DNA of 64,000 nucleotides, taken from NCBI GenBank assembly GCA_010094025.1, contig ML991872.1, positions 1-64,000 on the forward strand, given 5' to 3'. Positions 1 to 64,000 of the stretch are shown in pieces. Source of the DNA: Viridothelium virens (Eukaryota; Ascomycota; Dothideomycetes; Trypetheliales; Trypetheliaceae). The number at the start of each line of letters is the position of its first letter. Position 1 is the stretch's first letter. The position numbers and the translations under genes were made by a program. A model generated the notes under the pieces. That model worked only from the letters and a program-made list of their open reading frames with translations, did not search any database and had not been told where the DNA came from.

Positions 1-91
1 GAGATCCCGAAGATACAGGGGTTGTTACGGTGTATATATACAGCTTCATTTCCTAGCCAGATAGGAGAAACAGAGATCTTGACCTTTACAA

Positions 92-1627
92 TCATTTTCC
101 TACCTGGAACTTTGACAGCAATACTCTAGCAGCATCTTGGTAATGCTTGCCCATTCTCCATCCTAAGTCTGCAAGAGGCGTTTTGACCATGAACCTACTG
201 GCCCACTGCCGATCTACGAGATTTCCTTTCTTCTTTGCCGGTAGCAAGTCCGTAAGCACTTGCCATCTTCCTACCTCGCATAGCACTACCCCCAGACTGT
301 ACAAATCTAGCCTTTTCGTAAAGCCAACTAAAGTGTCAGGGTGATAGTAGTACTCGGAATCCGGAGACTTTTCCTCATCAAATTTGACGGATTCTCCGAT
401 TTGAAAGCGAGAATATTGGAATCCTTTTATGAATGGCTGCGATATCGAAACACCTGTGCCATCTGCCTTATGGAGAAAGAATATATTCTCGCTCCGGAAG
501 CCTTTGTGCAACCATCCGGCTGCATGAAAGAGAGAGAAAGCTGATATTAGCTTGTTGGCCAATTCAAAGCGGTCTCCCAAAAGTGGCGGGTTATTGCAAG
601 TCTCTCGTATCAGTTCTCGTAAGGACTTCGGCGGAAATTGGCGAAGGTCGTCTTCAAAATTCCCCGAAAACATGCCAAAAACATACCCAACTCGCTTCAG
701 TCGATGCGCAATTTCGAAGTCTAAGTCGTCGTAAACTCCGAAGCAAGGCATTATACATAATTTTGGCTGATTTACTGTCTGAAGCATCGCAGCGAGCGAG
801 TCCGTGCCCTCCCTTAAAGTACCATAATTTGCTAATCCAGGATCAAGTATCTTCCATTCGATCCATACTGAATGGCTGGTTCCTTTCTCATCGCAGTACA
901 ATCCCGTAGTCCAAGAATTCTCTGTAAGAGTAAGAGCATCTTTGGATACTTTTTTCATTTGCTTTGAGGCATCGCGATCTGCCTCGTTATGCATGATTTT
1001 GAGCTGTGCAGAAAGCGACAAGAGCCTTGAACTTTGAACCTTTGAGGTCTGAAGCATCTCCAGAAAATTATTCTTAGTGATTTTGGCAAGGGTATAGGAG
1101 GCAAGATTTGTCTCCAGAAGTTCTACATCTAGTGGCTTAAGAACATCATAAAGGTCGCAGTTCAGTTGCTTGAGCCTTGAAACGATTTCGGTAAATTTGT
1201 CTTTGCTCCTGATAGACCAAGTGACCCTCAAATGCGGCTTCTTCGTAAGGCGGAGATTGGTCAGGTCCTTTACCGTATCGCCTTCAGTGGAGACAGCCTT
1301 GCTAAGATCGCCCACAGATGGATCCAGCGGCTTCAGATCATATCGCTTGATATATGGATCGGCTTTTTAGTGAGTCTTTTGAATCTCCTCCAGGATTAAG
1401 GCAATAAGTTCTATCGTATCGCGTGGCTGATTGGCCAGGGTACAGTTCATTGGATCTGAGGTCTTGAAGAAGTCTCCCCAAAGGATGAGCTTATATTGCT
1501 CAATGTGGTATCTCAAAGCTAAATAGCTGGATCCGTTGTCGTTATCAAAGAAAGACTCGATGAGCAAGTAGCTGTCTACTGCCCCTTTGAAAGCCGCAAC
1601 AAGTGCAATGACAGAAAGAGCCTCCAT
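92..1627 (-). pseudogene. HeLo domain-pseudokinase protein (incompatibility/cell-death type), interrupted
   Basis: One reading frame runs from the ATG at 1627 to about 92 and is interrupted once, so the gene looks inactivated in this strain. The N-terminal ~200 residues look like a HeLo (HET-S/LopB, prion-inhibition) helical domain: the start MEALSVIALVAAFKGAVDSY and the later YDLKPLDPS segment fit that family. The C-terminal ~280 residues are kinase-like but appear catalytically dead. The HRD loop reads LHKGFRSEN with no catalytic Asp, the DFG position reads GFQ, and I see no glycine loop or VAIK lysine. The F-helix Asp (DLYSLGVVL) is kept. HeLo domains act at membranes in fungal incompatibility. 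The gene is divergent from an active-type kinase gene 373 bases away. The 3' end is uncertain because a possible GT donor lies just before the stop and an exon could continue beyond the window. Confidence 0.75.
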
Positions 1628-2000
1628 TCCTCACGAGTATTCAACGACACGATTGGAGTCGAGTTACTCCTTCGCGTTATAGAGACAGCGTGGACCCTGC
1701 GAGACTAGCTATGTGCGAGAAAGAACCCTTTCTAATCTTATTGTATGGAAACCTGAAAATATTGTTGCATCATCGCGAGAAAGTAATCCAACGCGTCTAA
1801 GGGCTGTGCCGGCTGGGCTGTGCTGGCTGGGCTGAAAGCGCACTTTTCTAGCGCACCAATGAGGCTGGGCTAATGATGCGCTCGAATTTTACGTCATATT
1901 TGAAGCCCACTGCTCTATTCCCTGAACAGTGAAACCTTATTCCCTAAGTGATTCAAGCCGTGCCTGATCATTTCTAGCGGAGGAAGGAACGTCGACCAAA
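1628..2000. promoter_or_regulatory. Shared divergent promoter region of the HeLo and kinase-ankyrin genes
   Basis: 373 bases lie between two genes transcribed in opposite directions, so both promoters must be here. The region contains a 14-base tandem repeat at 1801-1834. I see no other ORF. Its role as a promoter is inferred from position. Confidence 0.5.
1801..1834. repeat. 14-base tandem repeat, about 2.4 copies
   Basis: The unit GGGCTGTGCCGGCT is followed by GGGCTGTGCTGGCT (one C/T difference) and then GGGCTG. It lies in the middle of the shared promoter region. Confidence 0.85.
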
Positions 2001-5000
2001 ATGATGCAGCGATCCAAGCGACACGTCCAGATATCTACTTCCACTGAGCTTTCCGACGAGAGTGTTCAGCTTGGCATTGAGTCTTCAGCCGCCACTATAC
2101 AGGATGACGATCACAAATCAGATGTTTCTATCCTGGACATTTTGGACATTGCGGCCTCTGGCGATATTCCTCAAACAGACCTTAAAACAATTGGTACTCC
2201 AGTGGAGTCGTTCCCTGAGGGAGGGAAAGTCACTTATGCTCTTGGCACAGGATACACTGCATCAGTGGTCCGACATTCAGTGGACCAAGATATCCCTGGC
2301 ATGATATCCAACGGCTCAGTCGTTGCCTTGAAAATTTTCAACCAAAATACAGCACTCGACCCAAATCCGCATGAGGGTAGTGCTATGAATGAGACCTACT
2401 AAGCGATAGCTCGAGAGCTTACGGTTCTTTGCGACACAAAGCTATCTCGGCATCCGAACATTATTAGGATACTATTTCTTGGCTGGCAAAATGGAGCTCA
2501 CTCCCCTGCATTGGGTCTTGAACTTGCGTCTTTCGGATCTTTGGATTATATCTTACGTGCTCCAGGCTCTGGAATCTCCAAGAGACAGAAGATCACTCTC
2601 ATTATAGATATAGCTTCGGGTCTCGACGCGCTGCATAAGCATGAGGCGAAGTTAGCGCATGGAGATCTTAAACCTGCTAATGTCGTCGTATATAAGCATG
2701 CTGATGCCTCTCGGCAGATCATTGCTAAACTGGCTGATTTTGGAGCTATCTGCACGGCGAAAAGCGGGCATGGACCTCATCATACTACGCCATTGTGGTG
2801 TGCACCCGAAGTATTGAATAGAGATCCTGATATCGATTGGCAGAAGGCAGACCTCTACTCCTTCGGGCTAATAGTTGCAAGTATACTATCACGGCCGTCT
2901 GAGTTCCAGAAGTATGGCACGGTAAATTCCTGCATACTGTTGTCATACGACTCAATTATTCCAGAGAGTGTGCGGGATGATCGACTTTGCATTATGAAGG
3001 CTGTATCGCGTACACATCTTGAAAGCGCATTCAATCTCGCAACCAAACGACTCAACGAATACTTCAAAAGTTTTGGCGAAAGTGTGCTGAAACATACCCT
3101 AACCCGAAATCCTCTTCGGCGAACTATGATTTCGAAGCCTATGCTAGAGCACATGTCATCCCCAGACCTAGACAGGTGCGAGGATTTTAGATCAATCGTG
3201 CATCAGGACACAGATCCAGCATCGTGGTCTGAAGAAGAAGATAAGCCTACGTCTGGTAGATTCAAGGTATTTGGCGTTGCCTTAACCTAAGCTGCTTGCA
3301 ATTAAAATCCACTAGGTTTGGTCTGACTCGTTTCGACAAAGACCGCGAGGATTTCAAGAGTTCGTTTTTCAAGAGCTTCTAAAACTTACCGGAAACAGTA
3401 CGGGGCTCTCTTATATTGAAATTTCTGACATACCAGTCGAAATTGATGGAAATATTTCTACGGATGATTACCTTGGACTAATACGCTCCAAAGTCGCAGA
3501 GCTTGTACATGCACCTGCATGGCCGAAGGTCACGGCCGCCATCGATCGCACGGAACACGCTCGCATATCTTTCAACATCTCGATATGCTTTTTGCTTGGT
3601 CGAGGTGTTGCTCGTGACCTAAGATCCGCTCTTGCTTGGCTTTGTGTAGCTACGCTGGGCGGGTGATGTTGTTCATGAAGTAGATCCAATCAACATAGCC
3701 TCGGAGGTGGTGTTTACCACATCTCACGCGCGCTCGGATCCCTTCATGTAGATCCTTACGCCCTGTAGTTATTAGTTCATTTCCCTTCGCCCTCACCTAG
3801 ATAGGGAGGTCTATATAGCAGCCTGCACCTCGGGCGACCTAGATAGGTCAATTGAGTTCTTTCCTCCGATTCAGTTGTTTGTTACAACATCAGCGGGCAC
3901 ACTGCAGCCACCGATATTCTCCCATTGCTGTGCAAGTCTGCTCATAGCATATGCCCAGATCCGTTTCCAACACGACTTTTCCTATGCCTAGCGTGTCTGT
4001 CAAGAAACGTGGAAGCCTTAGAGATACTAGCTACGGATTGGCCTACTCATTATGATGTTATCATTCGCACCATCAGACAAAGGCGCGTGGATCCCATCTT
4101 TGCGCAACTCCAGTCGGAAGACCCGTCTCCTTCAGCTATCTAAGAGCGCTATATCGAACGAAAAGCGGGAGCCCCTGACAATCTCAGTCTTTTGGAAAGC
4201 ATCAAATCATACAATCTTCACTATGCTGCCAGTATTCTTGGAACTAACGTGAATGCTGGAGAGATAGACCTGTCAGGAGTTGGTGTAATGCATGCGCTTT
4301 GCTACCTAAGAGACTCAGATGCCGCTAAAATTGCAGCACTCTGTGATCAGAAAGGGATGTCTCTGAATTCTACTGCCTCTCTAGGCTCTATCATTTGCTT
4401 ACCTGGGATTAAGGATACTTTCAGAGGCTCCCCTGTGGCATGTGCTGCTTTGCACGGCAGATCCATGCTTCTGGAGGCGCTACTAAAGCTCCATTCCCAA
4501 CGTGATGCTCCGATTCTAGATTATTATGAAGCATTGCTCTTGGCCGTTACACACTGCCATGAAAAGCTTGCCCGTCAACTGCTCGATTTCAAGCAACGGC
4601 ATTCCTCACTATGTCTCCAATCTGATAGCTTCCCTACGGAAATGCTGAGTCCAACTTCTATGTTGAATTCCATGATGAATAATATTGATATTTCTGGATT
4701 CGACGTGCTATCTCTAAAAAGGCGCGCGTACCATGGTGATCGGTATGACGACGCTTACGCTAAGACTATGCGAATTTTGCTTGAGGAAGGTGCGATTATA
4801 ACAGCAGATTCTTGAAGAATACCCAGACCTAGTTGACGCGGCCAACGGAGGCAATCTTACACCACTGCATATTGCCACATATTCTTCGAAAGACACACAA
4901 CTTATCAAAACACTCTTGGATCGAGGAGCAAACCCAATGACGGAAAGCGCTGACCGTCTGACACCATTATCAAGGGCACTAAGAAGCCAGAACACAATGG

Positions 5001-6091
5001 CCGCCAATCTAATTTACGAAGCTTGTACTCCCGATCAAAGGCAAGTCCTCTGCAGTCGTGACTCCAAGTCTGGGAACAATCTCTTCCTTCGGCTTACGGA
5101 TCAGTGGCTGAAGCACCGAGATCGAAATTTGATCGAAAGCTTCCAGTGGATTGTTGACCGCGGCGGTGCACACTTCTATGGCCGTGTCGTTGAAACGAGC
5201 ACGGTCAAAGAACCCAGCTGGAGGGATCGACCTCTTTGGCATGCAATTTTGACCAGATTGCGCCCCCCTGACAGATCTGAAATGCTGCTTGACACAGTCT
5301 TAGCGGAATTCTTCTTCAAAATCTTCCCTGACAAGATCAACGCGCTGGAGACAGATGGTCGTGGACCACTACACATCGCTACATGTTATGGACATGTGGA
5401 GATAGTCAGAGCGCTCCTCAAAAAGGGCGCAAATGTGAATCTTGAAGTGGGCAAATGTATATACGTGGATACCGTGGACGATCAAGTGCTGGGGAAGACA
5501 GCAATGGACTTGGCTATCTCAAGGTCCAGGGCCGCAGAGCTGCCAGAAGAATTGAAGGCCGGTGTACACGAAGAAATAAGCCGATGGAATAATGATATGC
5601 AAGCAATCAAACAAATGCTGCTCGAGAATGGCGGAGAATCTGGGAAAGGAGCCTCACAGCACGAGCAATATGGCTATCTTGCCCTCCGATTTCCTAGCTT
5701 TGTATCCACTTCCAGCCTAAACATGCCAGAACCATTTGAGTACGACAAGATTTGGGTTGGAGACTGGCCTGAAACGCTCCCAAGAGACGCTTCAAGCTTA
5801 CAAGAACCAGAACTCACGGAATTCAATCAGCAGAATGAGCTTGAGAGAATTTTGAGTCCGGCATGCTTTAGTTCGCCCAAGTGGCTTCAATCGAGAGGGG
5901 TCCAGGTCAATGCTCAAGAGAAAGAGAGTATAAAGAATGCAGCACAGTTGCTACGAAAAAGCTGGCGTCTCCCCCCAGGCTGGGAAGCGCGGCAGTCAGA
6001 AAATGGACTCTTCTATTTTGTAGACCATAACAGAAAGACTACGACTTGGGAGAAGCCCCAGGTAGCAAAATGGGATGAGAAGGATGAATGA
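2001..6091 (+). pseudogene. Protein kinase-ankyrin repeat-WW domain protein, disrupted by a solo LTR and other lesions
   Basis: The start is the ATGATG at 2001. The kinase domain has a glycine loop (LGTGYTASV), the VALK lysine, the alpha-C Glu (ARELTVL), HGDLKPANV with the catalytic Asp, ADFGA and CAPEV, so every catalytic motif is present. A 49-base intron (3267-3315) keeps the frame. Ankyrin-type repeats follow, for example GPLHIATCYGHVEIVRALL near 5365-5420. The protein ends in a WW domain (LPPGWEA..., GLFYFVDHNRKTTTWEKP) at about 5970-6060. Damage: an in-frame TAA at 2400-2402 before the kinase alpha-C helix, a solo LTR at 3664-3892, an in-frame TAA at 4141-4143, and a one-base frame change near 4800-4815. 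Protein similarity continues in frame across these points, so this was one gene. It is not expressed as a full protein unless the reference base calls are wrong. Confidence 0.75.
3664..3892. mobile_element. Solo LTR, copy 1 (probably Copia-type), in the kinase-ankyrin gene
   Basis: The 229-base element starts TGATGTTGT and ends ACAACATCA (matching inverted ends, TG...CA). It is flanked by a 5-base target duplication GCGGG at 3659-3663 and 3893-3897. A copy at 6654-6882 differs by one C/T. No internal coding region is present, as expected after LTR-LTR recombination. Near identity of the copies suggests recent activity of the family. The orientation and the Copia assignment are tentative. Confidence 0.9.
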
Positions 6092-6490
6092 GCAAGGGCT
6101 CCGTCCGTTAGACTATCGAGCATTCGGGTCGGGCATTACGATATCGTAGAGAAGAATAGGCGTTGCGTTCGTGCGCTTGAGGGATACATCGAACAGCGAC
6201 ACCACACTATCTAGGGATCGGAAACACAAGGTAGCTGCATAGAATAATGAATACATACCTTATAGCTGCATTTGGATTGGATAGCATAATTATCTGCATA
6301 ATTACCATATCTGGCTAGTCAGGCCAGATTTATACTGAATTATCGTCGGTATACTCTAACTTTGGAGCACCAAGTGTGACCGCGTGTACGGAATTCTGTG
6401 GCTGGCTGTGCCTCAGTTCAGACATGAGCTCATATAAGGACGACATGTCCATGTACCCTTCCTTCCGCAGAGACGTATACTTGCACAAAG
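6092..6490. other. Intergenic region upstream of the P450
   Basis: 399 bases with no convincing gene. It is expected to hold the 3' end of the kinase-ankyrin gene and the promoter of the P450. A TATA-like box lies at 6433-6439. Confidence 0.5.
6433..6439 (+). promoter_or_regulatory. TATA-like box of the P450 gene
   Basis: TATAAGG lies 58 bases upstream of the ATG at 6491. This is positional evidence only. Confidence 0.35.
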
Positions 6491-8301
6491 ATGCCCTCGA
6501 TATCCAGCCTACTCATCCTACCGTGCTGTATCGCTGTGGTAATCGGTCTACGTAGGGCGTGGGTATCATTCAACAACGGACGACTCGCCCGTCAACATGG
6601 ATGCGGTCGGCCTTCGAGATATCCTCACAAAGATCCTTTTGGGCTTGACCTATTGATGTTGTTCATGAAGTAGATCCAATCAACATAGCCTCGGAGGTGG
6701 TGTTTACCACATCTCACGCGCGCTCGGATCCCTTCATGTAGATCCTTACGCCCTGTAGTTATTAGTTCATTTTCCTTCGCCCTCACCTAGATAGGGAGGT
6801 CTATATAGCAGCCTGCACCTCGGGCGACCTAGATAGGTCAATTGAGTTCTTTCCTCCGATTCAGTTGTTTGTTACAACATCACCTATTCTTCCAGGCCGG
6901 CAAACAGATGAAACAGCAGACGCGTCTCAAAGGCATTAGGGACCTCTACGAAACCTACGGCGATACTTTCGAGACCAACTCCTTTGGTTCCACGATAATC
7001 AACACCATCGACCCTGCTAACATCCAAACGTTCCTCTCCCTCGAGTTCTCTAGATATGTACTTGAACCAATTCGATTCCCAGTCGCTTCGCCTATCATGG
7101 GTCACAGTATATTTACTACCGATGGCCATCTCTGGGAGAAGGCCCGCAGCGAGATCAAACCGGTATTTGCACGTGGTGAGATATCAAATATGGCCAGCCT
7201 TGAGTGGCATTTGGACAAGATGATAAAGAGATTACCCTTGGATGGATCGTTATTTGATATTGCACCTTTTGTGGACAATTTATATCTGGCCGACTCACTG
7301 GACTATCTATTTGCCCAGTCCATCATATTCCCGAAAACGGACCTCTCATCGCTGAATGTCCGCTTTTTGAAGTGTTTCCGAGCAAGTACTGCAGGAGCAG
7401 GAAGGCGTCATTTCTTCGGTAGGCTCAGATACGTCATCCCGGATCTGCCATTCAGGCAAGCATGCAAGGAGCTTCACGAGTTTGCAGATATGCATATCAA
7501 TGCGGCTTTGGGGTATCTACATCAGGATTCGGACAGTTCTGCGGAATTGAAGACAGGGCGCTCCGCATTTCTGCTAGATCTTGCAAGGCAGACACAAGAT
7601 AAGAGATATCTCAGGAACCAGCTGCTTGCGGTCTTCATGGCCGGCCATGACTCCATTGCCGTCCTGGTTGAAGATGCCATCTACGAGCTAGCTCGGCATC
7701 CCGAGGTATGGAGCCGGGCAAGAGCGGAAGCCTTGGCCCTCGCCGGGAAACCGTTGACCTTTGAGTCTGTTAGGTCGCAACAGTATCTATATCAAATCAT
7801 CAAGGAAGGTTCGTCTTACGCTAGTTTCTCTTCGACGGTCAACCGTTGATCGAATCTAGATCTCTGTTAACATCTCCGAACTTAGTCTTACGCTTACATC
7901 CACTGTCACCAACCTCGTCACGCATCGCTGTTGAGCCTACGATACTTCCGCGCGGCGGTAAAGGCAATAGACCTCTCTTAGTCCCCGCCGGAGCAACTGT
8001 CATGGTACACCGGCAACCGCTTCACGTAAATAAAGAGCGATACGGCGAAGATGCAGACGAATTCCGCCCGCAGCGGTGGCAGAAGCTCAAGCAAGGTTGG
8101 CATTACATGCCATTCTCCGGCGGACCCAGAACATGTCCTGCGCAGGCTATGGCAATGGCCGAGGCGGCAGCGGTACTGACGAGATTATTGCAAGAAGTGG
8201 AAAAGATAAAGGGAGAGGGCGAATGGAAAGAAGGATGGGGCCTCGTTGTCCGCAACGTCGCTGGTGTTTGGGTTCGATTGACACCGTCGCAGGAGTACTA
8301 G
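6491..8301 (+). pseudogene. Cytochrome P450 monooxygenase (CYP52-like), interrupted by a solo LTR
   Basis: Exon sequence starts at 6491 with an N-terminal membrane anchor (SSLLILPCCIAVVIGL). It is cut by the solo LTR at 6654-6882, just after HKDPFGLDL, and resumes with LFFQAGK. An intron at 7809-7885 follows, and exon sequence continues 7886-8301. P450 hallmarks are present: an I-helix AGHDS, an ExxR motif completed across the intron (E-V-L-R), and the heme-binding loop FSGGPRTCPAQ with the ligand Cys. The usual Gly after the Cys is replaced (CPAQ for CxGQ). Apart from the LTR I see no break, so inactivation looks recent. CYP52-like enzymes hydroxylate alkanes and fatty acids at the ER, but the substrate here cannot be told. 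Confidence 0.85.
6654..6882. mobile_element. Solo LTR, copy 2 (probably Copia-type), in the P450 gene
   Basis: This 229-base element is identical to copy 1 at 3664-3892 except for one C/T difference. It has the same TGATGTTGT...ACAACATCA ends and its own 5-base target duplication CCTAT at 6649-6653 and 6883-6887. The different duplications show two independent insertions rather than a segmental duplication. It looks recent. Orientation is uncertain. Confidence 0.92.
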
Positions 8302-8920
8302 GCTGCACCACCACATGAGGAAGGTAATGTATAATTTCAGCGTAGTCTTTTGGGTGTTCCACGAGAAGCAAAAGCTTGCGGCTTCATACAAGGAAACGAA
8401 AGCAAGAGTTTACAGTCATGCAAAAAAAGTGTCCGCTCGCTGGCGCGGGAAAATTGCTGGGGGTTGGCCGGACACTAACACTTTTGTCCTAGTACTCTAT
8501 TGTAGGAATGGAATCGTGGTGGTGGACTATGCTGTTTTTGATAGAGTAGGGGTGAACACAATCGGCCCCCAAACTCTCGAAAAATTGCACCCATTCACGG
8601 TTTCAGCCTTGCGCTATTCGAATTCCTTTATTCCTTGCATTGACGCGACCCCGCCACAATGAGTCTAGAAATATATTATCCGCTCTTAGATCTCAATTTC
8701 TACAATGTTAGGGGAACTTTTCTCTCCCAAACATCCCCATGGCGAACACCTCAGATAATGCTAGAGGAAGCCCAGCGTTGCAAGTCCGCCTTAAATCGAT
8801 GTATCACAGAGTTGCCACTGCAGAAGGAGCTGTGGGACAGTATGTTTCCCACACGGCTGACAGACACCTTCAGCCTCACAGCTGCAGCAACATGGTGCTG
8901 ACGCATCTAGATGCTCTGAC
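8302..8920. other. Intergenic region between the P450 and the DUF6536 gene
   Basis: 619 bases. Short ORFs occur on both strands but none resembles a known protein or has supporting splice structure. It probably contains the promoter of the next gene. Confidence 0.45.
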
Positions 8921-11271
8921 ATGGACGAACCAAGTCAAAGCAAGACTAACCCATCGTCTTTGCGATTCAAAAAGAAGATCCCGCAGGAAAAATTTCGACT
9001 CGTTTATGAAAAATTTTTCAGCCGAATCACATTGAGAGGTTTCACCGATGGGAAAGGCTGGCGTCTCGGTATTCTGGCTGGATTCTGGACATCTCTTGTC
9101 GTTCTCCTCGGAAACCTGATTATTCTCCTGCTTGGAGCAGTTCAAAATGGAGGATATGTTGAAGGTATCGGTATCCTTAACTTCGGAGAGCACAACAAGA
9201 TGGCCACCATCAGTACTGCATACCATATCCTTATAAACATCCTCAGCACTGCGTTGCTCACTTCAAGCAATTTTTGCATGCAGATACTATGCTCTCCAAC
9301 AAGAGAAGAAGTCGATTATGCAAATGGTAAGGATAAATGGGTCTATATTGGCATATTAAGTCCCAGCAACTTGCGGTATATTAGCAAGAAAAGGCAAACC
9401 ATGTGGTGGCTCCTCGCATTAAGCTCCCTGCCGCTACATCTTATGTGCGTCTCACGATCTCACAAGCTTTACTGCAGGCTCCGTGACGCTGATACATATT
9501 TACAGATACAATTCATCCATATTCGAGGTTACTTTAGGGCAAGAATACGATGTGACGATTGCCAACGGATCAGACACAAATACTATTAACCAACTGGCCT
9601 CGGGAAACATGAAAAATCTAACTAATTCCGAGTGGACACAACTTTATGATACTCAGTATGTCCCAAATGGCGGGGATCTTATCCTCGTTGCCGATTACTT
9701 CTGGTTTGACGCCACGGTTCAGCAGGATATTGGAGCGGCCTCCGGCAACTGGATGCCGTCACCACCTCAAATTGGTGATGGTCCTATCTCGAACCTGAAT
9801 GTCATTAGTATCGGACAGATGAACGGAACTGTTCAAGGAGTCTCTCAACCGATCCAAGCTTCCGTGGAATTCTTATTCAATGCGGATGGTACATTCGCCA
9901 TTAACCTCACTCAGGCACAATACCGCCTGCTCGCCGATTTGACAGTCCGTCCCGACAGGAACAACAATGAGACTGCAGTTTCCTACAACTTCAATATCCC
10001 TACGACCACTCATATTTCTCCTGCGAACGCCTCGTCGATTTTCAATATTGTGAGATTCATCAACAGGGAGACAAGCACGAGTTGGTGGTTGGAAAGCCCA
10101 GCCGTCACCATAAGCTACGGCCTGAGCCAGCAAATCAATGATGGCTCCCAGATTCAAATCAGCCGCACATTTATCCTTGTCGTTATTGGTTGCAATATTG
10201 TGAAAGTCGTCGTCATCTATCTAACATTAAGGCTGACTTCGAGGACATCCTTCCGACCCCTTATCACCGTCGGCGACGCTGTTGCTTCCTACCTTGAACA
10301 TTCTGACCAAAGAACAGCGGGGGCTTGCCTGCATGATAAGGAATGGCTCTCAAGTACGAGATCTAAAGATTCTCTGCGATCGCCAAGAAGGTGGGAGCCA
10401 CGAGTCCGTCTTCTAGGAAGCGCAGCAGTGGGAAATAGATTTCTCGTAGCTATAGGCATTATAATGTACGCCTAAGCACTCTTCCCCCATATTGATCTAT
10501 TTGGCTGATTAATTTAGCGCTGTATGCATTGGACTTTCCATATTAGCCCTCGCTATTGCCTTCCCGAACTCACATTCGGATGTTAATGCTCAAGAAGGTC
10601 TGATATGGGGATCTGGCTCACAGCGCCATTTGAGTTTTGCCAAGAGCTCTTTCAACACCGCGGGCGTTCTATTCAATGCCTGGCTTGCTAACGCCCCCCA
10701 ACTCCTGCTTTCCATGTCCTACATGGTGACCAACAGTCTCTGCACCTCTATGTCGGTTGCGCTCGAATGGGACCGGTATGCTTCGCAGCGTAAAGGGCTC
10801 CGTGTCACCGATCCCGTGGGGAAACAACGCGGAACCTATTTCCTCCAGCTGCCTTACAGGCGTGCTGTTCCCCTCGTTGTAACTTCTGGCCTCTTGCATT
10901 GGCTCTTATCTCAAACGTTGTTCTTGGTCAGGCTGGATATCCGAGATCGTGCTGGCAACGTCATCACTTCCGAATCCAAGAGCACATGTGGCTATTCGCT
11001 TTTGAGTTTAGTGATCTTCATAGCTGTCTTCTTGTCATTGCAGCTCGTCGTTCTCACATTCATGCTCTGGCGCATAAAACCGAGGATGCCTGTTGCCGCC
11101 TGCTGCAGTCTGATTATCAGTGCTGCGTGCCATCCGCCGGACAGCGAGCTTGACCCTCATCTGCAACCCGTACAGTGGGGTGTTGTTCCCGCAGCTTTTG
11201 GCACTATAGGGCACTGTACTTTTAGTAGTGAGCCAGTGATGCCAGTGAGATCGGGATGTGAATATGCCTAA
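8921..11271 (+). CDS. DUF6536 multi-pass membrane protein
   Basis: Three exons (8921-9444, 9506-10465, 10518-11271), with introns of 61 and 52 bases, give 745 aa. The N-terminal region carries the fungal DUF6536 signature: GWRLGILAGFWTSL, then NILSTALLTSSNFCMQ and LCSPTREEVD, then RQTMWWLLALSSLPLHL. The first intron joins LPLHL to IYNSSIFEVTLG without loss. A large, probably extracytoplasmic loop follows, with NGSD, NLTNSE and NGT sites. About five further hydrophobic helices run to the C-terminus (for example TFILVVIGCNIVKVVVIYL and NAWLANAPQLLLSMSYMV). The family is widespread in Pezizomycotina and of unknown function. The gene looks intact. The last ~70 residues are little conserved in appearance. 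Confidence 0.88.
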
Positions 11272-11302
11272 ATCCTTGTTTATAAAGTTCCAGCTTTACT
11301 CT

Positions 11303-11993
11303 CTATAGATTCAGGAGCCTACTAAAGTCTAGGAAAGGATCATCTAGTGATCGGTTAGATATGGATTTGATAGGTAAAGGTGTAGCCAGATTCTCAGCCG
11401 GAATCGAATCCGTCATTACCATTTGCGCAAAGGTCTGATCTTTGTGCTGGTACAATAGTGGCAAGGCTATAGCGTGCTGTAAGACTGAGGAAAGTGGAAA
11501 GCTGGATACTGATCCATCCATAATGGACTGCCAAAAGGCCATCTGCAATTTTATGCATGCGGGTGTCACTTTGCCTGAGGTATGCCGGCCAGACGCGCTA
11601 GCCCGATTGGAATTTCGGCATGAGGGTGGCCCTAGAATATGACCGTAAGCCATCAGCCGGCGGTCCGAAATCTTGCTCTTCCATTCACACCGCAATTGAG
11701 ATCTCCATGCGGGTTTGAATGAGCTTGGTCCACAGGCACTCGGTATCAAAAGAGCAACAACCTGATTCAAGTGCCGGTCTCGCTCAAATGTGCTATCCTG
11801 AAATAGCTCATGCTTCAAACGTGTCAACAAGATCCCGTGCCAGCAGAAGCCCCTTCGTGTGGCGACTCCAATCTCTCTGCACGTATGGCTCCTGGTAGGC
11901 GAGCGGCGTTTGAAAAGCGATGATGCCCACCCGATGCTGCATAGGCGAGCTCATACACAAGTACGGTAACTCAGCTGCTGCTGCGAAGTCCAA
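11303..11993 (-). CDS. Hypothetical protein, uncertain or degraded
   Basis: Two overlapping minus-strand frames, 11993-11808 (61 codons) and 11830-11303 (175 codons), could belong to one gene whose frame changes near 11820. I see no clear intron between them. The longer piece contains HLNQVVALLIPSACGPSSF and DQTFAQMVMTDSIPAENLA. I do not recognise a family. It lies tail-to-tail with the DUF6536 gene. It may be a pseudogene or a chance ORF. Confidence 0.3.
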
Positions 11994-13279
11994 TTGTTTG
12001 TACGTAAGCAGTAAGCAAGATGAGCTAGCTTTCTTTGTTTTTCAACTCGACCGCACCGCACCAGTCGTTCATGCACTGACAGGATCGACACTCCGTCCGT
12101 ATTCTCTCTGACTTGGGCCTTTTCTTATGCATCGGCACCCCCCAAACTCTTCCGTAATTAAAATTACGTACATTGCTCAGCCCTACCATACCTCTCTCCA
12201 GCCAGTTCGCTAACCCCCGGTGAGCTCCGGGGGCGAAACTGTGGGGAAAGCTCTGCTGAAATGTTCTATTCAGGACGGAGTACCCCGGCCAGGTATTTCA
12301 CTGGTAGGTAGGTGTGCACTTGCTAGCTGAAGTGCAATATCTTTCTTCGTCTAGCTCCGTTAGTTGCCGGCTTTCTTAATAGCTATGTCACTCTGATCGA
12401 CCCGCTGCAGTCCGCGCACTGGCCTAACGTACATCCAGATCCAAATTCAGAAAAGCAATTATTTGCGACGAGCAACATCCTGTGCTACCAGTTTCCGGTT
12501 TCCTAATTCTTCACCAAGCGCCAATGATAGCAAGACCGAATTTACACAGTGTTTACTTCGGGTTACATGGACGCACATGAACCCCGTTCCGTAGTACCAG
12601 TCTCTTGTTACACAGGCTTCTGAAGAGCTCTGGATCAATTCAAATTGGACGCCTTTCGTTTACCTTCGGGTCTCCTCTAAGCTGAGCTGATACTGCGCGG
12701 ATTTGCCTTGGCCTCTGCACCGAATGGTATCCCTCTTTGACAGCCTTCTCCAGGTTTCTGGCTGACATCTGTCAGCTAGGCACTCTGCTGCAGGCAGACC
12801 TCAGATCTCCGGTCTGCTGATATCTGCATATGAGCGTGGTCGGAGCCATGATAGTAGCAGGCCCCGAAAAATCATTGGCTGGGCTATCCTAGAAAACAAT
12901 ACATCGATCTAATATTTTCTCCACCGAGGATCGATCAGAACTTACGTCCCTTGGCTGGCTCTGTTTACTGCTTCGGTCTTGCTGTGCTTGGCCCCGACCA
13001 ATCCAAGCTGCAGGCTCTACAAAGCGGCATGCTCTCAATACCTTCGGCACAGGGAGTGCAACCCTGCTGCCTTGTTAACGGAGATTAGCTCCGCCGATAC
13101 TGAACGGTAGAGCCCAAAGAACTATTTAAACTCTCATCATGTTCTCTCGTGGGAAAGAAGCAGTAGGCAGCATCTTCCTCAATCGCTCAAGTTGATCAAA
13201 GCTCCTGCTTGATAGCCTTCGCCTCTCTTTCGCTCAATAACTTCGTCAACCTCTTCATTGAAAGACAGGAGTTGCTATC
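11994..13279. other. Long intergenic region upstream of the Thr-rich secreted protein gene
   Basis: About 1.3 kb without a supported gene. It contains small inverted motifs such as CCCCGGTGAGCTCCGGGG near 12216-12233. It presumably serves as a long 5' regulatory region for the gene at 13280. Confidence 0.5.
13123..13130 (+). promoter_or_regulatory. TATA-like box of the secreted protein gene
   Basis: TATTTAAA lies about 150 bases upstream of the ATG at 13280, followed by pyrimidine-rich sequence (CTCTCATCATGTTCTCTCG) typical of highly expressed fungal genes. Confidence 0.45.
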
Positions 13280-13930
13280 ATGCAGTTCACCACGGGACTT
13301 GTTGCTCTTATTGCCTCCAGTGGCTTCGTTGCTGCCATGCCGGGTGGTAGTTCTAGCGGTTGGGGCTCTACTTTAACATCATCGTACTGGAGCTCTTCCA
13401 CTTGTTCGGATGTCTATAAGACTGAAACTACCACCACTGAGGTGCCATATACGACATTTGTCACCACCACAGTCTACAAGCCGGAGACGAAGACAGAAGA
13501 GGTACCAACGACAATTTACAAGACTTACTCAGGTAAATGGTCCTCTCATTCTTAAGGGCTTTGAAGCCTTCGTGAGCTAATGTTCATGCCAGTCACCGAA
13601 ACTAAGTACTCTACCTCTGTTGAGTACTCTACTGTCACCAAGCCCTACGTGGAGACTTCATGGAAGACAACATGCACAACGATTCCAGTGGTTGAAACAT
13701 CATACAAGACCGAGACCGAAACTGTTCCAGAGACGATCCCGTATACCACTTGGGTTGCGGAGACCTCAACTATTACAACTGAGGTTCCCAAGACTTATGT
13801 AACTTCAACCCCTTACCCAGAGACACTGACCAAGACGGGTGAGAAGCCTGTGACGACTACGTTCGTCAAGACGGAGTCAACCTGTGCAACACAGACTGGC
13901 TGGACGACTTATTCTCAGGGCGGCTGGTAG
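13280..13930 (+). CDS. Small secreted Thr-rich repetitive protein
   Basis: Two exons (13280-13532, 13593-13930) with a 60-base intron (GTAAAT...GCTAATG...CAG) give 196 aa. Residues 1-19 form a signal peptide (MQFTTGLVALIASSGFVAA). The mature part is built from degenerate repeats rich in Thr, Glu, Val, Tyr and Lys (YKTETTTTEVPYTTFV, YKPETKTEEVPTT, YKTETETVPETIPYTT). There are four Cys (in STCSD, TTCTT and STCATQ). No GPI-anchor tail is obvious, because the C-terminus YSQGGW is not hydrophobic. The composition suggests an O-mannosylated cell-wall or extracellular-matrix protein, which is inference. The repeats invite unequal recombination, so length variation among strains is likely. Confidence 0.85.
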
Positions 13931-14601
13931 AGAAGAGCTGCGCGATAATCCTGCAGCTCTACGCGAGTCGTTGAAGAAGGGAATAATTGATCGAATTTAT
14001 TCAGCACATAGAGTGCCTTCCACGCTCCTTATAATTTCAATGAGAGGAAACCGTCGAGAGGATCATCTGAAGATTTCTAGTTCTTCCAGATACGTAACCT
14101 AAAAAAACAAGCCAAGTATGAGCTACGACCAAAATGAGCAACCACAAGCTTGAACGCTTAGTCTTCCTTCCAGCCCTCCAATCATGAAGTGAATTAGCAC
14201 AAAGGACGGGTCTTCCAATAACTCGTTCCATAATGTGATTGAGATTCATATTATTTGGCGCCAGGGACCACTCCAGTTTGGGATCACGTGAGTGAAACCG
14301 ATTCGGATTCATCATATCATCATCTTCCACGCCATCCTCTTTAGACACCTTGAGGAGCTCGTTGTGTCTACAGCGAATCACGAAAAAGACATTTGCAATA
14401 TTCAGCTAGCAATCGTAAGATGACAGTATGGTTGATCCGCGACAATCCACGGCCAGAGCGGCTTCATGTAAGGTGTACCTATCTACCCGCTGCGAAGATA
14501 TTAGGTAGGTCCCGTCGCAAGGCTGGATGTAATGATTGAAGGGTGGGTCTCCACTTGTCAAATTCTGCTCCGCAAACGCATAAACCAGATCATTCTGTGT
14601 T
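13931..14601. other. Intergenic region upstream of the CorA-like gene
   Basis: 671 bases. Minus-strand ORFs of 114 and 70 codons occur here. They lack recognisable domains, and the second overlaps the start of the next gene, so I do not call them. Confidence 0.45.
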
Positions 14602-16809
14602 ATGGACAACACAGCCAAGGTGGAAGGCCTTCTGAAACAGCTCGACGCTCAACGAGATGCATATCTAGAAACCTTTTCCAAAGTGCATGAACTCCTTGCA
14701 CAGAATCTGGCTACCACAGCTCAGACGAAATTTGAATCTGAAGGATCTCCGGAGTCACCGAGATCACCAAGGCCATCGGCTTTCCGCATAACCACCGGAA
14801 GCACTGCGGAAGACCGTAAGCAATCTGAGGTACCATCGACACTACAAACATCCTCTGCCTCGAGAGCAACAGGTGAAGAGTCAGATCAGGAGCATGACGA
14901 GTGCTACTATGTGCAGGTACCATTGGAGCCACAAACTTATGATCATGAGGAGCTACGCGAGCATCTCCAAAACTACAAATGGGACTTTGGCTGCAAAAGA
15001 ATCCTAGAAACAGTTGTTGACAATCCAGTCCGTCTACAACAGGAGTGGCTCTTTCCAAATACTCCCGGTCCGGCAGATGACAGGAGCCACTACAGCGGCT
15101 ATCAAATCTTCGATGTTGGTACCGATGGCGCTCCTCTTCCTGTCGACGTTACCCAAGTCGAGTCCGTTACTAGCAAAGCGACTGCGATCTGGCACGCCAT
15201 TAAAGACATAAATCAACCTTCCAAGGAGCGAAAGGCTGTTGGTCGGATCACCACCTTGCGCGAACTCTCGCCAATCCTTTTTGGAGCCGTGCATCTGACT
15301 ATGTACCGGAGCTTCGACGTTGATGAGCTGTTTCGACACCTCGTTGACTCTGAATCCTCCTCTTCACACGTTCATCGTGCATTCTCGAACGATTCACGAC
15401 AGCAATCCTCTTTCGTCTTTAGCTTGGAGTACTTCACTATACTAGGTGACGAATGCAAACCTATGAAATGGCAACTAGCGGATCGCCAGGAACAGCGCGC
15501 CCGGCACCATATTCCCATCACACGCTGTAGTTCTGTCATTGCTCTCTCCTTAAGCGGAAAACCAATCCGTAAAGTCAGGAATCCAGGACGACGCGTCAAG
15601 AACAGCAGTAGCTACGGCCACGCCTACGACCCCTGGGCACCCTGGCAAGTCCTAAATCTCCAATGCTACCCCGACTGGAAATCCAGCACCGACGTGCACG
15701 AAAGTAGCCGCAACTACGTCAACGGCCCCGAAGCCTTCATGGTGACCCTCCTCGGCGAATACCGCGACGCGCAACGCCGCTTCGACGACATCTACCGGCG
15801 CATCACGAAGCTCATCACGCCCTCGCTAAACTTCATGTTCGACGCCTCGCTGCGCGACGCGCTCCTCTTCGAAGACCGCGACTTCACCTTCTCGCGCCGC
15901 TACTTCTGGGCCTTCCAGACGCTGGGCATCATCAACGACAGCATCAAATCCATGATCGACGCATACGACGACGCCTTCCCGGCGTCGGTGTGGGACGGGA
16001 CGCACAAGACGCTGTGGCCGCTGCTCGAGCCTGACGCGCCCCGCAGCGCGTTCTACCGCCGGAAGATGGCGTCGCTGAAACAGCAGTTCGAGGCGGAGAT
16101 CGCGAATCTGCGCGCGCTGATTGATGAGAATAATGCGCGTAGGGCGGAGGTCCGCTCGTTGAGGGATCAGCTGTTTAGCGGGACGTCGGTGCTGGAGTCC
16201 CGCAAGAGCGTCGAGCAGACGGAGATTACGGTGCAGCAGGGGCATAATATCAAGCTTCTCACGCTTGTGTCCATCTTCTTCTTGCCGCTTACGTTCGTGA
16301 CCAGCGTATTCGGAATGACGAATATGCCGGAGGGCGCGCATTTCTGGTTGTTTGGAGTGGTCACGGCGACGGTTTGTGTTCCGTTTTTTGTGCTGATTGG
16401 GAGCTTGAATACGACGCGGGGCATGAAATTCTGGAGGGAGAAGTCTGGGGTAGGGGTGCGGAAGATGGGAGAGTTGGTGGGATGGGTCATAGGGAGGAAG
16501 AAGAGGAGAGATGGGCTGAATGACCAGGGTACCAAGGGCGGGGAAGATGGCAATGATGGACAGGGGGAGCCGGTGACGCGAAGTCGGTCTGCACAGGAGG
16601 GAATTACAATGAGATTGATGAAGTGGGGAACGGGGAAGAGCGAGGTAATATCGGAGACGAAGGACGATGAGAAGAAGAGGGTAGACTCTAAGGCTATGGA
16701 GGATAATGGAAGTCAAAGTCAAGACGAGAGGAGGCCGAGTCGGCTAGTAGAGATGTTAAGGCAGGAAAAGGCGAGGGGTTCGGTGACAGGGGAGGAAATT
16801 TCGGTGTAA
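14602..16809 (+). CDS. CorA-like Mg2+ transporter family protein
   Basis: Single exon, 735 aa. A coiled N-terminus is followed by a disordered Ser/Pro-rich stretch to about residue 100. A large cytoplasmic domain comes next, then a long helix (KRKMASLKQQFEAEI region to about residue 530) leading to two closely spaced transmembrane helices near residues 555-610 (LLTLVSIFFLPLTFVTSVFGM and WLFGVVTATVCVPFFVLI). This is the CorA topology. The signature GMN at the end of the first helix is replaced by GMTNMP, as in many fungal CorA-like proteins, so Mg2+ transport is not assured. The tail is charged (RKKRRDG, then KDDEKKR). Third-position GC content rises sharply after about 15600. Confidence 0.85.
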   Translation: MDNTAKVEGLLKQLDAQRDAYLETFSKVHELLAQNLATTAQTKFESEGSPESPRSPRPSAFRITTGSTAEDRKQSEVPSTLQTSSASRATGEESDQEHDECYYVQVPLEPQTYDHEELREHLQNYKWDFGCKRILETVVDNPVRLQQEWLFPNTPGPADDRSHYSGYQIFDVGTDGAPLPVDVTQVESVTSKATAIWHAIKDINQPSKERKAVGRITTLRELSPILFGAVHLTMYRSFDVDELFRHLVDSESSSSHVHRAFSNDSRQQSSFVFSLEYFTILGDECKPMKWQLADRQEQRARHHIPITRCSSVIALSLSGKPIRKVRNPGRRVKNSSSYGHAYDPWAPWQVLNLQCYPDWKSSTDVHESSRNYVNGPEAFMVTLLGEYRDAQRRFDDIYRRITKLITPSLNFMFDASLRDALLFEDRDFTFSRRYFWAFQTLGIINDSIKSMIDAYDDAFPASVWDGTHKTLWPLLEPDAPRSAFYRRKMASLKQQFEAEIANLRALIDENNARRAEVRSLRDQLFSGTSVLESRKSVEQTEITVQQGHNIKLLTLVSIFFLPLTFVTSVFGMTNMPEGAHFWLFGVVTATVCVPFFVLIGSLNTTRGMKFWREKSGVGVRKMGELVGWVIGRKKRRDGLNDQGTKGGEDGNDGQGEPVTRSRSAQEGITMRLMKWGTGKSEVISETKDDEKKRVDSKAMEDNGSQSQDERRPSRLVEMLRQEKARGSVTGEEISV

Positions 16810-17045
16810 GATGCCTTTTAAGGTAGAGTACAAAAGTTTTCAGTCTATTTCACAGCTGGCAGTGTCATACCTATGGCGTATGGAAGATATAAATCATGAA
16901 ATCAACTCTTGGGAAAGAGCCATATCTACATAGCCTCAGTCTATCAAGGTAGGTGAGAACAGTTAAAATGCAATTGGCTAGTTCTATCTACAGACTTCTA
17001 AGCCCCGCATGACCGCCAGATATAAATCGTACAAGTGAGGCTAGC

Positions 17046-18157
17046 CTACTGCTCGGAAGCGGCGGCACCCGTGATGATCTCTACCAATTCACCAGTAATA
17101 ACAGCTTGTCGAGTTCGGTTGAAAAGAATCTGGAACTTATTGATCATGTCTCCAGCATTCTTTGAGGCATTCTGAGACATATTAGTGGATGACCAAACTC
17201 CATAAAGGCACAGACAGCATGACTTACGTCCATGGCGTTCCGTCGGGCCGAGATCTCACAAGCGTGGCCTTCAGCTAGGGCCCAATAGAGGGTGTTAGCA
17301 AGTGCGTATTCGGTCAAATTCTTAAGAACCTCATCGTCGATTTCAAATGCGGCGAAGTTGGCTAAAGCAGATCAATCAGTGACTGGGCCAAGTCGACATG
17401 AGACAAATCGGTCCTTACGCGATTCAGCAACAGCTTCCTCAGAAAATGCCTCGACGGTAGTAGGCTCATAGCTGGTGGCATTAATGAATTTGTTGTACAA
17501 CACCTTTATAGACGAGTAATCGGTGGGAAGCAGTGAGACCTGATCGGCAATGGCTTGGGCATCTGCGAAAGTCGGAATATCCTTGCCCAAGCCGGCAAAA
17601 CTCAACACGATTTGCCTCCCATTGCTTCTCGACAGCTGGCCTTTGCATTTCTCACCCACGATGGCTAAGTCCACATTCGGCTGCTCATTAAGCATCGCTC
17701 TCACTCTTCTTGAGAGACCTGAATGAATACCACCGCAGAGACCTTTGTCGGAGCTGCATACGACAAGTAGTTGTTTTTTGTCCTCCGCTTCGGTTGGCTT
17801 TGTTTCAGCTTCGTCGAAGACGGTTTTTGAGGTCTCGCCATAAGCACGGGAGTCATTCATGGCACGCTGGGCGCGGGTGAGCTTGGTAGAGGCAACGATT
17901 TTCATGGTCTTTGTGATTTTCTCAATGTTGCGAATCGACTTGAGACGACCCTCAATTTCTCGAAGCGTAGCGTAGTTGGCTGCATTGGCGACAGGCGATG
18001 CGACAGGCCTAGGCAAAAAAGCGTTTGTTAGAATCTGTACCCAATTGAAGCGACTCCGATTGCTTGAGCTCGTATGGGATTCCAGAGATGCGTACCGTGA
18101 GGAGGCGACGACGACACAGGCTCGGAAAGCCGGCCGGGCAGTCCGCGAGAGCATCAT
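17046..18157 (-). CDS. ATP3: Mitochondrial F1 ATP synthase gamma subunit
   Basis: Four exons on the minus strand (18157-18096, 18008-17419, 17361-17228, 17171-17046), with introns of 87, 57, 56 and canonical GT..AG ends, give about 303 aa, the usual length. The N-terminus ([19 protein letters not shown]) is a mitochondrial presequence. The mature protein starts near [22 protein letters not shown], the conserved N-terminal helix of the rotor shaft. [16 protein letters not shown] is also diagnostic. The C-terminal helix ends [21 protein letters not shown]. The subunit rotates inside the alpha3-beta3 ring to couple proton flow to ATP synthesis. There are two adjacent ATGs at the start (18157 and 18154). 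It is divergent from TOP1. Confidence 0.96.
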
Positions 18158-18701
18158 GACGATGATGATGAGCAAGCTTGGCAGTGGAGGTAGATATTCA
18201 CTGGTGCCTCGGAGGAGATGAATTGAGACACCACCAAGCTTTTGGTGACAGTACCTTATGCTTCGCTCTCCTCGGATGGTGAGTGTCGTGGTTTGCCCGG
18301 AGCTCACTTCACGCTAGCACCACTTATGGAGTAGCGCGTCACGAGATAAAGTCAGCCAATCAGACGCGAGCCGCTCATTCTGGCCGGAAGCGCATCAAGG
18401 AGACGAGCGAATCCGAGGGCCTTGGGCCTCGCATTCAAGAAGACAATCGTCTCGCCCATCTGACCTTTCTTCCTATTATCCACTTGCTTGCTCCTCCTCG
18501 CTTCACTCTACATACTCCACCCACCCTACTTCACCTTTTCGCCCCGCAGAAACCGCCATCGACGTCGCAAACACGCGCATTCTTCGCTACTCTTTCTCCA
18601 TATGCCGACGCTTCCCCACTGCTAACCTTCCTTTTGCTGCCTCAGGCCGCTTGCGCCAGCTAAGATACTCGATCAGACTGTCTCACTCTGCAATCCACAT
18701 C
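18158..18701. promoter_or_regulatory. Divergent promoter region ATP3 / TOP1
   Basis: 544 bases between the divergent starts of ATP3 and TOP1. Long pyrimidine runs (CTTTCTTCCTATTATCC, CTTGCTCCTCCTCGCTTC) precede the TOP1 start, as is common for fungal housekeeping genes. No gene is seen inside. Confidence 0.6.
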
Positions 18702-21700
18702 ATGTCTTCCTCCGACGATGACGTGCCCTTAGTGAAGGGAAAACAAACCAACGGTGGTAAGCTCATGCCTAGTCCGCTGGACACTTCCTAGCGCCTCCAC
18801 CCGCCTCAGCTCTTTTTCTTGCGGATCTGGCCGCCAAAATTCACGTGGGAAACTCTACCTCGTCGACTCACTTCCACTCCATACCTGTGCTGCAGCCTGA
18901 TACACAAACTCAAACAATCCTTATCACTAACATTATCTTCTCAGTCTCGGATAAGTCACCTGATGTCATACCCAAAAGCCTCGACAAAGAAATGGACAAG
19001 CAAGGCCCGAAGTCTAATGGCCACGTCGAACCCGGCATCTCCGTAGCCAACGGACCAGTCAATGAGATGGACGTGGATCAGCAAGGAGCAAACGGTGCCA
19101 ATGGGTCAGCACCGAACAAGCGCAAATCGAGGACCAGTGTCCCCTCCAAGAGCTACAAAGAAGCGTCAGACTCCGAAGATGATGAAAAGCCACTGGTGGG
19201 TCTGCCCCTACCCTACGCCAAATCCGTCTTCTTTCGCTGACTCTGCTACAGAGTAAGCGAAGGAAAACCACCACCAAGGAAGATGATTCCGACGATGAGC
19301 CCCTCGTTAGGAAAGCCGCTGTGACAAAGCCTCCGGAGGTAGCTGCTGCGCAGATCGGCGAAGAAGATGATTCGGATGTCCCACTAGACAAGAAACTCAC
19401 GAAACAAAAAGCCAACATTGAGAAGGCCGCAGAAAAAGAGGCCAAGGCGATTCGCTCGAACGATGCAAAGAAGCGGCGAGCTCGGAAAGCAGCTAGTGAT
19501 AGTGAGGACGAGAAGCCACTATCGAAGAAGAAGGCGGCTCCTGCAAAACCTACGCCTGCCAAGCCAAAGGCACGGACGAATGGAGTCAAGAAAGAAGAGT
19601 CAGAGGACGATGTGCCTCTTCGAAAGAAAGTCCAAGCAGCTGCTTCAACCCCCGACAAGAAGGGTAAGGGAAAGAAAGCTGTCAAAGAGGAAGAGGAGGT
19701 CGACTTCGAGGGAGAGGAGGATGATGAGAACAACTGGTGGAATGATCCAACCGGGGGTGATGACAGTATCAAGTGGAATACACTCGAGCACAATGGCGTC
19801 GTCTTCCCTCCACCATACGAACCGCTCCCAAAGAACGTTAAGCTGAAATATGATGGCATTCCCATTTCCCTTGAACCCGAGGCCGAAGAGGTCGCTACAT
19901 TCTTTGGCAGTATGCTTAACTCTACCCATAACGTCGAAAATCCTACCTTTCGACAGAATTTCTTTGCCGATTTCCAAGCTGTTCTTAAGAAGCATGGCAA
20001 AGGTGGCAGAGACAGAGATGGCAACCTCGTACAAATTGAGAAATTCGAGAAATGTGATTTCAAGTCTATCTTTGACTGGTTTGATACCGAACGAGAGAAG
20101 AAGAAAGCTCTGCCTGCAGCAGAGAAGAAAGCCATCAAAAAAGACAAAGATGAGAAGGAAGCTCCTTATGCGTACTGTCTTTGGAATGGCAAGAAACAGA
20201 AAGTTGGTAACTTTCGAGTCGAGCCTCCAGGCCTCTTCCGTGGTCGTGGTGAGCACCCTAAGACTGGTAAAGTCAAGAAACGTGTTCAAGCCGAACAAAT
20301 CACCATCAACATTGGCAAAGAGGCAACTGTACCTGCCCCGCCTGAAGGTCATGCCTGGAAAGAAATCAGGCACGACCAGACTGGGACCTGGCTAGCCATG
20401 TGGCAAGAGAACATCAATGGTGCCTACAAGTACGTCATGTTGGCTGCTAATTCCGATGTCAAAGGGCAAGCCGATCACAAGAAATTTGAAAAGGCGCGCG
20501 AGCTCAAGAAATACATTGATGTCATTCGAAAAGATTACACCCGGGATCTAAAATCCGAGGTCATGGCCGATCGTCAACGCGCTACTGCAGTCTATCTCAT
20601 TGACCAATTCGCCCTTCGGGCAGGCAATGAGAAGAATGAAGATGAAGCCGATACCGTTGGTTGCTGCTCACTCAAATATGAGCATATCACACTACAACCA
20701 CCAAACAAGGTCATTTTCGATTTTCTGGGTAAAGATAGTATTCGCTTCTATGATGAGGTTACCGTCGATGCGCAAGTCTTTAAAAACCTCAGGATTTTCA
20801 AGAAGGCGCCAAAGGGCGAAGGTGACGAGATCTTTGACCGTCTTAACACTGCTTCTCTCAACAAGCATCTCGGAAACTACATGCCTGGCCTTACTGCTAA
20901 AGTATTCCGTACCTACAACGCGTCGTGGACGATGGCAAAACTGCTTAAAGAAATGAAAGAGACCGGTCTCAGTATTCCAGAGAAGGTCAAGGATTACAAT
21001 GATGCAAATCGCAAAGTCGCCATTCTTTGCAATCATAAACGCACCGTCACAGCAGGCCACGCTGGGCAGATGGAGAAAATGCAAGATAAGGTAAGTCACC
21101 CTCTCCTACGCTGTTTCCGCTTCCTTTAAAGAAGCCTTGCCAATATTCTGTTCTCAGATCAACGGTCTCCGCTTCGAGCAATGGCGGATTCGGCAGATGA
21201 TGCTCGACCTCGACCCGAAAGAAAAGAAACGACGTGGTGCCGAGTTTTTCGAGCTACCCGAAGACTTGCAGGGTGAGGACTGGGTCAAGAACCATCACGC
21301 CGCACTTGTGGAAGAGCAGCGCCAGAAGATCACCAAGAAGTTCGAAAAGGACAATGAGAAGCTCAAAGCAAATGGCGAAAAGGAACTGAAGCAGAAAGAA
21401 CTCAAAGAGCGCATGGAAGTTGCGACTGATTTGGAGAAGAAGTTCAAGAGGGAGCTCAAGACTGGGAAAGTGGAAGCGGAGGGTAAGGGCGTGAACATTG
21501 AGAAGCTGGACGCCAGAGTGGAAAAGTTGGATGAACGGATCCGGAATATGAGCACGCAGGCAGAAGACAAGGATGCGAATAAGGAGGTCGCGCTTGGCAC
21601 GTCAAAGATTGTAAGTCTTATCGCTCGCCCTTACCTAATTATAAGCCTGCTGGAATCATGTCTGATGGGCGGCATGTTAGAACTACATCGATCCGCGTCT

Positions 21701-21815
21701 CACCGTCGTCTTCTCCAAGAAGTTTGACGTACCCATCGAACGCTTCTTCTCCAAGACACTCCGAGACAAGTTCAAGTGGGCTATTGAGAGTGTCGACGAG
21801 GATTGGGATTTCTAA
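18702..21815 (+). CDS. TOP1: DNA topoisomerase I (type IB)
   Basis: Five exons (18702-18756, 18945-19195, 19252-21090, 21158-21610, 21681-21815) give about 910 aa. The N-terminal ~230 residues are charged and disordered, with repeated SDSEDD and SDDDVPL patches and Lys-rich nuclear signals (KRKSRTS, KKRRARK). The core starts at [23 protein letters not shown] in a conserved manner. Catalytic residues are visible in [12 protein letters not shown] and CNHKRTV, and in the C-terminal NYIDPR, whose Tyr forms the covalent 3'-phosphotyrosine. A coiled linker (about residues 690-820) joins core and C-terminus. The enzyme relaxes supercoils in replication and transcription in the nucleus. Intron 4 falls two residues before the catalytic Tyr. 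The gene is intact. Confidence 0.96.
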
Positions 21816-22831
21816 ATGACCTTGCCCCTGCGGCATGTCACCACTACACCTGCGGAGCGCAATCTATTGCTAATCGTGCATTTTCAACCCCCTTGCCAAA
21901 GGCTTTTTCGCTCCAATTTTGAGGCAATTTGGATACAAGACAAGACTGGTGGCATGAATCGATATTCAGCATTTTCTTTCAGCATTCCTTTGTTCCTATT
22001 TCCAGCTGTACATCTCTGATTGAGTGTGCGTCGGGGCGTGCATCAGCGAGCATTCGATGCATTTGGACTGCGGCAGGAGCACTTGATTGCCCAATTTTCA
22101 GGGCCACTGGGGAGAATGATGACTTGGAAGGGAGATTGCAGATGACAGAAGGCGGTATGCCAGTTGCTCAGTTTAGCTTACTGATCAATGTAACAGAGTT
22201 GTTGTCTTTACATGCTCCTTACATGGACTGCTGATCCTGCTTTATCCCTTTGACTGCAAGTGAAAGGTGGTCGGGTCAAGGAGCTCTTTCGGAGGTCTTG
22301 GTATTACGAGGCTGGACCCGTCCCGACCTGATTTTCGGATTTCTGCAGCACCCACTGGCTCAAAATGAAGGCCGGCTTTCTTGTCATGTTCAAGCTTCGG
22401 CCCACGATACCAACATCGGGAAAGCGAAATGTGAGTAGTAAGCGCTAGTCGACGGCCGAGGCTCCTTTTGCTCAAACTTTTCTTCACTAGGACAACTGTC
22501 GCCATGCACCTCTTGATAGGCTTTTGTCACGAATATGATCTGCACGGGGGATGAAGACGAGTGTCGAGGATCAATAGCTTGGCAAGCCAATTGGCGCTAG
22601 TGAGGCCTGAGAAGACAAGGTCTACACTCTACATGATTGGCCAGGTTTGTAGGCGCAAGCCTATTTGGTAAACCTGCAGAAGATGGCGCACCACCAGTAG
22701 CGATTGCGGCTCTGCTGTGTCAACAGAGAATCTTGCTCCTTAGCAGATTTTACTGCCTGCTCTGGGCGTTTGAACGATGCTGAATTTTCATTGTCTCATT
22801 TTGAGTCACCATTCTATGTTCACTCTGCAAA
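21816..22831. other. Intergenic region after TOP1
   Basis: About 1 kb. Only short unsupported ORFs (87 codons or fewer) are present. It holds the TOP1 3' end and the promoter of the next gene. Confidence 0.45.
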
Positions 22832-24451
22832 ATGGCACTGTATCTCTCACTCTTCTTTTTCACTCTGTTTAGTGCGTCTAATGGACAACAGACCACTGCT
22901 CCTGTACCGATTACGCACATTACGGACAACCGAGGCCGTACTGCTCTGCTATGGTCATCCATTGGCTTAGCTCTTCTGACGTCGGTCTTACAGGGAATCA
23001 TCTCGACTGTCGTCCTCATCGCCGAAGAGCAGGACATGTGGACATTCCGCTTCAGGATCGCAAAGTTTGAGCACTGGTGGTGGACTGCCGTTGGCACTCT
23101 CCTAATGATGTCATTTGGTTTAATCGTTATCTCGTTCTTAGCTGGTAATAACAACGATTCGGTTGGAGTGTTGGCTCTGTCCACGGCAACTGCAATTGTT
23201 ATTGTTAGGTACGCAATTCCCTCATGGCGCCATCGGTACTACATCCAGAGCCGGTGGCTGGCTTGGACCGGCCCGAGTCGCACTGCCATATCGTACCGCT
23301 ATGGGCCTGTGTGCGGCACTGACCGACATTGGGAGAGACTCAGCAAGATGGTTCGACCAACCAGCGCAGCGCCGCCATCAGATGATTGGGGCCTGGCTTT
23401 GAAACCTCAGAAGGGAATAGCAGAGGACCCGACCGCGATCCTCAACGGCCTAGGGGAAATCAACTCCAGCATGATATTTGGCCAAAATTGGGAGATAGGG
23501 CCATGTGTCTACGATGACGGATTTCGAGGCGATTACAACATCAATTCATTGTCATTGTTGTGGGGTTCTGCAACAGGTTTCCGACCGCGGGTATCCCGAG
23601 CCATCAACAGCATGCCGCAATCTCTTTTAAAATCGAGACCTTTCACTATCGATGGTTACAACGGTGAGGGATTGTGTCTAGCTATGGGTATACTCGGACG
23701 AAATAAGGGATTACTACCAAGAGAAATCGTCTTCGACTCGGACGATAGCATAAAGCAGTCGCGAGGAGTCCGTCGAGAGAATGCGCTGAGAGGGACCATA
23801 AGTGAGCTTGAGAATACATCGAAGTGGGCACCAAGACCAAACAAGGTCATGCGCAGTTATTACAAAAGAGCCTTGGAGGAGCAGTATGGCTCTTTGCCCT
23901 CATCTTTCACAGCCGCGGCAACCGAGCTCGCACTTATATTTCTAGACTGTTCGCCCGCAGCCATCCAGCAGTGGCTATCATACAAGCTCGAGCAGCAGAG
24001 CTTGGAGGTCAACATTCAGATGTCTCGTCCAGCCAACTACAGTCTCGAGAATATTGCGGCTACGGAGAAGCAGTTGCAGACGCTGTACCGGGCTCAATAT
24101 GTGTCCATGATCCTGTCCATAAATTACTGGCCGCCAAGTGGAGTGAGTCGAGCCAGTCCTACGGAACGCCACCCAGTTTATCGTCCCGACCTGTACTGCT
24201 TCGCTTTGCTCTATCTTGCTGAAGGCGCTGTGCAGGAAGCCAAAGATGGGAAATGGCAAAAAGGCGCAGGAGCACTAAAGCCGGAATGGTGGGGCAAGGA
24301 CTGGGTTAAGGCTCGCCTGACGTTGGAAGCTTCCAGTCTGCAGGGCAATTGGCATGAGTGCGCTGCATGGCTTCTCGGCTTGAAGGGCTGGCCGACTGGC
24401 TTGGAGGATTGGCCGCACTGGCCGGTCGTTATTCACGAACCTGATAGCTGA
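22832..24451 (+). CDS. Conserved fungal membrane protein of unknown function
   Basis: Single exon, 539 aa. It opens with a hydrophobic segment that may be a signal peptide (MALYLSLFFFTLFSASNG). Three transmembrane helices follow in the first ~150 residues (LLWSSIGLALLTSVLQGIIS, WTAVGTLLMMSFGLIVISFL, VLALSTATAIVIVRYAI). The remaining ~390 residues form a soluble domain rich in Trp (DWGLALKPQK, NYWPPSGV, KPEWWGKDW, LKGWPTGLEDWPHW). I do not recognise a catalytic motif. The codon use and length look genuine and the frame is intact. Orphan-like fungal families of this plan are common in Pezizomycotina genomes. Confidence 0.75.
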   Translation: MALYLSLFFFTLFSASNGQQTTAPVPITHITDNRGRTALLWSSIGLALLTSVLQGIISTVVLIAEEQDMWTFRFRIAKFEHWWWTAVGTLLMMSFGLIVISFLAGNNNDSVGVLALSTATAIVIVRYAIPSWRHRYYIQSRWLAWTGPSRTAISYRYGPVCGTDRHWERLSKMVRPTSAAPPSDDWGLALKPQKGIAEDPTAILNGLGEINSSMIFGQNWEIGPCVYDDGFRGDYNINSLSLLWGSATGFRPRVSRAINSMPQSLLKSRPFTIDGYNGEGLCLAMGILGRNKGLLPREIVFDSDDSIKQSRGVRRENALRGTISELENTSKWAPRPNKVMRSYYKRALEEQYGSLPSSFTAAATELALIFLDCSPAAIQQWLSYKLEQQSLEVNIQMSRPANYSLENIAATEKQLQTLYRAQYVSMILSINYWPPSGVSRASPTERHPVYRPDLYCFALLYLAEGAVQEAKDGKWQKGAGALKPEWWGKDWVKARLTLEASSLQGNWHECAAWLLGLKGWPTGLEDWPHWPVVIHEPDS

Positions 24452-26348
24452 ACGTTCAATCCTGTCTGATTGAGCATGTGGATACGATTGATGCCTTTTA
24501 CAAACTCTTGGGGATTTCCCGAGGCTCTTGAGTTGGTATGTGAATGAAAGGGACGTTTAGATCTAGTCTGCACTGAACGCACGCAAGCTTATTTCCGTGT
24601 TTCGTGTGGACAGAATAATCGTCCGGTTAATCCATCTTTACCGACGTCGACTTGCAAGATGACGGATCTCTTCCTGCATCTGATGGCTCTACTCGCTCAT
24701 GCAAGCCAGTGCTTGCAAACCAGATCCAGGAAGCATTACCGTCTCCGACAGCTACGGAACGGCAAGCAGTTCGAGGACTCAGGAATGTCGAGCAAAACTA
24801 CTCATCGGGCAAAGAAGTGACTGCTATCCCTGAATTTAGCTACCACCGGCTTTGGTCCGATCGTGCTAGACCTGTTTGACAGTTTTCCAGGTCTTCCTTC
24901 TGGATCAGACTTTACTGGGTCGTGGGAATTGGGTGGGGGACTGCAAGGCCTAAACAAACAGATCCATGAAGGGCTCGTTGTCAGGAAGGGCTAGCGACTC
25001 CACCCCGGTCCGCTGTGAACGTAATGCTAAGCAGGTTTGCCAATGGCCAACTGCTCTTTTTCCCGTTCCTTCACAGCACATAAGGTGTAGTTACAGATCG
25101 GCTTTCTTAACGAGCCTGCGATTCTTGGAAGATAATGCACTCTGCTATCAGCCAGACCCTTGTCATGCTATCCATGGGACACGCTTGCGTGCTGTAGAAT
25201 TACTCGTGTAAGACTCTTTCCAGAGAACTGTAAGCGGCTCCAGGCAGACACTCCCAAGCACACCAGTCGAGCTAATGCTTTTATTGAGTATTTTGTCTGA
25301 TATCTACTTATGCATGAAGGGTTAATTTGCAATTCAGATGACATAGTCTCTTGCACTTCATTTGGCTTCGTCCTTCTTTGGCTGGTAGCTTTCTGCTTAA
25401 GAAGCGGTCTAGATAATTTAGTATTTGCTGACGCAGCTTTTGCCTCTTCGCCATTATTTTAACGCGTCGTATTGAGCTTCAAGCTACCTCCGATCCTTCG
25501 TAGCATTGCCTGGCATACTTCCAAGCAGAATCAGTCCTTTTTAGCCACAACTCCACGCTACCTTTTCTATGGAACGTCGCAAGAACGTAGCGCGTCAAAA
25601 TGAGCCAGACCGCCTACCAAGCTTCAGCGACGAAGCACTGTCGGAATAGGCTTGGTTAAATTGTTGGAGAAGTCGATCAGAGCCGGGCGAATCCTACCTC
25701 AGCTGGCTCTAAGGGATCCTTGCCGACCTGGAAAGTGCATAACAAAAGATCAGCTGTTGTGTAGGGTCGAGAATGAGGTTCGATAACCTACATGGTACCT
25801 ACACTTTGACGCCGACGTCGCATTCGATGATCGAAGCCCCGACTACGCTGAAAATTTTCAGTTCGTCAGGTAAATAAGAAAAATGAGCGGAAGCATGGAC
25901 TGGCAAACGAGGTCTTGACTACTCAAAGGGGAGACAAGGAAAGTGCGAAGGAGAGTGACTTCTAGCACAGTCACCTGTACGTGTAGGGTATGCTAGCTCA
26001 CGGATAGTGAACGCTGTACATTTCGGGTATGTCTTGAGCTTTCTAGACATGATGGAGGTAAAGATTGGTGCTCGTCTTTGGTAGATCGAAAAATTCTCTC
26101 AACTGATGGTAGGGCTCGTTACCAAGCTACATCTTAATTGACTTCGTTCAGCTTCAGACTTGGATCTTGCCGTGCAAAATGATCTCAAGCCGGCACGCAG
26201 CGTAAAGTTTAAGGGTCGCTATTAGTACTATGAGTAGTGCACTAGTCTTACATGCCTGCGTTTCATCCAGAAGTAATCATCCAGCATATTTACCTGTATT
26301 TCCTTGAAACATCTAAAATTGCCTCCGACGCCCCGTCATTCATAATCA
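24452..26348. other. Long gene-poor region
   Basis: 1.9 kb with no supportable gene on either strand. The longest ORFs are about 80 codons and resemble nothing known. I saw no terminal repeats that would mark an element. Confidence 0.5.
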
Positions 26349-27656
26349 TTAGACGTGATAATTGTGGTATGTCTCCATTAACTCAAGCGGTAGCTTTGCT
26401 GACTCCTCCGAGTATTTGTGACGAATATAGCGGTGATTGAAAGGGATCTCATCGCTGGTGTCGTGCTTTCGTAGACTCCTAGCGCTGTAATTTTCTTGCA
26501 ATGTCGAAAGTTTGAGGGTCGCCCAGGTCATATTTGGCGACTGGGGCGGAGTTGGCTTGAATACAGATGTGCCACATCTTAAGAGACTGCGCATTGGGGG
26601 TAGGCAAGCCGCGATGAGATACATGGTCGGCTCGACAAGGCTCAATATGGTGGCAACGGTTCCTAACTCTGCCACGGATGATACGATTAGCATTTGGGTT
26701 GACTGCCTTTAGAATTTCTAGTTCATGTCGAAAAAGGGACTGCTTTGTAACATACTGTATCCACTGTCGTTCAGCCCTTTCAGATAAACAGCCCACCTTG
26801 CGACCGAACCAGCAAGCCCGATTGACCCTGTTGAAAAGGTGAGGACCAATCCTACCCTCTTCGCGAGACTGATATTCAATTTCCATAAGGTCCGGATTGG
26901 CAGCACCAGCATCACAATGTCTGTCGCTATGTGCGGTGGGTTGTAGGCAAGCGACAAGGCCGTGGTATTAATACATTTATTGCTTGGGTCTTCACCCGTT
27001 AAGGCGTAAGAGCTCCAGTAATATGAGGGAGGTACGCAAATGAGAATCGAGGCAATCGTGAATGCGATACAGTTAGCCACAAGGAATACCGCGACCATCC
27101 AAGTGACGATACAAAGGCGCCGCTGAACGAAGATGCGGAGGTAGAGTGCACAGATTGAAAGCTTCGGGAACGCTGTTGCGAGACTGTAGAAGACTGCTCC
27201 TATGTAGCCAGCTTTGGCGCCGACGATAGTCTCTGAGATCAATCGAGCATGGTCATTGGGAGAACTGATTACGGCAATGTTTGCTTTCGACAAGACTGTC
27301 GCGCTTGGTCAGCCAATTTTCCTGGTGGATCTCCAGAAAGCTCATATAGCTCTTGATCTCTTACCTATCCAAGTTGTCGCTACTACTATATTAGAGATGA
27401 GTCCTAGCAGGACGAACACGTCGTCCCATCCAAACCAATGGAATACCCTCAAGCCATCACCACTCGATCGCCATTGGGAGATGAAACGTAAAACGGTGAA
27501 AACGATGGCAAGTACTAACAAGGCAATTGACCAGTACATTTGGATCTGCGTGTCATGGATCTGCTGCACGCTAGTTTCGGACATGTGGAAAATAAAGTAA
27601 TCTTCAATGAGAGGTCTCGCAACCGGCGAGCATGTTGTGAAAGGGTCAACACTCAA
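26349..27656 (-). pseudogene. PTH11/rhodopsin-like fungal integral membrane receptor, apparently degraded
   Basis: The minus strand encodes helices of the fungal rhodopsin-like domain: MYWSIALLVLAIVFTVLRF with DDVFVLLGLISNIVVATTW (27656-27365), then AGYIGAVFYSLATAFPKLSI, ALYLRIF, MVAVFLVANCIAFTIASIL, the loop with CIN, IATDIVMLVLPIRTLWKL and VGLVLTFSTGSIGLAGSVAR. Near 26600 come ILSLVEPTMYLIAACLPPMRSL and the RHKYSEES tail. A likely donor lies at 27364, but no acceptor restores the frame cleanly. Two stops (TAG, TAA) lie in frame near 26722-26735, between FFDMN and QMLIVSSVAELG. It is therefore probably a pseudogene, though an unusual splice cannot be excluded. Such receptors sense external cues such as surfaces or lipids. 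Confidence 0.65.
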
Positions 27657-28651
27657 GACTGATATATTGGCAAGGACGAGATAATAGGGAATCGGCAGCC
27701 CAGAACCTCCTCAGAGCTAGTGATAAGAGCCATTCCTGATTTCCAAAAGCTGGTATAAGGCTGCATGATCCATTTGATTCTTGATTTCACCTACCAGTGG
27801 TGTGGTTCAAAAATTCTTGACCGGCGTCTCTCAAGCGAAGATTGGCGTCCAGGATATCTCAGCTCCCCTTGAAAAGGTCCAAATGGAGGGACGGTAATTC
27901 GCTCATTGCCTTAAGGCGATTTTTTGATTCCTGGAGAATCTACTCAGGATTGACGCTAAAGTACTCGGGAGTGTACGGAGGAGTCCCAGTGTATTTTGCT
28001 AGAGATCTTTTGACTTTAGCAGGAGCATTATCTCCACATCCATAGATATTAGGGAGCTGCAATCGTGATTGGAAGGGAAGGATCGGCTCTTTTCACCGCA
28101 CCCTGTACAGCTGCGCCACCAACATTTGTCTCCTCTTGACCCTTGCAGATAGGTAATGGAACATGCGTTTAATCTATTTGCGGCAGGGACTCGACTGCTC
28201 TTAGTCTTTGGCGTATCTCCTCTGAATCAGTAAGAAAACCTTATTCCCTGGGACCTGCTGAAGCGCATCTTATGCCCTTCACTGCAGGAGATCGATGAAA
28301 TCTAAAACGTGCGCAAGAACTTTCCGACGATATTGCGAGAAAGGGACTGTTGGAGGACCATTTGCAAAGTGATATACAGCGCTCGTGGCTGAGAGCAGAT
28401 CAGGCCTACGGTTTCTGGAACGGAACTTGAATCCTGAGTCGATACTTCTACTATTGCATGACCTAGACCGCTAAACTGCGTTGTGTCTCGTCTCATCTTC
28501 CGAAGCTCTGGTACATGCAGGGTGACACGTGCAAAGGAATCGGGATCGCAGCTCCACCGCTCTTCAATGTGCTCAAAGCTCCAAGATCTTCCGCTTTCGG
28601 ACGGTTGAGCTCACGCAAGGACCAACGAGCGGCGATGCATGGGATCACGTC
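27657..28651. other. Intergenic region
   Basis: 995 bases. No ORF above about 70 codons with recognisable features. It lies upstream of the receptor pseudogene and downstream of the small Gly/Ser/Tyr protein gene. Confidence 0.45.
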
Positions 28652-29076
28652 CTAAGACTTCCTCCCGTTTCCGCCATTGTACCTCGAGTACCCGCTACCA
28701 CTGTTGTAGTAATTGGAGCCGTTTGGATTCGAGTAGTAATAGCTACCGTCGCTAAGAGCGGTAAGACAATGGTCAGTGAGTATATTGGAATAGTACGCAA
28801 TTTGAACCTCCACTGGCTCATAAACAAGACTTGCGATGACTTACGTGTTGCTGTAATGGTAGCTATTGCTCGTCCCGGAACCATAGTCGCGGCTGCAATA
28901 ATGATTTCCCTGGGCGTTGTGAGTACAAGTCTCGACGATCCCGGAGGGTTGTTTTGACATACTTGGCTATTAGTGCCGCTGCCGGTGTACTGATAACCAC
29001 CGCCGCTGCCCTGAGAGGTAGAGTTGGATTGAGATCCGTTGGATTGAGATCCGCTGGATTGGGATGCGTTAGCCAT
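28652..29076 (-). CDS. Small Gly/Ser/Asn/Tyr-rich protein
   Basis: Three exons (29076-28963, 28909-28845, 28751-28652) with introns of 53 and 93 bases and canonical ends give 92 aa. The N-terminal third has repeats of SQSNGS. The rest carries Tyr/Ser/Gly/Asn motifs: GGYQYTGSGTNSQ, HYCSRDYGSGTSNSYHYSNT, then DGSYYYSNPNGSNYYNSGSG. The splice model is supported because it recreates the YYYSNPNGSxYYNSGSG motif that I recall from small hypothetical proteins across Pezizomycotina. There is no signal peptide. Low-complexity Tyr/Gly composition suggests a disordered, perhaps condensate-forming protein, which is inference. The function is unknown. Confidence 0.75.
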
Positions 29077-29435
29077 GACTGTCACTCAAGTCTGAGAGTC
29101 AATTGTTTCTGCAAAGCTGTTTGTATGGGTGAAAAGTACGGAGTAAGGGTTCGAGGATTGCGAGAAGTTTTATGGAGGCCACCATTGTGAGATATAGAGG
29201 CAAGAGCAAGGACCAGCGGCCAAAGTGGGGTGTTCATGATCACGAAGTACTGTACGGGCGTCAAGTCTATCCCAGTGCATACCTAAATGGAAATTAGGTA
29301 CAGGGAGGTAACCTTGCTTGGTCACACAGCGGTGATCTATGCACTCTCACGTCTTCTATGCAGGCGCCGACTATGGCAGTCACACGTTCCCACACACTCG
29401 TTCTGAAGGGATGAGTCAGTGAGGCCAGACTAACT
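29077..29435. other. Intergenic region
   Basis: 359 bases between the small protein gene and the 3' end of the next membrane protein gene. Nothing further is seen. Confidence 0.4.
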
Positions 29436-31004
29436 TCATGCATTACTATTACCACTAGCTGAATAATGAACAAGTTCGTGGGAAACGTGGGATTCCAGCC
29501 CCTCTTTTGCACCCAAACGACTGAAAGGTATCATCGCGAAAGTTCCTCCAAATACCAAAAGTATGAAAACTCCCAGTGCCAACAGCATGTAAGCCCAATT
29601 CCCTGCACTTCCATTCCCGATGGTATAGCCGTTCAGAGTGAAAATGACCGTAGCAGCACCCAAGATGGAGAATTGGATGAACCATACAATAGCAGCAAAA
29701 AGCCGAGACGCAAATAGAAGCTGGTGGAGATTGGATGTTTGACTATCACGCTGCGAACAAGATGGCGGGTCGTAGCTCCTGAAAAATTGAAGTAAATTGA
29801 TCTCATCGCGTTTGCTCGGTCTGGCGTGCTCTCTCTCTGGCTCATAGTTCTCGTCTCGATTCGTGCGCCTCTGCATAGATGTTTCGGGGCCTTGCCGATC
29901 TTCGTGGGGGATCCAGACATGCTCTAGGACTGCCCCCAAGGGCTGTACCAGTAAGATCAGTGGAACTAGCTGACCAAAGGTCCAGGCGCTCTCTTCTTCG
30001 CCGGTTGTTTGCATGTTTTGAGCTCTTGGGATTACGATCTCCATCGTCCCGAAGGCGAGGCCGAGCGCAGAGAGCCAAACGGAGGCCGAGAAAGAGGCTC
30101 CCACTTCGAGCAGCGCAGTCAAGGGTAGGTAAATAGATAATGCTGTACGGAACAACCAGAGCCAATTCCATTTGCGCCTCTTTGCGTATTGCTTCGCTAG
30201 AGAGCTAACCATCTTCTCCAGAAGCCAGTCCAATGGATATCGAACATAGCGATAGAAGACTCTTCTGGACCAGTTGAAGAGCGCCCCAACTTTCCATATG
30301 TAGCTCACAATCAGGATAAGGAAACCAAGAACAGCGTCTGGATTAACTCCATCACCCCAGGTTCTGAACCAGAAGCAATGCGCTGGGATGCCCCATCCCG
30401 TATGGTCAGCAGGCATGCTGTTCCAAAACTCAATGCCCCAGTCGTTGCTCGCTGTAGGTATCAGGCCAATAACTAGAAGCACCAACAGCGTCGCCATCCC
30501 AGCGAGTCGCCACGCTTTTAGCGCTTTGCGATTGTGTAAATAGGTTGCCAAGATCGTGAGAGCGGAAAGATGGACGCTGCTGGACATCCATGCGAGATAA
30601 AGTACGGTCTGGAAGTGATAGACAGAAATACTCTGTTGTATCAGGCCATTGAAGCCAGCTCCCATGATCGCAATTCCGGTCACGATTTGCTGATCGCTGA
30701 GCGCCAGGGTTGCTGCACGTAAAGTGGCATGAAGGCGTGACTTTCTTGGATGGAAGGGCTTGACCCGGAGAATAACAATATCGACTGGACCGAGGAGATC
30801 TTCATCAATCTGGCCACCAATGTATGCAAGGAGGACTGCCGTGAGAGTAATGTACGCACTAAGCAAGAAAGCAAGAATGACCTGGTGCTGTCAACACTCA
30901 AGAGAGCTGGGAAGACGGACAACGCAACCCACGCCTTGGCCAGAAATCTCAGTGTCTGGTTTTGAGACAGCTCCAGAGATAAGTAGGCTGGAACAATCAG
31001 GCAT
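29436..31004 (-). CDS. Multi-pass fungal membrane protein of unknown function
   Basis: Two exons (31004-30933, 30881-29436) with a 51-base intron give 505 aa. The start is the ATG at 31004. It begins MPDCSSLLISGAVSKPDTEI and the intron joins GQG to VILAFLLSAYITL. The GxGV...AFLL pattern and the DPD-like start are typical of a large Pezizomycotina family with 8-9 helices. Hydrophobic segments include IVTGIAIMGAGFNGLI, VLYLAWMSSSVHLSALTILATYL, GMATLLVLLVIGLIP, AVLGFLILIVSYIWKVG, YLPLTALLEVGASFSASVWL, LVPLILLVQPLGAVL, and two near the C-terminus. A charged loop rich in Arg and Glu (about residues 365-410) faces one side. No function is assigned to the family. Confidence 0.8.
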
Positions 31005-31816
31005 GACCTCCGCCGTTGATTAAGAAACGTATGTAGAATAAAGAGCGAATCCCACAGACTTCAAGTAAATGGATAAGATCTAGAAAAAGAAGCATTGAAG
31101 GTACGAAGAAGCACGTTATTCGAAAACCGGAAATGACGTTATGGCACCCAGACTTACGTTCAATCTGTAGACGGTTAAGGTAGTCACCCTAGAATGACAT
31201 CGATATTGACCATGCCTTCATCCAGCGAGATTCTGAGTAATTGCAATACATCTACTGGCGCTGGCGAACTCCTTGATCAAGCTTCGTGGCACCGCGCAAC
31301 TGACGGAGATGATAGGTTCTGAGAACTGGGTTGAAGCGAGAGCGCCCTGCGCTACTACAAAGCTGTGGTCAGCAGGCGTCATAACACTCAGATCTAGGAC
31401 TTGTATGACGAAAGACGATATCACGAAGAATGTGATGAGAACCTCAGAGTCAAGAAGTTGAGAAGAAAGAGTCAAACACAGTACGGCTCTATGAGAGGAA
31501 GCTGTGGTTGCAGGGATATTGCAGATCACAATTTTCGTGAACAGCAGGGGAAAATATATGCAACCTCAAAGACACAGTTCACGCCGTCATTCAGATACAG
31601 AGGCGCATTCCCCAGCGACTACTTTTCTTTGAATTGCCAGGAGATGAGCGCGACTTTCACGGTTCGCCTTAAGTTCTATTGTGGACAATAGGGCTGCACC
31701 ACGTATTCATTGACTACTTTTCCCTTTATTGGGGAGTACTCTTCGATGAAGATAAAATTCCAAAAGCACCCTATCACACCCTGCCTGTGGCGAAATCTTG
31801 CCGTGCTATACTTGTA
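31005..31816. other. Intergenic region upstream of the membrane protein and downstream of TEL2
   Basis: 812 bases. A 103-codon minus-strand ORF at 31529-31218 has one hydrophobic stretch but no splice or family support, so I leave it uncalled. Confidence 0.4.
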
Positions 31817-34800
31817 TCATAACGTGACCATATCTCCCAGTAGCAACCTTTGAAACTTGCTCACAATCTCGTCTATCCTCGTCAAAACACCAGCCGCCAG
31901 CATGCCAATTCTTTCCTCTTCCTTTCTGTTCTTGCCCGTATCTCCTTTTGGTCCCATCTCCAATCCAATTGCGCCTTTTCCATTTAATGCCTCGAAGACT
32001 CCTTCAACCCAGACCTGCATTTCTAGAATCTCCTTTCCCATCTCCGTACATATTCTCCTGCCTCCATCAGTCACTGCATCTTCACCGGCATTGAGGTCCA
32101 AAATCATGAGTACGGAGAACAGAAGTGCTTCGAGAACGTTCTCGTCTTTGACAGCATAGCTTCTTAGGCAAAGGAGGAGATCGAAGAACTCCGAAGTCAT
32201 TGAAGGAAGGGACGGAGACGAAGGACCAGCAGCATGCAAAATGAGAGCCAGAGTGCGAAGGTATAGCGGAAGAAGGTGGGGAGAGGATTGAATCGACTTG
32301 CCGCCACTGAAGAATGAGCATTAGCGATTGTCGTATCGAAAGGAAGAAACATTCATACTAAGCCTGCAACGTCATCTGAAATCTTCCCGCCAACGGGAAG
32401 AAAAGACTATCCGCCACGATTCTCCCCAGTTCATTACTCACAGGCTTCTTCCTCTTCTTCTCGACATCCATCCTACTCGAGAAAGTCCGCACCTTCAACG
32501 CATTCGGCCCCGACAATTTATCCGCCGCACTCAACGCCATCGGTTCCATCATATCCCTCTCCAACCGCTTCGACTCCCTCTCCACCGGATCCTCCACCCC
32601 ACCATAAAGCCGATGAAACCTCTCCGGCAACTTCTTCGACGGAAACGCCTCCTTCATCTCCCCCACCCGTCCCACCAACTCCTCCCCATTCTCCAACCCC
32701 GCCAGCTCTCTCGCCCCAAGCCCCGTCGCGCTCAAAATCGCTCCCCGCTGACTAATCGAATAATCCCCCTCGAAAAACGCCTTCGCGAACCAGCGTCCCA
32801 TCTCCTGTGGCTGCGCCACCAACACAGCGACCAGGCTCTGCAGCCGCAGCGTCGCGAAGTCCTCGAGTTCGAAGTGGTCGCCCAGACCGGCGAAGAGGTT
32901 CGCAAGCTCCACCACGTGGTCGCTGACTTCCTTGCCGAAGTGCGTCTTGCGTCGGATGAGGGAAGGGGCGGTGCGCAGGGCGAGGACGTGGCGGTCGTGC
33001 GATTCGGAATCGCGGAGGGCGGTGATGAGGTCGCGGATGTAGACGGGAGCAGAGGGCCGGTTGCGGCTGACGACGGTGGGATCTTCGTCGTCGTCGGAGG
33101 GGTCGGAATCGGGTTTTGCGTACGGGATGAGGTCGTCATCTTCGGCTTCGTTTTCGTCCTCGTCGTCGACGATCTGGATTTTGGAGGTTGATGGCTTCTG
33201 GACGGCAGTCTTTGGCGCGTGTGTTGTTGATTGATTCTTGCTGGTCTTTTGAGTGGGTTTGTGTGCAGGCTTAGCCACAAGCTCGGTGCCTGTGAGAGCA
33301 GCCTCAGACTTCGGCCATTTTGACTCGAGGAAATCTTCGATGTCAGTGGCATCTCCCACTTTATCTTGGACAGAGGTCAACTGCTGATACCACTTCGCTT
33401 CATCCGTGTCTAGTTCATCCACGTCGAAGTTCAGCCTGGTCCCTGCTTTGTCAACTAGCTGAGATATTGCTGTACCCACGACCATGCCAAGGAAGCGTGC
33501 ACGTGATGATGTTGCGTTCAACCGATTCGAGATACTGGTAGTGTGGATACTGGATCGCGCGATAGTAAAGAGGAACATGGGGTATTTCCGGTGTACATAG
33601 CCCGCACTGAGCAGGATGACTTGAGCTAAAGATTCTTGAGCAAACGAAGGAGTGTGCTTGATGTAGAGTTTATCTCCGAAGCGTCTTATGCTCCTTTCCA
33701 TGACTTGCTGCGTTCTGTCTGTGGGGACTTGGTTACTTCTAAACTAGAGAAAGATGTAGTAGACCTACCTTCATCATCAGAGATCATTGCAAACATGACT
33801 CTCAAAGAGAATGTGGAATCATCATAAAATCTCGATCCCTCTTGGACAAGCCTTTCGACTAGATGATCTCGTAAGCTCTCATTAGTACCGATGAGCAAAG
33901 AAAGGAGGCCGGCAGCGCCAGATACATCATGTTGTTTTGTCTCATTACTGGAGAAGTTCTCCGCAAGGATAGAAACCGTGGTATCTATGAATTGAAGCTG
34001 CTCATGTGGACGCAATTTTTGCACAAGAGTGCCGATAGCAGTCCGAGGCTGCAAGTTCGTCATCTCATACGATTTCAGCAATTCCCGTATCACATCATCT
34101 ATATGGTCAGGACAAGAAGCTTTTGGAGATTTCCGGCTAGCAGACTTACTTGGATAGCCCATGCTCAGAGATTTTCCAGTAAACTGAGCCAGCATCTTCT
34201 CTATACCAGCATTGCTGCGAATTGTATCATCCTGAGGCACACGCAAGAGCGTATCTGCGAGTTGCCGACCGAGCCAGCCGGCATACTGGGAGCCACTCGC
34301 GATCCAGCTTGTTGATAACGGAGTCTTCAAAGCCTCGATGGAATCCTCAGCTTGAGCGGCGATGGAGACTATTTTTCCGGAAGCCCGCAAATCAACAACC
34401 TCTTTCCAGAATATTGTCCGCTTTGTCTGGTCTTTGTCATAATAGAGACACGCTATCATAAGATCGTCGTACAAGCTGCCAAGGACTTCTTGAAGGACAT
34501 CGAGAAGCTCACTAATCGCTTGTCTTCGCAATTCTTCATGTCTAGCTTCTGCAACTAGCAGCTTTAATCGACTAACAACGCTTCCAATACCTAGCAAGCT
34601 TCTCAGACATTCTATAAGCGCATGTTTCAGAGAATCCTGATTGAATGACTTGGAACGCTTCAAAGCCTCGGACTCGAATGTCGACCAGTAGCTTGGGATG
34701 ATATCATTCACAAGCAAATGTACTATTTGCGTAGTCCTCGGCTCTGGAATGCGGATATTGAAGTCATTCTTACGCTCTCGTGTGCTTTTGAGGTATTTTA

Positions 34801-34993
34801 GGACCGTGAAGAGCTCCTCAGGTCTGGCGCCATCTTTTAGAATCCTAAGCGCAATCTCTGGAGAGGATACTTTGAGCTCGGCCCTCTGGTCTCTTTCATG
34901 CGCATGCGCGTGCGTGTTGGGCGTGGGCTGAGAGTCTTCTAGTTTCTTTCGGATAGTCACAGTGCTCACCGGCTTCAACAGGTCATCATCCAT
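31817..34993 (-). CDS. TEL2: Telomere length regulation protein Tel2 (TELO2)
   Basis: Four exons (34993-34150, 34098-33769, 33718-32359, 32306-31817) give about 1007 aa. The introns are 51, 50 and 52 bases. The conserved Tel2 C-terminal domain is clear at about residues 615-740: APVYIRDLITALRDSES, RTAPSLIRRKTHFGKE, then LADLFAGL-like NLFAGLGDHFELEDF and the GDYSISQRGAILSATGLGAR block. An acidic disordered segment (IVDDEDENEAEDDD) precedes it. Helical repeats fill the rest. Tel2 forms the TTT complex with Tti1 and Tti2, which matures PIKK kinases (TOR, ATM/Tel1, ATR/Mec1) with Hsp90-R2TP. The first intron is a multiple of three with no stop, so retention would add 17 residues. It is divergent from UBA3. 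Confidence 0.92.
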
Positions 34994-35769
34994 GATCTCG
35001 ATGCAGGCTGGTTCGATATTTAGCCATTTCTGTAGCTAATGATCTTGCGCATATGTAGGCATGATCGAATATTCAGGCTGAGAGACTATCCGAAGCGGGT
35101 TGTGAGTAGTGACAGCCCATCACCAAGCTCACAAAGTGACAAGGAGCTTCTCCAAACACTGACAGACAAGTTGAGATCTCCGGTTACCCTAGAGACCGCA
35201 CAAATACGTCATTGTTTGTTTACTACGGCTGAGTGTAAGGACCATTTGCTCTAAGCTGTTGAGAAAAGCTCATACAAACTTCCCATGGCTGCGTACGACT
35301 GACAAAGGGTGAATTGGAGAAATTGACCCCATAGATCTATCCTTCTATCCATGGAGAGAACCGGCTCTGATTTAACCTCAATAATTCCGCGCCGTTGTGG
35401 AGAGTTCCAGAACCAAAAATCTTCATCTCGTCTACAACTACGGTGACGCATACAAGACTTCTGCGAAGCCGCAATGTAGCACCCAGGCGTATCTACACCC
35501 ATCTTCGGCTGTACACATGGCGAATATTTCCTCTCACACGATTTGGAGCCACTAAGCAAAGTGTGCTACAGGTACGAAAAAGGATCCTTACTTCCTTCGA
35601 GGGTACTTTGAATTTAGTAGACCGGGATGTTGTAGCCCAGTTCTGGGCTTGCAGTGTGTATTAACGCCAAGTAAACCACGCTGCGTTTGCTATCCTGCTC
35701 CACATCCAAACTCATTTTCCGGCACTACGACTACAGTCTCCATCTACCCTTCTCTTTTTCGGTCCCGAG
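34994..35769. promoter_or_regulatory. Divergent promoter region TEL2 / UBA3
   Basis: 776 bases between the starts of TEL2 and UBA3. No ORF with recognisable coding features. Pyrimidine-rich sequence (TCTCCATCTACCCTTCTC) lies just upstream of the UBA3 start. Confidence 0.55.
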
Positions 35770-37139
35770 ATGGTGGCTGCAGTAGCAACACCTCCTGTGC
35801 TGAACGACGTCAGCCAGGATCGAGCAAGATGGTCTGCTTCCCCTCAGGATTTGCACGTATTTCGAAATTAACATATCACAGGAAATACCTCGATAACATC
35901 CTCACCCGCCGCGGTCCCTTCACCGACGAACAATGCAACCCCGGCCCAGACCTCATTGAGACTCTCTCCAAAGCTAAAGTCCTTGTCATCGGCGCGGGCG
36001 GGCTCGGCTGCGAAATCCTCAAGAATCTCGCCCTCTCCGGCTTCAAAGATATCCATGTCATCGACATGGACACAATCGACGTTTCGAACCTAAACCGTCA
36101 GTTCCTTTTCCGCGCGGCTGATGTGGGCAAGCCGAAGGCATCGGTGGCCGCCGCCTTCGTGGAGCGTCGCGTCAAGGGTGTGAGCATCACATCGCACTGT
36201 GGCAAGATCCAGGATATGGACGAAGAATACTACAAGCAGTTCCAGGTGGTCATCTGCGGACTGGACAGCATCGAGGCGCGTCGTTGGATCAATGCTACTC
36301 TGGTGGGCATGGTGGATATGGACGATCCGGACAGCTTGAAGCCTATGGTGGACGGTGGGACGGAAGGGTTCAAGGGTCAGGCTCGTGTCATTTTCCCGTC
36401 CATGACCTCCTGCTTCGAATGCCAGCTCGACATGCATGCGCCTCGTGCGGCGGTGCCGCTCTGTACACTTGCGACGATTCCGCGCCAGCCGCAGCATTGT
36501 ATTGAATGGGCACATATTATTGCGTGGGAGGCAGAACGAAAGGAAGATATTCTCGATACCGATGATCCAGCGCATATCACTTGGCTATACGAGAAGGCCA
36601 ACGCACGCGCGGCCGAATTTGGCATTGCCGGTGTTACGTATAGTATGACGCAAGGAGTGGTCAAGAATATCATACCTGCGATCGCGAGCACTAATGCTAT
36701 CATTGCGGCTGCGTGTTGTAACGAGGCCTTCAAGATTGTCACGAACGGTATTGCGTCTTACATGGGGTTGGAGAACAACTACATGATGTACACCGGAGAT
36801 GGCGACAGTGGTGTGTACACTTACACGTTCCTGCACGAGAAAAAGGATGACTGCCCAGTTTGTGGGAATCTGGCAAGGAATATGGAAATCAACTCAGAGC
36901 TCACTTTGGAGGAATTCATTGAGGGCTTGGCTGAACGACCAGAGGCACAGTTAAAGAAGCCGACAATCCGCACCGAGGAGAAGAGTCTATATTACCAAGC
37001 TCCTCCGGCTCTCGAGGAACAGACAAGACCGAATTTGAAGAGGAAGATTAAGGAATTGCTGGAGGACGGGGAGGAGATTGCAGTGTCGGATCCAGCATTC
37101 CAGATCGATTTCAAGTTCAAGATGGTATTCAGTTCATGA
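35770..37139 (+). CDS. UBA3: NEDD8-activating enzyme E1 catalytic subunit
   Basis: Two exons (35770-35831, 35882-37139) with a 50-base intron give 439 aa. The first exon is MVAAVATPPVLNDVSQDRAR, and splicing recreates RWKYLDNILTRRGPFT, the expected family start. The ThiF-type adenylation domain shows VIGAGGLGCEILKNLALSGF (nucleotide loop), IDMDTIDVSNLNRQFLF, and GGTEGFKGQARV. The active-site Cys is in PLCTLATIP. Zn-binding Cys pairs occur in SCFECQ and DDCPVCGN. Uba3 pairs with Ula1 (APP-BP1), activates NEDD8/Rub1 and passes it to Ubc12 for cullin modification. The C-terminal ubiquitin-fold domain is short and ends KFKMVFSS; a further intron near the end is possible but not needed. Confidence 0.94.
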
Positions 37140-37589
37140 TCAAGCGAAGGAAAGAGGATCCCTAAGCCCGGGCTTTGTATGCTCGTGCGTGTTGCTGCTT
37201 CATTGCATAGCGGACGGGCGTTGGAGGGTGGACTGTACCTTCGCGCAAAATGGGTAGACGAGAATACGTGGTTACGAGGAACGCCGTAGACCAAGCTCTC
37301 AGTGAAGCGTAACTAGAATGCTTGGTTCCACTAATGATCACGAATATACTGAATACTAAAAGCTTCATCGCGTCTAATAATTTCTCCAACACGACAATCC
37401 TGAGCTGCCAAAGCTTTCGCGATCTGTAGTACTCACTACATCCTCAACGATCTGCCTTATTCATGGTTATTTGAACCTACCTCCAAGTATTAGGTAATCT
37501 TCAGTAACCAAAAGTGGCGTCTGATTGCCTCGCAGGTCATTCACCAGCTAACTTGTAGCATCTGGTGTGCTAGGCCCACCTGTAAGGCA
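37140..37589. other. Intergenic region between UBA3 and the amidase gene
   Basis: 450 bases with no supported ORF. If the amidase has another 5' exon, it would lie here, because the N-terminus of that gene is not well defined. Confidence 0.4.
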
Positions 37590-39857
37590 ATGACCATCGA
37601 CAAACGGCCAGGCCCTAGTGCTATTGAAACGAAAGAATACGCAATCCTTGTTCAACATTCAGCCTCGAATACTACCGAGATGGAAGCTCTTGCGTAGCCC
37701 GAAGCTCGAACAGAGAAAATCAGATTCCTCGATGTTGGAGAGGACCGCTTTGTTGCATGGCCGATTGCAAAGACGGATTTGTTGCCTAAGCGAGATCAGC
37801 CATTCTATATTACTATCATACCAGTTGGATCGCAGGACGCGGTTGACGAAGACAATTTGCAGAAGTGCCTCCGGAGCGACGACGTGATCAAGCATGAATT
37901 CCTCAAGTTCTCACTTTTTGTGGCGTCGTCATCGTCCACCAAGAAACCTACTCTCACTCTAGGCTGTCAAGCGCTTTTGCGATCTTGGAGATGTCAGTGG
38001 ACTTGTCAGAATAGTTCTGACGGGCTTGCTGGACCTTTCGTGGTATATGGGAAAGAAGTCTGGCAGATTTGCAGACTCTACGATGATCACCGAGGCGCGT
38101 TCCTTTGTTCCGTCAGGAACAATCGTGTACCAGGGTAGTCTTCTTTTGGGGGCTTTCCCTGTCGAAATGGTCGTGACTGATTCGTTAACAGCAAATTCGA
38201 TCTGCTGAACGATGGGAAGCATGATTGGGCGTGCTGCTCCGTCGCCGTACCCTCAAGATTGGCACATCATTTTTCTAGGTCTTGCTTATCAGGTGTTCGC
38301 GTCGCAATTAAAGACGTCTTCGATATCAATGGACTGCGAACATCTAATGGCAGCCGCGCCTATCTTGATCTGTATCCCCCAGCTCAATCTACTGCAGCCT
38401 CGATTTTCAAAATCATCGAGGGTGGAGCTTGGATCCTTGGAAAGACTCGATTAAGCTCTTTCCTCTCTAGAGAAGAACCCTCCGAATCAGTGGATTTCCA
38501 AACAGCTTGGAATCCGCGCGCAGATGGCTATCAAGGGCCAGGAGGCAGTAGTAGTGGCAGTGCGGTCGCCGTGGCTGCTTACGACTGGGTAGACATAGCG
38601 ATTGGTACGGACAGTGGGACTTCTCGTATTCGAAGCTAATATCGGTTGATTTTGCTGATATCCATAAGCGAATGGGAGTATTCGGAGGCCATCACAATGT
38701 AATGGGTGCCTTGGCCTACGACTAAGCCGGGGAATTTTCTCGTCAGAAGGAATGTTCACCGTATTCCCGTAAGCTGTCCAAACGTCCGACGCAATGATAT
38801 GGGTTGACTTGATAGACTTTTTGACGTACCTGGTCTCTTTTCAAGAGACTTAGACAAACTGGTATCTTTCGCAGAAGGATGGTATGCTCACGTTCAATGT
38901 GACAATAGAATAGACGTGCGTGTACCGTCTTCATTTTGCACAGCTATGCTAATGCTACCAGGGTTTACCTCTCTCTATTGTAGCGCCTGAAGATTTTGCT
39001 CCACCTGGAGACTCCCCTCAGAAGCGAGTAGTCCAGCAGATCGTAACGGATTTCGAGGCCTATCTGGGGATTGATTCTCGCAAGCTTAGTATCAGTGCTC
39101 TATGGGAGCAAACCCCTCCAGTGGAAGCTGGCAAAGAAAGCTTACATTCTTATCTTAAAGATTGCGCTGCTAGCACTTTTTTGTACGCTAACTATCACAG
39201 TACAGCTGATTTCCGAAATGCGTACTACCGCAAATTCCAAAAGAAACCTTTTGTCAGCCCTTTCGTACGCTGGCGTTGGTAACCGTCCTTGCTTCAATGA
39301 CCAGTCGATTCGCGTGCTAACAGATTCTAGGAATATTGGAGCATCTATCTCTAAGGAAGAACACGAGGAGGGGCTGCATCGTTTGGAAGTCTACAAGCGC
39401 TGGTTTCTAGACCGTGGAATGGAAGTAGGAAAGAAGAACACGCTCGTGATTATGCAAAGCGAAGACGTAAAGCCGAATTATCGCGACGATCAGCATCCGT
39501 ACGAGCCTTTGAGAGAAAAGTTCTTTGCCACGAAACTAATGCTCAGCAGTGACTACTATATACAGCCTGCCTGGAACCCATGGTGGGTCTCGTCCATTCT
39601 TGGGGCCCCTGAGGTTGTTATCCCAGCAGGACAAATTCCGTACAAATCTCGAATAACCGAAACCATCGAACAATTACCGGTAGTTGCATCTATTATGGGC
39701 GAGCCTAGTACGTGTACCGTATGTGGCGATTGACGAGTTACGGCTAATCTACCACTCAGAATCTGATCTGAGCTTCTTGAAGTTCGTGCAGGATTTTCTG
39801 CGTGGTTCGGGACGGCCACTGATGGTAGAAACTGGGCGTCAAATGTTCAGAGAGTAA
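37590..39857 (+). CDS. Amidase-signature enzyme with Arp1-type N-terminal domain; N-terminal frame disturbed
   Basis: The catalytic part reads cleanly through short introns at 38135-38191, 38614-38668, 38769-38815, 38892-38961, 39279-39330 and 39708-39759. The amidase triad is present: Lys in GVRVAIKDVF, the cis-Ser in GPGGSSSGSA, and the nucleophile Ser in GTDTNGSIRRP. The C-terminal part (NTLVIMQSEDVKPNYRDD, GAPEVVIPAGQ) is typical of fungal amidases. The N-terminal ~170 residues match the scytalone-dehydratase-like Arp1 domain found on these enzymes (KIRFLDVGEDRFVAWPIAK, LYDDHRGAFL). In that part the frame from the ATG at 37590 meets a TAG at 37695-37697 and shifts near 38020, and an intron at about 37920-37962 is tentative. 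It is either a young pseudogene or wrongly resolved at the 5' end. It hydrolyses amides, substrate unknown. Confidence 0.7.
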
Positions 39858-40497
39858 TAGCGAATTCTTTGCAATTAATTATTAGTAAACTACCGATTAG
39901 GAAACTCTCCTACCCCCGGATGGTACTGGACTGGAGACGCGTTGGTGGGGCAGTGGGGTTTGTTGTTTTGGTCTTGCGAGTCCTCGGACTCGGAGTTCGG
40001 AAGGAATTAGGAACGGACTTAGCGATGAGAGCTTCGGCCACATCGCCTGTCTTTGCTTTTGGCTGACACCTCTCTGCCTTCTTGCCTCGAGTCTTTACAA
40101 GCTGCGTCGATTCAGTAAGCCTGGAGGCCCGCTTAGCGGCAGGACACGATGAAGGCATCCCGAAGGCGCTCATGTGGAGCATTTCTTAAGGTACGCGTAC
40201 GCTCCTTGATTACTAAGGTACCAATCAATCTGCATATTTTCAGTCTGACTATCATCCTTTCGGTTCTTTAATGAGCCTCGAACATGTACAAGTCAAATTA
40301 TGATCGAGCTACTTCCGACACATCTTGGAGACGGGGCTCTGGGATTGCTCCCGCATTCCGAGGTCGGGACGGCACGCCATTCGATAGCGCTACTTTAGCT
40401 CTTATTGAATGGACATGTTCGTCGATGCATCCCATACTGTGAATCCAAAGCAAGAAAGGCATTCTCAACCTAGCTCCGAGCTCATACCCCGGTAATA
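39858..40497. other. Intergenic region between the amidase and the regulator gene
   Basis: 640 bases. The ORFs seen (90 codons or fewer) have biased composition and no family. It is presumably the promoter of the Zn2Cys6 gene. Confidence 0.4.
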
Positions 40498-42634
40498 ATG
40501 TCCTCAAATCCGCTGCTGCAGAAGCCTGGTCCACCACGGAGGAAGAGATACAAGGCTTCTATCGCGTGCACCGTATGCCGAAGTCGCAAACTGAAATGCG
40601 ACGGTCTTCGTCCAGGTACCGGGGCTACATCTCTCTAAAGCCTGTAGTCGGCTGACATGCGCATCCATCAGCATGTAGCAGGTGTCAGAAGAAAGACAGT
40701 CTTCGAGAAGCTTGCACATACACATCTGCCAATGAAAGCCAACATAGCCATGCTCCCGCAAATACTGGACCATCGCGCCTTCCATCTATCACCGTTGGGT
40801 CAACCAAATTGAGCGCGGAAGAACCAGATGTAACCGAAGTGCAAGACGATCCAGTTGACGATTACCCAGGCCAGTTTGCCTGTAAGGTCAAGCAAGTTAT
40901 CGACGCGCGACTCGGGCTTCCAGCTGCGACAAATCAGTGCCCGATACCCATGGTAGATGCCCCGTTGTTTGGAACGCTTTCTCGCCGGCAGAATGCCGAT
41001 GGCAGAGTGGACAATGTGTTGCCACCGCGCAACCATGCTGACCACTTGGTGAATCGCTACTGGCGATACATCGACCCTCTAGAGCACATTCTGGACCAGG
41101 AACGCTTCTCTTGTTCCTACCAAACTCTCTTTGCTGGTGGTGAGCTTGATTGCAACGAGGACATCTTTATTAGCATTCTTAATGCTATATTTGCCCTGTC
41201 TACTCAGCTCGAAGAATCCGTTCTGTCAGAACAAAGAGATCAGGCAAGTAATACATTCTTCCAACGAGCGTGGACTTTGCTTCGTCCAGAGACCATTCTC
41301 TGGGAACCTGGGTCGCTTGAAATCGTCCAATGCCTGCTTCTGATGAGTCACTATCTACAATGCACGAAGAATCTACATCAAACTTGGATGGCAGTGGGTT
41401 CAGCTGTACGCATAGCTCAGAGTCTTGATCTTCATATGCCCGATAAGTTCTCATCCAGCTCTCTTAATATTGATAGTTCTTTGAGACGACATGTGTGGCA
41501 GCGTTGCGTTTTTAGGGACAGGTAGGGAAGCGCGTAATTATTTCAATCCATCACATCATCTCTACTAATCCAGGCCCAGGTGCTTTTCCTGGGTGCTACG
41601 ACGAACGTCAGTAGTACCGATGGCCGCCTTGTCTCCTTCGATCAACTCGCTCCGTAATGGCGGTGATCGGACCGGTTGCTGCGATGAAAGTATTGAGCAT
41701 TATTCCGTCAAGATGCTGGAACTTAATGAACTTCTAGGTCTCATAACGCTTTCACAGGTCCCATCCCGCAGCAGGCTTGCAGAGGACCTGGGTCTGCCAC
41801 GCTTGTACCACATTGCCGACCTGAGCGCTTCACTGCAAATCGATGGATGTCTTAGTAAATGGGAGAAGAGTCTTCCGCCACCCGCGCAACTTGATCCTGT
41901 TCAAGACGACCCCGACAATGGTCTTAGTAGGCAGAGAATTTTGCTTCGTCTCCAGTAAGTGCAATCAGAAGCACCCAAGAGTCGCAGAACAATGGAGCGT
42001 GTCTATCTGCCTAGGAGGATGTCGTGTTTCTACGCAACAACCGGCTAATTCGTTCTGTCACCCTAGGCTTGCACACGCTCGAGTTCTTCTCTTCAGACCA
42101 ATGCTCACCCGTTTCTGTCTGTCCGATAGCCAAGCAGGGAGAGGCTTTGTGCTGGTCGAGCAAGGCCTGGGGGACCGCGTTTTACGAGAGTGCGCCACAA
42201 TTTGCGTGGAGAATTCTCAGAGAATTATTGCTCTCATTTATGAGAACTGTCAGCTGGACGCATCCATCGGGATCCTACCTTGGTGGTACCGCGTCTTCTA
42301 TCTTCATGTCGCGTCGCAGCTGTTGATTGCAGCCATGCTCCGACCTGATATGTTCAGAGCTATGGTTTTGGAGTCCTGGAGCAAGGCAATGTCGGCACTC
42401 AGTGCTCACGAGCATCTGAGTTCAGCTGTCCAGAGCGGCATATCGTCCTTGAAAGCAATGTGGCAGAAAGTCGCGGACATCCACTGTTCGGGAACCAATC
42501 AAGATCCTGGGGTGGAGGGACTTTCCAATACATCCTTCCAGGATATCTTCCAGAACTTGAGGTTCGATGCTGGAGACCCATTCTTTGGTATGGAAGACAC
42601 GTTTGTGACGGGCAATATTGATTGGGTTCGATGA
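40498..42634 (+). CDS. Zn2Cys6 fungal transcription factor
   Basis: Four exons (40498-40615, 40672-41521, 41574-41954, 42067-42634) with introns of 56, 52 and 112 bases give about 638 aa. The start is the ATG at 40498. The binuclear cluster is split by intron 1: CTVCRSRKLKCDGLRP joins to ACSRCQKKDSLREACTY, giving all six Cys with normal spacing. A fungal-specific regulatory domain follows (FISILNAIFALSTQLEES, ETILWEPGSLEIVQCLLLMSHYL, AVGSAVRIAQSLDLH, RRHVWQRCVFRDR). The C-terminal helices include LAHARVLLFRPML and WWYRVFYLHVASQLLIAAML. It lies between the amidase and a cupin/MFS pair and is the likely pathway regulator of that group. The gene is intact. Confidence 0.92.
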
Positions 42635-43337
42635 GTCAATTACATAACCATGAAATGTGTAACTGGAATATGAGGGATTGATATAAAAAATGTCGGTGCT
42701 ATCAGATGTGGCCGAGTTTGGTCGTCCTGGGAGTTTCCCAATAATGACAACTTATCGGACAGTAAATGTGTGCTAATCAGGTCATCGGATAAGAAAGGGC
42801 AGCGACTTTCTAAACGCCCCATTCAAACTTTATAGAATCTGGGAAGTCTCAAGCAGGATCTTGAGCCTTGTACGCCTGGCCGACATCTCTTGCGCCGCGG
42901 TCCGGCCCACCCATGTGACCATGTCCCGTTTCTATCTCCTAACGGTTTACCTTTGACCTCCGCGTCACATACTATACTTTAATATATTTTTTAATTTTCT
43001 CAAGTACTCCTCGGGGTCTTGAGAAAAGTAAAAAATTTATAAAGTTGAGAAGCCATGTGACGAAGTTGTAGGATACTAGTCGATAGCTGTTTATTGCAGT
43101 AGATTAGCAGGAGATAGACGCTAATTATAAGCAGTAAGAGACACGAGCGACGTACGTGCTCGGGTGTGCTCTATCCAGATCCCCCTGTCCTAAGGCGAGA
43201 CGGTACAACTGAAATTCAGGATCGATTTGAATCCAGCCTTTGGTCTGCAAACAGGCTGGATTTGAAAAATAGGGGATGGCAATTTGACTGGTGTCTAGCT
43301 TTCATAGGATACACTACGGTCCATTGTCGAGCTTACG
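42635..43337. other. Intergenic region with AT-rich stretch and hairpin
   Basis: 703 bases between the convergent regulator and cupin genes. It contains an AT-rich run near 42975-43000 and a perfect 10-base inverted repeat at 42995-43027. No ORF is supported. Confidence 0.5.
42995..43027. repeat. Perfect 10-base inverted repeat (hairpin)
   Basis: TTTTCTCAAG and CTTGAGAAAA are separated by 13 bases. The position between two convergent genes fits a 3' end or transcription-termination structure, or the footprint of a small element. I cannot choose between these. Confidence 0.75.
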
Positions 43338-43877
43338 CTAAGTTTTCCTGACCCCCGTCGCACCAAGTGTCTGATTCCCAACCTGTACCTCCTGGCATTC
43401 GGTCATGACAGCAATCATGCGCGTCCATTTATTTAGTGAAGGATTGTACCACGCGTGCTTTGTAGAGCGCTGGATCGTCACCTCCCCAGGCTTGACCATC
43501 CTCTTCTCACCGCTATCCAGCGTGAGCTCGATCTCACCCTCGAGCTGAATGACAATGTCGAGGCTGATGGTTCGGTGCATGGGACTCGCAGCTTGTGGTG
43601 GAGTATCGATGAACCATACCGCCCCAACTCCGCCGGAGGGCACAAGGGGCGGGAGGTTGGTAAGCGCAGCCTGGTAGGCTTCAAGGTCGGTTTGATTGGT
43701 TAACTGTGCAGGCGACTTCGGATTAAGATAGCCGAGCCGCACGAGAGCTCCACCCAGGTCGGATCCGACGGGAACAAGAGGCGGAATGGCATTAGAGAAG
43801 GTGGAGATGGCATTGTCATCATTGTCTGTGATGTAGCGGGTGGGATCTGGGAGAGGCGGTGCAGCGGAGTAGGCCAT
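43338..43877 (-). CDS. Small cupin-domain protein
   Basis: Single exon, 179 aa from the ATG at 43877 (MAYSAAPPLPDP). A longer frame extends upstream, but the internal Met starts the conserved part. The cupin barrel shows VWFIDTPPQAASPMHRT, then SLDIVIQLEGEIELTLDSGE and MVKPGEVTIQRSTKHAWYNP, matching cupin motifs 1 and 2, with His residues in PMHRT and KHAWYN and the Glu/Gly pattern of a metal site. Proteins of this type often sit in fungal catabolic or secondary-metabolite clusters as small isomerases, dioxygenase-like enzymes or helpers. The exact reaction cannot be read. It is neighboured by the Zn2Cys6 regulator and an MFS transporter. Confidence 0.85.
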   Translation of the reverse strand: MAYSAAPPLPDPTRYITDNDDNAISTFSNAIPPLVPVGSDLGGALVRLGYLNPKSPAQLTNQTDLEAYQAALTNLPPLVPSGGVGAVWFIDTPPQAASPMHRTISLDIVIQLEGEIELTLDSGEKRMVKPGEVTIQRSTKHAWYNPSLNKWTRMIAVMTECQEVQVGNQTLGATGVRKT

Positions 43878-45209
43878 TGTCGATAGTTCGCTAAGCTGAC
43901 TGAGAGGCGAAAGAATATGCCCGTGGGTAATGCTCAAGTATGGGAAATGAAGATAAGACTGTCGAAAGTACACATTTTAAAAAGAACAATGACGGGCTAA
44001 TGTGTGCATACTGGCTACCTTATTCCTTGCTCTGCTGACCTGCAGGTCATTGCATGCAGAACTACCAGGCCCTTGTGCATCACTCTCCACCTTATGGAAC
44101 CAACCGTGCAACATACACCCAGTAATATGCCATTCCGTCCCCGCTGTTCAGCGGCGTTCTTTCCGAGGGCTCGGGACGGAATATCCGAGGGCGAGTTTGG
44201 AGCTTTCCGCACAGACGCAACCGTGAACCCCTCTTGGCTTCTATTAGGATGCGTTGAATAGGATAGGACTTTGAATCTTCCTCTGACCTCTTGCAGCGAC
44301 TTGCATGCTTTGCCTGCCGTGCCGCCCAGCGGCATTTCCCTGCATCAAGCAAGATGTACTCAGCCTCACCAGGCTCAGTGAGCATCATTGTACCAACCGC
44401 AACATGCGCATGCTGTCTCGATTTCCTTTTTGGAAGAATGAAACACCGATTAATAGTTATTCCCGCGAACTCCTCGGAACCCGCGGGTAACTTTCCAGCG
44501 AGTCATTCCCCACCAAAAGGGCAATGCAAGTATTCAAAGCAGAAATGCAGGACCTAGGCAATATGAATATTTTTGCAATGGATAAATGCTGATCCCTGGT
44601 GTTGATGATGCTCTTACAAATCGATAGTTACGTGTGTGAGATGCAAAAGCTGTGTCGTCGTCGTTGTCGTCGTCGTTCACAGGATTCGCGGACCCCCGCC
44701 CTACACCCCTGCCCTGCCCTAGATTATGTAATTATCTTCCCTACTATATCTAAGGCATGGATTAGCAAAGCGCCATCTAAGACCTAGGGCGGTACGTGAA
44801 GCTTGGCATTTTAAACAAAAAATTATCGAACAAGGCTTAGAAGGTACCCATATACATGCAAGACAGCGGATGTACAAATTAAGAGACAGTTCCTAATGTT
44901 TACACACAGAGTATTTTCGTGTGGCTTTAGTAAAGATAGGTCATTCAATTTCGTCTTTCCATTGGGTACTCAGAGCTCAAATTCAGGAGAAACTCGAAGC
45001 ATTACCATACGATCGACACGCATGAGGCTAAGAAATCATGATTGACAAGTTTATTCTACAAACATAATCCATCTGACAGGAAGAGATAAAATTCGCTCTA
45101 CCTGCAACACTGCTTCTCTTCCAGTTCAGCAAGAGGTGACCCAGGCAGAGGAGCGTCGTCCCTCGTGACTAGTAATACTTCGGCCTCGCTCGATTGAGTA
45201 GGTAAATGC
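43878..45209. other. Intergenic region between cupin and MFS genes
   Basis: 1.3 kb. It contains a GTC microsatellite at 44654-44677. ORFs up to 106 codons lie on both strands without family features, and I see no gene. Confidence 0.45.
44654..44677. repeat. Imperfect GTC microsatellite
   Basis: GTC units repeat over 24 bases with one interruption (GTCGTCGTCGTTGTCGTCG...). Confidence 0.8.
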
Positions 45210-46826
45210 CTAGGTACCTAGTGCCGAACTCACTTTCGAAGTACTGGAGTCGACGTCTTCAGCTGCAGCCTCACGTTTCGCTTGCATCTCATACATGAGG
45301 ACTGTAGCCTCATGGGAGTATCTACACCTCAACCGAATTTGTGGCCCTAGTCGATACATAACAAACGGAAAGGGCAAACACGCCACCGTCAGAAACCCAC
45401 TGATAGAACTGCCCCAATGAATGCCTAAACTATCGAACATCTGGGTGGTGAACATGGGGAATGCCGCACCGATACAAGCTCTCATGATCGATCCGGCAGC
45501 CAAAACGGACGCCGCATAGATTTTGTAGGAATCTAGGAGGTATAGAATGATGGAAATGAAGACTAGGACGCAGCCAAATCCAAAGAAGACAGTGAGAATG
45601 ACGCTGACAGCCCAGTGGATAGAGGGAGAGTTAGTCCAGGCAAAGCCAAACATGCCGATTGGTAAAACGATAGCACCAATCATACAGGGAGGTAAACGAG
45701 ATTCCGGGGTTGCCTGTTTCCCTAGTTTCTGGCAGCGGCGTCGGTCATCAAAGTTGATGTATACCAGAGCCAGAAGCATGCCAACTGCAAGACCAAGAAA
45801 TGGAAGACTTCCTACTCCAGCATTCCAACCTCGATTCATCTCGTAGACTATAGGGAAAGCTGGCAGAAACATGTAGATTGTGCCGTATAAAATGGATAGG
45901 TAGATGGAAGCGATCAGTACGATAGGCTCCCAGAAGAGCAATACCCATGGTCGTTTGAGTGTCTTGCCAAAGACCTGGGAAGCCTCCATCCGATCCTTAT
46001 TCTTCTCAAGCACGCTGATATATACTTTCCCAGTCTGTCGAGAGAGATGCTTTGCAGTCTTCTGCAACAGTATTGGCCCGTATGTCTCTGGCAGCACAAT
46101 GATTCCCACAATCCACACAATGCCAATGAAGATGCAGCAGATGCCTTGGACCCATCTCCAGCCCACTGTGATGGTGACAAAGCCACCCATGACCGGACCA
46201 AGAACAGGACCCATGAATGGTGCTGTGGCAAAGATGGAGGAAGCAAGACCAAGCTTGGAAGGGTGAAAAAGGTCGGCAATCACCCCACCAGCGTTTGTTA
46301 GTGGTGATGCACCAAACATACCGCCCAGGAAGCGAAACACCAACAGAGACGCAATATTCTTGCAACCAGCCGCTGCGCCGATGAAGGCTACCATGGGCCC
46401 AAGTGTAACAATGTATAAAATCTGTCGTCCATACAACTCAGATAGTGGGGCCCACAAGGCCGGTCCGACCGCAAATCCAAGCACGAATAGCGCAATACCG
46501 CTGGCAAACAGCTCGCTGCTGGCATGGAACTCGCTGATGATTTGTTCTCCAGACTCGGAATATGCCGAGGACGTCAGCGTAGCAGCAAAGACGGACAAGG
46601 TGACAATAGAGGTGATGAGCCATTTGCGCCATGATGGGAAGTTCAAAGGATTACGAGGGTCTTGGTGGAGGAACTCGACAATGTATGGATCAGAAATTGT
46701 GCCTGAACCATTGTAGGGAGATTGAGGCTCCAAACCATGGGCATCAATGTGTCTGTTGTTCGTTTGTTCGTTCATTGCTTCGACCGAGTCTGTCATAGCT
46801 GCAAAAGCTACAGAGACTGAACTCAA
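45210..46826 (-). CDS. MFS drug/polyamine-type transporter (DHA1)
   Basis: Single exon, 538 aa, with 12 predicted helices. The soluble N-terminus ends in NPLNFPSWRKWLIT, the typical lead into helix 1 of the fungal DHA1 group (Flu1/Tpo-like). The MFS motif A is LSELYGRQ. Antiporter motif C is MGPVLGPVMGGF in helix 5. LLFWEPIVLIASIYLSILYG opens the second half. The C-terminal tail is cytoplasmic and charged. An alternative start is the Met 10 residues in (MTDSVEAMNEQ). It lies next to the cupin and Zn2Cys6 genes and may export the substrate or product handled by the cluster, which is inference. Confidence 0.9.
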   Translation of the reverse strand: MSSVSVAFAAMTDSVEAMNEQTNNRHIDAHGLEPQSPYNGSGTISDPYIVEFLHQDPRNPLNFPSWRKWLITSIVTLSVFAATLTSSAYSESGEQIISEFHASSELFASGIALFVLGFAVGPALWAPLSELYGRQILYIVTLGPMVAFIGAAAGCKNIASLLVFRFLGGMFGASPLTNAGGVIADLFHPSKLGLASSIFATAPFMGPVLGPVMGGFVTITVGWRWVQGICCIFIGIVWIVGIIVLPETYGPILLQKTAKHLSRQTGKVYISVLEKNKDRMEASQVFGKTLKRPWVLLFWEPIVLIASIYLSILYGTIYMFLPAFPIVYEMNRGWNAGVGSLPFLGLAVGMLLALVYINFDDRRRCQKLGKQATPESRLPPCMIGAIVLPIGMFGFAWTNSPSIHWAVSVILTVFFGFGCVLVFISIILYLLDSYKIYAASVLAAGSIMRACIGAAFPMFTTQMFDSLGIHWGSSISGFLTVACLPFPFVMYRLGPQIRLRCRYSHEATVLMYEMQAKREAAAEDVDSSTSKVSSALGT

Positions 46827-48696
46827 AATCGAAATGAATAGGTCTTGTATCTAATATACGCATCATCTTGTGAGAGTCAAAATATACAGTCGGCGTCTAA
46901 TACAAGAAAACACAACTGACAGATGCATTCCAAAACTAATCGTGTTCTCGGAGTGGATTTGGAAAGAACGCCCGTGCCCTCGGGATGTATGGAAGAGCGG
47001 CGGGACCGCACATGATTGGCTCCCGTGAGAAAGAGCACGCCTTGCTTATCCTTTTGCAGGCCACGAAAGGGTGCAGGCATGTATCCCGGAACCTACGAGA
47101 CTTTGGAGTCCTTGTGGATGTATTTCAGATGAGTAATTAAAGAAGCTTCGTTACATTACCCTCCCTGTAGTACAAACAGCGCGCTCCCCAATTTTGGATG
47201 GAGTACTCTGTAGCAAATTCTGAAAACGAATGGGTATCAATTCATAAAAAGCTAGACAAAGATAATAACGAGTTTCATATTCATCTGAGGGTACCCTTTG
47301 GAGCAGACCGGCAGCCTCAATGGGCTCAGTACAAGCTTTGGGACGTGCTAACCATCAGGCGGTGACATTGCCAGACGAGACCCGAAGGATGCGACTTCAA
47401 AGAGCACTAGCCAAATTACTGGACGAGAGATGTCCTTTGGCACATCCATGCTGAGTAAAATTGGTGCGACATCTCCGATTCTTCGCGGGCACTGACGGAA
47501 AGGATCTCGCATAGTGGATACAGCGCTCGGAACGAGCACTTGAACTCCTCAGGAAAATGTACATCGAATTAAAGCTGCGGGATTTTGGTGGCCTCGTTGT
47601 TCAGAGATCCTCCGTTGAGTACACAAGTAGAGAGTATGACCGACGCTGAGGCGCTGAACCAGGTCACTGACGGGCGAAGCCAGTAGTCTTCCCATGTGGA
47701 ACAAGGGATACTGGCTAATGGAACCTCCGAGTGGCAAACTTGCGCCGAGAACCTGTAGACATTTTAGAGCATACTCGCGAAAGTTTCAGTGCCGTAGTTT
47801 TATCATACATAGGACGTCTGTTTCAAACGCAAGGAAGTCGGAGCGACCTCGTCCCCCTGACGCTAAAGTTGGATGAGATGACTAATCAACTATATCCTAG
47901 GTACTCAAGGTTACTCGGTCCAATATTATGGCAATTTCGTCATTTGTCACTCATTGGTCCATTCTTCGCAAAGCGATAGAGAAAGCCCATTAGTGCCTTA
48001 CCGACGTGTATACCCAGTCCAACATACTCCAATTTAGGTGATGCGAAAGCACGTCGCATACGATACACTATCGTATACCGAAAAAGGCATAGAATAAAAC
48101 CCCACAGCCATCTCCACCACAATAACAACTCCAATTTATCAATTCTTAATCTCACGAGCTTTATTTTACATACACCAATTGAAATTAAGAAACATAAAAG
48201 CCATCTACTTTTCTATCTATTTAAATTTCTTGCTACTCTAATATCCAGGGAGCTCGTTAGTGCAGTCGTTGCGTTGAGAATGGTTTAATTATTCATTATT
48301 CAATAGGCTTAAGCCCGAGACAGATTGACACTTCGGGGCTTGGAACTAAAGGCTGGGTGCCAAATATCGCTCCTCCTATCGTAACGGCCATTAGTCAGAC
48401 TATTGGAATCATGTCTTGTGGAACAAGGTAAAATGAGAGCCAGTCCAAACATCTTAGATTGATAATTTCATTTCTCATTAGGACTATCAACGAGTACCCC
48501 GCATCCCGTACGCAATTATACGTAGGGTCATGATCGTTTCTTTAAGTTCAAGGGAGAGACAATGGAGTGCTAGTCAGTAGACAACATAGGAACTTCACCA
48601 GTCTCTAAATATCCTCCATGAACGAATGTGCCACTCACAATTGACTCAGACTCATATGTGAAGACCATAGGACAATCATTAGCTCCACTTCAACCT
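46827..48696. other. Long intergenic region, partly AT-rich
   Basis: 1.9 kb with no supported gene. Sequence between about 48080 and 48260 is AT-rich. A short palindrome lies at 48058-48076. No transposon ends or coding remnants were recognised, though an old degraded element is possible. Confidence 0.5.
48058..48076. repeat. Short palindrome (8+3+8)
   Basis: ATACGATA and TATCGTAT are separated by CAC. This could be a protein-binding site or chance in AT-rich DNA. Confidence 0.6.
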
Positions 48697-50004
48697 TCAA
48701 CAAACAGTGGAAGGCAGGTCTGAGTCATTGATAACCCACTCTTGTGGAAGCAGCGTTGCTACTGACACATGCGGCCAGCCTAAGCCACTGAAGTTGAGAA
48801 CCACATTCTGGGAGTACTGGATTTGGGTCGTGAGGACATCGACTTTCGAAAGCTTCGTGACATTACGCTTCAAGTCGACCTTGAAACTGGGGCCTGCCAC
48901 ACCTGGAAGAATGCCAACGGGTGTGACAATTGGGGGCGGGTCGCCGAGTTTCCATGGCTGAATCTCAACTGTATATTTGACCGTCGAGATCCAGTATGTA
49001 CATGACATACTAATGGCTTCAGCGTTAGGCGACCTTTGACCGGCTATGGTGGTGCCCACAAGAAAGGCAACATTGGTTGTTCCGCCGCCAAGCGACCCTG
49101 TTTCGGGATCGAACTTTGTAGAAACCGTGAACGAGAGGTGTTTCGTAATATTCTTCCCTTCATTAGCTTTTTGGAGGACTGTACTGGGATTGTCAAGCAT
49201 CTGTTGAGTAATGGTCTTTGCACCGATAAAGCAGCTTAGATCCTGGGGCTTTCGGGCGCTCTGCGAATTTTCAATTTTTTGGCTATCAAAAGGGACTTCC
49301 TTATTAGGAAAGCGTATCTCGAATGGCGTGATAACTGCTTCTGGAAATTTTGGTGCGCCTGCGATTACTGACTGTGATGCCGGTTCCAGACATTGGGCAT
49401 TGATCGTGGTGCCATGCGGAATAGAAGCCATCCGCGACAACGTCGCACCGATCTTCGGATTTTGATCTACTGCTGGTGTGCGCATAAACAGTCCGTTTTC
49501 GAAGTGAATGCCGAGCGGTTTGGCATCAGCTTTGCCCATTGGAGTATTAGTAACGTCTTGAATAACTTGTGTATAAGATACGCCGTTGAGAAAGACATCC
49601 GGCTGTTGTCCGGAGCCACGGTTAGGCGTAGGCTCAGGGAATGGCAGGAACTGTAGCTCCTCTTTTGTGAGATTGAGTTCTAGAAGATTGTCACTCTCTG
49701 AGCCAGGGTCAGATGCCGTGCTCTGTGGCCTAAAGATCGTGTTAAATCCTGTTCCAACAAACTTTCCCTTAAATTTGTCGAGAATGGGCCCCAAAAATAC
49801 CGGAGAAGGCTGAGGATCCTGGGCAACTGCATATCCTTGAGGTATTTTGGGGACTTGGGACGTCTGAGGGTCCTTGGCTGGAGAAGCGCTCTGTTGAGTA
49901 ACATTAAGTCTTGCATCAACGGCTCGGATTGCGAAGTTTTCAGGGAGGCTTATGGTCCGGAGATTCTGGACTGCTGGCTGAGCAACGGCGATATCAGTCT
50001 CCAT
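48697..50004 (-). CDS. Conserved hypothetical protein, nitrobindin/lipocalin-like motifs
   Basis: Single exon, 435 aa. No signal peptide or helix is seen. Motifs that look conserved are FVGTGFNTIFRP, LLELNLTKEELQF, PNRGSGQQPDVFLNGVSYTQ, GIHFENGLFMRTPA and RMASIPHGTTINAQ. The order of W/G-type opening, EEL strand, IHFE and SIPHGT recalls heme-binding beta-barrel families, but I do not recognise a characterised member. The last ~140 residues (KHLSFTVSTKFDPETGSLGGG, AFLVGTTI) may be a second beta domain. The frame is intact. The neighbours give no hint of its role. Confidence 0.7.
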   Translation of the reverse strand: METDIAVAQPAVQNLRTISLPENFAIRAVDARLNVTQQSASPAKDPQTSQVPKIPQGYAVAQDPQPSPVFLGPILDKFKGKFVGTGFNTIFRPQSTASDPGSESDNLLELNLTKEELQFLPFPEPTPNRGSGQQPDVFLNGVSYTQVIQDVTNTPMGKADAKPLGIHFENGLFMRTPAVDQNPKIGATLSRMASIPHGTTINAQCLEPASQSVIAGAPKFPEAVITPFEIRFPNKEVPFDSQKIENSQSARKPQDLSCFIGAKTITQQMLDNPSTVLQKANEGKNITKHLSFTVSTKFDPETGSLGGGTTNVAFLVGTTIAGQRSPNAEAISMSCTYWISTVKYTVEIQPWKLGDPPPIVTPVGILPGVAGPSFKVDLKRNVTKLSKVDVLTTQIQYSQNVVLNFSGLGWPHVSVATLLPQEWVINDSDLPSTVC

Positions 50005-50959
50005 GATGTCAAGGGACTAAATTGATCTGCGTTGGGATGATTTATTCAGTGATAGAATGGTGAAGGAAAGGCAATCTTCGAGCAAGACTCGGGAAGTGAT
50101 CAATATAAAGTATTGTAGCATCGTAGCCATGGCCACTGTTCAACAGAGTCGCTTACGGACGCAAGAATTTGAGCTGAGCCAGAATGTAGATCCACAAACA
50201 TACCTCATGCTATCTGCAAGTTCTAGACAAGTTGGATGGACATCTCGATCTCTAATTATCACTGCTTTGCATTAGCTCGATTCTCGGCTCGCTTCATTTA
50301 CGAAACACCGGTCTAGACCTTCATCGTACATTGAAACTCGATATCCTGACGAATTGCAAACATATCTGTGGTTTTTTGATGTGACCAGATTCAAGCCGTG
50401 GCTCAGGCATTATCCAAAGGACGCTGCACGATGCCGGGCGATTCGGTTCGCATACGTAGATGGCTCAGTAAGGCTGGCTGATAGACCTCGAACATCAAGC
50501 TTGAGACGTAAAGATCAGCATCAAGGAGATAGCAACACGGCTCAGGACAGCTCACTCATTGCTCCGGTCTTCAGAGATATCATTCGGATTTGCAAGCCAA
50601 ACATAAAGCCATTCGGATTGATCCGCGCTTGCATAGCACCTAACAGGTAGAAAAATAATCAGCCAATAATCTACAACTTTGGAATCTAGGAAATCGAGAA
50701 GCTCTTAATTGGATTATAGTTATTAGATCCTATTTGCGGAGCTGCGAGGCGTCAACATGTTGAGCACGTCTATCTAAGATCCTAAGATCCCAAGAGGTGG
50801 AACTGCGGTCCAGCTTCTATGGCAAAGGGAGCACTGTCAAGCCATCATCCAATCAGTCCTTTTAAACAGCATCAGGATATCAGAGAAACAAGGTCCCGAC
50901 TTCAAATCCACAGAACGCCAATATGCTTGATGCAGCAAGATCTGGCAAACTCAAATCAA
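50005..50959. other. Intergenic region
   Basis: 955 bases without a supported gene. It contains the promoter of the gene ending at 48697 and the 3' flank of RRN3. Confidence 0.45.
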
Positions 50960-53128
50960 TCACGTACTTTCCCTATCCGTCTCCGTTCTGGCATCTATAC
51001 CCATGCCTCCTCCCACCCCTTCCTGCTCACCTTGTACGCTCGAGTCCACATCATCACCAGCCGTAGCGGCCAAGACCATCTCATCACCTGTATCTTCTCT
51101 TTCGACTTCTTCCTGATCGTCTTCCTCATCATCCTCTTCGTCTCTCGCCCCCGCCACCTTATCTTCCCACAACTCCACATCCACCCACTCCACATAATCC
51201 CCTTCTAACCACCTCCGACTTTTGGGCAACAGATACGGATCAAACGGAAAATATGCCTCCAATTGACTCTTCGCCTCCCCCACTCCACTATTCACCGCCG
51301 TACCCGCGCCCAGCCTCCCCCCACCATCCGCGCCAGCCAAACCCGCGCCCAACCCACCACCCTGATGCAGCCTTATCTTCTTATTATTCTCGAGCAGCGG
51401 ATAGACATACAGAAAGCGGGTGGCACGCCCGACATGCGCGAACTGTTTCACGATGCCCGAATTGCACACCTTGAGCGGGTTGAGCGGGCCATAGACATGC
51501 TCCGCCATACGCGGTTGACAGCGATGCGCCCAACGCAGATCATCCGCATGCGTCTCCAGCAGCTCGCTGAGGTCTGAAGCACGCGGCTCCCCATCGGCGG
51601 CGGCGCCGGCGGCATCCACGCCCTCAGGCATCAGCTCCTCGGTGTTCGCCACGAGCGCCCTCCACCGGAAGCAGAAGATGTACAGCAGCGCCTGCACGCA
51701 CGCATAGTACAGGCCGTAGCGCGTCTTGTCGGGTCGGATGCCGCCGACGACGTGGGCGGCGTTGCGGAAGTGCAGGTCGCGCATCTCGTCGCATTGGGTG
51801 AGGAGGAGGTCGAAGACGGAGACGACGTGCTGCGCGTCGACGCGTCGGCCCCGGGCGACGAAGCTGGCGAGGTAGTCGACGGCGGAGGTGCGCGCGAGGG
51901 CGGTGCGGTTGCGGTCGCGGGTGAGGGAGGCGCAGGCGCCTTCGAACCAGTCCATGAAATGGGAGGAGCGTTGGGCGAAGTGGAAGACGAGGAATTGGGT
52001 GTGGCGGCTGCGGTGCTTGGGGAGGATGGCGAAGTCGAAGAGAGAGAGGAGGTTCTCCATGGCGTCCCAGGCATCCGGGCTGGGGGCTAGGTTGTCGGCG
52101 TCGTCGAATTTGATTTGGGTGTCGTAGTAGGTGAAGAGCATGTCCATGATACAGTCGATCTTAGCGACTGAGCTGCGGAGGGTTTTATATCGCTCTTCAT
52201 CTTCAGTGAGGCTGATAGTCGACATGTCATCGTCATCGCTGTCGTTGCTTTCGTCTTCCTCTTCGGGGTCTTCATCGAGGATACCGCTTTCCTCAATATC
52301 ATCGTCAACACGGTCCATCTCTACTTGTACTTCCACATCCATCTTGACAAGCCGATCCACAATGGCCGTGAGAATTTCAGATCTTAGTTCTGGAGCATAT
52401 TCCGTCATCTTTATTACTTGCTGGGCAAAATTGATATGTGTCTTCTTCGAATCTTCCGAGGCAGGATATATCCTTGCAAGCATGCCCGACAGTATACTAC
52501 TTGCACTCGGAAGCACTGAGAGCAGATATCTCAGTGTAGCATGCAAGCGTGCATTCATCTGGGCTTTGGAGATTGGAGGGTTATTCGGTAGCTGTCCTGC
52601 TGCACCCGGTACACCTTTGAAATTTCCGATGATCATCTTAAACACGCTTCCCGTATACCCGCCATGAGCGCTTAGCAGGAGTGCTAGAAATTGCTGAAAT
52701 AATCCTACAAATGTTTCATCTCTTCCCAGCCACTGTGTATCCGTGACTGCATGCACTAATTTGAAACTTTCTCTGCCCAAGCTACCCACGTGGAGTACTA
52801 ACGCTTGCAGGTATTTGCTAAGTTTATTCGTGCTGGGAGCGTCTTCTTGAGTAGCCTGAGCGTTGAATAGCTCAATGATCTGATTGTAGTTTGTGCGGTC
52901 GTTTTCGTTACCGCGAGTGAGGTGAGCGTCGAGAGCGCGTTTCACTTCTTCGCGAATGTACTCGAGTGGCTTGCTATCATCCTGATCGTCAAGGATCTGT
53001 ACATCAATATTCTCATTGAACGTGACTCGAAGTCTTTTGCTTGCTTCTTGTTCTTGTGCATCACCAATGCTGGAATCGTCAAGGCTACGTTTGAGACTAG
53101 GTGATGGAGAGGGTCCAAGGGTGGTCAT
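50960..53128 (-). CDS. RRN3: RNA polymerase I-specific transcription initiation factor Rrn3 (TIF-IA)
   Basis: Single exon. I use the ATG at 53128 (MTTLGPSPSPSLKR), 722 aa, rather than the longer frame to 53281, because homologs begin at such a short Ser-rich tail. The HEAT-repeat body is recognisable: YLQALVLHVGSLGRES, then FKMIIGNFKG, RYLLSVLPSASSILSGML, and LFDFAILPKHRSRHTQFLVFHFAQ. The C-terminal half has PEGVDAAGAAADG and the conserved ENNKKIRL and YFPFDPYLLPKSRRWLEGDYVEW. Acidic tracts occur near the middle (DEDPEEEDESNDSDDDD) and the C-terminus. Rrn3 binds Pol I and the core factor at rDNA promoters and is a growth-control target. The region 51600-52100 has very high GC at third positions. 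Confidence 0.94.
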   Translation of the reverse strand: MTTLGPSPSPSLKRSLDDSSIGDAQEQEASKRLRVTFNENIDVQILDDQDDSKPLEYIREEVKRALDAHLTRGNENDRTNYNQIIELFNAQATQEDAPSTNKLSKYLQALVLHVGSLGRESFKLVHAVTDTQWLGRDETFVGLFQQFLALLLSAHGGYTGSVFKMIIGNFKGVPGAAGQLPNNPPISKAQMNARLHATLRYLLSVLPSASSILSGMLARIYPASEDSKKTHINFAQQVIKMTEYAPELRSEILTAIVDRLVKMDVEVQVEMDRVDDDIEESGILDEDPEEEDESNDSDDDDMSTISLTEDEERYKTLRSSVAKIDCIMDMLFTYYDTQIKFDDADNLAPSPDAWDAMENLLSLFDFAILPKHRSRHTQFLVFHFAQRSSHFMDWFEGACASLTRDRNRTALARTSAVDYLASFVARGRRVDAQHVVSVFDLLLTQCDEMRDLHFRNAAHVVGGIRPDKTRYGLYYACVQALLYIFCFRWRALVANTEELMPEGVDAAGAAADGEPRASDLSELLETHADDLRWAHRCQPRMAEHVYGPLNPLKVCNSGIVKQFAHVGRATRFLYVYPLLENNKKIRLHQGGGLGAGLAGADGGGRLGAGTAVNSGVGEAKSQLEAYFPFDPYLLPKSRRWLEGDYVEWVDVELWEDKVAGARDEEDDEEDDQEEVEREDTGDEMVLAATAGDDVDSSVQGEQEGVGGGMGIDARTETDREST

Positions 53129-53659
53129 GATGCAGATGGTAACTCGTATGCAGGCATGGAATTGAGAGCCCGCTTGTCGAAGTGGATATGTGGAAAATTC
53201 GTGTGCGTAGATGTGGGTCCGGAGTCGTGGTGGTCGTGTGCGCGAGTGACGAAGGTGAAAAGATCCTTGTACGCTCCACACCGCAAAGTGGGACCCAAGT
53301 CACGTGATTCTATATCTCGCCGTCGCCTCTAGATGCCCATGACGCGGTGCCAGCAACCGTCCATTGACAGAGGCTAATTTAAGACTGAGCCATTGGGAAA
53401 AATCAATACGAAGATAGGTATGCACCTGACAGCCGATTTCCGGTTCAGTACTAATGAATTGTGGGGAGATACAATATTTCATGTACAATGCTATGCTCTA
53501 CTTGTTTGTACCTTAAAGCCAGTACAATGCTCCAAACCAGAAAATCGCCATGCAAGTAAAGCAAAATGTCGAAGAAAATATGCAAGCGCTCACGATATGC
53601 ATCCATCACCAGCCTGATCGATATCGCTCTAAGTCATAACACACTATGCCCATGGCGGT
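53129..53659. other. Intergenic region between RRN3 and the CAF120-like gene
   Basis: 531 bases holding the RRN3 promoter and the 3' end of the next gene. No further gene is seen. Confidence 0.45.
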
Positions 53660-56600
53660 TCAGCGTCTTCCACCCTGCTGCTGCTGCTGAAAATAGCCAT
53701 AACCATACTGCCCAGGGCCCGGCGTCCCCTGGCCTGGTGTCATCTGCCCCGGCGTCTGTGCTGGCCATGCTCCTGGCATCTGCTGCTGGGGCGTTCCGGG
53801 TGTCTGACCTCCATACCAAGACGCTCTCTGCCTGCCCATCATCTGCTGCTGCTGCTGCTGCTGCTGATACTGGAGCTGCTGCATCTGTGCCATCTGTGCC
53901 TGCTGTGCCTGTTGCCACTGTAACTGAGCCGCCTGGGCCGCCTGTGCCGCCTGCAATGATGCCGCTTGCTGCCGTGCTCTCTCCTGTTCCATCAGCCGTT
54001 GCTGCTCCATCATGACCTTCTGCTGCTCGACCTGGCGCTGATGCTCCACGAGACGTTGCTGTTCGAGCGCTTGCTGTCTTTGAATCTGCTGCTGTCGACG
54101 CTCCTCGCGTTGCTGGTTGACGAGATTCGCTTGCACGGCGTTTTGGATTGCAGCACTGCTCATGCCGGCTTTGGCGCGCTGACGGTCTTGTTCGCGCTGT
54201 GCGATTGCACCGACGAGGCCATTGCCCTCGTTGGGCGACGGCTGGCGAGCATTCTGGGCGAGATTGATGAGAGGTGAGCCAGAGGCACGTGCAACGTATT
54301 CCTGCTCTCTGGCCGAAAGATGACCTGCGGGGTCAGTGTCGCTTCGGTTCAAGAGCATGCCTGAACCACGTGAACTGGGCCGTTGGAGAAGCTCTCTGGA
54401 GCCACGCCTGTTCAGCATGTCCTGCCGTGACCCCGGCCTTGATGAACTGAGTTCATTTCTTGATCCTGGGCGTGCGGGCAAGTCGATTCGACTTGAACTA
54501 CGGTTTTGAGTCCAGTCTCCAGATACATTCCGACTTCCCGGTGGTGTTGGTGTATGACTGCCTTGTCGTTGGTGATGAGAATAGACAGGGACGGCAGCCA
54601 TGGAGGCACGATATTGCACCCATTGCTCTGGCGTGAGAGATTGACGCTTAGATTGAATGTCCTCAGCTAGAGGCTGGGCCGGTTGCCAAAACACACTGTT
54701 TCGATTATCCGGAGACTCGGCGTCGTCTAGTGGTGAGCGCGACCCGGAGCGAATGTGCGGAGAGGGAGTTGTTCGGCCGCCAAAGTAAGATGACCTTTTG
54801 TCGTCCTGAGGCGTGTCACGAAGGGGCGCAGGGCTGCCTGCACTAAGCCGATCAGTTGACTTGTTCCGAGTATGACCGCTTGGGCTCATTGTGCCACTTG
54901 TGCCAGGGCGTCCATCAGGCGCGAGTGCGTAAGTTGGCCCAAAGTCGATGTTTGGGATGTCCGTGGTTGGCTTGATTTTTTGGTTAGGTTTATATGTAAC
55001 ATCTCCGATATTCACATTGGTTGGATGATCCTCAATGTTGCCCACGGTCTTCATGGTACCCATTCTAGGTTTGTCAACGGGTCGTGCTGGTGGCAGCTCT
55101 TCCTCTATTGTACTTGCATAATCTGGCGTAGTGTTAGAATTATCCGAGTAGATACTCTCGCTCGTTGTTGTATGCTTGGTTCCTTGACGTTGGAGCCCAG
55201 GATCTAAGGCCTGCCCGACTATGGAGTCCAGAGCACTCTCATCAATAACGTGATTGCGGAGGCTGCCCAGACTTGAAGTCATCGATTCAGACCGAGCAGA
55301 CTCAATCTGACTCGAGTCTGGTTGCTGGGGATCGCCAGGTCTAGAAAGGTTTTCCTTCGAACTCACGGGGCTGCTGCCAATGGGTTTTCGGGTAATGCTG
55401 TGCTTGGGCTTCAAAGAACTCTGCCCCAGCCGGTCAGCTATTGAGGTTGGAATACTCATGTTATCTAGGGGTGCCGTACGCTCTTCTTGCTGCGATGGGA
55501 CTGACTGACCATGCGTGGGTACTGGCGGACCAGCTGGGACACCGACAGGACCATGAGGGAACTGATTGTCATCCACATAGGGCGAAGCGGGAATAGTAGG
55601 AAGACCCTTAGGCGCACCGAATCCCGCCTGATTCCGACTTTGCATGATTTTTGGATGGTTTAGTCCGTCAGCTGGCATCCCTGCGGGGTTCATATAATCG
55701 CGTTGTAAAGGTCCAATCTGCGGCTGAGTTTGCCGCAAGCCCGTTGGCTTATTTTCAGCGGATCTACTCCTCGGATTTGGTCCAGCCATCACAGAGGCTT
55801 GTTGGTTAGCGTCTCGCATCTGAGCAAGAGTTGCTTCATCAATATCGGAGTGTGCCCTTTGAAGATCCGCTGGATGATATAACTTCGTCTGCGGTCTGCC
55901 CCTTGCGTTGTGCGCCATGGCTGGAGGTGCAGCAACAGGACCAGGAGGCGGAGAAGTTGGTTGTAGGTGCATGGCACTCATTTCGGCAGCAAGTTGCTGC
56001 TGGTTCATCGTTCCCTCTCGTTCAGGGCTGTCTCCGCTATGCGGCACACCATTCAAGCCCACAGCAAACATTCCAGCTCTCTCGGGGGAACCCTCAGTAG
56101 AAACGGCGTGAGTAGGGGGCACAGGTGGCCTTGCGCTTGCACTTTCCTCGTGAGACAGTCGTGACGGTGTTTCTGATTGATATTTGCGGTAGCCTTGCGC
56201 TTCAGAAACCGATCGCTGATGACTAGGTGGTTGGAATCCTCCAACTGGTGGCGCCGAATCAACACGCTGAGGGGCAATTATGGGCGAAGCAGAATCACCC
56301 GGGCGAGTAGGAGAGCCGCGACGGGGTGACGAGGGAGTTGATGAAGTTTCGTCAAATCGGACACCACCGTTTCGACTGAGAGATCCTCCTGCCCTGCTTT
56401 CGGTAGCCCGGCGCCCACCAGCTCTGCTGACTGATCTACTACCGTCTGCGACACCGTTTGTCATGCGATGAGATGTTAAACTCTTCATCTGCTTTCTCCA
56501 TTCTCGCTCACTCCAACTTGAACTTCCTTTTTCGTGTATCAGGCCTGCAACATCGAGGATGTCCAGATAACCATATCTTCTCGACGACGGCAAGGCAAAC

Positions 56601-57970
56601 ATCAGACTCCGGGTATCGCGAACATCGGCGACGAGACGACTTGGACGTCCATAGAGACCAAATGTGTCAAAAACTGGGAACAACCATCGCAACATAATTT
56701 CGAAGCCACTGACAGCGGGATGAACTTCAGGCATGACAAAGATGAAGCCTTCTGTGGTGGTATCCTGCGGTCCGTGTGCGGTGATCAAACCTTCGAGTTT
56801 GATTAATGTCGACTGGTCAATCAGCGGTTTAGATTGGGGGTAAATTGAATAGCAAGAAAATGCGTCTGTGATTGTCACGATTGGTTGCGTCTTTTTGGTG
56901 ATCTTTTTCGTCTCGTAGAATTTCACATCACCTTTCAAGATAGGTGTTGAGCGGTCATAGATTGGGCGCTTCTTTAGACTTTTCTGTAATTTCTGATATT
57001 CCTTTTCGTTTGGTGGCGATATGACACACCAACAACGTTTCCACGGGGTACCCGCACCGAAACGTACGCGAACCCAGTCCTCGGTAATAAATCGTGACCT
57101 CTCCATAATTTGTCGAATGTTATTCAGCATCTTGCCCTTTCCAGCAATCAGAGATCCAGTGTACGCCTCTTGGAGAGTGGCGTGCTCAAACATGGCTAAT
57201 CGGATGCCGGCGGTCCACTGTGTGAGAGAGCTGAGGGAGTTGAAATGGAGCAGGTAACGATTGTTGGCAGCCGTGGATACGCTGAGGACGTTTTGCAATG
57301 AGCCCCCACTTTGACCATTCATAGGCAATGATTCAATCTGAGGAATAGGTATTAGTGCATGATGGCGCTCGATTATCCACTAACGTGGGAACGAACCATC
57401 TTGATTGAGGCATCACTTAGATTGATGAACATTGGCACGACTTCACCATCTTCGCCAGCTGCGTCCAGCGCCGCGGCATCCCAAAGTGATAGCACTGTTC
57501 CTACCAGCTGTGCAAAGCATTCAACCCAGTTTCGATCCGGACTCGGTCTGCCTCCTGTCTCCTTTGTCAGTGGCTGACTACTTCTCCGATACTTACTCAA
57601 AGTACTCACGAGAGTCAAGATCATGGAGTTTCAGGAAATATCCCTCTTGATATAATTTATTCGCATGGCTGTTCAGGAATGTGAAGATGGGTTGCAGTTC
57701 CGCTGGCGTATCTTCATCCACTCCCATGATGGGTGGTTGATACGTCATGAGCATCGACACCGGCCGCGACGCCGGACGAGGAGCTTCGGAGCGAGCACGA
57801 GGCCGCGGGGTTGGCGAAGGAGAGGACAAGTCGATGAGGTTTGCAGTGGATGCGGTGGGAGTAATAGTGGCAGTATTGACCGATCCTTTCTTTTCGTGCT
57901 GTGCTGTTGTAGGAGACGAAGGCGAGGAAGTGGTAGGTGATCGAGGTGCGCCGTAGCCCCATTGGCTCAT
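53660..57970 (-). CDS. CAF120: PH-domain protein, Caf120-like (CCR4-NOT associated)
   Basis: Three exons (57970-57610, 57554-57397, 57337-53660) with introns of 55 and 59 bases give about 1398 aa. The start is MSQWGYGAPRSP. The conserved N-terminal third has a PH domain split by both introns: YQEGYFLKLHDLDS joins RGRPSPDRNWVECFAQLVG, then FINLSDASIKM joins IESLPMNG. WTAGIRLAMFEHATLQEAYTG and DWVRVRFGAGTPWKRCWCVI follow, as in the fungal Caf120/Skg3 family. The remaining ~950 residues are disordered, rich in Ser, Pro and Gln. A Gln-rich coiled tract (QREERRQQQIQRQQ) and a polyglutamine run encoded at 53843-53866 lie near the end. Known relatives act in CCR4-NOT-linked mRNA regulation and bud-site or cortex functions. 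Confidence 0.88.
53843..53866 (-). repeat. CAG/CTG microsatellite encoding polyglutamine
   Basis: Eight CTG units on the plus strand, read as CAG (Gln) in the CAF120-like gene. Length polymorphism is likely. Confidence 0.9.
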
Positions 57971-59675
57971 GAATGAGAGGACTGCGCGAAGCAAGGAAGG
58001 TCAGCTCGTCAGCTCGCGCGGACCCAATAACAACACGAAAAACAAATTTTCGCAGTCACTTACCCCGGGGACGCGGCATCCTGTCGGGAGCTCAGTCCAG
58101 GTCAAGTTGGATTTTTAAAATTGTGTTGCAAACGGGGCCGGGCTTGAACACCTTCTGGAAAGTGACTTGCAGTAAATTATAGCCGGCCGTATGCGGATTC
58201 GCCGGTGTCGTGGGACCAGAGCACGAGATATAAGGTGTGAAAAAGCCCTGAGAGGTGTGTCGAGAGTGTGACTAACGGCAGAGAACGAGTGTCACGACAG
58301 ACACAGTCATGAAAAGTGATTCCACGGGCAGGAAAGCTTGGGTTGAGGAAGTTTCGAGGTAGTTTTAATGGTGTGGAGTGGATGATTTCCGGTAATGACG
58401 ACGCCGCAAGCCCCTGCCTTGCCGTGATCGTCAAAAGATGGGCCCGTTAACCGTCAGAACCTTGCAATGATGGATCGGAGTTTCGGCCTTGATGGTTACG
58501 ACGAGAGAGTCACAGCAAGTGCGGACAGAGTGGTGATGCTGGCAGTCTTGTATTCTACGCTTATGTTTCGTTACTTCGAACCAGGCATGTCTCAGGAAAC
58601 AGCATCCGTCAGCGGCTGTTCGCGGTTACAAACAGGAAAAGAAGCTGACGACACGCATGGCCACTAAGGCAGGCAAGTCTGCCGCGAGTTATGGCGTGCC
58701 GCCAGCATCGAGTGGCTGCCGAGAGCCGCAATATTTCGGACGATGCCAAATGGGTAATGCTCTTCGCAAAACAGCCAAGTTCAGCACCACACTGCGTCAG
58801 TGACTTCCTAAGTCAGGAGCGCCATCGTACGTGGATTCAATAGTGACTCAGGGGATCATATGTGACCATGTTCGAGGCTGCAATTCACAGCACAATGGCC
58901 TCTGAATAACGCGGCGGAAAACGACAATACCTACATTCTGAGATCTCTGTACGGAATACACATGATCAAAGCATACGGGCTCGGAAGGCTTCGGGAGAGT
59001 GTGGAGTGAGGCTTCTCCAATATCGCCAAGATGCCGGCGTATCATGCGACGCTTCGTCTACACCGCAGGCCTTTTCACCTTCTGAAAATCCTCTCTGCTC
59101 GTCGTTGCCCGTTGGAGCTCTCGTTTTGCTGACCTTGAATCGGTGTGCTTAAATAAGAGGTGGAGACACCAGGAGCTACACCAGCTGGTCAATCGTACCC
59201 AAATGTCCGATCTGCAGCCATAGTGCGCTAGTTTTTATTAGGCTAAGCTACCGAGGAGCCGAGTAACTAGGTAGAAAATGGTAACCCCAGTCTTGTTATC
59301 CTCGTCGCGGAGTCAAGTGCGCCGAAAATGCCGGGCTTCCTTCGACGTCAACGCCCCAAGAGACACGGACTTCACGCGTCGAGAGGTAGGAGGCACAGTG
59401 GCAGCTGTTGCGTGTCCCTAACCATCACGTTCGCGCAGTCATCCATGTTGAATGTGATTCTAGGGTCGCTGTCACCCCGTACGCGCTGCCAAAAGGCCTG
59501 AGTCGTCTCTTAACGCGCGCGCTAAATCTTCTCGGCGAGCCCATTTAGGCACCATCTCATGTGAAAACTTTACTCAGGTTTTCGCCTCGAGATCAGAGAA
59601 GAGGCACTTCGTCATCTGCCCATCTCCTTCGACTCCTTTCGTGATTTCTTTCCTAAACCACTGCATCAATCAGTC
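57971..59675. other. Long divergent intergenic region CAF120-like / BAH-PHD gene
   Basis: 1.7 kb between divergent starts. No ORF above 85 codons and no recognisable element. It must hold both promoters. Confidence 0.5.
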
Positions 59676-61228
59676 ATGGCTATCAAACGCAAGCGCTCTG
59701 CGAGTACCAGCAATGGTCCCGCTTCCCAAGGTGGCGCTAAAGTCAATGGGGCGTCAGAAGCTTCGAAATCGAAGCCGAAGAAAGTACAGTCATCGTCGCA
59801 TGCAGATTGGGTGGACTACAAGGTCAGATATCCGCAAGCGCGCAAAGGGAAAAGGTCGTCGCGAAAATCACTTCCTTCTAATGAAGAGCCAAATTCTCAA
59901 CCAAATCCATACAGTGAAGGCCAAACACAGATTTACGAGATTGTACCGCAAAGCTGGACTGAACTCGGCCGTTACAAGAAGTTCCGGCGTAAGTCCAACA
60001 TAAATCTAAAGCACTGCAACCCGGCTGATCTTGCTCTTTAGTTATGGAAGAAACCAGCGATCCCATGCGCATTGGCGATGTCGTACTTGTCAACAATGAC
60101 TTTGGAACTGGAGCAGATGGCGAGGTGGATATCTTCAAACAATGGAAAGCTCATGTCCTAGAGATCCGGGCCAAAGATCCTCAGCATGTGTATCTTCGAG
60201 TCTTCTGGATCTACGACCCTGAAGAACTACCGGGGGGACGAAGACCATACCACGGCGAATACGAACTAGTACCTTCTAATGACATGGCCATCATCGACGC
60301 AATGACTGTGAATGGTCTAGTGACTCTGACGAAGTGGAACGAGTATAATGATGATGAAGACCCTGATACCGGCACAGACGAAAATCCCGGGTTTTATTGG
60401 AGACAGACTTACAATATACACACACGTCAACTTTCAGTAAGTCGATATGCCACCATTCCTACTATTCTTCTGTTCTGACCAATGCCATTTTTAAAACAGC
60501 AACTGCGACAGCACTGTTTCTGCAATAAACCCTCAAATCCAGATAATCTCCTTGTCCAATGTACCAACAAAGCCACATGCGGTCGCTGGCTTCATAGCGA
60601 ATGTCTCAAGGAGAAAGTTATCGAAAGGGCAATAAACCAGAATTCATCCGGTCTGAACACAGAATCAACGCCCTCCAAAAAACAGCGGCTGGTAGACGAA
60701 TCACCGAAGAAGTCAACGGCATCTCCCCATAAAAACAAGACGAGGAAGAGTAGAGGCAGCAAAGAGGATCCGATTTTTACAGCTGAGGTCGTCGCAACAT
60801 CAGGTAAGAAGGGCCACAGACTCAAGATTCACGATTTCCGTGAGGGACACAATGGCGAAGAGTGGGAAGAGCGCATCTACTGCCTATGCTGTAGCGCACT
60901 CCTTGTGGACGAGGGTGAGGAGCAACCGCAACCCGACAGCAAAGTCAATCTGGACACGGTCCTACATGACGAGGGATCTGGCACAGATGAGATCACTGTC
61001 AAAGGGCAGGGTGCAAATGGCACCGTTGCCAGTACTCCTCCGGTCCGCGTGGTGACCAATCAGGACGAGAATTCCGTGGGGGAAGAGAAAATCAATGGTG
61101 AAGGTGCAAGTAAGTTCACCCAGAGAGTAATTGGATGAGCGCTCTTTGACCGGATGCTATCAGATTCGCCCAGCCCTTCCAAGGGTCTCATGGGATCGAT
61201 TGCCTCCATCTTTAGCAACGGGACTTAA
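59676..61228 (+). CDS. BAH domain-PHD-like chromatin protein
   Basis: Four exons (59676-59988, 60042-60436, 60500-61109, 61164-61228) with introns of 53, 63 and 54 bases give 460 aa. A basic N-terminus (MAIKRKRSASTS, then KSKPKKVQ) may be a nuclear signal. The BAH domain is at about residues 90-235: DPMRIGDVVLVNNDF, WKAHVLEIRAKDPQHVYLRVFWIYDPEEL and PYHGEYELVPSNDMAIID. A PHD-like Cys/His finger follows at about 241-275 (HCFCNKPSN, LVQCTN, CGRWLHSECL). After a Lys-rich disordered part there is another short Cys cluster (RIYCLCCSALL). The C-terminus encodes SPSKGLMGSIASIFSNGT. BAH-PHD proteins read histone modifications, in several fungi in facultative heterochromatin. That role here is inference. 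Confidence 0.9.
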
Positions 61229-62040
61229 AGAGGATTCGCAGATCTGGAGTCCACATACGTGTCCACGACAAGGTATTCTGCTTTCGCTGTATTTATCGAA
61301 TTTTCGCCATCTTGCTTTGGATTGCTTTGAGAAATTGTGGTTTACCTTATGAACGGGATGTGTGGTAAGGTGATTATTGTCCTTGAGCACTCGCTAAAAG
61401 CCATTTAGCGCAATAGGCGCGGGAGGTTTACGTTCTTGCTGCTGCGTAATTTACGCTTGCTATTTACTGCTGATATCCAAGTCCTCTGATTTACCCCGTT
61501 ATGTATATTCATCTATTACGAAGATCTGAACGTCGGAGAAGCAAATGCATATAGTACTTTGATGCATCTAAGCTATCGAGCGGTTCATTTGAGTCCAGTG
61601 AGACATTGATTCGTGCTCAAACGACGTAACTCAACGTCTATGGCTCATCTAGTACAAAACTCTGCTACAATAATTCCTGGAGTACCCGTTCTACTAAACC
61701 TCTCCATCTAGGATTAAACCCATTCATCATGCCCCATATAAAATAGGAATCCTAGCAACAAGAATGAGCAATCACGATCTCAATGGACAGATGGTCCTCG
61801 GGTGTGACAGGACGACCATGTTCCATCTGAAGTCGCGTCGCGGGGTGCTGTCGCTTGACAGTCCTCCCAGTAGCAACCCTTCGATACACTCTCCACGTTA
61901 CGCGAGGAAAGACCTACAGTCTTCGACGTCTTTCCCTCAGCGAATACCAGCTAGATTGACCATTCCACAGGGCGCACATTTCAATCAAACCCTATCACTC
62001 TTGTCAAGGCTCTTGAATCCATCCAACGGAAACAGCCATT
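61229..62040. other. Intergenic region between convergent genes
   Basis: 812 bases between the 3' ends of the BAH-PHD and epimerase genes. A plus-strand ORF at 61764-62123 runs antisense into the last epimerase exon and has no features of its own. Confidence 0.5.
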
Positions 62041-63549
62041 TCACGGCCACCAGTTCATGCGTTTGTAACTTTCAATCACGTCCTGGACTTCTGCCTTCGT
62101 TATTCGCTCATGCTTGTACCTAGAAAGATTGAGTCAGCCACTCCTCATCGCCTTTAAAAATTTCAAGGAAACCTACTTAAATCCAGCCACCCTCTCGAAC
62201 CTTGTCCCATCCAGATTCACATCCTTATCCTGCAACAGTTCCTTCTCCATGAACGGCGTCAACGGCGTATTCTCCACACAATCACTCTTCCTCAGCATCT
62301 CACTCCACGGATCCAGCGTCTCATCGTTCACATCATCGACGACATGCTCCAGATTCATCCGCGCAAACGTATTGATAAACGCATTCGTGAACGTCGTCGG
62401 AATAGCAAACACCTCATTGACCAGCCCCGCCAGCGCCGCCTGTGTCGTCGCCCCATGATCCACAACATTGAACACCGGAAACGCCGTCGCAGCATCATTT
62501 GCTCCCGCCGAAAACGGCGACACGCTCGTCGACGCCGGCAACGATGCCCGCCATGTCGCCGCCGTCCACAACGCACGCGCCACATCCTCGACATGCACGC
62601 ATGACGTCTTGAGCTCCCGGCCCCAGAGGAATTTCATATCCTTGCCGAGCTGCTGGTAGACGCGAGCGAGCGCGAGCGCCGTGCCGAGCCAGCGACCGGT
62701 GTAGGGCCCGTAAACATGCGCCGTGCGCATCACCACCAATGGCAGCCCCCCTCTTCCTCCTCCTGCTCCTCCTCCTACTGCTCCCCCTTGTTTCTGCAGT
62801 TGCAGCTTCCCCAGCGCCTCCTCCGCCTCGAGCTTCCACTTCGCGAGCTTAAGCCACGGCTTGCAGCGGTCGTGTTCGCGGCGAGGGGCCTTGTCGGGCG
62901 CGTAGACGAAGCCGGTCGAGACTTCGACGAAGGCCTTGCAGCCGCCGGCGTCGGCGACTGCTTGCCCGAGCGACAGCGACAGCATGTAGCTGCGGTTGCG
63001 GTAGACGGCGTCGTCCTGGCTGTAGCGCGTCTCGCCGCCGCAGTTGAAGATGTAGTCGTAGATTTTACCAGCGGGGGTTTTGAGGAGCTTGGCGAGGATG
63101 TCGGGGCGGCTGGCGTCGGCTTGCACGAATTTGTCTTTGGAGCAGGCGGAGGCGAATTCGGGGGCGAGCATTGCGAGCTCGGGGAGCTGCTTGTCGACGA
63201 GGCGGACGCTTGAGGCGAGCTGGTTCTGGTGGATGTAGAGGGCGAGGAAGCGGCCGATGTAGCCTGGAGGGAGCCATTGTTAGATATCGTTAGGAGAACC
63301 ACGGAGGTGAAGGTGATGTTGTGAAGGAAGATTGGTTGGTGTTTGTATTGCTGGACAGTGGTAGGGTAGGGATTGACGGGTAAGATGGGTGAATTGGCAC
63401 GGTTAAAAAGCAATAATGCCAGTAATGCGGGGGACAATTGACTTGCCTAGGCCCCCTATGATCAAAACTGACGGCTTTTCTGCATCTGCGTGGTCTGTCG
63501 AGTCATTGACCGCCTTTGGCAGTGATTGTTGTTCTGCCCCGTCAGCCAT
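62041..63549 (-). CDS. NAD-dependent epimerase/dehydratase (extended SDR)
   Basis: Three exons (63549-63447, 63263-62177, 62119-62041) give 422 aa. Exon 1 ends in SVLIIGGLG and exon 2 continues YIGRFLALYIHQNQL, rebuilding the Gly-rich NAD(P) loop. The first intron (183 bases) begins GC rather than GT (GCAAGT...CCAG). A 57-base second intron joins GFK to YKHERITKAEVQDVI, and the protein ends MNWWP. Family features include FNCGGETRYSQDDAVYRNRSY (NAG-type strand and Tyr), VSTGFVYAPDKAP, and VMRTAHVYGPYTG. SDR enzymes of this plan act on sugar nucleotides or related substrates. The classical YxxxK is not clear here, so the reaction is unknown. A Gly-rich insert lies near residue 195. Confidence 0.88.
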
Positions 63550-64000
63550 GATGGACAACGATGGAATCGAAAGCTGTTCAGAAGCTCAGTGGCACTGAAA
63601 CCAAGAAGAGCGACTCAAAATATGGACGAGCAGGCAGGCACCCAAGGAACCAGCAATATTTAATCCGGCCCAGGGTCCGGGCGTCTTAATTTAGTGAGGG
63701 CACCGAGGGTTTGAAGTCACAGGGTATGACGGTGGGATCCGTCATTGAGCGGGGGAGGGGATAGCAAATGGAAGCGAGCAAAGCAAATCTGAGGCGTATG
63801 GTGCGTATCGTACACTGAGACTGCGGCGGCAGGAACGGGCGAGCCGGAGACAAGCTGCCTATCTTGCTACGCTTGCTAAAGGGATCTGAACCGATGCCTG
63901 GAAGGAGCTTTGTCCGTTACACTAGCTTTAGGGGTTTAGGTTGAAGACGGAGATTGAGTGCGGCTACAACAGTTTGGTTCTGGTTCCCGAAGCTACGGCG
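63550..64000. other. Upstream region of the epimerase gene to the window end
   Basis: 451 bases with no supported gene. It includes the promoter of the epimerase gene. Confidence 0.45.

Follow-up and report, generated by a model that had tools for sequence, protein, structure and literature searches.

Disrupted HeLo-pseudokinase and kinase-ankyrin-WW genes in head-to-head order in the fungus Viridothelium virens

Genes and features at the left end of the window

The window, that is the whole stretch of DNA analysed, is 64 kb long. Two divergent coding regions lie near its left end, one starting from an ATG at 1627 on the minus strand and the other from an ATG at 2001 on the plus strand (Table 1). 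The minus-strand gene combines a HeLo domain with a kinase-like C-terminal region, while the plus-strand gene encodes a protein kinase domain followed by ankyrin repeats and a WW domain. An initial annotation of this DNA had placed a region of 373 bases between the two divergent genes, and the distance from ATG to ATG is exactly that. The domain reading given there was also largely right, as HeLo, kinase, ankyrin and WW domains were all matched. However, the two could not be kept as working genes because of the stops, the insertion and the frame change that interrupt them. When the frames were followed from the ATGs, one in-frame stop was seen in the minus-strand gene and two in the plus-strand gene, against about 27 and about 66 in shuffled sequence (the plus-strand gene being taken without the LTR). 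Hence, the reading frames are not a product of chance.

The remainder of the window is populated by genes of assorted families. Between 6842 and 63171, 14 of the 20 ORFs submitted to Pfam have a family match with an E of 0.001 or less; these matches include CorA, ATP synthase gamma, topoisomerase I, Tel2, a ThiF/E2-binding protein, MFS, RRN3 and a fungal PH protein. Besides HeLo, a fungal transcription factor domain and a fungal PH domain were also matched in the window. The DUF6536 gene (8921-11271, plus strand) switches frame around 9447-9505, in a stretch that can be interpreted as an ordinary-looking intron (GTGCGT...TACAG).

Table 1. Position, strand and supporting evidence of the features at the locus (coordinates of the window)
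Feature	Position	Strand	Evidence or remark
HeLo-pseudokinase gene, disrupted	92..1627	-	511 codons including one in-frame stop, then end stop
Pseudokinase region, borderline DUF7580 (PF24476)	95..871	-	27.6 bits, cutoff 27, trimmed piece
DFG site, no aspartate, exact register alignment-dependent	near 430-416	-	kinase alignments
HKG at HRD site	508-500	-	kinase alignments
In-frame stop within HeLo domain	1367..1369	-	reading frame from ATG 1627
First part of HeLo domain (PF14479 profile positions 3-85)	1370..1627	-	E 1.3e-8, 35.4 bits, cutoff 23.2
Region between both ATGs	1628..2000		373 bases
Kinase-ankyrin-WW gene, disrupted	2001..6091	+	frames, stops, Pfam matches
In-frame stop in kinase N-lobe, after VALK motif (2322)	2400..2402	+	frame reading
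Rest of kinase domain, HGD at 2658, ADFGA at 2733	2403..3266	+	PF00069, E 1.9e-21
Probable ordinary intron, GTATTT...CTAG, 49 nt	3267..3315	+	inferred from sequence
Solo-LTR-like insertion, 229 bp, target duplication GCGGG (5 bp)	3664..3892		TG...CA ends, 9 inverted terminal bases
In-frame stop	4141..4143	+	frame reading
Reading-frame change (unusual intron, e.g. 4790-4850, possible)	4790..4815	+	frame reading
Ankyrin repeats and C-terminal WW domain	4802..6088	+	Ank E 5.4e-16, WW E 2.9e-11
Cytochrome P450 gene (PF00067)	6491-8298	+	Pfam; open stretch from 6491 with hydrophobic start
Second insertion copy, 229 bp, target duplication CCTAT	6654..6882		at start of P450 gene

Domains and interruptions of the two genes

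The N-terminus of the minus-strand gene had been described as HeLo-type, with alignment to HeLo/HELL profiles named as the test of that description. The piece preceding the stop at 1369-1367 passes this test, as its match to PF14479 lies above the Pfam cutoff. The piece following the stop matches the later part of the same profile at 18.4 bits, below the cutoff of 23.2. When the stop is kept as a placeholder residue, the HeLo match reaches 61.1 bits over profile positions 3-180 (cutoff 23.2), whereas it falls to 43.4 bits, in two stretches, once the shorter of two candidate introns is cut out. The stop therefore most likely sits inside the conserved HeLo domain. Splicing past it was considered and rejected: just two open GT-AG routes of 35-200 nt exist, both use the donor GTACCC and both are devoid of a CT[AG]A[CT] motif. 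The shorter route, the one scored against the profile, worsens the HeLo match; the longer one spans 1443-1282. The ORF at 92-1315, which had been taken for the gene, was discarded because it begins at a GTG downstream of the stop that splits the HeLo domain. With this stop, the coding sequence of a HeLo/HELL-pseudokinase protein is not uninterrupted here.

The N-terminus of the minus-strand product is hydrophobic, with a mean Kyte-Doolittle value of up to 1.70 over 19 residues, as expected for a membrane helix. With the 86-residue piece preceding the stop, a search of solved structures at an E limit of 1 yielded just two weak matches, both to ubiquitin, and none to a HeLo structure. Two single-sequence structure models were also computed, in which none of the 511 and none of the 259 residues reach a pLDDT of at least 50 (means of 32.1 and 30.9, respectively).

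Assignment of the C-terminus of the same gene to the kinases is weak and may be read from sequence comparisons as follows. The DUF7580 profile (PF24476) exceeds its cutoff of 27 in one of four queries, at 27.6 bits; the other three give 26.2 (95-1366), 25.8 and 25.8, the whole protein scoring 25.8. The Pkinase profile scores 13.9-14.8 bits, below its cutoff of 31.7 in every query (14.1 for the piece following the stop), and the best kinase match in the PDB has an E of 0.014. In all four kinase alignments printed by the PDB sequence search, the HRD site is occupied by HKG. At the DFG site, the residues are GFQ with MSK1, IKG with CDKL5 and SIS with two LIMK1 chains, an aspartate being found in none of them. 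The loss of HRD and DFG reported by the initial annotation was thus recovered, with both catalytic aspartates missing from all four printed alignments. The MLKL-like reading GFQ was not retained as a sign of kinship, being given by one of these four alignments. At an E limit of 10, the PDB search matched 40 sequences, none of which is an MLKL chain. This speaks against the specific link to MLKL drawn previously, although a distant link could escape such a single-sequence search.

For the plus-strand gene, six pieces were submitted to Pfam, of which two have matches above cutoff and the other four have none. The nearest match below cutoff among these four is to Ank_2 (E 0.023, 4144-4812). The ankyrin repeats and the WW domain were found as previously claimed (E 5.4e-16 and 2.9e-11). 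The Pkinase match downstream of the first stop starts at profile position 45 of 263, which indicates that the first part of the kinase lies before the stop at 2400-2402; the piece before this stop has no Pfam kinase match of its own. The gene had been credited with a kinase retaining all catalytic motifs. The lysine motif, the catalytic-loop aspartate and the DFG are indeed there, although the catalytic loop reads HGD and not HRD. The same kinase had been called active, a claim that was withdrawn since no uninterrupted frame exists, the stop at 2400 parting VALK from HGD and ADFGA.

Frame-keeping introns of 35-200 nt combining a GT[AG]NG donor with a branch motif were sought across the stops at 2400 and 4141, and none was found. 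A looser search (40-150 nt) yielded eight open routes at 2400 and nine at 4141, none with a GT[AG]NG donor. The frame change near 4800 is the least certain of the lesions, because a poor-looking intron could cover the stretch. The sequences around the insertion, 3316-3663 and 3895-4140, have no Pfam match above cutoff and are taken as coding because their frames are open. This applies to both sides of the insertion at 3664-3892.

This insertion is present in two copies of 229 bp that differ at one position in 229 and lie about 3 kb apart, in neighbouring genes. The target duplications differ (GCGGG and CCTAT), each flanking its copy on both sides, which is a mark of two separate insertion events. 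The TG...CA ends, the short target duplication and the existence of another copy elsewhere are the features of a solo LTR, and both insertions would most simply be solo LTRs. Alternatively, they could be copies of a small DNA element that is non-autonomous and bears inverted ends. No full LTR retrotransposon was found in the 64-kb window. The copy at 6654-6882 ends where the cytochrome P450 match begins (profile position 7 of 462) and is preceded by the open stretch with a hydrophobic start, and it therefore probably interrupts the P450 gene. Repeat-induced point mutation was also considered and set aside, as two dinucleotide ratios in the interval of 1-6 kb fall within the range of the remaining window.

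Decay, sequence error and the link between the genes

The locus very probably holds two neighbouring, divergently transcribed genes of known fungal families, both of which have been pseudogenised in this genome. The state of the genes is judged from one sequence, in which single stops might be assembly errors. The proposed working pair is absent from this copy, in which both genes look broken. The idea of a pair is unsupported at this locus, where no evidence of the two genes working as a unit was obtained.

Concerning the link between the two genes, there is about an even chance that they are unrelated neighbours from changeable gene families, which came to lie side by side by accident and are decaying in a region open to insertions. 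This explanation concerns the link alone and is compatible with pseudogenisation. A second copy of the same insertion struck the next gene, encoding the P450, so the pair is not its sole target. In addition, the HeLo-type pairs in the parts of the literature consulted involve NLR genes, and the six pieces of the plus-strand gene have no Pfam match to NACHT or NB-ARC, the nucleotide-binding domains of NLRs. However, the head-to-head order and the short common upstream region are compatible with co-regulation, and damage in both genes is what would be expected under mutual dependence.

On another explanation, both genes are intact and seem interrupted owing to errors in assembly or base calling. 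This is very improbable, even though the lesions are few across about 1,780 codons that are otherwise well kept. An insertion of 229 bp with a target duplication, found twice and with differing duplications, is not a base-calling error. Moreover, the long flanking genes are clean: the RRN3 gene is a clean ORF of 773 codons matching profile positions 6-557 of 558, and the MFS gene a clean ORF of 538 codons matching positions 3-345 of 347. These near-full-length matches in clean ORFs make a general sequencing error unlikely, with the qualification that the two genes were chosen from the list of ORFs, a choice biased towards open frames.

A working MLKL/RIPK3-like module of two genes, in which the kinase-ankyrin-WW protein acts both as sensor of a partner and as kinase of the HeLo-pseudokinase, is hardly credible here, since both genes are interrupted at this locus and the PDB search at an E limit of 10 gave no match to MLKL. 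The active kinase acting on a HeLo executor that the initial annotation envisaged is not supported, the kinase gene being interrupted by two stops, the insertion and the frame change.

It is rather likely that the minus-strand gene once served as a HeLo executor, a role in cell death being suggested by its family. Judging from other members of that family, the kinase-like part of the intact HeLo-pseudokinase would hold the HeLo bundle inactive; upon a signal, the hydrophobic N-terminal helix would be freed into the membrane and lead to cell death. The ankyrin and WW parts of the kinase-ankyrin-WW protein probably bound a partner. A putative link from the kinase to the pseudokinase, connecting both genes, is a guess and unlikely to be correct. 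It is quite improbable that intact pairs in other fungi form a necroptosis-like switch, operating via phosphorylation and not via amyloid templating, of which both halves were lost together here. If intact homologues were to travel together, they would provide fungi with an equivalent of the RIPK3-MLKL step that requires neither an NLR nor an amyloid. As it stands, the locus is an example of decaying genes of a cell-death type, next to a gene struck by the same mobile element.

Comparison with known systems

Among the matches listed for HeLo-kinase or kinase-ankyrin combinations in the open-access literature, the portions of text returned do not name the pair as a unit. Viral contigs were scanned with short peptides taken from one sequence, an approach that finds close relatives only, and none of three scans gave a matching locus. 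Of two such scans of prokaryote contigs, one gave a locus, with a weak match to an ankyrin stretch at 33% identity. Ankyrin repeats are widespread. Matches to NCBIfam profiles were all far below cutoff.

RHIM and death domains are features of RIPK kinases. The plus-strand gene resembles these kinases in joining a protein kinase domain to protein-binding parts. In contrast, the parts found here are ankyrin repeats and a WW domain, and a death domain has no Pfam match in the six pieces of the gene. The best PDB matches of its kinase are LRRK2, roco4 and CTR1, with no RIPK among the best 60 of 517.

HeLo domains are described, in the excerpts consulted, as pore-forming cell-death domains. In HET-S/NWD2 and HELLP/PNT1, a HeLo or HeLo-like protein adjoins a second signalling gene, and in this respect the locus is similar. 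It differs in that the neighbour carries a kinase domain and has no match to an NLR nucleotide-binding domain.

The MLKL of animals and plants shares with the minus-strand gene a helical domain followed by a pseudokinase, putative in the latter, with both catalytic aspartates lost. According to an excerpt of PMC5104457, MLKL has HGK and GFE at the HRD and DFG sites. Here, the corresponding residues are HKG and, in the best of several alignments, GFQ, the register of the latter being unstable. The aspartate losses are common to MLKL and the minus-strand gene but do not establish kinship.

The closest published counterparts are fungal. Some HELL domains occur in fungal proteins with a kinase or pseudokinase domain and are called reminiscent of MLKL in section 20 of PMC12881547. 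As far as that section describes them, these proteins resemble the minus-strand gene in having a helical N-terminus of the executor type and a kinase-like C-terminus. They differ in that the match obtained here is to HeLo (PF14479), with a stop inside the domain. The architecture of the minus-strand gene is, on the text of that section, already close to the published one.
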